Shown here: positions 1-49,563 of the stretch, in pieces | How positions within the stretch are numbered: the stretch's first letter is position 1 | Layout of the letters: every line of letters starts with the position of its first letter | Assembly (NCBI GenBank): GCA_945906765.1 | Contig: CAMDRF010000010.1 | Coordinates: forward strand, 1-49,563 | Length of the DNA: 49,563 nucleotides | Direction: 5' to 3' | From: Nitrosovibrio sp. Nv4 | GTDB taxonomy: Bacteria; Pseudomonadota; Gammaproteobacteria; Burkholderiales; SG8-39 | Notes under the pieces: model-generated | Told to the model about the DNA's origin: nothing | What the model saw: only the letters and a program-made list of their open reading frames with translations | The model's database searches: none | Position numbers and translations under genes: made by a program

Positions 1-468
1 CTGATCGCGGCGGTCGCCAAAAACGGCGTCATCGGCGCGAACGGCAAGTTGCCGTGGCACCTGCCGGAGGACCTGAAACACTTCAAGGACCTCACGCTCG
101 GCCACCCGATCATCATGGGCCGCCGCACCTGGGAATCGCTCGGCAAGCCGCTGCCGGGCCGCGAAAACATCGTCGTCAGCCGCAAGGCGGTTTTCGCAGC
201 GCCGGGGGCAAGCGTGGCCTCGACCTTCGAAGCGGCGGTTGCGCTATGCACCGGCGAACCCCTGGCGTTCGTGATCGGCGGTGCGGAAATCTATGCCGCG
301 GCGCTGTCGCTCGCCGACGGCCTGGTGCTCACCGAGATCCAGAAGGACTACGACGGGGACACGCGTTTCCCGGCATGGGAGCGCGAGGCCTGGCGCGTGT
401 CACAAAAAGAAACGCACACCTCGATCGACGGCGTGCGTTTCGATTTCGTGCTGTATGAGCGGAATTAG
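1..468 (+). CDS. folA: Dihydrofolate reductase, 5' truncated by window edge
   Basis: The enzyme reduces dihydrofolate to tetrahydrofolate with NADPH in the cytoplasm, supplying one-carbon metabolism and thymidylate synthesis. The frame is open from base 1 and begins LIAAVAKNGVIG, so only about three or four N-terminal residues seem to be missing; the ORF-track start at 49 is internal. Family motifs are the LPWHLPEDL substrate loop with the acidic residue that contacts the pterin, the IMGRRTWESLG nucleotide-binding stretch, and the later FVIGGAEIY segment. The remaining 155 residues fit the usual length of about 160. The stop codon overlaps the end of the convergent decarboxylase gene by four bases. 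Confidence 0.96.
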   Translation: MIAAVAKNGVIGANGKLPWHLPEDLKHFKDLTLGHPIIMGRRTWESLGKPLPGRENIVVSRKAVFAAPGASVASTFEAAVALCTGEPLAFVIGGAEIYAAALSLADGLVLTEIQKDYDGDTRFPAWEREAWRVSQKETHTSIDGVRFDFVLYERN

Positions 469-1685
469 CGCTTCGATTCGAAAACCCTCACTTCGGGCAG
501 CGGAAAGCCGTTGAACTCGCTGGCGTAAGCGGTGGTGTAGGCGCCGGCATTGCGAAGGTAGATGAAATCGCCCTCCTGCAGGTCGGAAGGCAGCGGCTCA
601 TCGCGCATGATCACGTCCACCGAATCGCAAGTGGGCCCGGCGACGTGCCAGGGAATGTCCGGCCCCGAGCGCTCGGTGCGGATCTTGTACTTCAGGCCCT
701 CGGTGGTCTCGATCACGCCGCCGAACAGGCCCGCGTCCCAGTGCATCCAGCGCTTGCCGCCGCGCGTGGTGGTGCCGATCACGCGGCAGACGAAATAGCC
801 CGCATCCGACACCAGGTAGCGGCCGGGTTCGGCGACCACCTGCAAGTCAGCGGGGAACGCCTTCAGCGCCTCGTTCACCACCTCGCCGATCACTTCGATC
901 GACGGGATCGGCTTGACATGGCGCACCGGGAAGCCGCCGCCAATGTCCAGCATGCGCGGCTTGAGGTCCGCCTTGGCCATCGCATCGAAGATCGTGCGCG
1001 CCTTCTCGATGCCGACGCGCCAGTTCGCCGGGTTACGGCACTGCGAGCCGGCATGGAAGGTCACGCCCGCAAGGTCAGCGCCGATCCTCGCCGCGGTGAG
1101 GATGATTTCGCGCGCCTCGCCGACGCCGGCGCCGAACTTGCCCGACAGCGGCCAGTCGCTGCCGATGTTGGGGGTCGCGATGCGCAGGTAGGTCTTCGCG
1201 TCCGACTTGATCTCGTGCACCCGGCGCAGCTCGTCAACGCTGTCCACGACGTACCACTCGACCCCCTTCCCTGCCGCAGTGGCGACTGCCTGGCGCGACC
1301 TGACCGGATTGGAATAAAACACCTCCGCCGGCTTCACGCCGAGGGACAGCAGCAGCTCCAGCTCCGGCGTGGAAGCGATCTCGAAGCTGCAACCCTCCTG
1401 CAGCAGCGCCTTGAGGACGCGCCGGTCAGGATTCGCCTTCACCGCGTAGTGCGGACGCACGCGCGGCATGGCGGCGCGAAAGCGGCGCAGCTTTTCGCGC
1501 ACGATGGCGTTGTCGAGGATCAGGAATGGCCGCGTGTATTTTTGGGGGCTGGCCTGGCGCACGATCTCGAAGTCGAGGCTGACCTCGGGGTGCGTGTCGA
1601 AGAGCTGTTCCTGCGCTTTTGCACTTTGCTGCTGCGGTGCGTTCTGCTTGTTTATGCGACCGATGCTGCTCAGGCGTACGCCCAT
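465..1685 (-). CDS. Ornithine/lysine decarboxylase, fold-type III PLP enzyme
   Basis: This is a group IV PLP-dependent decarboxylase of the eukaryotic-type ornithine decarboxylase family, expected to make putrescine (or cadaverine) in the cytoplasm. Visible motifs are HYAVKAN with the PLP lysine at about residue 83, HAGSQ near 211, the glycine-rich GGGFP near 249, EPGRY near 286, and GPTCDSVD with the catalytic cysteine near 353. The length of 406 residues is normal for the family. An AAGGA ribosome-binding site lies ahead of the chosen ATG. It sits downstream of dcd on the same strand after a gap of 90 bases. Substrate choice between ornithine and lysine cannot be decided from the motifs. 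Confidence 0.9.
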   Translation of the reverse strand: MGVRLSSIGRINKQNAPQQQSAKAQEQLFDTHPEVSLDFEIVRQASPQKYTRPFLILDNAIVREKLRRFRAAMPRVRPHYAVKANPDRRVLKALLQEGCSFEIASTPELELLLSLGVKPAEVFYSNPVRSRQAVATAAGKGVEWYVVDSVDELRRVHEIKSDAKTYLRIATPNIGSDWPLSGKFGAGVGEAREIILTAARIGADLAGVTFHAGSQCRNPANWRVGIEKARTIFDAMAKADLKPRMLDIGGGFPVRHVKPIPSIEVIGEVVNEALKAFPADLQVVAEPGRYLVSDAGYFVCRVIGTTTRGGKRWMHWDAGLFGGVIETTEGLKYKIRTERSGPDIPWHVAGPTCDSVDVIMRDEPLPSDLQEGDFIYLRNAGAYTTAYASEFNGFPLPEVRVFESKR

Positions 1686-1775
1686 TCTTGTCCTTGCATT
1701 AACAGGGAATTTTTGCGGATTATAGGGACCGCCTCCCCTGAGTCAAGGATTTTGTCGCGCAACCGGCGGGACCTA

Positions 1776-2342
1776 CTAGATACGGGGTAGGGTGACGCCC
1801 TTCTGGCCCTGATATTTGCCGCCGCGGTCGCGGTACGAAGTCTCGCAAACCTCGTCGGACTCGATGAAGATCACCTGCGCCACGCCCTCGTTAGCGTAGA
1901 TGCGGGCCGGCAGCGGCGTGGTGTTGGAGAATTCCAGCGTCACGTGACCCTCCCACTCCGGCTCGAGCGGCGTCACGTTGACGATGATGCCGCAGCGCGC
2001 GTAGGTCGATTTTCCCAGGCAGATGGTCAGCACGTTGCGCGGAATGCGGAAGTACTCGATCGTACGCGCCAGAGCGAAGGAGTTGGGCGGGATGATGCAG
2101 ACCGGGCCCTTGAAGTCGACGAAGGACTTCTCGTCGAACACCTTGGGATCGACGATGGTCGAGTTGATATTGGTGAAGATCTTGAATTCCTCGGAGCAGC
2201 GGATGTCGTAGCCGTAGCTGGAGGTGCCGTAGGAAACGATGCGCTTGCCGTTCGCCTCCTTCACCTGGTTCGGCTCGAACGGCTCGATCATGCGCTGCCC
2301 GGCCGCCATGCGGCGGATCCACTTGTCCGATTTAATTGTCAT
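1776..2342 (-). CDS. dcd: dCTP deaminase
   Basis: The enzyme deaminates dCTP to dUTP, feeding dUMP and thymidylate synthesis. The 188-residue length matches bacterial Dcd. The trimer-core motifs are present: SYGYDIR near 42-48, GKSTYAR near 110-116 and [18 protein letters not shown] near 123-140, whose glutamate at about 137 is the catalytic base. The ATG overlaps the ends of the upstream PIN-toxin frame, so translation of dcd may be coupled to the vapBC pair. In related bacteria mrp and dcd are close neighbours; here a toxin-antitoxin pair and a transporter remnant lie between them. Confidence 0.96.
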
Positions 2343-2772
2343 TTGAGTCCCTCACCCAGTACGACCATGCCCTCTTTCGACGCAGCGACCGCAAGGCGCC
2401 GGTCAAGGCACACGAATTCCAGAGGTCCGACTCTGAAGGCCGCGAAAGGACCGCGGCGGCCAGCTGCAGTGCATCGGCGGCGCGCAGGTCGTGCACTCCG
2501 ACCAGGCGAATCGCCGCGTCGCGAATCGACGCGACCGGCTCAACTTCAGTCCAGTACAGCGACATCTCGCGAAGCGCCCGGTCGGCTTCAGCCTTGACAT
2601 CCGCGGGGATGCGCCCGGCGCGCTCGCCACGGGCGAGACCGGAATGGCACTCGATTGGCGTTCCCCACCAGACCAGCATGTCCCGGTCGCTACCGTGGAG
2701 CCCACGCATGTGCCCACTTGCAGCTTCCTCAAGAATGAGGGAAACGACCGCCGAGCTGTCCCAAAACCTCAT
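2332..2772 (-). CDS. vapC: PIN-domain toxin (VapC-like), C-terminus frameshifted
   Basis: VapC toxins are PIN-fold ribonucleases. The N-terminal part is normal: DSSA with the first catalytic aspartate near residue 5, IECHSG with the glutamate near 41, and [11 protein letters not shown] with the third acidic residue near 100. The last 30 or so residues ([14 protein letters not shown]...) do not resemble a PIN end. In the next frame the same DNA reads [18 protein letters not shown], the usual family ending with the fourth acidic residue, and then stops in an ATGA overlap with dcd. One extra base near 2419-2426 explains this. The toxin is therefore probably inactive, unless the shift is a sequencing error. 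It overlaps the antitoxin gene by four bases. Confidence 0.8.
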
Positions 2773-3068
2773 CGGCCGTTACGGCGTTCCTCGAGCAGCG
2801 CCTCAAGCACGCTCACGCCCTCGGGCAAGCGGATGGGCGGGCGCAGCATGCATTTGGGGATCCCCTTGCGTTTAGGCCGGCGGATTATCCTTTTGCGCTC
2901 GAGATCGGCGAGCCAAGCATCGCTGCCAGCCTTCGAGGCGGCATCGAGCGGCACGAGCTGCGCCACAGGGCGGTTGCGATCAGTGATGATCACGCTTTCG
3001 CCCTTTCTTACCCGGTCGATCAGCGCCGACAAACGGTTTTTCGTTTCCGAAATCGAGGCGGTCTTCAT
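2769..3068 (-). CDS. vapB: Phd/YefM-type antitoxin, partner of the PIN toxin
   Basis: A 99-residue antitoxin expected to bind and neutralise the PIN toxin and to repress its own promoter. The N-terminus, with SETKNRLSALIDRVRKGE followed by VIITDRNRPVAQLVPL, is the typical Phd/YefM DNA-binding and dimerisation domain. The basic C-terminal tail is the likely toxin-binding part. Its stop overlaps the toxin ATG by four bases, the usual arrangement of such operons. The gene stays intact although the toxin is frameshifted. Confidence 0.88.
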   Translation of the reverse strand: MKTASISETKNRLSALIDRVRKGESVIITDRNRPVAQLVPLDAASKAGSDAWLADLERKRIIRRPKRKGIPKCMLRPPIRLPEGVSVLEALLEERRNGR

Positions 3069-3135
3069 CTGGCTATTGTAGCCTTTTCGACAACCCGGGC
3101 CATGCCGTGCGCCAACGCTCTGCTTGCGTAACGGC

Positions 3136-3312
3136 TTACTCGATCACGTAATCGGCATAGTTGGCGCCATAGCGCATCAGCCCGCCGGCCTCAACATAGT
3201 CCCTCGTGCCGTACATCGCCGGCCATCCCATGCTCGCCACAAGCGCCGCGACGCACGCTTTGACCAGGACGAGCTCCTTTCCGAACCTGTCGGCCGCGCG
3301 CTTGGCTTCCAT
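3136..3312 (-). pseudogene. Remnant of an ABC_sub_bind substrate-binding protein (C-terminal part)
   Basis: Read on the minus strand, this stretch encodes about 58 residues containing GWPAMYGTRDYVEAGGLM and RYGANYAD. That combination is the conserved C-terminal part of the periplasmic ABC_sub_bind (TrpX-like) family. Signal peptide, N-terminal lobe and the usual C-terminal extension are missing, and the frame is closed upstream by a stop. The flanking 3313-3508 holds no recognisable gene; the longer ORF 3177-3725 is in another frame and is mostly antisense to mrp. It looks like debris left between mrp and the vapBC pair. Confidence 0.65.
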
Positions 3313-3508
3313 TGGCTGAATCGCCCTTGCCCGGCCAGTTTTTGAATCTTATCTCCCCATGCGACAAGCATCCCGATCAAGACTACGTACGAGGCGACAA
3401 ATGCGCCGGCCCAACGAGCGCAGGAACGAGACGCGCTCTCCTTGCAGATCGGTGACGTAAATCCCCACCAGGCGCTTGCCTGTTGCCGAACATGGTTATC
3501 CGCTCTCT

Positions 3509-4594
3509 CTATGTGTTCTGCACCACAATATTCGGAAACTTGGAGGTCATGTCCTTCTGCGACTCGGCGATGCGCACCGCGCAGCGGCGTGCAATCTGCT
3601 TGTAGATTGCCGAAATGCGCCCATCCGGATCCGAAACCAGCGTCGGCTTGCCCGAATCGGCGTGCTCGCGGATCGAGCCATCGAGCGGCAACTGGCCGAG
3701 CAGCTCGCTGCCGTAGTCCTTGCACATGCGCGCGGCGCCGCCCTCGCCGAAGATGTGGCTTTCATGGCCGCACTGCGGACAGACATGGATCGACATGTTC
3801 TCGACGATGCCCAGGATCGGGATGCCGACTTTTTCGAACATCTTGAGGCCCTTGCGCGCGTCGATGAGGGCGATGTCCTGCGGCGTGGTGACGATCACCG
3901 CGCCGGTCACCGGAACTTTCTGCGCCAGCGTCAACTGGATGTCGCCGGTGCCGGGCGGCAGGTCCACCACCAGGTAGTCCAGCTCGCGCCAGCGCGTGTC
4001 CTTCAGCAGCTGCTCCAGGGCCTGGGTCACCATCGGGCCGCGCCAGACCATCGGCGTGTCGTTGTCGATGAGGAAGCCGATCGAGATCGCCTGCAGGCCG
4101 TGGCCTTCCATCGGTTCCAGGCTCTTGCCGTCCTTCGACTCGGGCCGCCCGGCAATGCCGAGCATCATGGGCTGCGACGGCCCGTAGATGTCCGCGTCCA
4201 GAATCCCGACCGAGGCGCCCTCGGCCAGCAAGGCCAGCGCCAGGTTGACGGCCGTGGTGGACTTGCCCACGCCGCCCTTGCCCGAGGCGACCGCGATGAT
4301 GTTCTTGATGCCGGGAATCAGCTTCACGCCTCGCTGCACCGCGTGCGACACGACCTTCGAGCGCACGGTGACGCTGGCGGCCGGCGCGCCGGCCGCCTTG
4401 AGCGCCTCGAGCACCTGGCGTCGAATCGGCTCGAACTGGCTCTTGCCCGGATAACCGAGCTCGATTTCCAGCGACAGCGTGGCGCCGGCGACCTTCACAC
4501 TCTTCACCGAGCGCGAGGCGACGAAATCCTTGCCGGTGTTCGGATCGACGAGTTTCGCGAGGACTGCCTGAACATCTGCTTCACTGAGAGCCAT
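3509..4594 (-). CDS. mrp: Mrp/ApbC family iron-sulfur carrier P-loop ATPase
   Basis: A cytoplasmic scaffold or carrier that delivers [4Fe-4S] clusters to target proteins. The first 85 or so residues form a MIP18/DUF59 domain. The deviant Walker A GKGGVGKST follows near 105-113, then DADIYGPS near 133-140, DLPPGTGD near 211-218, and the cluster-binding CPQC pair (Cys272 and Cys275). The length of 361 residues matches ApbC proteins with an N-terminal MIP18 domain. The gene is divergent from metG with 54 bases between the start codons, which must hold both promoters. A TAAAAT hexamer at 4610-4615 could be the metG -10 box. Confidence 0.95.
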   Translation of the reverse strand: MALSEADVQAVLAKLVDPNTGKDFVASRSVKSVKVAGATLSLEIELGYPGKSQFEPIRRQVLEALKAAGAPAASVTVRSKVVSHAVQRGVKLIPGIKNIIAVASGKGGVGKSTTAVNLALALLAEGASVGILDADIYGPSQPMMLGIAGRPESKDGKSLEPMEGHGLQAISIGFLIDNDTPMVWRGPMVTQALEQLLKDTRWRELDYLVVDLPPGTGDIQLTLAQKVPVTGAVIVTTPQDIALIDARKGLKMFEKVGIPILGIVENMSIHVCPQCGHESHIFGEGGAARMCKDYGSELLGQLPLDGSIREHADSGKPTLVSDPDGRISAIYKQIARRCAVRIAESQKDMTSKFPNIVVQNT

Positions 4595-4648
4595 GCACGG
4601 AGTGTAAGCTAAAATTTAACCTTTCTCCGCGCAGGTTTCCAGCAGCAG

Positions 4649-6748
4649 ATGCCCCGCAAGCTCTTCGTCACCACGGCTCTCCCCTATGCCAACGGGGCGT
4701 TCCACATCGGCCACATCATGGAGTACATCCAGGCCGACATCTGGGTGCGCTTCCAGCGCATGCAGGTAGATGAGGACGGGTTGCCCCGTGAAGTGCATTT
4801 CGTCGGCGCCGACGACGCGCACGGCGCGCCGATCATGCTCAAGGCGGAGGCAGAAGGGGTCACGCCTGAGCACTTGATAAAACGAATTTCCGATGAAAGA
4901 CCTAAATACCTGAAGGGCTTTCACATCGAGTTCGACAACTGGCATTCGACGCATTCGCCGGAGAACACCGCGCTGTCGCAGGACGTGTTTCGCCGGCTCA
5001 AGACCGCCGGGCTGATCTACAGCAAGCCCGTAGAGCAGTTCTACGACCCGGTGAAGGGCATGTACCTCGCCGACCGCTACCTGAAGGGCGAGTGCCCGAA
5101 CTGCGGCGCCAAGGACCAGTATGGCGACGCCTGCGAGAACTGCAGCAGCGTCTACGCCGCGACCGCGCTGAAGAATCCGTACTCGACTCTCTCCGGCGCC
5201 AAGCCGGTGCTTAAGACCTCGGACCACTTCTTCTTCAAGCTCTCGGATCCCGAGTGCAAGGCTTTTGTCCGTCAGTGGCTGGAGAAACCCGATCGGCTGC
5301 AGTCGCAGGTCGTCAACAAAGCGAAGGAATGGCTCGACGGCGAAGGTGACAAGGCGCTCGCCGACTGGGACATCTCGCGCGACCCGCCCTACTTTGGCAT
5401 CCGCGTACCCGATATCGCGGAGGAGAAATACCTCTACGTCTGGCTGGATGCGCCAATCGGTTATCTCGCCAGCCTGAAGAACTACTGCGCGAAAAAGGGC
5501 CTGGATTTCGAGAAAACGCTGAATGAATGCGAGCAAATCCATTTCATCGGCAAGGACATCATCTACTTCCACACCCTGTTCTGGCCCGCCATGCTGAAAT
5601 TCGCCGGCGCACCCTACAAGGAGCCGGACCACGTCTACGTGCACGGCTTCATCGGCGTCTCGGGCGAAAAAATGTCCAAGTCGCGCGGCACCGGCATCGA
5701 CCCGCTGCGCTACCTCGAGCTCGGCATGAACCCCGAATGGCTGCGCTACTACATCGCCGCCAAGCTCAACGGAGCCGTCGAGGACATCGACTTCAATCCA
5801 GACGACTTCGTCGCGCGCGTCAACAGCGATTTGATCGGCAAGTACATCAATATTGCCAGTCGAGCTGCTGGATTCTTAAGCAAGAGATTTGGCGGACTTC
5901 TTGCATCGGAAATCGACAGTGAATCTGGTGTGAAGGAGAAATTAAAGCAGCTTACAGATGACCTGGCGGCATCCAAGAACGAGATAGGCGAACTATATGA
6001 AGCGCGCGAGTTTGGCAAAGCGCTGCGGAAAGTGATGGCCTTCGCAGACGAAGCAAACCTGTTCGTGGATGAAACCAAGCCTTGGGAACTAGCGAAGCAT
6101 CACGACAAGGAGCGCGAGTTACACGAAGTGTGCACGGCCTGCATCAATCTATTCCGAGTCCTCACCATCTATCTGAAGCCTGTACTTCCGAAGCTGGCGC
6201 GAGATGTCGAGACGTTCTTGAATGTCCCCCCTCTCTCTTGGAGAGACGCTGATTCACTGCTCCTCAATCACAAGATCGGGAACTACAAACATTTAATGAC
6301 CCGCGTCGAAGAGAAGCAGCTCGACGCGCTGTTCGGCATCGAATCCGTGCCGCAAGTGAATGCGCCGCAGCGGCACGCGGAAAAGCAGCAGCACGCAGCC
6401 AAGGAGCTATCCGTGAGCGACGGCATGATTTCGATCGACGATTTCAACAAGCTCGATCTTCGCGTGGCAAAGATCGTCAAGGCCGAACACGTGGAGGGGG
6501 CGGACAAGCTGCTCAAGCTCACTCTCGACCTGGGTGACTCGACGCGCACGGTGTTCGCCGGCATCAAGTCGGCCTACGATCCGGCGAAGCTCGAAGGCCA
6601 GCTTGCGGTGGTGGTCGCCAATCTCGCGCCGCGCAAGATGAAGTTCGGCGTTTCCGAAGGCATGGTCCTCGCGGCCTCTGGCGAGGGACCGGGAATTTTC
6701 CTGATTTCGCCCGGCAGCGGCGCCCAGCCGGGCATGCGCATCAAATGA
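4649..6748 (+). CDS. metG: Methionyl-tRNA synthetase
   Basis: The enzyme charges tRNA-Met for initiation and elongation. HIGH is at residues 19-22, the zinc knuckle CPNC...CENC at about 150-166, and KMSKS near 341-345. An anticodon-binding helical domain follows. A C-terminal EMAP/Trbp111-type tRNA-binding and dimerisation domain runs from about residue 594 ([25 protein letters not shown]). The 699-residue length is that of the long, dimeric form. Roughly bases 5850-6290, the anticodon-binding domain, are visibly poorer in GC and use codons such as TTA, ATA and AGA that are rare elsewhere in the gene, suggesting a recombined segment. Confidence 0.98.
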
Positions 6749-6774
6749 TATTGTAATGATCATGTTATTGTAAT
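6749..6774 (+). promoter_or_regulatory. Direct repeat TATTGTAAT x2 ahead of the ribbon-helix-helix gene, possible operator
   Basis: TATTGTAAT occurs at 6749-6757 and again at 6766-6774, 17 bases apart, with the palindrome ATGATCAT between the copies. The repeats start directly after the metG stop codon. Ribbon-helix-helix proteins commonly bind short tandem repeats in their own promoter, and such a gene follows 35 bases later, so autoregulation is a reasonable inference. The AT-rich sequence could equally be promoter DNA. Confidence 0.4.
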
Positions 6775-6779
6775 ACCCT

Positions 6780-6807
6780 AGGAGCGTCTTCTTGAGAGGA
6801 CGCTCCT
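6780..6807 (+). promoter_or_regulatory. Perfect 9-bp hairpin at the start of the ribbon-helix-helix gene
   Basis: AGGAGCGTC (6780-6788) and GACGCTCCT (6799-6807) form a perfect nine-base stem with a ten-base loop, ending one base before the ATG at 6809. The likely ribosome-binding site GAGAGGA (6794-6800) lies partly in the loop and partly in the stem, so the structure could limit translation. There is no T-run after it, so it is a poor fit to an intrinsic terminator for metG. Confidence 0.45.
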
Positions 6808-6808
6808 C

Positions 6809-7012
6809 ATGGAAAGCAAGACCGCCCGCTTTACCGTACTGCTCGACCCGCGCAAGAAGCGGATGTTCGAGGAAATCTGCACGGCACAGGACCTGACCCC
6901 GTCGCAGGTCGTGCGGCAGCTGATCCGCGAATACGTGATCGCCAACGCCGGCAACCGCGAACTGCCAGCCTGGCTGCTGGCGGCCGCCAACAAGAAGACC
7001 GCAACGGCCTGA
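6809..7012 (+). CDS. Small ribbon-helix-helix (CopG/Arc-like) DNA-binding protein
   Basis: A 67-residue protein starting with the pattern ARFTVLLDPRKKRMFEEIC, followed by LTPSQVVRQLIREYV. A short beta-strand with alternating residues and then two helices, the second opening with T-P-S-Q, is typical of dimeric ribbon-helix-helix proteins. It probably represses or activates a nearby promoter, perhaps its own. No toxin partner is visible: the next frame on the strand, five bases downstream, is a broken sulfate-permease-like gene. The target is unknown. Confidence 0.65.
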   Translation: MESKTARFTVLLDPRKKRMFEEICTAQDLTPSQVVRQLIREYVIANAGNRELPAWLLAAANKKTATA

Positions 7013-7016
7013 GTCC

Positions 7017-7688
7017 ATGGCGCTGCACGCCTTCCGCCCGAAGCTGCTGGAGTGCCTGAAGGAATACGACCGGCACGACCCCAACCAGGAGCTCATGGCG
7101 CAGGGAGTGGCGAACTTCGTCGCGCCGTTCTTCGGCGGCATGCCGGCCACCGGCACCATCGCCCGCACTTCGGCCAATGTGCGCAGCGGCGCGCGCACGC
7201 CGGTCTCGGGAATCGTGCACGCCCTGACATTGCTCGCGATCGTGCTGCTTGCCGCGCCCCTGGCGGGGCACGTGCCGCTCGCCGCGCTCGCCGCGATCCT
7301 GCTGTTCGTCGCCTGGAACATGGGGGACTGGGGCGAGTTCGCGCGCCTGAAGCAGTTCTCGGTCCAGTACCGCACCATCATGGTTGCGACCTTCCTGCTT
7401 ACCGTGGTCGTCGATCTCACCGTGGCGGTGCAGATCGGCCTGGTGCTGATCCTCGACCTGCACATGGTGATCAACCTGGATTCGACCTGCCTGGATACGC
7501 TCGAGGGGCTGCACCGCAGCCTGCGCAAACGCGGTGCGTTGCTGGTGCTGTGCGATGCGAATGAACACCCGCTCTCGCTCATGCGCCGCAGCGGATTCAT
7601 CGAAAAGCTGGGCGCCGAAAATCTGTTGCCGGACCTGCCGGCCGCCATCGACCGCGCCGGGGACCTGTTAAAGCTCCGTCAGGCCTAG
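7017..7688 (+). pseudogene. SulP-family anion transporter with two internal deletions
   Basis: SulP proteins are inner-membrane anion transporters of about 500-570 residues with a cytoplasmic STAS domain. This frame has only 223 residues. It opens with FRPKLLECLKEYDR, which resembles the conserved N-terminus, and then jumps directly to DPNQELMAQGVANFVAPFFGG from the transmembrane core, so about 250-300 residues are missing. A second gap lies after VQIGLVLILDL, where the start of the STAS domain is lost before NLDSTCLDTLEGLHRSLRKR. Both joins keep the frame. The membrane core is too incomplete to transport, so I treat it as a decayed gene, though a stable membrane fragment could still be made. 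Confidence 0.7.
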
Positions 7689-8030
7689 CCGCGGCCGCCG
7701 CAGTTCGCGGGCATCGACGCGTTAGGATAGCCGCGGCAGACCCACATGACCTTGCCGCCTTCGAGCTTCGGCATCACCGAGATCTCGATCGCGTTCTTTT
7801 CATTCCAGCCGCGGATCGCGCCGTTGGACTCGACGATCCATTTCAGTTCGCCGAACTTCGGATGGTTGCTGGCGGCGAGCTTGATGTTGCTGCCGGCGCC
7901 GGTGATGTTGCCCGCGTTCTCGGCCGCGGCTGCCACCTACTGTTTGGGCGCTTGCGCCCCGCTCACCAGCGCCTGTGCCGCTTCCTTGGCGTCCGCACCC
8001 GCCATCTGCGGCAGGACGAACAGGGTTTCA
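7685..8030 (-). pseudogene. Type IV pilin-like C-terminal remnant with in-frame stop
   Basis: The minus-strand frame ends with KVMWVCRGYPNASMPANC, the disulfide-loop ending typical of PilA-like pilins, preceded by a beta-rich stretch (GELKWIVESNGAI, NAIEISVMPKL). A TAG codon at 7937-7939 separates this from an upstream in-frame part (AGADAKEAAQALVSG). The hydrophobic N-terminal pilin helix and cleavage site are absent; upstream sequence runs into the FAD oxidase region. The gene is therefore broken at least twice. The family call rests on the C-terminal pattern only, and the upstream limit is approximate. Confidence 0.45.
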
Positions 8031-8150
8031 CGGTGGCCCGCAGCCAGACTACCCTGGGTATTGGTTTCCGCTACTTCCGCCGAATGCATTGCGGTACATG
8101 GGACCGGGTGAAGAAAATGGGTTCGACACCAACTGCAACCGGAGACCGCC

Positions 8151-9164
8151 ATGTTCGCCACGCTGACGCTTCCCGCCGGAATTGATCCGACCATCCCGCA
8201 GCGCACGCCGACCGTGCGCGTGCGCTCCGCGGACGATCTGCGCAATGCGCTCAGGCACGGGCGTACGAATTCCCTCAGGCTCGACGGTTCCGGAATGGAC
8301 CGCGTGCTTCAGCTGGACGACAAGCGCCGCTTGATTGAAGTGCAGGCCGCAACTTCCTGGACCGAACTCACCAGATATCTCGCTTCACGCAAGATTACGC
8401 TCGACGCATTCGCGCAGATGCCCACCTCGGTGGGCGAGGCGGTGGCGCAGGCGGCGGCGGGTCCTGATGGGCTGCCGGTCACAGCACACGTCGCTGCGAT
8501 TACCCTGTTCACGCCGGACGGCGAATTGCGCCGCGCGGATCGCAATGCCCACGACGAGCTGTTTCGCCTTGCCCTGGGCGGCCACGGCGTGATCGGCGTC
8601 CTCTACAGCGTGACGCTGTCGATCGACTCCCTGCTCGGCAGCGCCGCCGCCGCCGAGACGCCGGTCGAATTGCGCATCGATGAGGCAGGCGCCGCGCAGT
8701 CTCCTGCATGCGCGATCGAATGCCTGCTGCCGCCGGCCGCGCTCGATGCCTACCTTCAGGAGGTCCGCCTGCTCGCCGGGGAAAGACGCATCTCATTGCA
8801 CGGTATCAGCGTGCGCAGCTACCAAGCCGAGGCCGAATCCAGTCTGCGCTGGGCGACGCGCGAATGGGCCGGCGTGGCAGTGCGCTTCGGCAGCAAAACG
8901 ACGCTTGGCGCCTCTGTCGCCGCGGCCGAGGTGCGCCGCGCACTGTTGCATGCGGCGCTGAGCCACGGCGGCTCGTTCCCGATCCGCGACCTGCGCGACG
9001 CCACGCGCCGGCAGCTGGAAACCTGCTACCCGATGATCGGCGCGTTTCTCGCCGACAAGCGCCGCGGCGATCCGGCCGAACGCCTGCAGAACGCGTGGTA
9101 CCGGGGGCTGGTGGCAACGATGCGCGGGGAGCCCTGCGCGGTGCGCTGGGGAAAAACCGACTAG
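8151..9164 (+). CDS. FAD-binding (PCMH-type) oxidoreductase, short form
   Basis: The 337 residues resemble the flavin-binding half of vanillyl-alcohol-oxidase-type enzymes such as lactone oxidases and glycolate oxidase GlcD. Features are TVRVRSADDLRNAL, SLRLDGSGMDRVLQLD, and LFRLALGGHGVIGVLYSVTL, which matches the G-x-x-G-V-I segment before the substrate domain. The usual first PP-loop (P-x-x-SGGHS) is weak, and no histidine for covalent FAD is obvious. A CCGGAGA ribosome-binding site precedes the ATG. Its stop overlaps the dnaE stop by four bases. Substrate unknown. Confidence 0.7.
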   Translation: MFATLTLPAGIDPTIPQRTPTVRVRSADDLRNALRHGRTNSLRLDGSGMDRVLQLDDKRRLIEVQAATSWTELTRYLASRKITLDAFAQMPTSVGEAVAQAAAGPDGLPVTAHVAAITLFTPDGELRRADRNAHDELFRLALGGHGVIGVLYSVTLSIDSLLGSAAAAETPVELRIDEAGAAQSPACAIECLLPPAALDAYLQEVRLLAGERRISLHGISVRSYQAEAESSLRWATREWAGVAVRFGSKTTLGASVAAAEVRRALLHAALSHGGSFPIRDLRDATRRQLETCYPMIGAFLADKRRGDPAERLQNAWYRGLVATMRGEPCAVRWGKTD

Positions 9165-12100
9165 GGCGAAACGCTCCCATACTGGAACTGCACAGCGTCA
9201 GGCGACAGCCAGGCAGACAGTTCGCCGAGCAGCAGATCGTCGGGGCGCACGCGCCACGCGTCGCCCAGCGCCACGTCGCAGCTGGCGCCCGCATTTTCGT
9301 AGTGGACCAGCACCGGACAGCCGCTTTCCCCCTCGGCACGATAGGGCGCGAGCAGATCCATCAGGCGCTTGGGATCGCGTGTCTTGTCGGTGCCGCCGTT
9401 CATCGCGATGCGCAGGCGCGCTGAAAAGCGCGTGCGCAGCGCCGCGAGATCCAGCACGTCCTCCGCGCTCACGCGCAGGCCGTTGATGAATTCATCGCGC
9501 TGCACCTTGCCTTGCACCACCAGCAGGCGGTCCTCCTTGATCTTGTCGCGGTGCTTCTCGAACAGCTCGTTGAAGACCGACAGCTCGAGCTGCGCCGTGC
9601 CGTCGTCCAGCGTCACCATCATCATCCGGCCGCGCCGCGTCATCTGCACGCGCGCCGCGAATACCACGCCGGCGATCCAGGCCCGCTCGCCGGCCGCGGA
9701 CAGCTTCGCCAGCGGCGTGCGCGGGAAATTCGCCAGCTCCCGCTGATACACGGAAAACAGGTGGCCCGAGAGGCAGTAGCCGAGCGCCGCCTTTTCCTCG
9801 GTGAGGCGCTGCTTGAGATCCCAGGGCTTCGACCCGACGAGCACCAGACCCGCGGTGTGGGCGGGGTCGCTTTCGCCGAACAGGCTGTTCTGCGACGAGG
9901 CCCGGTCCGCCTGCTCCGCAGCCTCGATGGCGCGGCCTGCCGACGCCAGCAGGCTGGCGCGGTCGGGATTGACGCCGTCGAACGCGCCGGCGCGTACCAG
10001 CGCCTCGAGGCAGCGCCGGTTCACCAGGCGCTTGTCCACGCGGCGGCAGAAATCGAACAGATCGGTGAACGCCCCTGCTTTTCGCGCCTCGACGATCGAA
10101 TCGATCGCCGATCGCCCGGTGCCACGCACGCCGCCCAGGCCGTAGCGCACGGTTTTCAGGTCCACCGGCACGAAACGATAGCCGGAGGCGTTGATGTCCG
10201 GCGGCAGCACCGAGAGGCCGTTCGCCAGCGCATCGTCGCGGAACTGGCGCAGCTTGTCGGTATCGTCCATCACCGCCGACATGTTGGCGGCTATGAACGC
10301 GGCGGCGTGGTGCGTCTTCATGTACGCGGTCTGGTAGGCGAGCACCGCATAGGCCGCGGCGTGCGACTTGTTGAAGCCGTAGCCCGCGAATTTCTCCATC
10401 AGGTCGAACAACTGTGTCGCGCGGCTGCGCTGCACGCCGTTCTTCTCGGCACCGGCGACGAAGATGTCGCGCTGCTTGGCCATTTCCTCGGGCAGCTTCT
10501 TGCCCATTGCGCGCCGCAGCAGGTCGGCGGCGCCCAGCGAGTAGCCGCCGATCACCTGCGCGATCTGCATCACCTGCTCCTGGTACACCATGATGCCGTA
10601 GGTCGGCGCGAGGATCGGCTCCAGCCTGGGATCCAGGTAATCGATGCGCTTCTTGCCCTGCTTGCAGAGGATGTATTCGGGAATCAGTTCCATCGGCCCG
10701 GGCCGGTACAGCGCCACCAGCGCGATCACGTCCTCGAAGCGATTCGGCGGCGCCTGCTTCAGCAGGTCGCGCATGCCGCGCGATTCAAACTGGAACACGC
10801 CGGTGGCGTTGCCCGAGGCGAGCATCGCGTAGGCGGCCTTGTCGTCCAGCGGCAGCGCTTCGATGGAGAAATCCGGATTCCCCAGGCCGCGCGTGTAGCG
10901 CTCGGCCCAGTCGAGCACCGTGAGCGTGGTCAGGCCGAGGAAGTCGAACTTCACCAGGCCGACCGCCTCGACGTCGTCCTTGTCGAGCTGCGAGATGACG
11001 TTGCTGGTGCCCTCGGCCGCGTACAGCGGGCAGAAATCGGTGAGCTTGCCGGGCGCGATCAGCACGCCGCCCGCGTGCATGCCGACGTTGCGCGTCAGGC
11101 CTTCGAGCTTTTCGCCGAGCTCGAGCAGGTCGCGCACTTCTTCTTCCTTCTTTTCGCGCTGCGCGAGCAGCGGCTCCATCTGGCGCGCGTCGGCGAGCGT
11201 GATGGTCTTGCCCGGCTGCACCGGGATCAGCTTCGCGATCTGGTCGCAGAAGTTGTAGCCGAGGTCGAGTACCCGGCCGGTATCGCGCAACACCGCGCGC
11301 GCCGCCATGGTGCCGAAGGTCGCGATCTGCGACACCGAGTCCTCGCCGTACTTCTTGCGCACGTAGTCGATCACCCGGTCGCGGCCGTCCTGGCAGAAAT
11401 CGATGTCGAAGTCGGGCATCGACACGCGCTCGGGATTGAGGAAGCGCTCGAACAGCAGGTCGTACTTGAGCGGGTCCAGGTCCGTGATGCCGAGCGAGTA
11501 GGCCACCAGCGAGCCCGCGCCCGAACCGCGTCCCGGGCCGACCGGCACGCCATTGGACTTCGCCCAGGTTATGAAGTCAGCGACGATCAGGAAGTAGCCC
11601 GCGTAGCCCATCTGCGCGATGGTCTTGATCTCGAATGCCATGCGCTCGCGGTAACGGGGAATTTCTTCGCTCTTGAGGTTCAGCTTCTCGATCCTTTTGG
11701 CGAGCCCCTTTTCGGCTTCGCTGTTCAGAAACGAATCGAGGGAAAGCCCCTTGGGCGTCGGGAACGCCGGCAGCCGGCTCCTGCCCAGCTCGATTTCGAG
11801 ATTGCAGCGGCGCGCGATCTCGACCGCGTTCTCCAGCGCCTGCGGCACGTCGGCGAACAGCACCGCCATTTCGTCCTGCGACTTGAAATACTGCTCGGGC
11901 GTAAAAAGCTTCGGCCGCCGCTGGTCGCCGAGAACGTAGCCCTGCGAAATGCAGACGCGTGCTTCGTGCGCCTTGAAATCCTCCGGCAAGGTGAACTGGA
12001 CCGGGTGCGTCGCGACGACCGGCAGGCCGAGCTTCACGGCAAGCGCGAGCGTGGCGCCGCACAGTTGCTCGCCGTGGGTGGCCCCGGTGCGCTGCACTTC

Positions 12101-12607
12101 GAGGTAGTAGCGGCCCGGGAAGAGTTTCGACCAGGCTGCGACGAGTTTCCCGGCCGCCGCGGCATTGCCGCCGGCGAGCGCATGGCCGACGTCGCCGCCC
12201 GAAAATCCGGACAGCGCGATCAGCCCTTCGGTGCCGGATTCCCGAAACCAGCCCATGGAAAACTCGGCGCGCGCGCGATGCTGGTTCTTGAGCCAGGCGC
12301 GCGACAGCAGCTCGGACAGGCGCAGGAACCCGGCGCGCGAACTGCACAGCAGCAGCGCGCGAAACGGCTTTTCCCGGTCGCTGTCGTTCTGTATCCAGCA
12401 GTCAACGCCGATCACGGGCTTGATGCCCGCGGCGCGCGCCGCCGTGTAGAACTTCACCATGCCGAACACGTTGCTGGCGTCGGTCAGCGCCAGCGCCGGC
12501 ATGCCGTCCGCCTTCGCCTTTGCCACCGCGTCGTCGATGCGGACGATCCCGTCCGTCACCGAGTATTCACTGTGCATCCTCAGGTGTACGAAACGCGGAG
12601 CAGGCAT
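9161..12607 (-). CDS. dnaE: DNA polymerase III alpha subunit
   Basis: This is the replicative polymerase subunit of the holoenzyme. From the chosen start it has 1148 residues, normal for DnaE1. The N-terminal PHP domain opens with FVHLRMHSEYS; the palm contains PDFDIDFCQDGRD with two catalytic aspartates and VKFDFLGLTTL with the third. Helix-hairpin-helix and OB-fold (VQMTRRGRMMMVTLDDG) parts follow. The ORF track starts 15 codons earlier at 12652, but family proteins begin just ahead of the PHP motif, so the ATG at 12607 (MPAPRFVHLR) is preferred. Only 29 bases separate it from the divergent exporter gene. Confidence 0.97.
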   Translation of the reverse strand: MPAPRFVHLRMHSEYSVTDGIVRIDDAVAKAKADGMPALALTDASNVFGMVKFYTAARAAGIKPVIGVDCWIQNDSDREKPFRALLLCSSRAGFLRLSELLSRAWLKNQHRARAEFSMGWFRESGTEGLIALSGFSGGDVGHALAGGNAAAAGKLVAAWSKLFPGRYYLEVQRTGATHGEQLCGATLALAVKLGLPVVATHPVQFTLPEDFKAHEARVCISQGYVLGDQRRPKLFTPEQYFKSQDEMAVLFADVPQALENAVEIARRCNLEIELGRSRLPAFPTPKGLSLDSFLNSEAEKGLAKRIEKLNLKSEEIPRYRERMAFEIKTIAQMGYAGYFLIVADFITWAKSNGVPVGPGRGSGAGSLVAYSLGITDLDPLKYDLLFERFLNPERVSMPDFDIDFCQDGRDRVIDYVRKKYGEDSVSQIATFGTMAARAVLRDTGRVLDLGYNFCDQIAKLIPVQPGKTITLADARQMEPLLAQREKKEEEVRDLLELGEKLEGLTRNVGMHAGGVLIAPGKLTDFCPLYAAEGTSNVISQLDKDDVEAVGLVKFDFLGLTTLTVLDWAERYTRGLGNPDFSIEALPLDDKAAYAMLASGNATGVFQFESRGMRDLLKQAPPNRFEDVIALVALYRPGPMELIPEYILCKQGKKRIDYLDPRLEPILAPTYGIMVYQEQVMQIAQVIGGYSLGAADLLRRAMGKKLPEEMAKQRDIFVAGAEKNGVQRSRATQLFDLMEKFAGYGFNKSHAAAYAVLAYQTAYMKTHHAAAFIAANMSAVMDDTDKLRQFRDDALANGLSVLPPDINASGYRFVPVDLKTVRYGLGGVRGTGRSAIDSIVEARKAGAFTDLFDFCRRVDKRLVNRRCLEALVRAGAFDGVNPDRASLLASAGRAIEAAEQADRASSQNSLFGESDPAHTAGLVLVGSKPWDLKQRLTEEKAALGYCLSGHLFSVYQRELANFPRTPLAKLSAAGERAWIAGVVFAARVQMTRRGRMMMVTLDDGTAQLELSVFNELFEKHRDKIKEDRLLVVQGKVQRDEFINGLRVSAEDVLDLAALRTRFSARLRIAMNGGTDKTRDPKRLMDLLAPYRAEGESGCPVLVHYENAGASCDVALGDAWRVRPDDLLLGELSAWLSPDAVQFQYGSVSP

Positions 12608-12636
12608 GGGAGTCGCCAAAAGTTTACCATCGCCGG

Positions 12637-13512
12637 ATGCGAGGCTCGTCATTGTTTGCGCTGTTCGCGGGCGCCATATTCATCGCTCTGTCGCCGATCT
12701 GGGTGCGTGTGTCGGAAGTGGGCCCGACGGCAAGCGCATTCTGGCGTGTTTGTCTTGCCGTTCCTTTACTTTGGATTTTGTTTTTCTCATTAAAAACAAA
12801 AGAAACGAAGAGCTTAAGCACCCAATGGCCCTTGCTGCTCGTCGCGGGCGTCGCCTTCGCGGGCGACCTGGCGTTCTGGCACTGGGCGATCCAGTACACA
12901 TCGGTCGCCAATTCCACGCTGCTGGCGAATCTCGCCTCGCTATTCGTCACGCTCGCCGCCTGGCTGTTGTGGCGGCAGCGGCCCAGCGGCCTGTTCCTGG
13001 CCGGTCTCGGATTGGCGCTGCTCGGCGTGGCGCTGCTGGTGCGAGCGAGCCTCGCCGGGTCTTCCGGCACGTCACCCACCGCCCTGCTCGGCGACGCCTT
13101 CGGCGTGGTGACGGCGATGTTCTACGCCTGGTACCTGCTGTCGGTAAAGGGGCTGCGCGAGCGCGGTGCGGGCACGCTCGGCCTGATGGCCGCAACCACG
13201 ACGATCACCGCAGTGATCCTGCTGCCGGTGGCGCTCGCTTCCGGAGAAGCGCTGCTGCCCGCAAGCGCGGCCGGCTGGCTGAAACTTCTTGGCCTGGCAT
13301 GGATTTCGCACGCCGCCGGCCAGGGCCTGATCGCCTACGCTCTGGCGCTGCTACCCGCGGGATTTGCCTCGGTGGGCCTGCTCCTGCAACCGGTTATGGC
13401 CGCCGTTTTCGCCTGGATGCTGCTCGGCGAACCGCTGGTTGCATGGCAGATCGCAGGCGGCGCCGTGGTGCTCGCCGGCATCTACCTGGCGCGCAAAGCG
13501 TCAAGCCAGTGA
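12637..13512 (+). CDS. EamA/DMT-superfamily membrane exporter
   Basis: A 291-residue inner-membrane protein with about ten hydrophobic segments in two EamA repeats, the layout of drug/metabolite transporters. Examples are LFALFAGAIFIALSPIW at the N-terminus and PAGFASVGLLLQPVMAAVFAW in the second repeat, a typical EamA signature. The ORF track extends it upstream into dnaE antisense, but the ATG at 12637 (MRGSSLFALF) is the natural start. There is no clear ribosome-binding site, and a TACCAT at 12625-12630 sits so close that the transcript could be leaderless. An AT-rich lysine stretch (SLKTKETKS) lies near residue 50. Substrate unknown. Confidence 0.88.
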   Translation: MRGSSLFALFAGAIFIALSPIWVRVSEVGPTASAFWRVCLAVPLLWILFFSLKTKETKSLSTQWPLLLVAGVAFAGDLAFWHWAIQYTSVANSTLLANLASLFVTLAAWLLWRQRPSGLFLAGLGLALLGVALLVRASLAGSSGTSPTALLGDAFGVVTAMFYAWYLLSVKGLRERGAGTLGLMAATTTITAVILLPVALASGEALLPASAAGWLKLLGLAWISHAAGQGLIAYALALLPAGFASVGLLLQPVMAAVFAWMLLGEPLVAWQIAGGAVVLAGIYLARKASSQ

Positions 13513-13526
13513 TACCATCTTTTTCC

Positions 13527-13925
13527 ATGAGCACGCACATGAATGAAGAATCGCTGATGGACGAGGTCACCGACCTCATCGCCAGCGTCGAGATGCACCG
13601 CAAGGAAATCGAGAAGGAATCCGGCCTCGATGCATCGCGCACCTATTCGCTGCAGAGGCTGCAGCAGGCGCTCCAGGCAGAGCAGGGAGCCGCGCAGCAG
13701 GATGCGGCCAATCCGGCGCGCATTGCCACCGCCGAGGCGCTGGCGAACGAGATCAAGCGGATCGGGTCGCTCTCACGCGGCGCCGGGCAGCGCCCGCAGC
13801 ACGGGAGCGGAGGCGGCGGAGGCGGACGTCCGCAGCAGCAGCCGCCGCGGAATTTCCGCCAGGACCAGCAGCGCAGGCCTAAATCCCGGGGCAGGCGGCC
13901 GATGGGGCGCACTACCGGCCGCTAG
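13527..13925 (+). CDS. Hypothetical protein with Gly/Gln/Arg-rich tail
   Basis: Within the long plus-strand ORF 12459-13925 only the last 132 residues, from the ATG at 13527, lie outside the EamA gene. The first 85 or so residues look helical and charged (LIASVEMHRKEIEKESGLD). The C-terminal part is disordered and basic, with a run of seven glycines and RRPKSRGRRPMGR at the end, suggesting nucleic-acid binding. It follows the EamA gene by 14 bases and abuts the convergent purM stop with no gap. Function unknown. Confidence 0.6.
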   Translation: MSTHMNEESLMDEVTDLIASVEMHRKEIEKESGLDASRTYSLQRLQQALQAEQGAAQQDAANPARIATAEALANEIKRIGSLSRGAGQRPQHGSGGGGGGRPQQQPPRNFRQDQQRRPKSRGRRPMGRTTGR

Positions 13926-14936
13926 CTAAAGGACGACCGCCTCCGGTTCGCCCTGGTTGCCGGCCTCGACGAAGCCAATCTCGTAGGCGAGTTCGCCTTC
14001 GCGCTTGAGGAGCATGGTGGCGGCGGCGACTTGGTCGCGCGCGACGCAGATCACCATGCCGATGCCGCAGTTGAAGACGCGGTGCATTTCGTCTTCGGCG
14101 ACGTTGCCGTTCTTCTGCAGCCAGTTGAACAGTTCGGGCCGCGGCCACATTTTCTTGCGGAGAACGGCGCGCATTCCCTCCGGCAGCATGCGAGGCACGT
14201 TGCCGACCAGCCCGCCGCCGGTGATGTGGGCGAGGCCCTTCACGCGCACGGCGGCCATCAGCTTGAGCACCGGCTTGACGTAGATCCGGGTCGGCTCCAA
14301 CAGCGTGTCGGCGAGGTCGGAACTGGGCTTGTCCTCGCCGAGGATGCGCCGGATCAGGGAGTAGCCGTTCGAATGCGCGCCGCTCGAGGCGAGACCCAGC
14401 AGCACGTCGCCGGGCACGATGGACTTGCCGTCGATGATGCGTTCCTTCTCCACCACGCCGACGCAGAATCCGGCGAGATCGTATTCGCCCTCGGGATACA
14501 TGCCCGGCATCTCGGCGGTTTCGCCGCCGATCAGCGCGCAGCCGGCCTCTTCGCAGCCCTTGGCAATGCCGCGGATCACCTGCACCGCGACGCCCTTGTC
14601 CAGCTTGCCGCAGGCGAAGTAGTCGAGGAAAAACAGCGGCTCGGCGCCCTGCACGAGGATGTCGTTCACGCTCATCGCCACCAGATCAATGCCGACGCTG
14701 CCGTGCCGTCCCAGCAGGAAGGCGAGCTTGAGCTTGGTGCCCACGCCGTCGGTGCCCGAAACCAGGATCGGTTCACGATACTTCTGCGGGATCGCGCACA
14801 GCGCGCCGAAGCCGCCGAGGCCCGCCAGCACTTCCGGGCGCATGGTGCGCTTGACGAACGGCTTGATCGCTTCGACCAGCGCGTCGCCGGCGTCGATGTC
14901 GACGCCCGCATCACGGTAAGAGAGGGATTCCGGCAT
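13926..14936 (-). CDS. purM: Phosphoribosylformylglycinamidine cyclo-ligase (AIR synthetase)
   Basis: The fifth step of purine synthesis: ATP-dependent ring closure of FGAM to aminoimidazole ribotide. The protein opens with [21 protein letters not shown], the family signature, and includes [13 protein letters not shown] near 60-72, the [11 protein letters not shown] segment and [16 protein letters not shown]. The 336-residue length is close to the usual 345. It is divergent from the AI-2E/PerM-type gene across 39 bases that contain an inverted pair of TAAAAT hexamers (14943-14948 plus, 14964-14969 minus), so the two promoters appear to overlap. Confidence 0.97.
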
Positions 14937-14975
14937 GGCAGGTAAAATGATGTCTTTCCAGCAATTTTACGTGAA

Positions 14976-16046
14976 ATGAAGCTACCGGTTCTCGCTGATC
15001 CGCGGTTGTGGGGCTGGCTGGCGATCGCTCTGGCGAGCGGCGTGCTGATTCACGCGCTGTCGCCGATCCTCGCGCCCTTCCTCGCCGGCGCGATTTTCGC
15101 GTATGTCCTCAATCCGCTGGTCGGCAGGCTCACCGGGCGCTACCTGCCGCGCGTGGTGGCGGTGGTGCTGGTGCTGCTCTTCGCGCTGGCGCTGGTGGCG
15201 GCGCTTGCGCTGGTGATTGTGCCGCTGTTCATCAAGGAATTGCGAATGATGGCGGAGCGCCTGCCGGCGTTCCTCATCTGGTTGAACCAGGAAGCCGCGC
15301 CGTGGCTGAAGGAGCGCTTTGCCATCGACTTCCAGCTCGACATTACGACGGTCAAGCAACTGGCGGGGAGCATCCTGTCAAACAACCAGGACCTGGTGGC
15401 GGGGCTCCTCGGCTCGCTCAAGATCGGCGGTCTTGCGCTGCTCGCGTTTTTTATCAACACCATGCTGGTGCCAGTGGTGCTTTTTTTCCTGTTACGCGAT
15501 TGGGACGAGATACTCTCGCGCATCGACCACCTCATTCCACGCCACCTGCACGCCCGTGCCCGGCGCATCTTTACCGAAATCGACGCCGTCCTCGCGGAGT
15601 TCCTGCGCGGGCAGGTGATCGTCATGCTGGTGATGAGCGTGTACTACTCGACCGCCCTGTCGGTGGCCGGGCTTGAGTTTGCGCTGCCGATCGGGGTGAT
15701 CACCGGATTGCTGGTGATCGTTCCCTACGTCGGCGCCTTCACCGGCATATTGCTGGGCACCATCGCGGCGGTATTGCAGTTCGACAGCCTCGCCGGCGTC
15801 GCCTGGGTCTGGCTCGCCTTTGGCATCGGACAGATGCTGGAGGGCATGGCGATAACGCCGCTGTTGGTCGGCGAGCGCATCGGCCTGCACCCGGTGGCGG
15901 TGATCTTCGCGCTGCTCGCCTTCGGCCAGATTTTCGGCTTCTTCGGCGTGCTGCTGGCGCTGCCCGCGAGCGCGGCGCTGCTGGTCGCGCTGCGCCACCT
16001 GAAAGCGGCCTATCTTGCCGGCTCGCTGTACGGCGGACCTAAGTAA
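14976..16046 (+). CDS. AI-2E family (PerM-like) transmembrane protein
   Basis: A 356-residue inner-membrane protein of the family once called UPF0118. It starts with several helices (LAIALASGVLIHALSPILAPFLAGAIFAYVL would be the first pair), has a soluble middle around 80-150, and ends with the conserved membrane block around GVITGLLVIVPYVG and EGMAITPLLVGERIGLHP. Family members have been linked to export of autoinducer-2 or to ion-coupled transport; the substrate here is not known. The gene is followed six bases later by hda, an arrangement common in proteobacteria, suggesting cotranscription. Confidence 0.9.
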   Translation: MKLPVLADPRLWGWLAIALASGVLIHALSPILAPFLAGAIFAYVLNPLVGRLTGRYLPRVVAVVLVLLFALALVAALALVIVPLFIKELRMMAERLPAFLIWLNQEAAPWLKERFAIDFQLDITTVKQLAGSILSNNQDLVAGLLGSLKIGGLALLAFFINTMLVPVVLFFLLRDWDEILSRIDHLIPRHLHARARRIFTEIDAVLAEFLRGQVIVMLVMSVYYSTALSVAGLEFALPIGVITGLLVIVPYVGAFTGILLGTIAAVLQFDSLAGVAWVWLAFGIGQMLEGMAITPLLVGERIGLHPVAVIFALLAFGQIFGFFGVLLALPASAALLVALRHLKAAYLAGSLYGGPK

Positions 16047-16052
16047 AGCCTG

Positions 16053-16649
16053 ATGAAGCAGCTCGCGCTGGGCATCTCGCCGCCGCCGCAACCCACGCTA
16101 GACAATTTCGTCCCGGGCGCCAACGCCGAGCTGGTCGCGCACCTGCGCGAGTTCCAGTCGGGAGATTTCGCCGAAAGCATACTCTACGTGTGGGGCGAAC
16201 CAGGATCGGGCAAGAGTCATCTCCTCCAAGCCTGCACCGGCCTGCACGCGGTGGATAACGTCGAAACCTTGAACGAGGCGCGTCAGATAGAGCTTTTCAA
16301 CGCCATCAATGAAGCGCGCCAGTCCGGTGGCAAGGTACTCGTTGCCGGAGACGCGCCGCCGTCGCAGCTGCCCCTGCGGGAGGACCTCAAGTCGCGCCTC
16401 GCCTGGGGACTCGTCTACCATTTGAAGCCGCTCACCGACGGCGAGCGCGCCGTGTACCTGCGCGCCGAGGCCGAGCGCCGCGGCATGCGCGTGCCGGAGG
16501 AAGTCGTCAGCTACCTGCTGACGCATGTGCGGCGCGACCTGCCCACGCTGGTGGCAATCCTGGACCAACTGGACCGCGCATCGCTTGAGCTCAAGCGGCC
16601 CGTCACGCTGCCGCTGGTGCGGGAGGCGCTGAAAGACATGGAAGAATGA
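16053..16649 (+). CDS. hda: DnaA inactivator Hda
   Basis: Hda binds the sliding clamp and stimulates ATP hydrolysis on DnaA to prevent re-initiation. The N-terminus MKQLALGI matches the clamp-binding QLxLxx motif, and a DnaA-like AAA+ core follows with Walker A GEPGSGKSH near 49-57, sensor-region sequence, and HVRRDLPTLVAILDQLDRAS near the end. At 198 residues it is shorter than the E. coli protein, mainly because it ends right after the AAA+ lid. The typical Walker B is weak (HAVDNVETL). The start of the next gene overlaps its stop in an ATGA. Confidence 0.88.
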   Translation: MKQLALGISPPPQPTLDNFVPGANAELVAHLREFQSGDFAESILYVWGEPGSGKSHLLQACTGLHAVDNVETLNEARQIELFNAINEARQSGGKVLVAGDAPPSQLPLREDLKSRLAWGLVYHLKPLTDGERAVYLRAEAERRGMRVPEEVVSYLLTHVRRDLPTLVAILDQLDRASLELKRPVTLPLVREALKDMEE

Positions 16650-17308
16650 ATTTGGCCCTGTTCGATTTAGACAATACGTTGCTTGCTTGCGACAGCGACT
16701 ACGAGTGGGGGCAGTTCCTGGTCACGCGCGGCGTGCTCGAGCGGGACGCGTACGAGGCGCAGAACGCCGCGTTCTACGAACAGTACAAGGCGGGCGTGCT
16801 CGACATCCACGCGTTCCTCGGATTCGCGTTGCGGCCGCTGGCCGAGCATGCGCCCGAAGACCTCGATCGCTGGCACGGCGAATTCATGCTGGCGCGCATC
16901 CGTCCGGCGATGGGCGCCCCGGCGAAGGCGCTGGTGCAGCGCCACCTCGCGGCGGGCGATCTGTGCGCGGTGGTCACCGCCACCAACAGCTTCGTCACCG
17001 GCCCGATTGCACGCGAGTTCGGCGTGCCGCATCTGGTGGCGACCGAACCGGAGCGCAGCGCGGGGCGCTTTACCGGTCGCGTGGCGGGTATGCCCTGTTT
17101 CCGGGAAGGCAAGATCGTGCGCGTCGAGGCATGGCTCGCCGGTCAGGGGCGCCGGCTGCAGGATTTCCCGCAAAGCACTTTCTACAGCGACTCGCACAAC
17201 GACCTGCCTCTGCTCGAACTGGTCACCCATCCGACGGCCGTCGATCCGGACGCGGCCCTCGCCGCCGAGGCCGCTCGCCGGGGCTGGCCGGTGATTTCCC
17301 TGAGATAA
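16646..17308 (+). CDS. HAD-superfamily subfamily IB phosphatase (SerB-like)
   Basis: A 220-residue cytoplasmic HAD phosphatase. The nucleophile motif is FDLDNTLL at residues 6-13, motif II includes VTATNSF near 111-117 and motif IV is SDSHNDLPLLE near 182-192, with a helical cap between. This is the HAD-IB layout shared by phosphoserine phosphatases and histidinol-phosphate phosphatases fused or neighbouring hda in other proteobacteria. The true substrate cannot be read from the motifs. The gene overlaps hda by four bases. Its stop codon falls inside a GATAAT hexamer that may be the pcnB -10 box. Confidence 0.88.
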   Translation: MNLALFDLDNTLLACDSDYEWGQFLVTRGVLERDAYEAQNAAFYEQYKAGVLDIHAFLGFALRPLAEHAPEDLDRWHGEFMLARIRPAMGAPAKALVQRHLAAGDLCAVVTATNSFVTGPIAREFGVPHLVATEPERSAGRFTGRVAGMPCFREGKIVRVEAWLAGQGRRLQDFPQSTFYSDSHNDLPLLELVTHPTAVDPDAALAAEAARRGWPVISLR

Positions 17309-17309
17309 T
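17304..17309 (+). promoter_or_regulatory. Candidate pcnB -10 box, close to the start codon
   Basis: GATAAT lies 11 bases before the pcnB ATG and overlaps the stop of the HAD gene. A transcript from here would have a leader of only about four or five bases, and no ribosome-binding site is visible before the ATG. The -35 region is not obvious. Confidence 0.35.
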
Positions 17310-17320
17310 CCCGGCGCAAA

Positions 17321-18643
17321 ATGATCAAGCGCTTCATCCGCCGCGTGCTTGGCCTCGATGCCCCCGGGCCGCTGCGCGTGCCCCAATCCCGCCACGGCGT
17401 CACGCGCAATGCCATCAGCCCGAGCGCGCTCAAGGTCTGCGACGTGCTCGCGGACCGCGGTTATGCCGCCTACGTGGTGGGCGGCGCGGTGCGCGACATC
17501 CTGCTGGGCATCGCCCCCAAGGACTTCGATGTCGCCACCGACGCGCGGCCGGAGCAGATCAAGCCGCTGTTCCGCCGCGCGCTGCTGATCGGACGGCGCT
17601 TCCGCCTGGTGCACGTGATGCTGGGCCCAGAGACGATCGAAGTCTCTACCTTCCGCGCCGCCGACAGCCAGCCGGCGGAAAAAAACGAGCACGGCCGCGT
17701 GCTGCGCGACAACGTGTTCGGCACCGTCGAGGAGGATGCGCGCCGGCGCGACTTCACCGTCAACGCGCTCTACTTCGACTGCGGAACGGGCGAGCTGATC
17801 GACTATCACGGCGGACTGGCCGACCTGAAAAAGCGCACGCTGCGCATCATCGGCGATCCGGAAACCCGCTTTCGCGAGGATCCGGTGCGCATGCTGCGCG
17901 CGGTGCGGCTGGGCGCGAAGCTCGGCCTGTCGATCGACAGCGCGACGCGCGCGCCGATCAAGCGCTTGGCGCCGCTGCTCGAGCATGTGCCGCCGCCACG
18001 CCTGTTTGAGGAGATGTTGAAGCTCCTGCTCTCGGGCCATGCCAACGCCTGCCTGCGCCAGCTGCGCCACGAGGGACTGCACAAGGGCATGCTGCCGCTG
18101 CTCGACGTGATCCTCGAGCAGCCACTGGGCGAGCGCTTCGTCACGCTGGCGCTGGGGCAGACCGACGAGAGGGTGCTGGCTGATCGCCCCGTGTCGCCGG
18201 CGTTCCTGTTTGCCGCGCTGCTCTGGCACGAGGTGCTCGCGGCCTGGAAGGTGCGCGAGAAACGCGGCGAGCGGCGCATCCCCGCGCTCGAGTCTGCGAT
18301 GGACGACGTGCTGGAGGCGCAAAGCGGCAAGCTTGCCATCACCCGCCGGCTCACCGCCACCATGCGCGAAGTCTGGGCGATGCAGCCGCGCTTCGAGGAG
18401 CGCTCAGGCCAGCGCCCGCACTGGCTGCTCGAGCTGCCGCGCTTCCGCATGGCCTACGATTTTCTCGCGCTGCGCGCCGCCAGCGGTGAAGTGCCCGCGG
18501 AGCTGGAAACCTGGTGGCGCGCGTTTCAGAGCGTCGAATCGGATGCGCGCGAGGAAATGCTCCTGCCCGACACCGGGCCGCATAAAAAACGCCGCCGCAG
18601 GCGCCGCAAGGGTCCCGCCGCCGGAGCCCCTCCGGAACAATGA
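17321..18643 (+). CDS. pcnB: Poly(A) polymerase I
   Basis: The enzyme adds 3' poly(A) tails to RNA and promotes its decay. The nucleotidyltransferase head carries VVGGAVRDILLG near 48-59 and DFDVATDA near 67-74 with the catalytic aspartates; RRDFTVNALYFD near 143-154 and GDPETRFREDPVRMLRAVR near 180-198 are the conserved class II motifs. The basic C-terminal tail (HKKRRRRRRKG) is typical of PcnB rather than CCA-adding enzyme. The length of 440 residues fits. It overlaps folK in an ATGA, forming a pcnB-folK operon as in many proteobacteria. Confidence 0.95.
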   Translation: MIKRFIRRVLGLDAPGPLRVPQSRHGVTRNAISPSALKVCDVLADRGYAAYVVGGAVRDILLGIAPKDFDVATDARPEQIKPLFRRALLIGRRFRLVHVMLGPETIEVSTFRAADSQPAEKNEHGRVLRDNVFGTVEEDARRRDFTVNALYFDCGTGELIDYHGGLADLKKRTLRIIGDPETRFREDPVRMLRAVRLGAKLGLSIDSATRAPIKRLAPLLEHVPPPRLFEEMLKLLLSGHANACLRQLRHEGLHKGMLPLLDVILEQPLGERFVTLALGQTDERVLADRPVSPAFLFAALLWHEVLAAWKVREKRGERRIPALESAMDDVLEAQSGKLAITRRLTATMREVWAMQPRFEERSGQRPHWLLELPRFRMAYDFLALRAASGEVPAELETWWRAFQSVESDAREEMLLPDTGPHKKRRRRRRKGPAAGAPPEQ

Positions 18644-19119
18644 CGCTCGCCTACGTGGGCCTTGGCGCGAACCTCGGCGACCCGCGCCGGCAGCTGCGAG
18701 CGGCCTTGGATGAAATCAAAGGCCTGCCGAAGACCCGCATGACGGCGAGTTCAAGCCTCTATCGGAGCGCGCCGCTGGACCACGTGGACCAGCCGGAATT
18801 CCTCAATGCGGTGGCGCAGATCGACACCGATCTCGCCCCCGAAGCGCTGCTCGACCGGCTCCGGGAAATCGAGAACCGCCACCGCCGGGTGCGCCCCTTT
18901 CCCGGTGCGCCGCGCACGCTCGATCTCGACCTGCTGCTCTACGGCGACGCAACCATCGCTTCGGCACGTCTCACCGTGCCGCATCCACGCATGCATGAGC
19001 GCGCCTTCGTGTTGCAGCCCCTGCTCGAGCTTGATTCCACAATTTCAGTCCCGGGCAAGGGATTGGCGAACACGCTGCTGTCTGCCTGCAGCTCGCAGAA
19101 GATCGAAAGGATCGACTGA
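18640..19119 (+). CDS. folK: 2-amino-4-hydroxy-6-hydroxymethyldihydropteridine pyrophosphokinase
   Basis: HPPK transfers pyrophosphate from ATP to the pterin precursor of folate. The 159 residues show YVGLGANLGDPRRQL at the N-terminus, SSLYRSAPLDHVDQPEFLNAV near 38-58 and PRTLDLDLLLYGD near 89-101, whose aspartates bind magnesium, then PHPRMHERAFVLQPL. The length is usual. It is translationally coupled to pcnB and followed seven bases later by the deoxynucleoside kinase gene. Confidence 0.97.
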   Translation: MTLAYVGLGANLGDPRRQLRAALDEIKGLPKTRMTASSSLYRSAPLDHVDQPEFLNAVAQIDTDLAPEALLDRLREIENRHRRVRPFPGAPRTLDLDLLLYGDATIASARLTVPHPRMHERAFVLQPLLELDSTISVPGKGLANTLLSACSSQKIERID

Positions 19120-19126
19120 CCGCGCC

Positions 19127-19759
19127 ATGGAAAAATTTCGCCATATCGCGGTGGAAGGGCCGATCGGCGCCGGCAAGACCAGCCTCGCGCGCCGGCTCGC
19201 CGATCGCCTTGACGCCGAACTCCTGCTGGAACAGCCCGGCGAAAACCCTTTTCTCGCCCGTTTCTACCAGGACATGGCGCGCTTCGCGCTGCCGACGCAG
19301 CTCTTTTTCCTGTTCCAGCGCGCGCGCCAGCTGGGGGAGCTGGCGCAGCCGGACATGTTCGGCCGGCCGACAGTCACCGACTTCCTGCTCGACAAAGATC
19401 CGCTGTTCGCCAGCATCACCCTGTCGGGCGACGAAATGGCGCTCTACCAGAAAATCTACGCTGCGATCCGGCCGCAGGCGCCGGCGCCCGACCTGGTGGT
19501 CTACCTGCAGGCGCAGCCGGCGACGCTCTACGAGCGTGTCCGGCGGCGGGCATCGGAGTACGAGCGCGGCCTGGGCGAGGATTACCTGGCGCTGCTGGCG
19601 GAGGGTTACGCGCGGTTCTTCTACAACTACAGCGCGGCGCCGGTGCTGATCGTCAATTCGGAGAACCTGAATTTCGTCGCGCGCGACGCCGACCTGGAAC
19701 TGCTGCTCGCGCGCATGCGCGGCATGAAAAGCCGGCGCGAATTCTTCAGCCTGGGGTGA
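19127..19759 (+). CDS. Deoxynucleoside kinase (dGK/dAK-like)
   Basis: A 210-residue P-loop kinase that phosphorylates deoxynucleosides in salvage. Walker A GPIGAGKTS is near 11-19, the family ERF/ERS-like region is represented by TDFLLDKDPLFA near 84-95, and the arginine-rich lid RVRRRASEYERG near 140-151. The ORF track starts in folK antisense sense-frame at 18806; the ATG at 19127 (MEKFRHIAVEG) is the natural start. In several betaproteobacteria this kinase follows folK and is followed by panB; here the next gene is a small convergent ORF instead. Confidence 0.9.
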   Translation: MEKFRHIAVEGPIGAGKTSLARRLADRLDAELLLEQPGENPFLARFYQDMARFALPTQLFFLFQRARQLGELAQPDMFGRPTVTDFLLDKDPLFASITLSGDEMALYQKIYAAIRPQAPAPDLVVYLQAQPATLYERVRRRASEYERGLGEDYLALLAEGYARFFYNYSAAPVLIVNSENLNFVARDADLELLLARMRGMKSRREFFSLG

Positions 19760-19769
19760 GCCAGCCTGG

Positions 19770-20006
19770 CTAACTGGGGTAGGGCTCGAACATCATCGAC
19801 TCTACCGGGCAGCCCATCGCCTGCGCGGTCTTGTCCATGGCTTCGTCCGTGAGAGACACGGGCTGCAGGTCCGCATCGGACCCTTTGGACGAAATGAATG
19901 CCTTCGCCGCAGCCTCGGTATTCCAGGTAACGACCGGATCGGGGCTCACGCCCGCAACCTGCTGGCAGACCGGAAATCCGTCAGATTTATAGACAATTGC
20001 GTACAT
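19770..20006 (-). CDS. Small hypothetical protein
   Basis: A 78-residue protein beginning MYAIVYKSDGFPVCQQVAG. A GGGGGTGG tract precedes the ATG as a possible ribosome-binding site. It has no signal peptide or membrane helix; two cysteines (about residues 14 and 65) are visible. I do not recognise the family. It stands alone between the kinase gene and the thiolase-side intergenic DNA (20007-20164), where I see no other gene. It may be a lineage-specific gene. Confidence 0.5.
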   Translation of the reverse strand: MYAIVYKSDGFPVCQQVAGVSPDPVVTWNTEAAAKAFISSKGSDADLQPVSLTDEAMDKTAQAMGCPVESMMFEPYPS

Positions 20007-20164
20007 GCAGCCACCCCCAAAAACCCTGCGGTCAACGACCCGAAAACTTTAACCCAAGTACGCCAAAGCGCTCGACCAACTTCCGGGTTCCCTTTTGTCC
20101 CGGGCGCAGCGTTGCACGCCTCTCCATTGCCCAAACAACGAGCAGGGCGCAAAGCGCGTTGACG

Positions 20165-21348
<1,184 letters not shown>

Positions 21349-21352
<4 letters not shown>

Positions 21353-22647
21353 GCCAATCTCCCGTGCAGGTCGTGCTCGTCGGCTCGCTCGATGCGGACA
21401 TCAACGAAACTTCCCGCTTTCAGTTTGTGTGATTTATCAAAGTAAACCAAACCATCAATTTCCGGGGCATCCGCTGCGGAGCGTCCTATTCCCGGCGCGT
21501 CGAGGATGACTTTTTGCGTCGTGCCGATCTTCGATTTCAATTTCGCGCTGCTGATGCCGGCCTGCACCTGCATGAATCGCTTCCTGCGTTCTTCCCTGAC
21601 TTCTTCGGGCACCGCGTCGGGCAGCTCGTTTGCTTTGGCGCCGTCCACCGGCGAATAGGCAAAGCATCCCACCCGATCGAGCTGGGCCTCCTTAAGAAAA
21701 CCCAGAAGCATCTCGAACTCTTCCTCGGTCTCGCCGGGGAAACCGGCGATGAAGGTGCTGCGGATGGTGAGCGCCGGGCAGGCCGCACGCCACGCACGCA
21801 CGCGCGCAAGCACCTTCTCTGCCGCCGCCGGGCGTTTCATGAGTTTCAGGATGCGCGGGCTCGCGTGCTGGAACGGGATATCGAGGTAGGGAAGGATTTT
21901 TCCGCTCGCCATCAGGGGAATCACATCATCCACGCTGGGATAGGGATACACGTAGTGCAGGCGCACCCACACGCCCAGGGATCCCAACGCATCGCACAGT
22001 TCCTTCATGCGCGTCTTCAGCGGTTTCCCGTTCCAGAAACCGGTCCGGTATTTCACGTCCACCCCGTAGGCGCTGGTGTCCTGCGAGATCACCAGCAACT
22101 CCTTCACGCCGGCGCGCACCAGGTTTTCCGCCTCCTGCATTACTTCACCGATCGGGCGCGAGACCAGGTCGCCGCGCATCGAGGGAATGATGCAGAAGGT
22201 GCAGCGGTGGTTGCAGCCCTCTGAGATCTTCAGGTAAGCGTAGTGACGGGGAGTAAGTTTTATTCCAATTTCTGGAATTAAATCCACAAAAGGATCGTGC
22301 GGCTTGGGGAGATGCGCGTGCACCGCGCGCATCACGCCGTCGGTGTCGTGCGGGCCGGTAACCGCGAGCACTGACGGATGGGCGCTTTGCACCACGCCTG
22401 CTTTCGCACCCAGGCAACCAGTAACGATGACCTTGCCGTTTTCTGCGAGCGCTTCGCCGATCGCGCCCAGCGACTCCTCGACCGCCGCGTCGATGAAACC
22501 GCAGGTGTTGACGATGACGAGATCGGCGCCGGCGTAGTCGGGTGCGGTGACGTAGCCCTCGGCTCTCAGCTGGGTGAGGATTCGCTCCGAGTCTACAAGT
22601 GCCTTGGGACAGCCGAGGGAAACGAACCCGACCTTAGGGCTTTTTAT
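21349..22647 (-). CDS. rimO: Ribosomal protein S12 methylthiotransferase RimO, probable ATA start
   Basis: A radical-SAM enzyme that methylthiolates an aspartate of ribosomal protein S12. The UPF0004 domain has its three cysteines in SLGCPK, VNTCGF and VTGCLG; the radical-SAM motif is CNHRCTFC; a TRAM domain forms the end ([11 protein letters not shown]). The ORF track begins at an internal GTG (22395) because the conserved N-terminus upstream has no ATG, GTG or TTG in frame. The frame reads ATA-AAA-AGC-CCT-AAG immediately before [10 protein letters not shown], with AAGGCGG five bases upstream of the ATA, which would give 432 residues, the normal size. The start lies inside the 3' end of phaR. 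Confidence 0.88.
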
Positions 22648-23221
22648 CGGAACCGCCTTGCGGAGGGAAGCCGGGAAACTGGAAGCCGGAAAACACGTTT
22701 CGCGCCTGGTTCTGCATCTGGTCCTGGAACTGCGCGAGCATCTTCTGGCTCTGCTCCATGTAGGCCTGCATCAGCGTCTGCACCGCCGGGCCCTGCAGGT
22801 TCATGAACTGGCCCCAGAGCTCATTAGGCGTGCGCGAATTGTCGCCATAGAGTTTCTGCGACTGCTCCTGCAGCGCCTTCTGCATCTGCTGGAAGCCCTC
22901 GAGGTTCTTCTCCAGGTACGAGCCCATGAAGCCCTGCATCGCGCTACCGTAGGAGCGGATCATCTGCGACAGCAGGTCGGCGGAGAACATCGGCATGCCG
23001 CCCGATTCCTCGTCGAGGATGATCTGCAGCAGGATCTGGCGCGACAGGTCCTCGTTCGACTTGGCGTCGAGCACCTGGAAAGCCTCGTTCTTCAACACCA
23101 TCTGCTTCACGTCCGCGAGCGTGATGTAGCTCGAGGTCTTGGTGTCGTAGAGCCGGCGGTTCGGATACTTCTTGATCAGCCGCGCCGGATGTTCCATTTT
23201 TGCTTCGGGATTTGCAGCCAT
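22634..23221 (-). CDS. phaR: PHA synthesis repressor PhaR
   Basis: PhaR represses phasin and PHA genes and is released by binding nascent polymer. The N-terminal DNA-binding domain is present ([22 protein letters not shown] near 14-35), followed by the PHB-accumulation regulatory domain and a glutamine/methionine-rich helical C-terminus. The length of 195 residues matches betaproteobacterial PhaR. It follows phaB by 15 bases and its 3' end overlaps the rimO start. A TGC-rich inverted repeat before phaC (27755-27771) is a candidate target. Confidence 0.95.
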
Positions 23222-23236
23222 TTCAGTCTACTCCTC

Positions 23237-23980
23237 TCAATACATGTGCTGGCCGCCGTTGATCGAGATGTTGGCCCCGGTCACGAACGCGGCTTCTTCC
23301 GAGCACAGATAGATGATCAATCCGGCGATCTCCTCGGGATTGCCGAGGCGTCCCACCGGGATCTGCGGCAGGATCTTGGAATCGAGAATCTCCTTCGGGA
23401 TCGCGGTCACCATCTTGGTGCCGATGTAGCCCGGCGAGATGGTGTTGATGGTCACGCCCTTTTTCGCCACTTCCAGCGCCAGCGCCTTGGTGAAGCCGTG
23501 AATGCCCGCTTTGGCCGCCGAGTAGTTGGTCTGCCCGAAGGCGCCCTTCTGCCCGTTCACCGAAGCGACGTTGATGACGCGGCCCCAGTTCCGCTCCACC
23601 ATGCCGTCCATCACCTGCTTGGTCATGTTGAAGCAGGAATCGAGGTTGGTATGCATGACCGCGTCCCAGTCGTTCTTGGTCATTTTCTTGAACGTCATGT
23701 CGCGGGTGATGCCGGCATTGTTCACCAGGATGTCGATGTTGCCGCACTCTTTTTGGATCTGCGCGCATTTCGCGCCGCAGTCCTCGAACGAGACCACGTC
23801 CACCGGGTAGGCCGCGAAGGCGTAGCCCTTGCCCTTCATTTCATCCAGCCACGACTTGTACTTGGTATTCGAGGGCGAATACGTGACGACCACCTGGTAG
23901 CCGGCGTCCGCCATTTTGGTCGTGATGGATTCGCCAAGGCCGCCCATGCCCCCGGTCACGACCGCCACTTTCTTAGCCAT
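23237..23980 (-). CDS. phaB: Acetoacetyl-CoA reductase, copy 1
   Basis: An NADPH-dependent short-chain dehydrogenase producing (R)-3-hydroxybutyryl-CoA for PHA synthesis. It has TGGMGGLGESI near 9-19 (cofactor loop), NNAGITRD near 87-94, and the catalytic YSAAK near 153-157 preceded by NGQKGAFGQTN, typical of PhaB. At 247 residues it has the standard length and ends in the C-terminal GGQHMY characteristic of these reductases. It is a paralogue of the upstream neighbour 24012-24812. Confidence 0.94.
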   Translation of the reverse strand: MAKKVAVVTGGMGGLGESITTKMADAGYQVVVTYSPSNTKYKSWLDEMKGKGYAFAAYPVDVVSFEDCGAKCAQIQKECGNIDILVNNAGITRDMTFKKMTKNDWDAVMHTNLDSCFNMTKQVMDGMVERNWGRVINVASVNGQKGAFGQTNYSAAKAGIHGFTKALALEVAKKGVTINTISPGYIGTKMVTAIPKEILDSKILPQIPVGRLGNPEEIAGLIIYLCSEEAAFVTGANISINGGQHMY

Positions 23981-24011
23981 TATTCCTCCTCTAAGGTTTA
24001 AAGCCAGTCTA

Positions 24012-24812
24012 CTACATCATGTGCATGCCGCCGTTGACCGAGATGTTGGCGCCGGTGATATAGCCCGCCTCTTCCGAGACGAGGAACGCGACCACCGCGG
24101 CGATCTCTTCGGGCTTCGCCAGTCGCCCCATCGGGATGGACGCCACGATCTGCGCGCGCACCTCGGCGCGGATCGCCATCACCAGGTCTGTCTCGACGTA
24201 GCCGGGCGAGACCGTGTTCACGGTAACGCCCTTCTTCACGACTTCCTGCGCCAGTGCCTTGGAGAAGCCCGCCATGCCGGCTTTCGCCGCCGAGTAGTTG
24301 GTCTGGCCGAACTGCCCCTTGATCGCGTTCACGGAGGAGATGTTGACGATGCGTCCCCAGCCGCGCTCTGTCATGCCGTCGACCACCTGGCGCGTGACGT
24401 TAAAGACGCTGTTCAGGTTGGTGCTGATGACGTCGATCCAGTCGCGCTCGGACATGCGTTTGAACAGCGAATCGCGCGTGATGCCCGCGTTGTTGACCAG
24501 AATGTCGACGTTGCCCACGATCGAGCGGACGTTATGGAACATGCTGGCGCAACTCTCGAAGTTCGCGACATCTCCCTCGGCGGCGTGCACCTTGATGCCG
24601 TCCTTGCGCATCGCGCCGAGCCACTCTTCCTTGCGCTCGTAACCCGGCAGGCAGCCGGCGACGATAGTATGGCCCGCCAGCGCGAGGCGGCGGCAGATCG
24701 CGCTGCCGATGCCGCCCATGCCGCCGGTGACGAACACCACGCGCCGCGCAACGGGGCTCATTCCCACAGCGGTCGCTTTTTCTTCTTCTTTGATCCGGTC
24801 CATGACTTGCAT
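24012..24812 (-). CDS. phaB: Acetoacetyl-CoA reductase, copy 2
   Basis: A second PhaB-type reductase of 266 residues. Cofactor loop TGGMGGIGSAI, NNAGITRDS, catalytic YSAAK and the ending NGGMHMM all match the family. It has an N-terminal extension of about 15-20 residues (MQVMDRIKEEEKATAVG) compared with copy 1. The two copies lie 31 bases apart in tandem, suggesting an old gene duplication with some divergence. Differences in cofactor or chain-length preference are possible but cannot be seen here. Confidence 0.93.
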   Translation of the reverse strand: MQVMDRIKEEEKATAVGMSPVARRVVFVTGGMGGIGSAICRRLALAGHTIVAGCLPGYERKEEWLGAMRKDGIKVHAAEGDVANFESCASMFHNVRSIVGNVDILVNNAGITRDSLFKRMSERDWIDVISTNLNSVFNVTRQVVDGMTERGWGRIVNISSVNAIKGQFGQTNYSAAKAGMAGFSKALAQEVVKKGVTVNTVSPGYVETDLVMAIRAEVRAQIVASIPMGRLAKPEEIAAVVAFLVSEEAGYITGANISVNGGMHMM

Positions 24813-24827
24813 TGCTTTTCCTTTCCT

Positions 24828-26003
24828 CTATCGCTCGACAGCCAGCGCCACGCCCATGCCGCCGCCGATGCACAGCGAAGCGAGGCCTTTTTTCGCGTCG
24901 CGCTTCTGCATTTCGTGCAGCAGCGTGACCAGGATCCTGCAGCCAGAGGCGCCGATCGGATGGCCGAGCGCGATCGCACCGCCGTTCACGTTCACCTTCG
25001 AGGTATCCCAGCCCATCTGCCGGTTGACCGCGATCGCCTGCGCGGCGAAGGCCTCGTTGATTTCCAGCAGGTCGAGGTCCTTCGGCGTCCAGCCGGCGCG
25101 CGACAGGCAGCGTTTGGACGCGGGCACCGGGCCCATGCCCATGTACTTCGGGTCCACCCCAGCGGAAGCGAAGGCCTTGATACGCGCGAGCGGCTTCAGG
25201 CCCAATTCTTTCGCTTTTCTGGCGGACATGAGGATGACAACTGCGGCGCCATCGTTGATGCCGGAGGCGTTGGCCGCGGTCACCGTGCCATTCTTGTCGA
25301 ACGCGGGCTTGAGGCCCTTCATCGCCTCCATGGTCGCGCCGTGGCGCGGAAACTCGTCCACGCCGAACACCACCGGGCCCTTGCGCGAGGGGACTTCGTA
25401 CGGAACGATCTCGTCGTTGAAGCGACCCGCCTTCTGCGCGGCCTCGGTCTTATTCTGGCTCCTTACCGCGAACTCATCCTGCTCCTCGCGGCTTACCGCG
25501 TATTCCTTGGCGACGTTCTCCGCGGTCACGCCCATGTGGTACTGGTTGTAGACGTCCCACAGGCCGTCGACGATCATCGAGTCGACCATCTTTGCGTCGC
25601 CCATGCGAAAGCCGTCGCGCGAACCGTTCAACACGTGCGGCGCGGCGCTCATGTTCTCCTGGCCGCCGCACACCACGATGTCGGCATCGCCGTTGGCGAT
25701 GGACTGCGCGCCGAGCATCGCCGCTTTCAGCCCCGAGCCGCAGACCTTGTTGATGGTCATCGCCGGCACCATGTCCGGCAGCCCGGCCCAGATCGCCGCC
25801 TGGCGCGCCGGATTCTGGCCCACGGCCGCGGTCAGCACCTGCCCCATGATCACTTCGGACACCTGGTCGGGCGCCACGCCGGCGCGCTCCAGCGCCTTCT
25901 TGATGATGTGCGCGCCGAGCCTGGCCGCCGGAACGCCGGCGAGCGAACCGCCGAATTTTCCGATCGCTGAACGCGCTGCGCCTACGATGACGATCTCTTC
26001 CAT
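24828..26003 (-). CDS. phaA: Acetyl-CoA C-acetyltransferase PhaA
   Basis: A beta-ketothiolase condensing two acetyl-CoA to acetoacetyl-CoA, the first PHA step. Catalytic residues are in [10 protein letters not shown] near 86-95, [14 protein letters not shown] near 343-356 and LCIGGGMG near 380-387. Its 391 residues match PhaA, and its place directly after phaC and before the phaB genes supports that role over the second thiolase at the end of the run. Confidence 0.94.
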
Positions 26004-26012
26004 GGTTTGCTC

Positions 26013-27698
26013 CTAGTTTGCTTTCTGCTTCACATAGCGACCGGGTGCTGGCTCGATCGCCGGATACTTCGAGCTGCCGGTCTGTGCCGGCGCTGCACGG
26101 GTTTTAGCGTCCTTGCCACCTTTGAATTCTTCAAGCCATTGCGACCATTGCGGCCACCAGCTGCCGCGCTCTTCGCTTGCCTGCTCGAACCAGGCATCGG
26201 CGTCCTCAGGGTAAGAATCCGAGATCCAGTAGCTGCGCTTGTTCGCGGACGCCGGATTGATGACGCCCGCGATGTGGCCGCTCGCGCCGAGCACGAATTT
26301 TTTCTCGCCACCCAGCAATCCGACCGAGCGATAGGCCGCGCGCCAGGGCACGATGTGGTCCTCGCGCGTCGCGAGGATGAACGCGGGCCGGTCCACCTTG
26401 CCGAGGTCCACGCTGACGCCGCAGTTCTGCAGCGCACCGGGCACCCGCAATTTGTTCTCGAGATAGGTGTTGCGCACGTAGGTGCAATACATGGGACCCG
26501 GCAGATTGGTACTGTCCGAGTTCCAGTAAAGCAGGTCGAAGGCGGCAGGTGTGCCGCCCATCAGGTAGTTGTTGACCACGTAGGGCCACACCAGGTCATT
26601 GGCGCGCAGCGCGTTGAAGGTCGTCGCCAGGTCGACCCCCGGCAGGATGCCGCCGCCGCCGATCGCCGCCTCGCGCGCCGCGACACCTTTTTCGTCGATG
26701 AATACACCGAGCTGTCCGGGCGCCGAAAAATCGAGCATGGTGGCAAGATAGGTAACGCTCTCCACCGTGCTCTCGCCTTTGGCGGCCTGCACCGCGAGCG
26801 CCGCCGCGAGGAGCGTGCCGCCCACGCAAAAGCCCAGGGCATTGACCCGATCACTCCGGGTAATTGTTTTTGCAATATGGATGGCCTTCAACACACCCAT
26901 TTCGAGGTAATCGTCCCAGTCGAAGTTACCCTGTTCCGGACCGACGTTGCGCCAGGAGACGACGAACACGGTGTGGCCCTGCTCCACCGCATAGCGCACG
27001 AAGGAATTCTCGGGCCGCAGGTCGAGGATGTAGTACTTGTTGATGCACGGCGGCACGATCACCAGCGGGCGCAAGCCGACTTGCGGCGTCGTGGCGCGGT
27101 ACTGGATCAGCTGGATCAGGCCGTTTTCGTACACCACGTCGCCGGGCGTCAGCGCCAGGTCGCGGCCGACTTCGAACACGGCCTCGTCGGTCTGGCTGAT
27201 GTGGCCCTTGTGCACGTCCGCGATCAGGTTGGCGATGCCGCGGGTCACGCTTTCACCCCGCGAATCGAGCGCCAGCTTCAGCACCTGCGGATTGGTGGCG
27301 GCAAAATTAACCGGGCACATCGCGTCGCACCACTGCTTCACGGCAAACTGCAGCCGTTCCTTGGATTTGGCTTCCAGTTCCGCGTTCGCCGCGAGCTCGC
27401 CAAGAAAATCCGACGCCAGCAGGTACGACTGCTTGAGATAGGAAAAATACGCATTGTCGCGCCACTCCCGGGAAGCAAAACGGCGGTCGCCCAGCGCGCT
27501 CGCCACCACCGGCTCAGCCAGCGCTTGCGCGCTGCTCTGCGGATCCAGCATCGCCGACCAGAGCTGCGCCTGCTTCGAGACATAGCTTGACTGCAGGAGG
27601 CCGAAACGCGAGCTACCCTGGAGCAGGGCAGACATCCAGGTCTCCAGGTCCGGCAGTTCCGGCGGGGTCGCCGTCAGGGAAGGCGGGAGCGGCTGCAA
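26013..27698 (-). CDS. phaC: Class I poly(3-hydroxyalkanoate) synthase
   Basis: The polymerase that links (R)-3-hydroxyacyl-CoA into PHA on the granule surface. The lipase-like box GFCVGG carries the nucleophilic cysteine at about residue 291; the aspartate is in ATREDHIVPW and the histidine in GASGHIAGVINP. The N-terminal 100 residues and 561-residue length fit class I enzymes that do not need PhaE or PhaR subunits. It leads the phaC-phaA-phaB-phaB-phaR run; the stop of phaC and start of phaA are nine bases apart. No phasin gene is visible in the window. Confidence 0.96.
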   Translation of the reverse strand: MQPLPPSLTATPPELPDLETWMSALLQGSSRFGLLQSSYVSKQAQLWSAMLDPQSSAQALAEPVVASALGDRRFASREWRDNAYFSYLKQSYLLASDFLGELAANAELEAKSKERLQFAVKQWCDAMCPVNFAATNPQVLKLALDSRGESVTRGIANLIADVHKGHISQTDEAVFEVGRDLALTPGDVVYENGLIQLIQYRATTPQVGLRPLVIVPPCINKYYILDLRPENSFVRYAVEQGHTVFVVSWRNVGPEQGNFDWDDYLEMGVLKAIHIAKTITRSDRVNALGFCVGGTLLAAALAVQAAKGESTVESVTYLATMLDFSAPGQLGVFIDEKGVAAREAAIGGGGILPGVDLATTFNALRANDLVWPYVVNNYLMGGTPAAFDLLYWNSDSTNLPGPMYCTYVRNTYLENKLRVPGALQNCGVSVDLGKVDRPAFILATREDHIVPWRAAYRSVGLLGGEKKFVLGASGHIAGVINPASANKRSYWISDSYPEDADAWFEQASEERGSWWPQWSQWLEEFKGGKDAKTRAAPAQTGSSKYPAIEPAPGRYVKQKAN

Positions 27699-27718
27699 AT
27701 GCGGCCTATTGTTCAGGT

Positions 27719-27743
27719 GGGGGCGGGGGGGCGGGGGGCGGGG
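27719..27743 (+). repeat. Four-tract G-run, strong G-quadruplex motif upstream of phaC
   Basis: On the plus strand the tracts G5, G7, G6 and G4 are each separated by a single C. Four G-runs with one-base loops form the most stable class of predicted G-quadruplex. The motif is 21 bases from the phaC ATG, on the strand opposite to the phaC coding sense, so it would form in the transcribed template strand and not in the mRNA. Confidence 0.6.
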
Positions 27744-27754
27744 TCAGGCTGGAA

Positions 27755-27771
27755 TTTTGCACTGCACAAAA
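27755..27771 (-). promoter_or_regulatory. TGC-rich inverted repeat before phaC, candidate PhaR operator
   Basis: The stretch TTTTGCACTGCACAAAA contains the inverted GCA-C-TGC core flanked by T and A runs, 57-73 bases upstream of the phaC start. PhaR proteins are known to bind TGC-rich inverted sequences in PHA promoters, and phaR lies in the same gene run. The assignment is by resemblance only. Confidence 0.35.
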
Positions 27772-27804
27772 CCCTAATGCAAGCCCCCCTCGGGGATTGC
27801 GTCG

Positions 27805-28560
27805 TTACGCCAAGCCCTCGAGCAGCGTGCGCGTCAGCGCTATGCAGCCAATGCCCAGGCCGATCAGAAGGGTCTGCGACAGGGTGGCGCGCAATTCGGG
27901 CCGCCGGTGCAGGCCGGGGATCAAGTCCGCGACCGCGACGTAGATCATGCTGGCCGCGACGATGCCGAGCAGGACCGGCGTCCAATCGGCAACCACCTGC
28001 AGCGCGTAGTAGCCAAGCACGCCCCCCACCAGCGTGGCGCAGGAAGACAGCATGTTGAGCACGAATGCCTTCGTCTTCGAGTAGCCGGAGTTGAGCAGGA
28101 TCAGGAAATCGCCCACCTCCTGCGGGATCTCGTGCGCCACGATCGCCAGCGCGGTAATGATGCCGAGCTGGGTACTCTGCAGGAAAGCGGCGGCAATCAG
28201 GATGCCGTCGAGGAAATTGTGAATCGTGTCGCCAACCACGATCAGCGTGCCGGAGCGGCCGTGGTCGTGGGTGTGCGATTGCTCGTCGTGGTCGTGCGAG
28301 TGCCGCCAGAGCAGCAGTTTCTCCAGGAGGAAGAAAACGAGAATGCCGCCAAGAATGGACATCGCGACGGTATGCGGGTCGCCGTTCTCGAACGCATGCG
28401 GAATGACCTCGAGGAACGCGGCGCCGAGCAGCGCCCCGATCGCGAACGACACCAGGGTCGGAATCCACGCCGCGCGCAGGACGAGCGCGAACGCCGCCGC
28501 GCAGACGGAAATGACTCCGCCCGCCAGGCTTGCAGCGACGATCCAGCCGAGCGAAGACAT
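27805..28560 (-). CDS. ZIP-family divalent metal transporter
   Basis: A 251-residue inner-membrane metal importer. The transmembrane metal site motifs are HNFLDGILIA and HEIPQEVGDF, both standard for ZIP helices IV and V. A histidine-rich cytoplasmic-loop segment (HSHDHDEQSHTHDHG) lies between helices III and IV. About eight hydrophobic segments are seen. Zinc, iron or manganese are all possible. It sits between pgeF and phaC, a place without such a gene in many related PHA loci, but on the same strand as its neighbours. Confidence 0.9.
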   Translation of the reverse strand: MSSLGWIVAASLAGGVISVCAAAFALVLRAAWIPTLVSFAIGALLGAAFLEVIPHAFENGDPHTVAMSILGGILVFFLLEKLLLWRHSHDHDEQSHTHDHGRSGTLIVVGDTIHNFLDGILIAAAFLQSTQLGIITALAIVAHEIPQEVGDFLILLNSGYSKTKAFVLNMLSSCATLVGGVLGYYALQVVADWTPVLLGIVAASMIYVAVADLIPGLHRRPELRATLSQTLLIGLGIGCIALTRTLLEGLA

Positions 28561-28627
28561 GGCGGCCGGGATTGTACGCGACCAGGCAAGCCGCAGTCAG
28601 GCGGGCTTCTACGCCAACAGCGGGCTT

Positions 28628-29302
28628 CTACGCCAACCAGATTGCCGCGGCCATGCGTTCGTTTGCCTTGTCCCTGCGGTAAGAGAAAAAGCGCGAGGCG
28701 TCAGCGGCGGTGGAGTACCCACCGCCCGAGACCCGCGCGACGCCGCTCGCCGCGAGGCGCTGCCGCGCCACCGCGTAAAGGTCGAGCCGCCAGTGGCCGG
28801 GCCGCGTCGGCGTGAAGGCAGATTCAGCTCTCGCGTCACGCAGCAGGAACGCAGCGCGCACCTCCTCGCCGACCTCGTATTCCGCGGGGCCAATCGCTGG
28901 TCCCAGCCATGCAAGGATGCGGCCCGCGGGCACGCCCATCGCGGCGATGGTCGCTTCGATCACACCAGCGCACAGGCCACGCCAGCCCGCGTGCGCGATG
29001 CCGACCACTTCGCCGCCATCGTGCGCGAGCAGCACCGGCATGCAGTCGGCGGCCAGCACCGCGCAGACTGTATTTTTTTCCCGGGTATGGGAAGCATCGG
29101 CGGCCGTACCGGCAGATGCGCTCGCCGCATCGACGACTCCGGTGCCGTGAACCTGGCGCAGCCAGACCGGCTCCGCCGGCAACAAGGCTCGCAACTGCAG
29201 CCTGCCGGCCTCGCTTTTCATGTCGCCGAGCGAGCGTGTGGTCACAAGCGCGCGGACCCTGTCCGGCGCCGGCCAATCCGGCGTCAGGAATTCAGCCGCC
29301 AT
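28628..29302 (-). CDS. pgeF: Peptidoglycan editing factor PgeF (YfiH/laccase-domain)
   Basis: A cytoplasmic multicopper-oxidase-like fold protein that removes wrongly incorporated L-serine peptidoglycan precursors. Family motifs are VLAADCMPVLL and GIAHAGWRGLCAGVIE, which hold the zinc/copper ligands Cys and His. The ORF track starts at 29350, but the ATG at 29302 (MAAEFLTPDWPAP) matches the family and gives 224 residues. The start overlaps the rluD end by 11 bases, indicating coupled translation, as is usual for this pair. Confidence 0.92.
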   Translation of the reverse strand: MAAEFLTPDWPAPDRVRALVTTRSLGDMKSEAGRLQLRALLPAEPVWLRQVHGTGVVDAASASAGTAADASHTREKNTVCAVLAADCMPVLLAHDGGEVVGIAHAGWRGLCAGVIEATIAAMGVPAGRILAWLGPAIGPAEYEVGEEVRAAFLLRDARAESAFTPTRPGHWRLDLYAVARQRLAASGVARVSGGGYSTAADASRFFSYRRDKANERMAAAIWLA

Positions 29303-30251
29303 GCCGCAATTCTTCGACGAGCCGCGCCATGTCCCCGGGCAACGGCGCACTCCAGCTCCTAGGCTTGCCGCTGCGCGGGTGTATCAATTCCAGCGCGGCC
29401 GCATGCAGGGCCTGCCGCGGAAACGCTGGAACCCGGCGCGCGCCGCGCACGTAGACCGTGTCGCCCACGATCGGGCACTTGATGTGCTGCAGATGCACGC
29501 GGATCTGGTGGGTGCGGCCGGTTTCGAGGCGGCATTCCAGCAGCGCCACTTTGCCGAAGCGCTCAAGCACCTTGTAATGAGTGCGCGCTTCCTTGCCGCC
29601 GGCGGTCACCGCCATACGCGTGCGCACGCGCGGGTCGCGGCCGATGGGCGCATCGATCGTGCCGCGCACCGGCGGCTCGCCATGCACCAGCGCGAGATAG
29701 CTGCGCTTCACGGTGCGCGCGGCGAGTTGCGCCGCGAGCCGCGCCTGGGCGGTGAGATTCTTCGCCACCACCAGCAGACCGCTGGTGTCCTTGTCCAGGC
29801 GATGCACGATGCCGGCGCGCGGCACTTGGCGCAGCGCGGGCGCGTGCGCGAGCAGCCCGTTGAGCAGCGTGCCGTCCGGATTGCCGGCGCCGGGATGGAC
29901 GATCAAGCCGACGGGCTTGTCGATGACGATCAGGTCGGCGTCCTCGAATACGATGGCGAGCGCCATGCGCTGCGCCCTGGGCGTCGCGACATCGGCCGCC
30001 GGCGGGGCGGTGAGTTCGATTTTTTCGCCGCCAATGGTTTTTGCGCTGCCTTCCAGGTGCTTGCCGTCAACAAGAACATGGCCCGACTTCAACCACACCT
30101 GCAGGCGATTGCGCGAATATCCGGGGAACAATTTCGCCAGCGCGAGGTCCATGCGCACGCCGGCGAGCCCCGGGGGAACCACGGCCGAAAGGGGCGCCAG
30201 CGGCGCCTCCTCCCATTCGGATTCCTCCTCGGCGGTATAATTTTCCCCCAT
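29292..30251 (-). CDS. rluD: 23S rRNA pseudouridine synthase RluD
   Basis: The enzyme modifies uridines of 23S rRNA helix 69. An S4 RNA-binding domain (MDLALAKLFPGYSRNRLQVWL) precedes the catalytic domain with HRLDKDTSGLLVVAK, which holds the active aspartate. The ORF track starts at 30350, inside bamD antisense, with an alanine/arginine-rich leader. The ATG at 30251 (MGENYTAEEE) leaves a normal short acidic N-terminus and 319 residues. With that start the rluD and bamD start codons share two bases. The upstream ATG cannot be excluded. Confidence 0.92.
   Translation of the reverse strand: MGENYTAEEESEWEEAPLAPLSAVVPPGLAGVRMDLALAKLFPGYSRNRLQVWLKSGHVLVDGKHLEGSAKTIGGEKIELTAPPAADVATPRAQRMALAIVFEDADLIVIDKPVGLIVHPGAGNPDGTLLNGLLAHAPALRQVPRAGIVHRLDKDTSGLLVVAKNLTAQARLAAQLAARTVKRSYLALVHGEPPVRGTIDAPIGRDPRVRTRMAVTAGGKEARTHYKVLERFGKVALLECRLETGRTHQIRVHLQHIKCPIVGDTVYVRGARRVPAFPRQALHAAALELIHPRSGKPRSWSAPLPGDMARLVEELRHGG
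30236..30241 (+). promoter_or_regulatory. Perfect -10 box TATAAT eight bases before the bamD ATG
   Basis: TATAAT ends eight bases before the bamD start, so transcription would begin at or one or two bases before the ATG. The interval TTTCCCCC has no ribosome-binding site. No good -35 is seen. A leaderless bamD transcript is the simplest reading. The site lies in the first codons of the divergent rluD gene. Confidence 0.5.
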
Positions 30252-31080
30252 GAAACGCAGTTTACTTGCTCTACGCGCGGCCCTGGCCGGCGCGGCTCTC
30301 GCCGCATCTTTCACACTTGGCGGCTGCGGCATACTGTCCGGCGGGGACAAGGACGAGACCGCGGGCTGGTCGGCGCAGAAACTCTATGGCGAGGCCAAGG
30401 ATGCGATGGCCGCGCGCTCCTGGGACAAGGCCATCAAGTACCTCGAGAAGCTGGAGGCGCGCTACCCCTATGGGCGCTTCGCGCAGCAGGCGCAGCTGGA
30501 TGCGGCCTACGTCTACTGGAAAAACGGCGAGCGCGCCTCCGCGATCGCGGCCGCGGACCGCTTCATCAAGCTGTACCCCAATCACGCCAACGTGGACTAC
30601 GCCTACTACCTCAAGGGGCTGGTCAACTTCAACGAGAACTCGGGCATTTTGAGCATCCTCGACAGCCCGGACATGACCGAGAGGGATTCCAAGGGCACGC
30701 GCGAGGCATTCGACGCATTCAAGGAACTGGCGAACCGCTTCCCGGATTCGAAGTACACCGAGGACGCGCTGGCGCGCATGCGCTACCTGCTGAACGCGCT
30801 CGCCCAGTACGAAGTGCACGTGGCGCGCTACTACATGAAGCGCGGTGCCTATGTCGCGGCGGCCAATCGCGCCCAGTTCGCGGTGCAGAACTACGTGCAG
30901 GCGCCGGCGATCGAGGAGGCGGTCTTCATCCTGGTCAAGGCCTACGATTCACTCGGCATGACCGACCTGCGCGACGCGGCGGATCGTGTCATGCGCAAGA
31001 ACTTCCCGCAAAGCCGCTACCTGGCCGGCAAGGGCGGCCGCGACGTGCCCTGGTGGAAACTCTGGGACCCGGACTGGTGA
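30250..31080 (+). CDS. bamD: Outer-membrane assembly lipoprotein BamD
   Basis: The essential lipoprotein of the BAM complex that inserts beta-barrel proteins. A signal peptide ends in the lipobox LGGC near residue 26. Five TPR-like helical hairpins follow, with KLYGEAKDAM, YPYGRFAQQAQLD, YPNHANVDYAYY and KGTREAFDAFKELANRFP typical of BamD. The protein is 276 residues, as expected. It is divergent from rluD with overlapping start codons. It abuts the convergent SDR gene with no gap. Confidence 0.96.
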   Translation: MKRSLLALRAALAGAALAASFTLGGCGILSGGDKDETAGWSAQKLYGEAKDAMAARSWDKAIKYLEKLEARYPYGRFAQQAQLDAAYVYWKNGERASAIAAADRFIKLYPNHANVDYAYYLKGLVNFNENSGILSILDSPDMTERDSKGTREAFDAFKELANRFPDSKYTEDALARMRYLLNALAQYEVHVARYYMKRGAYVAAANRAQFAVQNYVQAPAIEEAVFILVKAYDSLGMTDLRDAADRVMRKNFPQSRYLAGKGGRDVPWWKLWDPDW

Positions 31081-32058
31081 TTAGATTTTGATCTTCTCAT
31101 CCGCGATGTAATCGCGGATCACGCTCTCCACGTCGTCATCGGGCTTGAAGCCCATCGCCAGCGCACGCGGCGTGCGGAAATTCACCGGCCAGGTTTTTAC
31201 GATTGCCTGGATGCGCGCGTCCGCCTTGTAGACCACGTGTTTTGCCACCGCATCGCCCGCCACCTTGCGCATCGCCTCGACCATCTGCGCCACGCTCGCG
31301 GTGATGCCGGGCAGATTCAGCCAGCGCTGAGTGCCCCAGGCCTCCGGCGGCAGCTCCCAGGCATGGATGAAAGCGTCCACCACTTTCCCCGGAGAAAGCA
31401 GCCAGACGCCGGTCTCCGGCGCCACCGGGCACTCGGAGATCACGCCGTTGAGCGGTTCGCGGATCACGCCGCTCGCGAATGACGACGCTGCCGCATTGGG
31501 CTTGCCGGCCCGCACCACGATGGTCGGCAGCCGCAGCGCGCGCCCGTCAATGAAGCCCTTGCGCGTGTAGTCGGAGACGAGGTACTCGCCGATCACTTTT
31601 TGCGCGCCGTAGGACGTCTGCGGATTTGCGATGGTGGAATCGTCGAGCACCTCGGGCAGGTCGCCGCCGAAGGCCGCCACCGAACTCGTGTAGACGAGGC
31701 GCGGCGGCTTGGCGCCGCTTGTTCCGATCCGGCGCATCTGCGCGAGCACCACCTCCATACCCTTCAAGTTGACGCGCATGCCGAGGTCGAAATCGGCCTC
31801 CGCCGCGCCGCTCACCACCGCCGCGAGATGGAATACAGCGTCCGTGTCCGGCAGGCATACGCTGGCGATGGTCTTCTCGTCGGAGACATCCCCGGTCACC
31901 GCTTTTACTTTCTGTAGATTTTCAACACCAGAAGGAAATGCGCCATCCAGCAACGTAATCGAAGCAATCGGCTTGCCGCCCAGCGTGCCGCGGGCCAGCA
32001 AGGTCCGGGCGAGCCTGAAGCCGAGAAAGCCGCCACCACCGGTGATGAGAATTTTCAT
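31081..32058 (-). CDS. denD: NAD-dependent epimerase/dehydratase, D-erythronate dehydrogenase-like
   Basis: A 325-residue extended short-chain dehydrogenase. The NAD loop is GGGGFLGFRLAR near residues 7-18, the catalytic serine/threonine segment is VYTSSVAAFGG and the active YGAQK is near 150-154. The sequence from HLAAVVSGAAEADFDLG onwards resembles DenD, which oxidises D-erythronate in sugar-acid use. None of the usual pathway partners (OtnK, OtnC, OtnI) is nearby, so the physiological role is uncertain. It overlaps the upstream helicase gene by four bases. Confidence 0.78.
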   Translation of the reverse strand: MKILITGGGGFLGFRLARTLLARGTLGGKPIASITLLDGAFPSGVENLQKVKAVTGDVSDEKTIASVCLPDTDAVFHLAAVVSGAAEADFDLGMRVNLKGMEVVLAQMRRIGTSGAKPPRLVYTSSVAAFGGDLPEVLDDSTIANPQTSYGAQKVIGEYLVSDYTRKGFIDGRALRLPTIVVRAGKPNAAASSFASGVIREPLNGVISECPVAPETGVWLLSPGKVVDAFIHAWELPPEAWGTQRWLNLPGITASVAQMVEAMRKVAGDAVAKHVVYKADARIQAIVKTWPVNFRTPRALAMGFKPDDDVESVIRDYIADEKIKI

Positions 32059-33986
32059 GCCGGGATTTTAGCGAAGAACGCCTCGACGTCGGCAATTTCG
32101 CGCGTCTGTTTCATCGGCGGCAGGCTGGCGCGGATTGTCCGGCCATAGCCTTTGGTGCGCAGGCGCGGATCGCAAAGCACCAGTACCCCGCGGTCTTCCT
32201 CGTCGCGGATCAGGCGGCCCACGCCCTGCTTCAACTGCAGCACCGCCTGCGGCAGCTGGAAATCCATGAACGGATTGCCGCCCTCGGCGCGCAGCGATTC
32301 GATGCGCGCGGCGAGCACCGGGTCGTCGGGCGGCGCGAAGGGCAGCTTGTCGATCAACACCACCGACAGCGCCTCGCCGCGCACGTCCACCCCTTCCCAG
32401 AAGGAGGCGGCGCCGAGCAGCACCGCGTTGCCCAGGGCGCGAAAACGCACCAGCAACTCGCTGCGCGAGCCCTCGCCCTGCACGAGCAGCGGGTAGTCGA
32501 TGCGCTCCATGAGCAGCTGGTGCGCGCGGCGCAGCGCCCGGTGCGAGGTGAAAAGCAGGAACGCGCGGCCGCGGCTGGCCCTGAGCACCGGCAGCGCGGC
32601 CTCGACCACGGCCTCGGTGTACGCGGGATCGTTCGGATCCGGCGGCAGCCCCCTGGGCGAATACAGCAGCGCCTGGCGCTCGAAATCGAAAGGGCTGGGC
32701 CAGGTTCGAGCGGCGGCCTCCTCGATGCCCAGTTCCTTCTTGAAATGCGAGAAATCCTCGCCCATCGCAAGCGTCGCCGAAGTGAAGATCCAGGCGCGCG
32801 GATGGTTCAGCATCTGCTTGCGGAACAGCTCGGCCGGCACCAGCGGCGTGATGTGCAGCTGCAGTGACTGCCCGAACACTTCAATCCAGCGCACTTCGTT
32901 CGCGGGCCCCTCTTCATGCATTCGCGCCAGCAGGCCCGTTGCTTCGGTGGCGCGCCGCGCGCAGGAACCCAGGCCCTCGGAGCGCTCCGCCTGCTCGCCC
33001 AAGGGCCTGGCCAGCGCCTCCAGTGCCTGGCCGAGCAACTGCAGCGCGTCGGCGAACCCCCGCTCGCGCATTGCCTGCGTCCAGCCCAGGCGCGCACCTT
33101 CTTTCGTGAAGCAGAGGCGTAGGTCGCGCGCCGCCTTGTCCAGCTTCGATGCCATGCGGTCCAGTTCGGGCGACGCGCCGCCGGCGGCGCGCAATTCCAT
33201 GCGCGCGTCGCGCGCGAGCTCGATCAACTGCGCACTCGATACCGTCTCGCCGAAGAACAGGCGCGCGGTTTCGGGCAACTGGTGCGCCTCGTCGAAAATC
33301 ACCGTGTTGCACGACGGCAGCAGCTCGGAGATGCCTTCGTCGCGCAGCGCCACGTCGGCGAAAAACAGATGGTGGTTCACCACCACCACGTCCGCGGCAA
33401 GCGCGTTCTTGCGCGCGCGCATCACGAAGCAGTCCTTGTATTTCGGGCAGTCCTGGCCGAGGCAGTTCTCGCGCGTCGAGGTGGCGTGCTGCCATACGGG
33501 CGAGTCCTCCGCGACTTCGGCAAGGTCGGCGCGATCGCCGGTGATTGAAGTCGCGGCGAAATGCGCGATGCTGCGCAGCCGCGCCGCGTCTTCGCGCGAT
33601 TCGAGGCGCCCCTCGGCACTGGCGTTGTCGAGGCGGTACAGGCAGACGTAGTTGGCGCGGCCCTTGAGCAGCGCCGCCACCGAGCCCGACGCAAGCGCCT
33701 CGCGCACCGCCGGCAGGTCGCGGTCATAGAGCTGGTTCTGCAGGGTCTTGGTGCCGGTGGAGACGATCACCTTGCCGCCGGCGAGCAGTGCCGGGACAAG
33801 ATAGGCGAAAGTCTTGCCGGTGCCGGTGCCGGCCTCGACCGCGAGCATGCTGCCCGACTGGACGGCATCCAGGATCGCTTGCGCCATCTCGATCTGCTGC
33901 GCGCGCGGACGATAGCCTTCGACTTGCGCGGCAAGCGGGCCGTCCGCCGAGAATACGCGTCCCAAGGCGCTCAGCGCCGCATCCAT
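32055..33986 (-). CDS. ATP-dependent DNA helicase, DinG/YoaA (XPD-like) family
   Basis: A superfamily 2 helicase of 643 residues. Walker A is EAGTGTGKTFAYL near 51-63 and the DEAH box is FDEAHQLP near 231. Between them the four cysteines of an XPD-type [4Fe-4S] cluster are visible: one in NYVCLYRL and three in NCLGQDCPKYKDC. Late motifs include GAASFWEGVDVRG and QGVGRLIRDEEDRG. The length and cluster fit YoaA, which acts with the chi subunit in replication repair, more than DinG. The start lies eight bases after the stop of the short secretin-like gene. Confidence 0.92.
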   Translation of the reverse strand: MDAALSALGRVFSADGPLAAQVEGYRPRAQQIEMAQAILDAVQSGSMLAVEAGTGTGKTFAYLVPALLAGGKVIVSTGTKTLQNQLYDRDLPAVREALASGSVAALLKGRANYVCLYRLDNASAEGRLESREDAARLRSIAHFAATSITGDRADLAEVAEDSPVWQHATSTRENCLGQDCPKYKDCFVMRARKNALAADVVVVNHHLFFADVALRDEGISELLPSCNTVIFDEAHQLPETARLFFGETVSSAQLIELARDARMELRAAGGASPELDRMASKLDKAARDLRLCFTKEGARLGWTQAMRERGFADALQLLGQALEALARPLGEQAERSEGLGSCARRATEATGLLARMHEEGPANEVRWIEVFGQSLQLHITPLVPAELFRKQMLNHPRAWIFTSATLAMGEDFSHFKKELGIEEAAARTWPSPFDFERQALLYSPRGLPPDPNDPAYTEAVVEAALPVLRASRGRAFLLFTSHRALRRAHQLLMERIDYPLLVQGEGSRSELLVRFRALGNAVLLGAASFWEGVDVRGEALSVVLIDKLPFAPPDDPVLAARIESLRAEGGNPFMDFQLPQAVLQLKQGVGRLIRDEEDRGVLVLCDPRLRTKGYGRTIRASLPPMKQTREIADVEAFFAKIPA

Positions 33987-33994
33987 CGTCGCGT

Positions 33995-34213
33995 TCAGTT
34001 CCCGGCCTCTTCGACCTTTACCCAGATGCGGCGCTCGCCCGCGACCGTTCCATCCCCGGACGACAGGATGCCGCCGGGTTCGAGCAATGGCCGCAGCACC
34101 GGAATGACCTGGTCCGCGGTCCGGTGCCGGAGCGAAATCACTTCCAGGGTGCCTTGGGCGAACGCGCTTGCGGCGACAAACAACAGGAACAGGAGCAGCG
34201 GGAATCGGCTCAT
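33995..34213 (-). CDS. Secretin_N-like exported protein, apparently shortened by internal deletion
   Basis: The 72-residue protein has a signal peptide (MSRFPLLLFLLFVAASAFA) and then LEVISLRHRTADQVIPVLRPLLEPGG, the start of a secretin N-type domain. It then passes directly to RRIWVKVEEAGN, which resembles the end of longer betaproteobacterial proteins of this kind. The middle, normally more than 150 residues, seems to be missing with the frame kept. It precedes the helicase gene by eight bases. Function unknown; possibly a pseudogene. Confidence 0.55.
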   Translation of the reverse strand: MSRFPLLLFLLFVAASAFAQGTLEVISLRHRTADQVIPVLRPLLEPGGILSSGDGTVAGERRIWVKVEEAGN

Positions 34214-34282
34214 GAAGGGCTTAACGCACGCCTTTTGTTAGTAGTTGCTCTCAAATCCGATATGCACTAGATTACTTGAATT

Positions 34283-34798
34283 ATGTTTCGCAATATACTG
34301 TTTTATAGCGTTTTATTAATACAATTGTCTGGCTGTGGGTCGTTTCGTCCGACCACGCCGGCACCAGTCCAAGTGGTTGCGGCGCCATCCGCGGCTTCCC
34401 CTGCTCCGCCAAGCGCGCGGCGCGCCGAAGCTTTGCTGCAGGCGCTGCTCGCGCTCGGACTCGACTACCGCTACGGCGGCAATTCGCCGGTCACCGGATT
34501 CGACTGCAGCGGACTGGTCGCGCACGTGTATCTCGAAGCCTGGAACATCCGCCTGCCCCGCAACACGAGTGCGCAAAGCAAAGCCGGGATGCCGGTGAGT
34601 CTAGCGGAACTGCAGGCGGGCGATCTCGTGTTCTACGACACGCTGAAGCAACCGTATTCGCACGTCGGCATCTACCTCGGCGACGGCAAATTCGTGCATG
34701 CCCCCAAGACCGGCGCGCAGGTACGAGTGGAGTCCTTGAAGAGCGCCTATTGGGCGCAAAGATTCAATGGGGCACGGAGGATCGAGCCACCCCTTTGA
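34283..34798 (+). CDS. NlpC/P60-family cell-wall endopeptidase lipoprotein
   Basis: An envelope cysteine peptidase that cuts peptide cross-links in peptidoglycan. The lipobox LSGC follows a short signal peptide (MFRNILFYSVLLIQ). A proline-rich linker leads to the domain: YRYGGNSPVTGFDCSGLV holds the catalytic cysteine near 75, YSHVGIYLGDG the first histidine and FVHAPKTG the third polar residue region. The 171-residue length is usual for small Spr/NlpC-type proteins. The region 34214-34282 upstream is AT-rich and must hold its promoter and that of the divergent secretin-like gene. Confidence 0.92.
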   Translation: MFRNILFYSVLLIQLSGCGSFRPTTPAPVQVVAAPSAASPAPPSARRAEALLQALLALGLDYRYGGNSPVTGFDCSGLVAHVYLEAWNIRLPRNTSAQSKAGMPVSLAELQAGDLVFYDTLKQPYSHVGIYLGDGKFVHAPKTGAQVRVESLKSAYWAQRFNGARRIEPPL

Positions 34799-34809
34799 CT
34801 CTATGTAGT

Positions 34810-34828
34810 GAGAAGCATTATCATTAAG
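34810..34828 (+). promoter_or_regulatory. Fur-box-like sequence before the ferric-iron binding protein gene
   Basis: GAGAAGCATTATCATTAAG agrees with the 19-base Fur consensus GATAATGATWATCATTATC at 14 of 19 positions, best in the right half. It ends 25 bases before the GTG start of the iron-binding protein gene, a normal operator position. Confidence 0.55.
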
Positions 34829-34853
34829 ATTCACCCTGCCTGAAATAACTCAA

Positions 34854-35879
34854 GTGACTGTTATTAAAAAGACTTTCATAGTCTCTGCCCTGCTTTTCTC
34901 GGCTGCGGCCTTCGCGCAAGACAATAAAGTGCTGAACCTTTACTCGTCGCGCCATTACCAGACGGACGAGGCGCTTTACGCCAATTTCACCAAGCAGACC
35001 GGCATCAAGATCAACCGCATCGAAGCCGGCGAAGACCCGCTGATCGAGCGCATCCGCAACGAAGGCGCGCGCAGCCCGGCCGACGTGCTGGTGACGGTGG
35101 ATGCGGGCCGCCTGTGGCGCGCCGAGCAGCTCGGCTTCTTCCAGCCGGTGAAATCGGCGCTGCTCGATGCGCGCATCCCGGCGAGCTACCGCGAGCCGAG
35201 CGGGCTCTGGTTCGGCTTCTCGCTGCGCGCACGCCTGATTGCGTACAACAAAGCCAAGGTGAAGGCCGCCGAACTACCCACCTATGAATCGCTCGCCGAG
35301 CCGAAGTGGAAGGGCCGCATCTGCATGCGCTCCTCCACCAACATGTACAACCTCTCCCTGCTGAGTGCGATGATCGACCATCTCGGCGAGCAGAAGGCGC
35401 AGGCCTGGGCGCAGGCGGTGCGCGACAACCTTGCGCGTGATCCCAGGGGCGGGGACACCGACCAGTTGAAGAGCGTGGCCGCGGGCGAATGCGACGTCAC
35501 GATCTCGAACCAGTACTACTATGCGCGCCTGCTGCGCTCGGGCAAGCCCGATGAACGGGAAATCGGGGAAAAACTCGGAGTGGTGTTTCCGAACCAGTCG
35601 AGCTGGGGCACGCACGTCAACATCTCGGGCGCCGGCGTGATGAAGCACGCGCCGAACCGGGAAGCGGCGGTGAAGTTCCTCGAGTACCTCGCCAGCGACG
35701 ACGCACAGCGCTATTTCGCCGACGGCAACAACGAGTGGCCGGCGGTGGCGGGCGTGAAGGTGGACAACCCCGCGCTCGCCTCGCTCGGCGCCTTCAGGCA
35801 GGACGCGCTGAACGTCGCGGTGCTCGGCCGCAACCAGCCGGGCGCGCAGAAAATCTACGACCGGGTGGCTTGGAAGTAG
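34854..35879 (+). CDS. fbpA: Ferric-iron ABC transporter periplasmic binding protein
   Basis: A FbpA/FutA-type periplasmic iron-binding protein of 341 residues. A signal peptide (KKTFIVSALLFSAAAFA) is followed by LNLYSSRHYQTDEALY, the typical N-terminal YSxRHY iron-ligand region. Later YY tyrosines (SNQYYYARLL) are the usual Fe(III) ligands. The start is GTG at 34854; a Fur-like box lies just upstream. The 3' end overlaps the convergent permease gene by 25 bases, which is unusual for an importer operon. Confidence 0.93.
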   Translation: MTVIKKTFIVSALLFSAAAFAQDNKVLNLYSSRHYQTDEALYANFTKQTGIKINRIEAGEDPLIERIRNEGARSPADVLVTVDAGRLWRAEQLGFFQPVKSALLDARIPASYREPSGLWFGFSLRARLIAYNKAKVKAAELPTYESLAEPKWKGRICMRSSTNMYNLSLLSAMIDHLGEQKAQAWAQAVRDNLARDPRGGDTDQLKSVAAGECDVTISNQYYYARLLRSGKPDEREIGEKLGVVFPNQSSWGTHVNISGAGVMKHAPNREAAVKFLEYLASDDAQRYFADGNNEWPAVAGVKVDNPALASLGAFRQDALNVAVLGRNQPGAQKIYDRVAWK

Positions 35880-37495
35880 CGCTTCACGACGATCAGCACC
35901 GGTGCCAGGCCAATCGCGACAATCACCAGCGAAGGCACCGCGGCCTCCGCCAGGCGCTCGTCCTTGGCCAGGTTGTAGGCCTCGATGGCGAGCGTGTCGA
36001 AATTGAAGGGACGCAGGGCAAAGGTCGCCGGCAATTCCTTCATCACGTCTACGAACAGGAGCAGCGCCGCGCTCGCCAGGCTGGAGGCGAGCAGCGGCAC
36101 GTGCACGCGCACCAGCGTCCCGGCGGGCGTTGCACCGAGACTGCGTGCCGCGTCATCCATGCGCGGCGTGACCTTGGCGAGTCCCGCCTCGACAGTCTGC
36201 AGCGCCACCGCGAGGAAGCGCACCAGGTACGCATATACCAGCGCGACGATAGTGCCGGTCAACAGCAAGCCGGGTTTCACGCCGAACGCCGTTTCGATGC
36301 CACCGGCGATCCAGTTGTCGAGCCGTCCGAGGGGCACCAGCACCCCGATGGCGATCACGGCACCAGGAATGGCATAGCCGAGCGCGGCGGCGCGGTTCGC
36401 CCATGCAACGACGTTGGCCTGACGACCGCGCGAAAGGCGCGCCGCGTAGGCCATGGCGGTCGCGAGCAGCACGCCCGCGGCAGCCGCGATCCCCGCCAGC
36501 GTGAAGCTGTTGCCGATCAGCGCCGGCAGGCGCGCACTCCATCGTGCGTCCGGGTCGGACCAGGCGAGGTGCACCAGCAGCCCCACAGGCAGCAGGAACC
36601 CGAGCAGTACCGGCGCGGCACAGGCCGCGAATGCCAGCGCAGCGGCCGTGCCCGAGAGGCGCTGCGGCGGCGAGCGCTTGCTCAAGGTACTCGCATACGC
36701 CGCGCGGCCGCGGCTGGCGCGCTCCAGCGCGAGGACCACGAATACGAACGCGAGCAGGCACACCGACAACTGGCCGGCCGCGGCGCTGTCGCCCATGGAC
36801 AGCCAGGCCTTGAAGATGCCGGTGGTGAACACCTCCAGCGCAAAGTACGAAACGGTGCCGAAATCAGCGAGCGTTTCCATGAACGCGAGCGCGGCGCCCG
36901 CCGCGACCGCGGGCCGCGCGATCGGCAGCGCGACGCGCCAGAAACTGCCCCAGGCCGAATAGCCGGCGAGGCGCCCCGCCTCCAGCGCACTGCGCGAAAC
37001 GTCGAGAAACGCCGTGCGCGCAAGCAGGTAGACATAGGGATAGAGCGCGAACGACAGCATCGCCGCCGCGCCCGGGATCGAGCGGATTTCGGGGAACCAG
37101 TATTCGCGCGCCTGCCACCCGGTCGCCACACGCAGAGCGCTCTGCACCGGTCCGGTGAATTGCAGCCAATCGGTATACGCGTACGCCATGACGTAAGCCG
37201 GCATCGCGAGCGGCAGCACCAGCGCCCACTCGAGCACGCGCTGCGCCGGAAAACGGTACGCGGTGACCAGCCAGGCCGAAAGCACACCAATGGAAAGCAC
37301 CCCGGCCGCAACGCAGGCAACCAGCAGCGCGGTATTCAGGACGTAGGTGCCGAGCAAGGTGCGCGCAAGATGTGCCCAGGTTTCGCTTGCCGGGCCAAGC
37401 ACGCTGGCGACGACCGCCAGGATCGGCAGCAGGATCAACGCTGCGGCGCCGAGCGAGATGGCGGATAAAAATACAACTCTTTGAAAATAAAGCAC
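35855..37495 (-). CDS. fbpB: Ferric-iron ABC transporter permease (two-domain FbpB type)
   Basis: An inner-membrane permease of about 546 residues with two fused BPD_transp_1 halves, each ending in an EAA-type loop (EAGRLAGYSAWGSFWRVALP in the first half, DDAARSLGATPAGTLVRVHVP in the second). About 12 membrane helices are visible. The ORF track uses a TTG at 37510, which lies within a perfect palindrome; the GTG at 37495 keeps the palindrome upstream and still covers the first helix, so I prefer it, but neither has good spacing to a ribosome-binding site. The gene points opposite to its partners on both sides. Confidence 0.9.
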   Translation of the reverse strand: MLYFQRVVFLSAISLGAAALILLPILAVVASVLGPASETWAHLARTLLGTYVLNTALLVACVAAGVLSIGVLSAWLVTAYRFPAQRVLEWALVLPLAMPAYVMAYAYTDWLQFTGPVQSALRVATGWQAREYWFPEIRSIPGAAAMLSFALYPYVYLLARTAFLDVSRSALEAGRLAGYSAWGSFWRVALPIARPAVAAGAALAFMETLADFGTVSYFALEVFTTGIFKAWLSMGDSAAAGQLSVCLLAFVFVVLALERASRGRAAYASTLSKRSPPQRLSGTAAALAFAACAAPVLLGFLLPVGLLVHLAWSDPDARWSARLPALIGNSFTLAGIAAAAGVLLATAMAYAARLSRGRQANVVAWANRAAALGYAIPGAVIAIGVLVPLGRLDNWIAGGIETAFGVKPGLLLTGTIVALVYAYLVRFLAVALQTVEAGLAKVTPRMDDAARSLGATPAGTLVRVHVPLLASSLASAALLLFVDVMKELPATFALRPFNFDTLAIEAYNLAKDERLAEAAVPSLVIVAIGLAPVLIVVKRYFQATRS

Positions 37496-37500
37496 TCCTG

Positions 37501-37529
37501 ATTCTAACAAGAATAATTCTTGTTAGAAT
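37501..37529. promoter_or_regulatory. Perfect 29-bp palindrome between iron permease and ATPase genes
   Basis: ATTCTAACAAGAAT, one central A, then the exact reverse complement: two 14-base arms without mismatch. Each outer end contains TAGAAT (plus strand 37524-37529, minus strand 37506-37501), five of six to the -10 consensus and seven or five bases from the start codons of the two divergent genes. The palindrome may thus be an operator with both -10 boxes built in. The central 19 bases match the Fur consensus only at about 11 positions, so another regulator is possible. Confidence 0.65.
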
Positions 37530-37536
37530 AATTGAC

Positions 37537-38634
37537 ATGCAACCGCTGCTGGACATTCAGGATCTGCACCACGCCTATCAGGGAAAGCTTGGCGACCCCG
37601 AGGCAGTACGAGGCTTGTCGTTTGCCCTTGCGCGTGGCGTGATCGGCTGCTTGCTGGGACCCAGCGGCTGCGGCAAGACCACGGTGCTGCGCTGCATCGC
37701 GGGGTTCGAGACGCCGAGCGCCGGGCGTATCCTGCTCAACGGCGTCGTGGTCTCCTCGGCGCAGACCAGCCTGCCGCCGGAGAAACGGCGCGTCGGCATG
37801 GTGTTCCAGGAGCACGCACTGTTTCCGCACCTGACGGCCGCGAGCAATATTGGATTTGGTTTTTCGAATAAGAAAGAAACCCAAAGCCGCGTGCAGGAAC
37901 TCGCCACGCTCACCGGCATTGCCGACCTGCTGCAAAAATACCCGCATGAACTCTCCGGCGGCCAGCAGCAACGCGTCGCGCTCGCGCGCGCGCTCGCGCC
38001 GCGCCCCGAACTGCTGCTGCTCGACGAACCGTTCTCCAATCTCGATACCGGCCTGCGCGAGCGCCTCTCGCACGAATTGCGCGACATCATCAAGGCGTCC
38101 GGCGCAACGGCGATACTCGTCACCCACGACCAGTACGAGGCGTTCGCGATGGCCGACGAGATCGGCGTCCTGCACCAAGGCCGCCTCGAGCAGTGGGACA
38201 CGGCGTACAACCTGTACCACCGCCCGGCCAACCGTTTCGTCGCCGACTTTGTCGGCCAGGGCGTATTCCTCCCGGGGAAGGTACTGAGTCCAAAGCAGGT
38301 GGAGATCGAGCTCGGGGTACTGGACGGCGCCATTCCCGGCGCCTGCCAGATCGGCTGCGACGCCTGCGGCAAGGGCTGCCTCGCCGACGTGCTGCTGCGA
38401 CCCGACGACGTGATCCATGACGATTCGGCGCCTACCCAGGCCGAGGTCGTGCACAAAGCCTTCCGTGGCGCGGAGATCCTGTACACGCTCAAGCTGGAGA
38501 GCGGCAGACAGGTGCTCGCGCTGGTGCCCAGCCACCACAACCACGCGCTGGGCGAGCGCATCGGCATCCGGCTCGACGTCGACCACGTGGTCGCGTTCGC
38601 GCCGCAGGCGCGCCCGCCGGCGCCGCAGGGCTAA
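37537..38634 (+). CDS. fbpC: Ferric-iron ABC transporter ATPase with Cys-rich regulatory domain
   Basis: The 365-residue ATPase of a FbpABC-type importer. Walker A GPSGCGKTT is near residues 44-52, signature LSGGQQQR near 145-152, Walker B LLLLDEPFSNLD, and the H-loop VTHDQYEA. The C-terminal OB/TOBE regulatory domain contains four cysteines at about 270, 274, 277 and 281 (CQIGCDACGKGC), a C-x3-C-x2-C-x3-C cluster that could bind iron or an iron-sulfur cluster. The ORF track starts upstream at 37372; the ATG at 37537 (MQPLLDIQDL) is the family start. Confidence 0.92.
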   Translation: MQPLLDIQDLHHAYQGKLGDPEAVRGLSFALARGVIGCLLGPSGCGKTTVLRCIAGFETPSAGRILLNGVVVSSAQTSLPPEKRRVGMVFQEHALFPHLTAASNIGFGFSNKKETQSRVQELATLTGIADLLQKYPHELSGGQQQRVALARALAPRPELLLLDEPFSNLDTGLRERLSHELRDIIKASGATAILVTHDQYEAFAMADEIGVLHQGRLEQWDTAYNLYHRPANRFVADFVGQGVFLPGKVLSPKQVEIELGVLDGAIPGACQIGCDACGKGCLADVLLRPDDVIHDDSAPTQAEVVHKAFRGAEILYTLKLESGRQVLALVPSHHNHALGERIGIRLDVDHVVAFAPQARPPAPQG

Positions 38635-38635
38635 T

Positions 38636-39358
38636 CTATTTTTCTTCTTTCAGGAAAAAATCCACCGGGATTTCGAGGATGAAGGCCTTGCCGCGCAATC
38701 CCGGCGGGATCGTCGCCTTCGACTTCGCCATGCGGATCATCGACTGGGCTTCCTCGTCCAGCACCGAGCGGCCCGCGCCCTTCTTCACGGTGAGCGAGGA
38801 AATCGCGCCGTCCTCGCCGATCGCGATACGCAGCTCGACCCTGCCTTGCCAGTTGTTGTCCTGCGCGACGCGTGGATATTGCTTGTAGCGGCGCGCGAAG
38901 TCCATCAGTTCGAGCCGGAACTGCGCGACGGTTCCCGGGTCCACCCCTCCCTGGGTCTGGACTGCGGCTTGAGGTTCGGTCCTCGCGAGCGGCGCCTGCT
39001 GCGCGGCCGGCGGCGGCGCGGCGGGCGTTGCGGGCGTTGCGGGAACCACGAACGCAGTTTCAGCCGCTTGTTTGGCTTGCTCGACGCTGAGTATCGGTGT
39101 GGTAAGCGGGACTGGCGGCGCCGCCTTGACGGTGGACGGCGGACGGATCACAGACGGTTGCAGCGCAGGCGGTGAAGGCGCCTCGGCCTTCTGCAACACA
39201 GGCTCAGGTGGCTTGGGCGCCGCCAACCGAGCGGTCATCTTCGCGGGAAGCCGGCGCTGCGCCTCCTTGAGCAAGGGGAGCGCATACAGCAGCAGTGCAT
39301 GCAGGGCAAGCGAGGTCAGCACCGCCAGCGCAAGCAGGCGGAATTGCCCGGCTTCCAA
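38636..39358 (-). CDS. TonB-family energy-transducing protein
   Basis: A 240-residue inner-membrane-anchored protein. One N-terminal helix (LLALAVLTSLALHALLLYAL) is followed by a proline/alanine-rich periplasmic linker (ATPATPAAPPPA) and a TonB C-terminal domain with KQYPRVAQDNNWQGRVELRIAIGEDG. The TonB box partner is unknown; no TonB-dependent receptor or ExbB/ExbD gene is in the window. The gene lies convergent to fbpC with one base between, so a link to iron uptake is plausible by context. Confidence 0.88.
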   Translation of the reverse strand: MEAGQFRLLALAVLTSLALHALLLYALPLLKEAQRRLPAKMTARLAAPKPPEPVLQKAEAPSPPALQPSVIRPPSTVKAAPPVPLTTPILSVEQAKQAAETAFVVPATPATPAAPPPAAQQAPLARTEPQAAVQTQGGVDPGTVAQFRLELMDFARRYKQYPRVAQDNNWQGRVELRIAIGEDGAISSLTVKKGAGRSVLDEEAQSMIRMAKSKATIPPGLRGKAFILEIPVDFFLKEEK

Positions 39359-39378
39359 TTCCGGGTCCCCACGTCGCG

Positions 39379-41700
39379 CTACGCGCGCGTCCTGATGGCG
39401 CGCCAGACCTTCTCCGCCGTGATCGGCATTTCGATGTGCTGCACGCCACGATCGGCGAGCGCATCCAGCACCGCATGCACCACCGCCGGCGTCGCGCCGA
39501 TGGTGCCGAGCTCGCCCACGCCCTTGACGCCGAGCAGGTTGGTCTTGCAGGGCACGCTTTCGTCGAAATCATTCGCCATCGGCGGAAACTGGTCGGCACG
39601 CGGCACGCAGTAGTCCATCAGCGATCCTGTCAGGAGCTGTCCGCTTTCGGCGTCGTACGCCACCTGCTCCCAGAGCGCCTGCCCGGCGCCCTGCGCGATG
39701 CCGCCCTGCACCTGCCCCTCGACGATGCTGCGGTTGATGATGCGGCCGATGTCGTCGACGCTGGTGATCTTCGCGAGTTCGACCACGCCGGTATCCGGAT
39801 CGATCTCCACCTCGATCACCTGCGCGCCATTCGGCCACGAGGGGGCGGAGGGCGTCTGCGTCGCCGAAACGCGGATGATTTTCTGCGGCTGCTTGCCGGC
39901 GAGTTCCGCCAGGCCGATCGAGCGGTCGGTGCCGCCGATGGCGAAGCGGCCATTGCGGTACTCGATGTCGGGCGCCGCCGCTTCGAGGACTTCGGCGGCA
40001 AGCTCTTTGCCGCGAGCGACCACTTTGTGGCCCGCCGCCACCACCGCGGAACCGCCGACAAACGCGGAACGTGAACCGACGCTGCCCACGCCGTTCGCCC
40101 GATCGGTGTCGCCCTGCACTATTTTTATTTTTTCAAAGGCAACGCCCAGGACCTCGCCGACCAGCTGCGTGTAACTCGTTTCCAGGCCCTGCCCCATCGC
40201 CATGGTGCCCGAGAACACCGTCACCGTGCCCTCAGCCGAAATCTCGATGTCCACCGTTTCGGTGGGCAGGGCGCCGGTCCATTCGAGATAGGAAGCAAGC
40301 CCGCGCCCGCGCAGCTGGCCGCGCTTTTTGCTTTCCTCTTTCCTGTTCTTGAAGTTTTCCCAATCGGAATTCTTCAAAACCGCATCGAGAATCCGGGCAA
40401 ACTCGCCCGCATCGTAGGTATCGCCCATGTGCGTCTTGTAAGGGAACGCCGAGGGCGCGATGAAATTGCGCCGCCGGATCTCCACCGGATCGAGCTTCAA
40501 TTCACGCGCCGCCTTGTCAAGCAGGCGCTCCATGAGGAAATTTGCTTCCGGCCGGCCCGCGCCGCGGTAGGCGCCGGTCGCCATGGTGTTGGTGAGCACG
40601 CCGCGGATGAGATAGTCGACCGCCGGCACGTGATACACGGAGGTCAGCACCTTCGGCCCCACCCAGAGCGGAATCATGGCGGTCGAGCCCACTGGCACGG
40701 AACCGAAGTTGCCGAGCATTTCCATTTTCAGCGCCAGTACTTTGCCCTGGGCGTCGAGCGCGAGCCATGCCTTGAAGTGCTGGTCGCGGCCCATGTGCGC
40801 GGCGAGGAAATCCTCGCTGCGCTCGCCGCGCCATTTCACCGGCCGCGCGAGCTTGCGCGCCGCGTAGCAGGCGATCGCGTCCTCGGGATAGAGCCCGGTT
40901 TTCATGCCGAAGCCGCCGCCCAGGTCGCCCACCACGACGCGGAACTGTTCGGGCTTGGTCTTGAACACCGCCGCGAGCGAGTCGCGCGTGCCGGTCGGCT
41001 GCTGTGTCTGGGTGTAGAGCGTCCAGCGGCCGCCGGCGTATTCCGCCAGCGCGCAGCGCGGCTCGAGCGGCATCGCCGAAACACGCTGGTTGTGCAGCTC
41101 AAGCTCCGTGACGTGCGCCGCCTTCGCCATCGCCGCTGCCACCGCAGCGGCATCGCCATAGCGTATCTGCGCGGAAACGTTGCCCGGCGCCTCCGCCCAG
41201 ATCTGCGGCGCCCCGGGCTCGATCGCTTTCGCCGGATGCACCACGCAGGGCAGTTCCTCGTACTCGACCGCAACCAGCTCCGCGGCATCCATCGCCTGCA
41301 CGCGCGTCTCCGCGATCACTGCGGCCACTGGATGCCCGGCATAAAAGGCGACGCCATCGGCGAGCGGCGTGCGCGGCGGCGCACCCATCGGCTCGCCGTC
41401 GGGACGCTTGAAGAGCGGCGGATTCGGAATGTGGCCAAGGCCATCCGCCTTCATGTCGGCGGCGGTATAGACAGCGACGACGCCGGGTGCTTTACGCGCC
41501 TCCGACGCTTCCACCGAGGCGATGCGCGCATGCGCGTGCGGCGAACGCAGCACCACCAGCCAGGCCTGGCCCGGCAGGTCGCGGTCGTCGCTGTACAGGC
41601 CCTTGCCGACGAGGAGCCGGTCGTCCTCCAGGCGCTTTTGCGAGCGGGACGAGCCGAAGCGGGCGGAAGCGGGATCGAACTGGGTGTCGGGTGCGTTCAT
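39379..41700 (-). CDS. Xanthine dehydrogenase/CoxL-family molybdopterin-binding subunit
   Basis: A 773-residue molybdenum hydroxylase large subunit. It has the N-terminal Ald_Xan_dh_C domain (GKGLYSDDRDLPGQAWLV), and the cofactor domains with GDLGGGFGMK, AYRGAGRPEA and GVKGVGELGTIG, whose glutamate near residue 727 corresponds to the catalytic base. The CO dehydrogenase loop with AYxCSFR is not seen, so a general aldehyde or heterocycle oxidase is more likely. No [2Fe-2S] or FAD subunit gene lies next to it; the partner subunits must be elsewhere, or are lost. A hairpin with T-run lies just before its ATG. Confidence 0.88.
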   Translation of the reverse strand: MNAPDTQFDPASARFGSSRSQKRLEDDRLLVGKGLYSDDRDLPGQAWLVVLRSPHAHARIASVEASEARKAPGVVAVYTAADMKADGLGHIPNPPLFKRPDGEPMGAPPRTPLADGVAFYAGHPVAAVIAETRVQAMDAAELVAVEYEELPCVVHPAKAIEPGAPQIWAEAPGNVSAQIRYGDAAAVAAAMAKAAHVTELELHNQRVSAMPLEPRCALAEYAGGRWTLYTQTQQPTGTRDSLAAVFKTKPEQFRVVVGDLGGGFGMKTGLYPEDAIACYAARKLARPVKWRGERSEDFLAAHMGRDQHFKAWLALDAQGKVLALKMEMLGNFGSVPVGSTAMIPLWVGPKVLTSVYHVPAVDYLIRGVLTNTMATGAYRGAGRPEANFLMERLLDKAARELKLDPVEIRRRNFIAPSAFPYKTHMGDTYDAGEFARILDAVLKNSDWENFKNRKEESKKRGQLRGRGLASYLEWTGALPTETVDIEISAEGTVTVFSGTMAMGQGLETSYTQLVGEVLGVAFEKIKIVQGDTDRANGVGSVGSRSAFVGGSAVVAAGHKVVARGKELAAEVLEAAAPDIEYRNGRFAIGGTDRSIGLAELAGKQPQKIIRVSATQTPSAPSWPNGAQVIEVEIDPDTGVVELAKITSVDDIGRIINRSIVEGQVQGGIAQGAGQALWEQVAYDAESGQLLTGSLMDYCVPRADQFPPMANDFDESVPCKTNLLGVKGVGELGTIGATPAVVHAVLDALADRGVQHIEMPITAEKVWRAIRTRA

Positions 41701-41710
41701 GTCACTTCAT

Positions 41711-41731
41711 TAAAAACGCCCCGCCGGGGCG
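41711..41731 (-). terminator. Intrinsic-terminator-like hairpin 11 bases before the hydroxylase ATG
   Basis: On the minus strand CGCCCC and GGGGCG form a six-base GC stem with a three-base loop, followed by TTTTTAA. The shape is that of a Rho-independent terminator. It may stop transcripts from upstream (possibly those of the original tRNA-Ser before island insertion) or act as an attenuator of the hydroxylase gene. Confidence 0.5.
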
Positions 41732-41807
41732 CACTGGGTGTCTGGCGGACGATGCAATTTTAACCCGGGTGCTGCGATAATCGCGTTGTGCGACGGAGGA
41801 GACCTCG

Positions 41808-42080
41808 ATGAATAATCGCGACGAATATATGGAAAAAATGAAGGCGCAGCTTGACCAATGGGAGCGCCAGACCGTGATGTGGGAAGCGGCGGCCCGGGAG
41901 GCGACGTCAGAAGCGAAAATGGAGCTTGAAAAGCAGGTCGGCATCATGAAGAGCCGCGGCGCCGACGAGGCGCGCCAGGCTGGCGGAGAGAGGGATTCGA
42001 ACCCCCGGTACCCTTGCAGGCACAACAGAATCCGTGTCGATCCAGTCGGCACCGTCATCCTTCATATTGGCATATTGTAA
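41808..42080 (+). CDS. Small coiled-coil protein truncated at the att repeat
   Basis: The first 57 or so residues (MNNRDEYMEKMKAQLDQWER, then AREATSEAKMELEKQ) form a charged helix typical of a small hypothetical coiled-coil family. A GGAGGAG site precedes the ATG. After residue 57 the frame runs into the tRNA-Ser-derived repeat (GGERDSNPRYPC), which is antisense tRNA sequence and not protein-like. The native C-terminus therefore seems to have been replaced when the island formed, unless the family member was already short. Function unknown. Confidence 0.55.
   Translation: MNNRDEYMEKMKAQLDQWERQTVMWEAAAREATSEAKMELEKQVGIMKSRGADEARQAGGERDSNPRYPCRHNRIRVDPVGTVILHIGIL
41981..42029 (-). repeat. Partial tRNA-Ser copy (3' half), likely distal attachment site
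   Basis: This 49-base stretch matches the 3' half of the intact tRNA-Ser(CGA) gene at 49231-49281 in the same orientation, with one two-base gap and one mismatch over 51 columns, including the CCA end. Homology stops at the anticodon loop. Such a copy of a tRNA 3' end marks the far end of an integrated element. Confidence 0.8.
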
Positions 42081-42095
42081 CGTATACGATACACT
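42081..42095 (+). promoter_or_regulatory. Promoter/operator of the RelE/HigB-HigA module
   Basis: The palindrome CGTATACG (42081-42088) is followed by TACACT (42090-42095), a possible -10 box eight bases before the GTG start of the toxin. No ribosome-binding site is seen, so the transcript could be leaderless. Antitoxins of this kind normally repress their own promoter through such palindromes. Confidence 0.45.
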
Positions 42096-42103
42096 AACCA
42101 CGC

Positions 42104-42448
42104 GTGTTCGAGATTCGGCACTACCGCAGCGCCCAGGGGCGCACGCCCTTTACCGAATGGTTCTCCGGGTTGCGGGACCGGCAGGCCCGAGCACGCATCG
42201 TGGCACGGCTCGAGCGTCTCGAAACGGGCAACTTTGGCGACTGCAAGGGCGTGGGCGGCGGTGTCAGCGAGCTGCGGATCGACTGGGGCCCAGGATACCG
42301 GGTGTATTTCGGGCGCGACGGGCAGACGGTCATTGTCCTGCTCTGCGGCGGCGACAAGCGCAAGCAGGATGCAGACATACGAAAGGCGGTGGAACTATGG
42401 CAAGAGTTCGTAGATCGGAAAAGAAGCGGGCCACGCGCAAAGCGCTGA
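42104..42448 (+). CDS. RelE/HigB-type (phage-derived Gp49-like) toxin
   Basis: A 114-residue toxin expected to cut mRNA at the ribosome. It has the family pattern RTPFTEWFSGLRDRQARARI, then GVGGGVSELRIDWGPGYRVYF and VLLCGGDKRKQDADI at the end. This is the toxin-first layout of RelE/HigB modules in which the antitoxin follows. The GTG start at 42104 lacks a ribosome-binding site. The gene is the first in the island next to the distal attachment repeat. Confidence 0.93.
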   Translation: MFEIRHYRSAQGRTPFTEWFSGLRDRQARARIVARLERLETGNFGDCKGVGGGVSELRIDWGPGYRVYFGRDGQTVIVLLCGGDKRKQDADIRKAVELWQEFVDRKRSGPRAKR

Positions 42449-42729
42449 CCGCCTCGCACCGCGAGTGGCTGGTCGGCGAACTGCGGTCTGACCCGGCGCT
42501 TGCCGCGGAGTACCTCAGTGCTGCCGCAGAAGACGGCGATCCTCGCGTCTATCTTGCGGCGCTCAGAACTGTTGCCGAGGCAAAGGGCATGGCCAAGCTT
42601 GCGAAAGCGGCAGGCGTGCCGCGTGAAAGCCTCTATCGCGCGCTTTCATCGAACGGCAATCCCCGCTTTTCCACGTTGCACGCGGTCCTGAAAGCCGCGG
42701 GACTGAAGATGGCCGTGGAGGTCGTCTAA
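42397..42729 (+). CDS. HigA-like antitoxin (addiction module antidote)
   Basis: The 110-residue antitoxin starts at the ATG at 42397 (MARVRRSEK), within the longer plus-strand ORF 42034-42729, and overlaps the toxin gene by 52 bases. The middle reads LRTVAEAKGMAKLAKAAGVPRESLYRALSS, a helix-turn-helix of the probable addiction-module antidote family, followed by NPRFSTLHAVLKAAGLKM. It should bind the toxin and the operator upstream of it. Confidence 0.92.
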   Translation: MARVRRSEKKRATRKALTASHREWLVGELRSDPALAAEYLSAAAEDGDPRVYLAALRTVAEAKGMAKLAKAAGVPRESLYRALSSNGNPRFSTLHAVLKAAGLKMAVEVV

Positions 42730-42750
42730 AGGTCGTCAACTATAGCGGAG

Positions 42751-42843
42751 CAGCGTCGCCATTCCACGCTTGGCTACGCCTCGCCGGTCGCGTTCCTAGC
42801 AAATCGGATCAGTGCTCAGCATGAGAAGAAATTGGCGGCATAA
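42751..42843 (+). pseudogene. IS3-family transposase C-terminal fragment
   Basis: Reading from 42751, QRRHSTLGYASPVAFLAN then stops at TAA after about 30 residues. RRHSTLGY-SP is the hallmark end of IS3-group OrfB integrase domains. The rest of the transposase is absent; the DNA just before it belongs to the antitoxin side of the island. It marks a past insertion and deletion. Confidence 0.85.
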
Positions 42844-43095
42844 TGACGATAGGTTGGAAGACGAAAAACCGAGGGAAGCTCATTCATCTGCTTGACCATC
42901 GCCTTGACCACAGCGACACGTTTACGACCTAACTTCTTGGCTTCAGCCAACAGCTTGGCGATCTGTGCCGCAATCTTTGCAGGGGATTTGAATTGGAGAC
43001 TCCTACAATCAATCAGCTATGGATGGATATTATCCAGAATTTTCGCATCGGGGCATGAATATCGCTACAGCCAGGATCCGAGTACGGTCCGAAGG
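42844..43095. other. Non-coding or decayed DNA between IS3 fragment and tolC-like gene
   Basis: No gene can be supported here. The minus strand is open over about 42815-43005 with a lysine-rich, protein-like reading (AKIAAQIAKLLAEAKKLG), partly overlapping the IS3 fragment, but no family is recognised and no start with a ribosome-binding site is seen. The plus-strand ORF 42892-43143 looks random. Confidence 0.4.
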
Positions 43096-44412
43096 TTACT
43101 GCTCGAGGAGTCCGTTGATATCCAACAAATCTCGATCCTCTAAAATACCAGCTACCGCCTTTAATCTTAATCCACTCAGGATCAGATCATAGGTAGCCCT
43201 CGATAAATCACGCTGAGCCCCAAAATGCTGTTGCTGCGACCTTAATATGTCGATATTTGCTTTCAGGCCGACTTCGTAACCTTTCTTGTTGTATGACAAC
43301 GCTGACTGACTGGAATCCACGGCAGTTCGATAGGCATCTATTTTTGCGAAACCGTTCGACACTTTAGAATAATTGACTTTCACATCAGTCACCACTCTGC
43401 GTTGTGCAGTTTCCACTTCTGCTTGAGCGCGACTGACTGATGATATTGCCTCACTGACTTTGCTGCTGCCAATATAACCATCGAAAATAGGGATATTGAT
43501 TTCCACCCCTATCGAGCTACTCCACGAATTGTAATTTTGGGAAGTAAGGAACGATGGGCCAACAGAGTTATTCTGATAATAATAGCCGCGATCAGCCACG
43601 AGACTTACGGTGGGATATTTGCTGGCCCTGTTTATTAAAACCTGGCTTTCCGCAATATTGACTGAAATCTTTTGCAGTAGCACATTGAAATTCTGATTTT
43701 TCGCATCCGAAACCCATTTCTCCATATTTCTAGGCTCTGGTGGATGAAACTTTACTTCCCTTCGTACTTTCGCCAATTTGCCTGGAGCTTCGCCAATAAT
43801 CTCCTCCAAACGAGACCCGGCCGTTTCCAAGTCCAATTGAGCCTCAATTTCGTCGGCCAATACCTTGTTGAAGTTAACTTCCGCCTCTTTGACATCAGTG
43901 ATCATCGATGATCCCACGTCAAAGCTTCGATGAGCCAATTTAAGTTGCTCAGTAATTGCCGCTCTGAGCATTGAAGTAGCACCTAAATTGTCCTGGGCAG
44001 AAAGAACATCAAAATAAGCCTTGCTTACTCTTAATATCAAATCTTGCTTTGCCAGGGAATAATTGAGCTCCCCTTGCTTGACTACAAGCTGACTTTGATG
44101 AAGAGTTTCCAATTTTGAAACATCAAAGAGCGATTGTTTCAACTGGATCTTGTATTCCCTAGCCCGATTCAGGAAGTCGTGGCCACTTCTTTGTCCCCCA
44201 AGCTTAAACGCAATGTTTGGAAGCAGAGTTGAACGGCCTTGAGTCTCTTTCTGACTCACCGCACTCAATGCGTGTTCTGCCGCGATAATTACCGTATCCC
44301 TTATCAAGGCTTGTCGATATATCTGTTCTAGATCAACGGCGCTTGCATCGAGGTTATAAAACAACGCAAATAGCGATAAGGGAGCTATCCGTACTATATG
44401 AATGTTAAGCAT
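43096..44412 (-). CDS. TolC-family outer-membrane channel protein
   Basis: The outer-membrane exit duct for the exporter encoded upstream. From the ATG at 44412 it has 438 residues: a signal peptide (MLNIHIVRIAPLSLFALF) ending near ASA, then two OEP repeats rich in coiled-coil. LEQIYRQALIRDTVI, SKAYFDVLSAQDNL and RRVVTDVKVNYSKV are typical TolC helices. The ORF-track start 18 codons upstream would bury the signal peptide and is not favoured. The gene is AT-rich compared with the chromosome flanks. The ATPase gene ends 74 bases upstream. Confidence 0.92.
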   Translation of the reverse strand: MLNIHIVRIAPLSLFALFYNLDASAVDLEQIYRQALIRDTVIIAAEHALSAVSQKETQGRSTLLPNIAFKLGGQRSGHDFLNRAREYKIQLKQSLFDVSKLETLHQSQLVVKQGELNYSLAKQDLILRVSKAYFDVLSAQDNLGATSMLRAAITEQLKLAHRSFDVGSSMITDVKEAEVNFNKVLADEIEAQLDLETAGSRLEEIIGEAPGKLAKVRREVKFHPPEPRNMEKWVSDAKNQNFNVLLQKISVNIAESQVLINRASKYPTVSLVADRGYYYQNNSVGPSFLTSQNYNSWSSSIGVEINIPIFDGYIGSSKVSEAISSVSRAQAEVETAQRRVVTDVKVNYSKVSNGFAKIDAYRTAVDSSQSALSYNKKGYEVGLKANIDILRSQQQHFGAQRDLSRATYDLILSGLRLKAVAGILEDRDLLDINGLLEQ

Positions 44413-44486
44413 CCGATTCTCCAGCCACCAATTTTTGGTATTCAATATTATTTCGATAGATGACAAAATATATAATCAATTTATCT

Positions 44487-45608
44487 CTAGAAATATAATT
44501 TTTTCATCTGCATTTCGAAATTGGGGCTGGAAGCAATGGCGTGAAGAAACCACTCCTTCGTCAGAACATATGCCAGCCCGTCTTCTCGAGCAATTACTGT
44601 CGCGGTCCTCTTTCCATCACCGATCAATGCACGCTCACCGAAACATTGACCACTACCGAGAACTTCTGCTTTTATTGTATCGACGACCACGTCGACCTCG
44701 CCGTCCCGGATAAGAAAGAATTCCTCGCCCAGATCCCCCTGTTGAATAAGTACATCTCCCCTTACAAAGGGGTGTTTTGTCATTTTTTCGGATACCAAAC
44801 TGAGTTCAGAGTTATTCAAGTGTGAAAAAATACTCAGTTTTTTCATGAATTCACATATTTGAATTACTTCTTGCAGAACAACATCCGAGACGATTGCGCC
44901 GTCGACCATTTTTATAATTCGGTCAGCGGATTCCAATATACGATTGTCATGGGTGACAACAACTACTGCACTGCCGTATTCATTTGCCCACTCTTTCAGC
45001 ATGCCGATTACTTCAAGACAAGACACCTTGTCCAATGCCGCGGTAGGCTCGTCGGCCAGGATCAGCTTTGGCCGCCCAACAAGTGCTCGCGCCACTGCAA
45101 CACGCTGGCGCTGCCCTCCTGACAACTCACTGGGACGATAATTAATTCGTTTTCCAAGCCCCAAACGGTTTAGAAGTGCAATGCCATCAGAACGGTTTTT
45201 TAGCATCTCGGACGCATCACCCTGGCATGTCATCTGCACATTCTCGATCGCATTTAATGAGGTAAATAAATTGTGCATTTGAAAAATGAAACCTATTTTT
45301 CGACGCAAATCTATTATTTCTTCCTCATTGAGCGTGCTGACATCCCTACCAAGAATATTAAGATTGCCTTCTTGAAGAGTCCGGATTGCGCCCAACAATG
45401 TCAAAAGGGTTGTCTTTCCGGAACCTGAAGGCCCCGTCATCACAACCAATTTCCCCGGTTCTATTTTGAGGTTGTTGTTGAACAGGACTTGCGAACGGAA
45501 CTCCCCCGTCCCAAAGTAATGACTGAGTCCATGGACCGTTACCGGCGAATTGGAACTACCTTCACTTTTTCGCAATTTTGCGACTCCATTACTGCTCAAT
45601 AATTTCAT
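44487..45608 (-). CDS. DevA-type ABC exporter ATPase fused to a cyclic-nucleotide-binding domain
   Basis: Residues 22-250 are a LolD/DevA-like ATPase: Walker A GPSGSGKTT (59-67), signature LSGGQRQR (162-169), Walker B LILADEPTAALD (182-193) and H-loop His220. Residues 256-365 form a CNMP-binding domain: VRGDVLIQQGDLGEEFFLI, then the phosphate-binding cassette FGERALIGDGKRTATV with the glutamate and arginine that hold cyclic nucleotides. Usual DevA proteins end near residue 240, so the extra 120 residues are an addition. Ligand binding could gate ATP hydrolysis and export. Its ATG overlaps the DevC stop (ATGA). Confidence 0.93.
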   Translation of the reverse strand: MKLLSSNGVAKLRKSEGSSNSPVTVHGLSHYFGTGEFRSQVLFNNNLKIEPGKLVVMTGPSGSGKTTLLTLLGAIRTLQEGNLNILGRDVSTLNEEEIIDLRRKIGFIFQMHNLFTSLNAIENVQMTCQGDASEMLKNRSDGIALLNRLGLGKRINYRPSELSGGQRQRVAVARALVGRPKLILADEPTAALDKVSCLEVIGMLKEWANEYGSAVVVVTHDNRILESADRIIKMVDGAIVSDVVLQEVIQICEFMKKLSIFSHLNNSELSLVSEKMTKHPFVRGDVLIQQGDLGEEFFLIRDGEVDVVVDTIKAEVLGSGQCFGERALIGDGKRTATVIAREDGLAYVLTKEWFLHAIASSPNFEMQMKKLYF

Positions 45609-46783
45609 GAAAACAGATCCACTGGGCTAGCTTTCCGGAGTTTTCTTATGGCAAGCGCAGCTGAAACAGCCCCCATCAGCACCACAATCATTAGAATGAA
45701 AAAAGCATCGTAAAGTTTTAAATCCATTGGCAGCTGAATTGACTCTGCCGCAAATCGATATAGAAATACGGTGATAATCAACGAGGGTATGTAAGACAGG
45801 ACAACAAAGCCTGCCGAAATATTGCCAATCAACATCCAAAAGAATGTCTGCTGATATCCCATGGCCCGCAGAACTGCATATTCGGTCATGTTGTCGCTAA
45901 TAATTCCGTGAAGTGCCTGCAAAATAAAAACAATACCGACGACGATGCCGACCAACAATCCGATCCGGAAAATGAAGCCGATCGGCGTATGTTTTTCGTA
46001 GTACAAGCGCTCATTGGCGATGAAATCGTCTTTCGAATACACCTTTGCTCTGGAACCGAGGGATTCCTGCAATTTGTTTTTTACTTCAGCAGCGTCGAAA
46101 CCAGGCTTTACCCGGATCAATCCAAGAGAAACTCGATCCAGTGATTGTGAAGTGATTCGATTGAAATTGACTTCCGAGGTGACCAGAGACGCATCAACCG
46201 AGAAAGTTGGTCCGAGCGTAAACAGGCCTCGAACAAAAAGGGTATTTTGGAGACTGTTGCCGCCAACCGGGACAACGACTTCGTCATGCCCTTTGGTCAG
46301 CACATTCTGCACAATCGGACCAAAATCATGACGAGATGCCTGGTCCAATAAAACCGTATTGGTACTGGCGATCACATCCAACTGTCGGTTTATCTCGGGA
46401 ATGTTAATTGTCACGCCAGAAAGCGGCAGACCATACAACCAGATCGGCTTCGGAGTTCTCATCAACGAATTCTGTATCTGAAGGTTGTAGGCATAAAAGG
46501 GCAGCGCAGACGCAACCCCGTCAATTCCACGACTTTCTATAACGCCATGACGCGAGAACCACGGCGGTGAAAATGACAAAGTGGAAAAGTCATGCGCTGC
46601 CAATATAATGTCGGCATTCAATGCTTCAGGTAATTTGAGCGCACTGTCATAAAGCGCATTCTCAAAGCCGGTTTGCACGAACATGAGAACAATTGACACC
46701 CCAACGCCCAATATGGCGGCGATGAGTTTAGAAACACGCTGAGTCAATTGGCGATAAGCCAAGAAAATAGATCGTCGAAACAT
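45605..46783 (-). CDS. DevC/FtsX-like ABC exporter permease
   Basis: A 392-residue permease with the MacB/FtsX layout: one N-terminal helix (VSKLIAAILGVGVSIVLMFVQ), a large periplasmic domain, and three C-terminal helices (FIFRIGLLVGIVVGIVFILQ, IGNISAGFVVLSYIPSLIIT, AFFILMIVVLMGAVSAALAI). LAYRQLTQRVSKL at the start and the TEYAVLRAMGYQ loop before the third helix are typical of DevC. The ORF-track start is a TTG at 46795; the ATG at 46783, with GGAG seven bases upstream, is preferred. The gap to the adaptor gene upstream is 157 bases. Confidence 0.93.
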   Translation of the reverse strand: MFRRSIFLAYRQLTQRVSKLIAAILGVGVSIVLMFVQTGFENALYDSALKLPEALNADIILAAHDFSTLSFSPPWFSRHGVIESRGIDGVASALPFYAYNLQIQNSLMRTPKPIWLYGLPLSGVTINIPEINRQLDVIASTNTVLLDQASRHDFGPIVQNVLTKGHDEVVVPVGGNSLQNTLFVRGLFTLGPTFSVDASLVTSEVNFNRITSQSLDRVSLGLIRVKPGFDAAEVKNKLQESLGSRAKVYSKDDFIANERLYYEKHTPIGFIFRIGLLVGIVVGIVFILQALHGIISDNMTEYAVLRAMGYQQTFFWMLIGNISAGFVVLSYIPSLIITVFLYRFAAESIQLPMDLKLYDAFFILMIVVLMGAVSAALAIRKLRKASPVDLFS

Positions 46784-46940
46784 CAGCAACTCCAATTATC
46801 GCGATTAATATTATTTTTCCGGCTTCCGGAGTTACAGGTCGCGACTGTCTAGAATTTGAGTTTTCAAAGAGTGAGAAACCCGCTCGTTTCGAATCTCAAT
46901 CAATAACCTATAATCTTGCCGGCGTGGAGAGAACATTAAA

Positions 46941-47972
46941 CTACTTGGCGTTGACAGCAAAACGGACCTCAACTTCACCGCCAATCACGACAGGTAAAGG
47001 AATTGAAGACTTCAGCCTTATCTCGACTATTCTGGCATCGCGGCCAACCAAAGTGTCGTAGTGAGGTCTCTTTTGCTTGAAAACCTCTTTACCGATGGAT
47101 ATGACAGTTGCTTGAATAGGTGAATTAATCAGGCTGCCCTGTATTGTTGAAATTCCTCCCACTCTAATCTTTGAAACGAAATTCTCATCTACCTCGGCGA
47201 TGACGTTCAATTGATCCAGATTCGCAATTCGCATGATTCCGCTTTCTCCGATTGCTTCGCCATCTCTGGCTAAAATCGATAAAACTGTTCCGTCAATTGG
47301 TGCGCGGACTATAGTTCGCTCCAGTTCTGACTTTGCTTTAACCACCGTCGCAACTTCTATTGCGACTCTCGCCTCCGCAACATCACGATCAACCTTGCGA
47401 ACTTCGCTCAGTGCAACCAAGGAATTTTTAGCCTGGTCCAGGTCGGAGGCCGCAATATCCCTATCAGCAACGGCTCGATCGAGCGCCTGTCTTGACACCA
47501 ATTGATCTGCAAAAAGTGCCTCTACCCGTTCAAAATCCCGTTTAGCCCTCAATGCCACCACCTTCTTTGCCTCCACAACGCTTTGTTGGGCTTCGATAGT
47601 CGATTGCTTGGCCCCGTCAATCGACTGCCTCTGTTGACTCGCATAATATTTCACGGCTTTCTCAGCCACTTGAACGGATGCGTATTGCGTGTCATAGCCC
47701 TCTAAATACGCTAATGGCTGACCTTTGATTACCTTGCTTCCCTCAGCCACAAGCAAATGACGCACGACTCCACCGGACATGGGGCCATGCAGAGCCAACA
47801 CACTTCCGTCTGGCTGTATATGCCCCCGCGCGACGATACCTGTCTTGGCTTCTGGAACCTTCAAATCATTGGGCTTCGAATTTTTTATAAACCCCATTTT
47901 CCATACAAGGATCAATGCAATTGCAATAAATACACCTAGAAAAATAATGTTCCGATTTTTGCCAATTTTCAT
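46941..47972 (-). CDS. HlyD/DevB-type periplasmic adaptor
   Basis: A 343-residue membrane-fusion protein that bridges the DevC permease and the TolC channel. The N-terminal helix IIFLGVFIAIALILVWKMGF is followed by a lipoyl-like half (IVARGHIQPDGSVLALHGPMSGG), a long coiled-coil with many alanine/glutamate residues near 90-200, and the second half VRAPIDGTVLSILARDGEAIG near 235-255. It is the first gene of the four-gene minus-strand run adaptor-permease-ATPase-TolC; a 145-base AT-rich interval (46796-46940) with no recognised gene separates it from the permease. Confidence 0.93.
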   Translation of the reverse strand: MKIGKNRNIIFLGVFIAIALILVWKMGFIKNSKPNDLKVPEAKTGIVARGHIQPDGSVLALHGPMSGGVVRHLLVAEGSKVIKGQPLAYLEGYDTQYASVQVAEKAVKYYASQQRQSIDGAKQSTIEAQQSVVEAKKVVALRAKRDFERVEALFADQLVSRQALDRAVADRDIAASDLDQAKNSLVALSEVRKVDRDVAEARVAIEVATVVKAKSELERTIVRAPIDGTVLSILARDGEAIGESGIMRIANLDQLNVIAEVDENFVSKIRVGGISTIQGSLINSPIQATVISIGKEVFKQKRPHYDTLVGRDARIVEIRLKSSIPLPVVIGGEVEVRFAVNAK

Positions 47973-48250
47973 GATTTATTTGCCGTATTTGTATTGCGTG
48001 TTTGCTGGAAAATTTTCTAATCGCACAATTTTATTGGCTCATCTAGCGAATGATGTTGTTCAAGTCATACCCTGACCGCGAGAGTGAGCAACTGCGCGGG
48101 ATCGGGTCTGAAGCGGAGCTGTACCGCCTCCAATTATCTGGACACGATTTAGCGACTCAGGCCGCGATTCGTTCAGTATAAGCCTGACGGACTTCAAGGG
48201 GTGGGGGTGTCCCGTTGGCAGTTGAAGGTTAGAGCGGGTGGCGGAAATGA
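47973..48250. other. Upstream region of the exporter run, possible insertion-sequence end
   Basis: The first 90 or so bases are AT-rich and must contain the promoter of the exporter run (on the minus strand). No clear -35/-10 pair stands out. Further on, ATTATCTGGACA near 48136-48147 resembles an insertion-sequence end but has no matching partner. A 42-codon plus-strand frame from 48051 has no recognised family. Confidence 0.35.
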
Positions 48251-48390
48251 TTATGCGGCGTTTTGGTGTTGAAGGATAGAAGGCCGAAGTGCGTGGATGA
48301 GCGCTGGAATGTTTTTATGCCCCCAGAGCTTGCGAAACGCCTTCTCTGCTTCCAGGAAACCCGCCGCCGCCCCTCCCGCGACGCCGGGGG
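48251..48390 (-). pseudogene. IS256-like transposase C-terminal fragment
   Basis: On the minus strand the frame reads AAGFLEAEKAFRKLWGHKNI, then PALIHAL and a stop at 48251-48253. LEAEK-FR-L-GH followed by a short leucine-rich helix is the typical end of mutator/IS256-type transposases. Upstream codons (GVAGGAA) do not match the family, so only about 40 residues survive. The reading is by pattern only. Confidence 0.5.
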
Positions 48391-48509
48391 AAGTCCACGA
48401 TGCAGAACGCCTCCCCGGTCATGGGGCGCATCGTCAAGTGTGGATTCGACGATGTCGCATCCGAGGTTGGTAAGATTCAGCGAGAATTGGCAGCTTCGCG
48501 CTGCTCCTG

Positions 48510-48833
48510 ATGGAGCACTCGACAGAGGCTGAAAGCTCGGGACTGAAACTGAGCGCGTACGCCGCGAACCACCAGATCGACGTGCGCCGGCTGTATGAAG
48601 CCAAGCGCAAGCGTCCGCAACCGGCTGCTTCAAACTGGGCAGTTGTTCGCATCAAGCCAGACCCATCGGTGCAGGTCACGCCCAAGACGCGTGAGAGCGC
48701 GGCGCCAACTGTCATTGCCCTGCAAGCGCGGCTTGGCAACGGCGTCGTCTTGAGTTGGACCCACGACCAACGCAACGCGGATGTGCCATGCAGCGTGCTG
48801 CGCACCTTGGTGGCGCTGCCATGTTTCATCTGA
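48510..48833 (+). CDS. IS66 accessory protein TnpA-like
   Basis: A 107-residue protein resembling the first ORF of IS66 elements. It has a weak helix-turn-helix (SGLKLSAYAANHQIDVRRLY) and the terminal pattern ALQARLGNGVVLSW, which is typical of IS66 OrfA, ending before the overlapping tnpB start. A preceding region with no recognised terminal repeat suggests that the left end of the element is incomplete or not recognised. Confidence 0.7.
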   Translation: MEHSTEAESSGLKLSAYAANHQIDVRRLYEAKRKRPQPAASNWAVVRIKPDPSVQVTPKTRESAAPTVIALQARLGNGVVLSWTHDQRNADVPCSVLRTLVALPCFI

Positions 48834-48910
48834 GCGCCAACCTGGCGGTGTACCTGCACCGCGGGACGATTGACTTTCGCAAGAGCATCAACGGCCTGTC
48901 GGCGATGGTT
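48821..48910 (+). pseudogene. IS66 TnpB fragment
   Basis: The ATG at 48821 overlaps tnpA by 13 bases, as in intact IS66 elements, and encodes FHLSANLAVYLHRGTIDFRK then SINGLSAMV. This is the N-terminal third of the IS66 Orf2 family. After about residue 30 the match is lost and the frame continues with unrelated sequence to 49081. TnpC, the main transposase, is absent. Confidence 0.8.
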
Positions 48911-49230
48911 GTACGCCGTAGAGTCGCACGCACAGGACAACAACTTGAGCGCGTCCGAGCGCCTGCGCTAAACGTGTTTATCGCTGCCTGCCCCCCCAAA
49001 CCCCACCGCACCACGAACTTCCGTTCATCAAGGTACGGGGGCGTTTTTGCCGTAATCCGAAAACTCACGCCGCCGTACTAAACCCGAAAAAGTCAGGAGG
49101 TTTTGAGACAAACGGGGTTTGAGACGTCTTTTGCGGAAAAATGACGCGGCCGCAGTCAGGAGGTTTAGCCGCTACGCCCCTCAGGACGCGGTGCCTGAAC
49201 GCCGCTTGAGCGAGTTGGAGGTCTAGGTAC
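48911..49230. other. Island end without recognised gene
   Basis: Beyond the IS66 fragment I see no gene. A 13-base direct repeat lies in the second half (49091 and 49154). The ORFs reported here are read-through of the broken tnpB and tRNA antisense. Confidence 0.5.
49091..49166 (+). repeat. 13-bp direct repeats AGTCAGGAGGTTT near the attachment site
   Basis: AGTCAGGAGGTTT occurs at 49091-49103 and exactly again at 49154-49166, 63 bases apart; between them TTTGAGAC also occurs twice. The repeats are 65 to 140 bases from the tRNA 3' end, where integrases of tRNA-targeting elements bind arm-type sites. The link is an inference. Confidence 0.5.
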
Positions 49231-49320
49231 TGGCGGAGAGGGAGGGATTCGAACCCCCGGTACCCTTGCGGGCACAACAGATTTCGAGTCTGCCGCAATC
49301 GACCACTCTGCCACCTCTCC
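49231..49320 (-). tRNA. tRNA-Ser (anticodon CGA)
   Basis: Read on the minus strand, the gene starts GGAGAGGTGGCAGAGTGG and ends in CCTCTCC-G-CCA. The seven-base acceptor stem pairs, the T-loop GGTTCGAATCC is present, a long variable arm (TGCCCGCAAGGGTA) follows the anticodon arm, and the loop CTCGAAA gives anticodon CGA for UCG codons. Encoded CCA is included. It is the intact copy left at the integration site. Confidence 0.97.
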
Positions 49321-49359
49321 GCGGCCCCGCCTCAGGTTCGCAGCGGGGGACGGATTTTA

Positions 49360-49563
<204 letters not shown>

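Follow-up and report, generated by a model that had tools for sequence, protein, structure and literature searches.

A perfect 29-bp palindrome as the putative divergent promoter-operator of a ferric-iron transporter

A permease gene and an ATPase gene of an iron transporter start back to back in the window (the whole 49,563-nt stretch of DNA analysed here), and a perfect 29-bp palindrome is placed between their start codons. The locus raises the question of what this symmetry reflects, namely one large binding site for one protein or several smaller elements arranged as mirror images. The palindrome had been noticed in a first-pass annotation, and both its position (Table 1) and its sequence proved exact: it reads ATTCTAACAAGAAT-A-ATTCTTGTTAGAAT. 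Its comparison with related loci suggests that it is probably the divergent promoter-operator of a FutABC/FbpABC-type ferric-iron transporter, with promoter activity and Fur binding predicted from the sequence.

Table 1. Features of the transporter locus (window coordinates; a dot marks features without strand).
Feature	Position	Strand	Details
Canonical Fur box AGTGAGAAGCATTATCATT before the substrate-binding-protein gene	34807..34825	.	2 mismatches to AATGANAATNATTNTCATT; kept at that promoter throughout the genus
Gene of the likely ferric-iron substrate-binding protein, 341 aa, FutA-like, third transporter part	34854..35879	+	nearest solved relatives 6g7n, 2pt1, 2voz
Permease gene, 546 aa, fused FbpB/FutB-type	35855..37495	-	start GTG 37495-37493; predicted leaderless
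Palindrome, 29 bp, perfect, 14-1-14	37501..37529	.	single copy in genome; 25/29 columns invariant in 10 species
Predicted extended -10 TGTTAGAAT of the permease gene	37501..37509	-	invariant in genus; TGTTAAAAT or TGTTAGAAT in sister genera
Inner 19-bp dyad AACAAGAATAATTCTTGTT, diverged Fur box (9-1-9), putative Fur operator	37506..37524	.	12/18 to AATGATAATNATTATCATT; kept where the outer hexamer is missing
Predicted extended -10 TGTTAGAAT of the ATPase gene	37521..37529	+	variants in relatives TGATAGAAT, TGTTATAAT, TGCTACAAT, all retaining TGnTAnnnT
ATPase gene, 365 aa, FbpC/FutC-type	37537..38634	+	start ATG 37537; predicted leaderless

The transporter genes and the palindrome between them

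The substrate-binding protein has as its best solved relatives a family 1 solute-binding protein (6g7n) and two iron-binding proteins (2pt1 and 2voz), which we take to be FutA-type. The matches to the latter two, both ferric-binding, are 2e-111 and 8e-111, respectively, which places the transporter in the FutABC/FbpABC class. This kinship makes ferric iron the likely cargo. The gene of the substrate-binding protein and that of the permease converge, their 3' ends overlapping by 25 nt (35855-35879); the overlap is present in most members of the genus and absent from two loci (L010 and L011). Cyanobacterial permeases (L055, L056, L061 and L062) are about 49-53% identical to that of the window, and desulfobacterial and verrucomicrobial ones only 31-37%. 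The search of plasmids for the permease returned distant relatives only.

The start of the permease gene was assigned to GTG 37495. The TTG at 37510, within the palindrome, was rejected since three relatives (L009, L010 and L011) have stop codons in the extension that it would add. A start codon at the 37495 position is kept in relatives as ATG or GTG (GTG in the window, ATG in L006 and L012).

Repeats and -10-like hexamers were surveyed in 61 stretches of the same genome (G000; the window and L155-L214), 1.25 Mb in all. They contain five perfect inverted repeats with arms of at least 14 bp and spacers of 0-10, and the palindrome is the sole AT-rich one among them (21% GC). By our estimate, about 0.006 repeats with 14-bp arms at these spacers are expected by chance in 49.6 kb at 64% GC. 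The genome-wide search for half-sites, which had been suggested along with the original description, was run: the half-site ATTCTAACAAGAAT occurs at one place only in the 3.1-Mb genome, and the 17-bp core ACAAGAATNATTCTTGT has no second copy there even with up to three mismatches allowed. As nothing was found beyond the locus, no separate regulon can be defined by this search. On different contigs (L186 near 6310 and L197 near 805) there is a pair of almost identical inverted repeats whose perfect arms, GAAAATCAGGGACAGACCACGTTTTC, measure 26 bp; they are perhaps a REP-like mobile repeat.

The outer arms as probable -10 elements of putatively leaderless genes

The proposal of the first-pass annotation that the terminal TAGAAT of each arm is the -10 box of the gene it faces is supported by the spacing. 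The hexamer lies 5 nt from the GTG of the permease gene and 7 nt from the ATG of the ATPase gene. At the permease side the distance is exactly 5 nt in every locus of the genus and of the sister genera, and at the ATPase side it is 5-7 nt within the genus and 5-9 nt in 43 of the 62 divergent loci, even where the hexamer is far from the palindrome core. The two hexamers are separated by exactly 17 bp, with the -35 position of each promoter occupied by the -10 of the other (ATTCTA, matching TTGACA in two of six bases). This leaves no classical -35 boxes, and since neither hexamer resembles TTGACA both promoters are read as extended -10 promoters. Another candidate, a sigma-70 site CTAACA-17-AATAAT, was rejected, as its AATAAT needs bases after the palindrome that are missing in relatives.

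Measured from the first T of the -10 hexamer, the start codons are 11 bp (permease) and 13 bp (ATPase) away, in keeping with the leaderless-gene signature, TANNNT some 10-12 bp before the start codon (PMC3160421), and with no room for a Shine-Dalgarno sequence. With start codons so close behind the hexamers, neither mRNA is expected to carry a leader. Among betaproteobacteria, mapped transcripts of this type are known from Burkholderia cenocepacia (PMC4603805) and Cupriavidus metallidurans (PMC7563307). Throughout the surveyed 1.25 Mb, hexamers with at least five of six matches to TATAAT peak 5-9 nt before the starts of long open reading frames (23, where other 5-nt bins usually have 1-6 and one has 13). 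The peak, with its mode at 6 nt, suggests that leaderless genes are frequent in this uncultured betaproteobacterium. The start of its fur gene (L034:1888-1905) is preceded on its own strand by CTATAATGATAACGG, which is both -10-like and Fur-half-site-like and lies just before the ATG. It is possible that the fur gene is leaderless and self-regulated as well.

Conservation of the palindrome was followed in genomes that are mostly those of uncultured organisms (MAGs). Across ten species of the genus it is 94% identical, compared with 60% for 4-fold degenerate sites in the permease gene. Variation is limited to four columns: two on the ATPase side, at the third base of the -10 hexamer and at the n of the TGn, and two in the middle, at the centre and at a base next to it. 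In none of the ten species does a change that breaks the symmetry come with a change of the mirror base, and substitutions in the arms break the symmetry yet retain TGnTAnnnT. Judged by these variable columns and the lack of mirror co-variation, the outer arms look selected for TGnTAnnnT and not for symmetry; they appear to be maintained as promoter elements rather than as an operator, a point that the first-pass annotation had missed. The TG of the extended -10 also belongs to the dyad, so its conservation is confounded. The permease is encoded in 11 of the 13 genomes of the genus, and all 11 carry the palindrome, perfect or with one or two mismatched pairs (in G001 on a separate contig, L132). 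Absence of the palindrome from relatives with the same gene arrangement, named at the outset as the result that would speak against it, was looked for, and every same-genus genome with divergent starts was found to keep it. The other two genomes (G005 and G010, 96% and 90% complete) are without the permease gene, which suggests loss of the transporter.

The inner dyad, its probable regulator and its history

The palindrome had been described as only a weak match to the Fur consensus, unlike the site before the substrate-binding-protein gene. This description holds: the core AACAAGAATNATTCTTGTT agrees with the 9-1-9 consensus at 12 of 18 positions (p about 0.07 against dinucleotide shuffles), versus only two mismatches at the other site. 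The canonical form of the Fur box is AATGAGAATGATTCTCATT. The further suggestion that a second regulator may be involved finds no support in the comparison with relatives. The orthologous sites there are canonical Fur boxes with up to 16 of 18 matches, such as AATGAGAATTATAATCATT in Noviherbaspirillum and AATGGGAATCATTATCATT in L131. Before the substrate-binding-protein gene of two genomes there are hybrid sites, in which a canonical half and a variant half keep the same register (AGTGATAATGATTCTTGTT and AATGCGAATGATTCTTGTT; G020 and G050); other matches to the hybrid pattern within the family are followed by genes for FeoB, FTR1 and cupredoxin. The genome encodes a single protein of the Fur family (PF01475), and this is a Fur equivalog with a GLATVYR motif, scoring 181.8 bits with NF006999 against a cut-off of 146 (NCBIfam). 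Orthologous boxes, hybrid sites and the sole Fur-family protein together indicate that the inner dyad is quite likely a Fur operator; the case is a comparative one, in which the consensus score is not decisive. An Irr/ICE box was considered too: no Irr is encoded in the genome, whose sole Fur-family protein, at 53 bits, stays below the Irr cut-off of 170.

The order in which the palindrome was assembled can be read from the related loci. In five of them (L012, L014, L015, L019 and L043) the ATPase -10 (TATAAT) sits further out, and the 19-bp core is kept together with the permease-side TAnAAT, the mirror hexamer being missing. The core remains a dyad where one or both -10 elements sit elsewhere (L014, L020, L128 and L129). 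In the maximum-likelihood tree of the permease the loci with the palindrome form one clade (100/99), nested within loci that have only the permease-side -10, which are in turn nested within loci with a detached dyad. This nesting shows the palindrome to be derived, with first one -10 and then the other attached to an older dyad; the order read from the tree is the putative Fur box, the permease -10 and finally the ATPase -10. Outside the genus the composite pattern was found in none of the 399 genomes of the order. The loci thus make up an ordered natural series for how a fully symmetric regulated promoter arose, with the operator alone, with one -10 added and with the operator between two -10s.

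All this makes it probable that the palindrome is a composite, with a diverged Fur box inside and two outward-facing -10 elements outside. The perfect symmetry can accordingly be expected, with good but not full confidence, to come from two identical -10 elements around a symmetric operator and not from one protein reading 29 bp. A perfect palindrome can in this way stem from a pair of promoters that point outward from a shared operator and need not be a single large binding site.

The opposite reading, a dedicated dimeric regulator other than Fur that reads the whole 29 bp and controls both genes, with Fur acting only at the substrate-binding-protein promoter, has some points on its side. Fur Arg57 contacts a G at position -6 in solved Fur-DNA complexes (PMC4506495), and this G is absent from both half-sites, which have A at 37509 and its mirror position. 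The motif is also almost confined to the locus, which holds 22 of the 23 places with at most one mismatch to the exact variant in 98 genomes (the 23rd is a chance match at the start of dnaN), and the motif is consistently unlike the canonical Fur box that the same genomes have upstream of the substrate-binding-protein gene. Such a regulator is nevertheless unlikely, as the site is orthologous to the canonical Fur boxes of distant relatives and is linked to them by the hybrid sites, and the outer arms vary or vanish as -10 elements do, unlike the halves of an operator. Besides, no regulator gene was seen among the open reading frames around the locus, and the genome is without a DtxR/MntR-type repressor and has one clear Rrf2-family protein. 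Fur operators are degenerate and are read partly by shape (PMC4506495).

Less probable still is an unregulated symmetric bidirectional promoter whose central dyad would merely follow from the two facing extended -10s and their spacers. The -10 elements are indeed well supported and prokaryotes commonly have bidirectional promoters (PMC12825309), but the dyad core persists in the loci mentioned above where the -10 elements sit elsewhere, which argues for a function of its own. As for a repeat element, a transcription terminator or an RNA hairpin, the perfect inverted repeat is what would recall them, and they are improbable in the extreme: the single copy in the genome speaks against a repeat family, no terminator-like site was found, the palindrome lies upstream of both predicted start sites and so in neither mRNA, and the spacing between hexamers and start codons is fixed.

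Proposed mode of action and known systems

For a Fur-controlled divergent promoter the following mode of action can be proposed. Each strand would have one sigma-70 extended -10 element, TGTTAGAAT, and the pair would stand back to back around a diverged Fur box of 17-19 bp. When iron is present, Fe-Fur on the central dyad would block RNA polymerase at both promoters simultaneously; when iron is scarce, both would be freed and the polymerase would enter in one orientation or the other. Because the polymerase footprints overlap, the two promoters would presumably not be occupied together. The two mRNAs would begin at the start codons or a few bases from them. Joint control of both directions through one dyad, as had been put forward in the first-pass annotation, is supported as a reading, with Fur as the predicted ligand.

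Tentatively, and with somewhat less than even confidence, the locus may be regarded as a minimal symmetric switch. The 41 bp between the start codons would then hold two leaderless extended -10 promoters and a shared operator, built stepwise on a Fur dyad; repression would be equal in both directions and the polymerase would choose one transporter gene at a time. The Fur of this lineage would accept the half-site ATTCTTGTT, which would also supply the TG of the extended -10. Apart from this reading, the locus offers a clean system in which to test how polymerases compete and how leaderless mRNAs are translated under a single repressor, a subject described as hardly studied (PMC12825309).

The site shares with the Fur box (19-bp 9-1-9 or overlapping 7-1-7) the dyad geometry, the central ATNAT, an iron-transport target and the overlap with a promoter. 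It differs in its half-site, AACAAGAAT instead of AATGATAAT or AATGAGAAT, in the lack of the Arg57-contacted G and in having -10 hexamers on both flanks. Leaderless genes of the type described in PMC3160421 are matched in the distance from -10 to start and in the genome-wide peak at that distance; unlike them, the present pair stands back to back on one operator and one of its members starts with GTG. In the prokaryotic bidirectional promoters of Warman, Grainger and colleagues the -10 is shared and the divergent start sites are 10, 18 or 23 bp apart (PMC12825309). Common to these and to the present site are pseudo-symmetric DNA that can engage RNA polymerase either way and the mutual occlusion expected from it. 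In contrast, the window has two separate -10 hexamers with a putative repressor dyad between them and predicted start sites about 42 bp apart, which is outside the shared -10 definition. Though it falls outside that definition, the site, as predicted from its sequence, would work in the manner of a Fur-controlled divergent promoter and also in that of a bidirectional one.

Follow-up and report, generated by a model that had tools for sequence, protein, structure and literature searches.

Sensor domains attached to the nucleotide-binding domains (NBDs) of ABC transporters have been described mostly for importers, and to our knowledge the post-translational control of exporters is poorly understood. 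The importer proteins MetN (with its C2 domain) and ModC indicate that ligand-binding domains following the NBD can hold the NBDs apart, and the review names transporter fusions with a cyclic-nucleotide-binding (CNB) domain only for MFS proteins (PMC10710835). Among ABC exporters bearing a CNB, HetC is the only one for which we found binding data: it was reported to bind ppGpp (Kd about 59 uM) better than the other ligands tried, among them cAMP, cCMP and c-di-GMP, and its CNB is essential in vivo, an example of an ABC exporter that depends on such a domain (PMC10986499). In the open-access literature, most subscription journals lying outside the search, we found no paper on a fusion of the exporter ATPase DevA with a CNB (DevA-CNB below), and likewise none on NHLM exporters with a CNB.

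In this work, we analysed a DNA stretch of 49,563 nucleotides from Nitrosovibrio sp. Nv4, called the window below. Its devA-CNB gene (Table 1) is a single uninterrupted frame with an ATG start. Within this one ORF, the product matches both Pfam ABC_tran (residues 44-190, 108 bits, cut-off 25) and cNMP_binding (residues 281-360, 62.6 bits, gathering cut-off 27.5), while the NCBIfam DevA model covers residues 23-239 with 301.3 bits vs. a curated cut-off of 295.8, leaving the CNB outside the model. The ATPase motifs comprise Walker A (GPSGSGKT at 59), the Q-loop (Q110), LSGGQ at 162, Walker B (LILADE at 182, with the catalytic E187) and the H-loop (H220); the CNB carries FGERAL at 323 and RTAT at 334, which supply the pocket residues E325 and R334. 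The original prediction, which described a DevA-type ATPase with all catalytic motifs running into a CNB, was thus correct in every particular, and the ligand-contact Glu and Arg that it had read in the cassette are indeed present. Its further suggestion that the exporter could be switched without a separate regulator agrees with the architecture, in which none would be needed to carry a ligand signal to the ATPase.

Table 1. Features of the exporter operon and of the DevA-CNB protein (window coordinates unless residues are given)
Feature	Coordinates	Strand	Evidence
tolC-like outer membrane channel, up to 456 aa	43096..44466	-	OEP PF02321 x2; TIGR01844 type_I_sec_TolC 265 bits (cut-off 225.15)
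devA-CNB fusion: exporter ATPase + C-terminal cNMP-binding domain, 373 aa	44487..45608	-	PF00005 + PF00027, TIGR02982, AlphaFold2
CNB domain + its N-terminal helix, residues 245-373	44490..44876	-	PF00027, CNB-alone model, Foldseek PKG/CNG/PKA-R
Phosphate-binding cassette FGERALIGDGKRTAT	CNB residues 323-337 of DevA-CNB	-	
ATPase (nucleotide-binding) domain, residues ~23-242	44883..45542	-	TIGR02982, motifs, Foldseek matches MacB, LolD, YbbA, MetN
devC-like FtsX/MacB-fold permease, 396 aa	45605..46795	-	FtsX PF02687; TIGR01185 devC
devB-like membrane fusion (periplasmic adaptor) protein, 343 aa	46941..47972	-	TIGR02971 heterocyst_DevB 144.9 bits (cut-off 129); HlyD_D23

The devA-CNB gene is the third in the same-strand order devB-devC-devA-tolC, and its start shares 4 nt (45605-45608) with the end of devC. 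The permease is matched by the devC model over its full length with 250.6 bits, below the equivalog cut-off of 290.35; it would work like DevC without being filed as DevC proper. The ATG at 44412 is the probable start of the tolC-like gene; the residues after it resemble a signal peptide. As judged by the profile matches, the operon is the part set of a MacB/DevBCA-type tripartite exporter. The exporter stretch has a G+C content of 43-47% vs. 58-70% across nearly all of the remaining window. It is bounded on one side by a toxin-antitoxin-like pair adjoining this low-GC island (42104-42729, plus strand: a Gp49-like, HigB-type toxin candidate, then an HI1420-type antidote) and on the other by IS66-like remnants (48229-49320, with a weak TnpB_IS66 match) beside tRNA-Ser(CGA) (49231-49320, minus strand), a likely integration spot of the island. 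With a few candidates scored per genome, searches of 12 genomes of the same genus and 24 of the same family gave no match, and neither did 399 sampled genomes of the same order, the own genome aside. A recent horizontal acquisition of the exporter stretch is the straightforward inference.

Surveys of other DevA proteins showed that the fusion recurs. A scan of 84,980 species' genomes yielded 22 loci matching through the CNB and one frame-shifted locus (L033), and one more fusion (L077), 47% identical over residues 19-373, came from surveying 399 genomes of the phylum. This gives at least 24 further fusions, or at least 25 with the window protein; the counts are lower bounds, since the surveys scored few candidates per genome. 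The carriers belong to three phyla, Pseudomonadota (Alpha- and Betaproteobacteria), Planctomycetota and Nitrospinota, and include the cultured isolates Azospira sp. I13, Magnetospirillum sulfuroxidans and Oxalobacteraceae CAVE-383, yet the fusion is rare (at least two of the 399 genomes of the phylum, own genome included). The aligned fusions are 46-67% identical to the window protein, the closest relative (L010) being at 67%. This distribution bears on the danger, named by the original prediction, that separate genes were joined by an assembly error, or that a recent chance fusion was met. The own genome is a fragmented assembly of 149 contigs, and none of the same-genus genomes searched yielded the fusion; nevertheless, the 24 other loci, carried by independent assemblies, have the same fusion with the same junction, among them L028 on a complete Planctomycetes chromosome and L027 and L030 from named isolates. 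Such recurrence excludes chance and mis-assembly, and an artefact, being extremely improbable, was rejected.

In a maximum-likelihood tree of ATPase domains, all the included fusions formed one clade (support 98/93) with no unfused DevA inside and an unfused Cyanothece DevA next to it. The clade sits with the Cyanothece DevA and other DevA-like ATPases, apart from the included LolD/MacB-type ATPases of the own genome. As placed by this tree, the fusions are nested within ordinary, unfused DevA, and the profile and tree tests together identify the window protein as a DevA carrying an added CNB. The fusion most simply arose once and then spread. Carriage on plasmids was rejected, because the PLSDB plasmids contained no DevA-CNB fusion and only unfused cyanobacterial DevA; five such plasmid DevAs match only to about residue 240, where the Nostoc one inspected ends. 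More generally, none of the cyanobacterial DevAs inspected has a CNB, their chains stopping at about residue 240.

The aligned family allowed us to ask how strongly the sensor pocket is kept. Among 22 aligned fusions, E325 is present in all, G324 is invariant, and R334 and A327 are retained in 21 and 20 members, respectively. The mean entropy of these four positions is 0.18 bits vs. 1.53 bits for the rest of the CNB, and in a permutation test four random CNB columns were as conserved as the pocket with P = 0.00085. The alignment has no gaps across residues 225-308, so that the NBD-CNB junction is of fixed length, as expected if movement passes from the sensor to the ATPase. AlphaFold2 modelled the whole protein with a mean pLDDT of 85.4 and a pTM of 0.75, and the CNB alone with 88.6 and 0.81, giving a confident CNB. 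The top solved structures found by Foldseek for the CNB model were the CNBs of PKG, CNG channels and PKA-R (TM-scores 0.75-0.85). The C-terminal pair Tyr372-Phe373 is conserved (F373 in 17/22), although the planctomycete members do not have the full pair; F373 falls at the position of the capping residue Q532 of Plasmodium PKG (PfPKG) and Y351 of human PKG, by ungapped extension only, the helix being short and of low confidence in the model. In the Nitrospina member (L021), the Arg equivalent to R334 is replaced by Cys (CNAT); this protein is thus a natural variant in which ligand binding may have changed or disappeared.

These data also help to weigh the reading that the CNB has stopped sensing a ligand and serves as a structural or partner-binding module. 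CNB folds that bind no ligand do exist, as in KCNH channels (PMC10761061); moreover, the CNB diverges faster than the ATPase across the family (36-53% vs. 51-76% identity to the window protein), and one Nitrospina member has lost the pocket Arg. The selective conservation of the pocket relative to the rest of the domain argues against such a module, and so do the sequence scores: functional CNBs of PKG and PKA scored 48-59 bits against the CNB of DevA-CNB, while the degenerate third CNB of Plasmodium PKG reached only 5-6 bits. We therefore regard a non-sensing module as unlikely. That DevA-CNB may bind some cyclic nucleotide is plausible.

Which ligand this might be was approached through the residue following the pocket Arg. 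The Thr that the original prediction had noticed there is real (T335) and yet an exception within the family, where Asn occupies the position in 18 of 22 members, Ser in two and Gly in one, the last being the closest relative, L010. Present in a single member, Thr is thus a private feature. We know of no characterised CNB with Asn next to the Arg. In PKG I-beta, Thr193 contacts the 2-amino group of cGMP and the beta-5 pair Leu172-Cys173 also contributes, while the isolated CNB-A, despite carrying the Thr, shows no more than a two-fold preference for cGMP (PMC3080414); the corresponding pair in CNB-D of PfPKG is Leu472-Arg473 (PMC4412288). In DevA-CNB the beta-5 positions are Ala314 and Glu315 (mostly Val-Ala in the family), so that the window CNB fails one test of a PKG-type cGMP site.

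The suggestion that Thr335 makes the window member a PKG-like cGMP sensor can nonetheless draw on the Thr found after the Arg in PKG and CNG channels (PMC3080414), on the predominance of PKG and CNG structures among the top Foldseek matches of the CNB, and on R326, which corresponds to the capping-triad residue R484 of PfPKG. Against it stand the Ala-Glu pair in place of Leu-Arg or Leu-Cys, the poor conservation of the Thr and the modest discrimination by isolated PKG CNB-A. Besides, Thr occurs at the same position in two other CNB proteins of the own genome, and Ser and Thr alternate there among near-identical orthologues of the exporter encoded next to devA-CNB in Magnetospirillum. The scores do not separate the ligands either, since the best Plasmodium PKG repeats reached 57-59 bits and CNB-A of PKA RI-alpha, a cAMP binder, 56.9. 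A base rate taken from CNBs in related genomes gave Ser next to the Arg in 25 cases, Thr in two and Gln in one, figures of limited use because 30 of the loci were picked by best profile score and mostly belong to one CRP-like family. The hint of cGMP given by the original prediction was accordingly not borne out: the inference from Thr alone was rejected, the Thr not being conserved and the beta-5 determinant being absent, and a cGMP-specific switch appears improbable.

As cAMP is the commonest bacterial ligand of such domains, it serves as our first guess, with the Asn-type cassette leaving room for another. The reported binding of ppGpp by HetC warns against assuming a cyclic nucleotide at all. 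A sensor of a different nucleotide, either ppGpp as in HetC (PMC10986499) or cCMP/cUMP as in the Pycsar effectors, would be in keeping with that precedent, with the match of the CNB to Pycsar TIR-CNB effector profiles at 5e-12, and with the Asn carried by most of the family, which hints at an unusual ligand or pose. On the other hand, PKA and PKG hold the cyclic phosphate with just such an intact FGE...R cassette, and in the HetC paper the domain of that protein is aligned with CRP, FNR and NtcA instead of PKA/PKG. The match to CNB-containing defence models reflects shared domain homology only, and no Pycsar cyclase-effector pair was found beside devA-CNB. We consequently give this alternative a low probability. 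A role in defence was likewise rejected, as the PADLOC matches are explained by shared homology of the ATPase and the CNB.

The genes adjacent to devA-CNB in related loci were inspected for clues to cargo or ligand. In Magnetospirillum-type loci (L027:7099-9318, L018:5869-8040, L020:7090-9285, L026:7075-9039), the gene directly downstream encodes a type I ABC exporter that likewise bears a C-terminal CNB, its cassette reading RSAS or RTAS in the three complete copies. In three planctomycete loci (L016:6307-9132, L017:1555-4443, L033:4287-7118), one gene family follows devA-CNB; the product scanned, that of L016, is a patatin phospholipase resembling NTE, in which two CNB domains and an NTE P-loop domain were matched. 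That other CNB proteins are encoded nearby more than once may hint at shared control. Unlike the window operon, eight alphaproteobacterial loci (L012, L013, L015, L019, L023, L024, L029, L031) carry a tandem pair of DevC-like permease genes, and the stretch examined contains no DevB-like gene. Among the neighbours scanned, which differ between loci and include isocitrate dehydrogenase, DNA polymerase III tau, a chloride channel, a glycosyltransferase, the NTE-like phospholipase and a P450, we saw no conserved gene of cargo synthesis and no cyclase gene, and hence no clue to cargo or ligand from this side; nor did any conserved biosynthetic neighbour point to glycolipid export across the outer membrane. 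Class III cyclase homologues were found in all six other carrier genomes tested. In the own genome, both class III nucleotide cyclase matches (C97:6056-6448, L059; C62:2098-2494, L060) are incomplete or split between frames, through either sequencing errors or gene decay, and no class I adenylate cyclase was found. These two features of the own genome count against gating by a cyclic nucleotide.

Taken together, the results make it fairly probable that DevA-CNB is the ATPase of a MacB/DevBCA-type exporter and that, through its own cytoplasmic CNB, it is gated by a nucleotide from inside the cell, with a cyclic mononucleotide as the most likely ligand. Two DevA-CNB chains would form the NBD dimer under two DevC permeases, which would place the two CNBs side by side at the cytoplasmic end. 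The nucleotide, cAMP ahead of cGMP, would bind against the P-helix (E325, R334), and the short C-terminal helix, with its conserved Tyr372-Phe373, would close over the pocket as a lid. Binding could then shift the N-terminal helix of the CNB (residues 245-256), which leads straight out of the NBD, and thereby alter the ease with which the NBDs close on ATP. That the ligand relieves inhibition, as in PKA, PKG and HCN, is a guess, and a MetN-like brake would be equally compatible. The short C-terminal helix, the usual Asn after the Arg, the reported ppGpp binding by HetC and the incomplete aromatic pair of the planctomycete members speak against this reading. Nevertheless, since the same fused protein occurs in at least three phyla, a small signal molecule probably acts as a direct switch for some pumps of the DevA-CNB type. 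More tentatively, we suggest that DevA-CNB may represent an undescribed class of MacB-type tripartite exporter with an ATPase gated directly by a second messenger, in which the RNAT cassette may mark a new ligand or pose. If so, export to the envelope would be under the direct command of cell signalling, and grafting or mutating such a switch could yield gated exporters; the spread of the family over three phyla, cultured isolates included, makes these proposals testable now.

Compared with known systems, the locus is closest to the cyanobacterial DevBCA (HgdBC-type) exporters, with which it shares the devB-devC-devA order (cf. Nostoc sp. C052), DevA and DevB matches above the cut-offs, and the use of TolC. 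It differs from them in having the CNB, which the cyanobacterial DevAs inspected do not have, a DevC below the equivalog cut-off, and a tolC within the operon. Like HetC, whose CNB is required in vivo (PMC10986499), DevA-CNB is an ABC exporter protein with a CNB in the same polypeptide; HetC, however, is of the type I exporter fold with a C39 peptidase (PCAT) and an N-terminal CNB, whereas the window protein is a MacB-type ATPase subunit with a C-terminal one. A Pfam scan of DevA-CNB revealed no C39 peptidase, no fused transmembrane domain and no N-terminal CNB, and on this domain content it is no relative of PCAT/HetC. The ABCB-type exporter encoded by the adjacent gene in Magnetospirillum (L018, L020, L026, L027) also bears a C-terminal CNB but, unlike DevA-CNB, is a fused TMD-NBD protein with the cassette R(S/T)AS. 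The CNBs of PKG and of the PKA regulatory subunit share with DevA-CNB the fold and the cassette Glu and Arg, while they control a kinase, and DevA-CNB departs from them in the beta-5 base-contact residues, the C-terminal helix and the usual Asn after the Arg. Finally, MetNI and ModBC resemble DevA-CNB in carrying a sensor domain directly after the NBD, and Foldseek aligned DevA-CNB with MetN over the whole chain (~366 columns, rmsd ~12 A), as an NBD match with a loosely placed C-terminal domain. Those systems are importers, their regulatory folds are unrelated to the CNB, and their ligand is the transported substrate. As predicted from its domains, DevA-CNB would thus follow the known principle of an ABC transporter NBD with a C-terminal ligand sensor, while the combination of DevA with a CNB itself appears to be new as far as the open-access literature shows.
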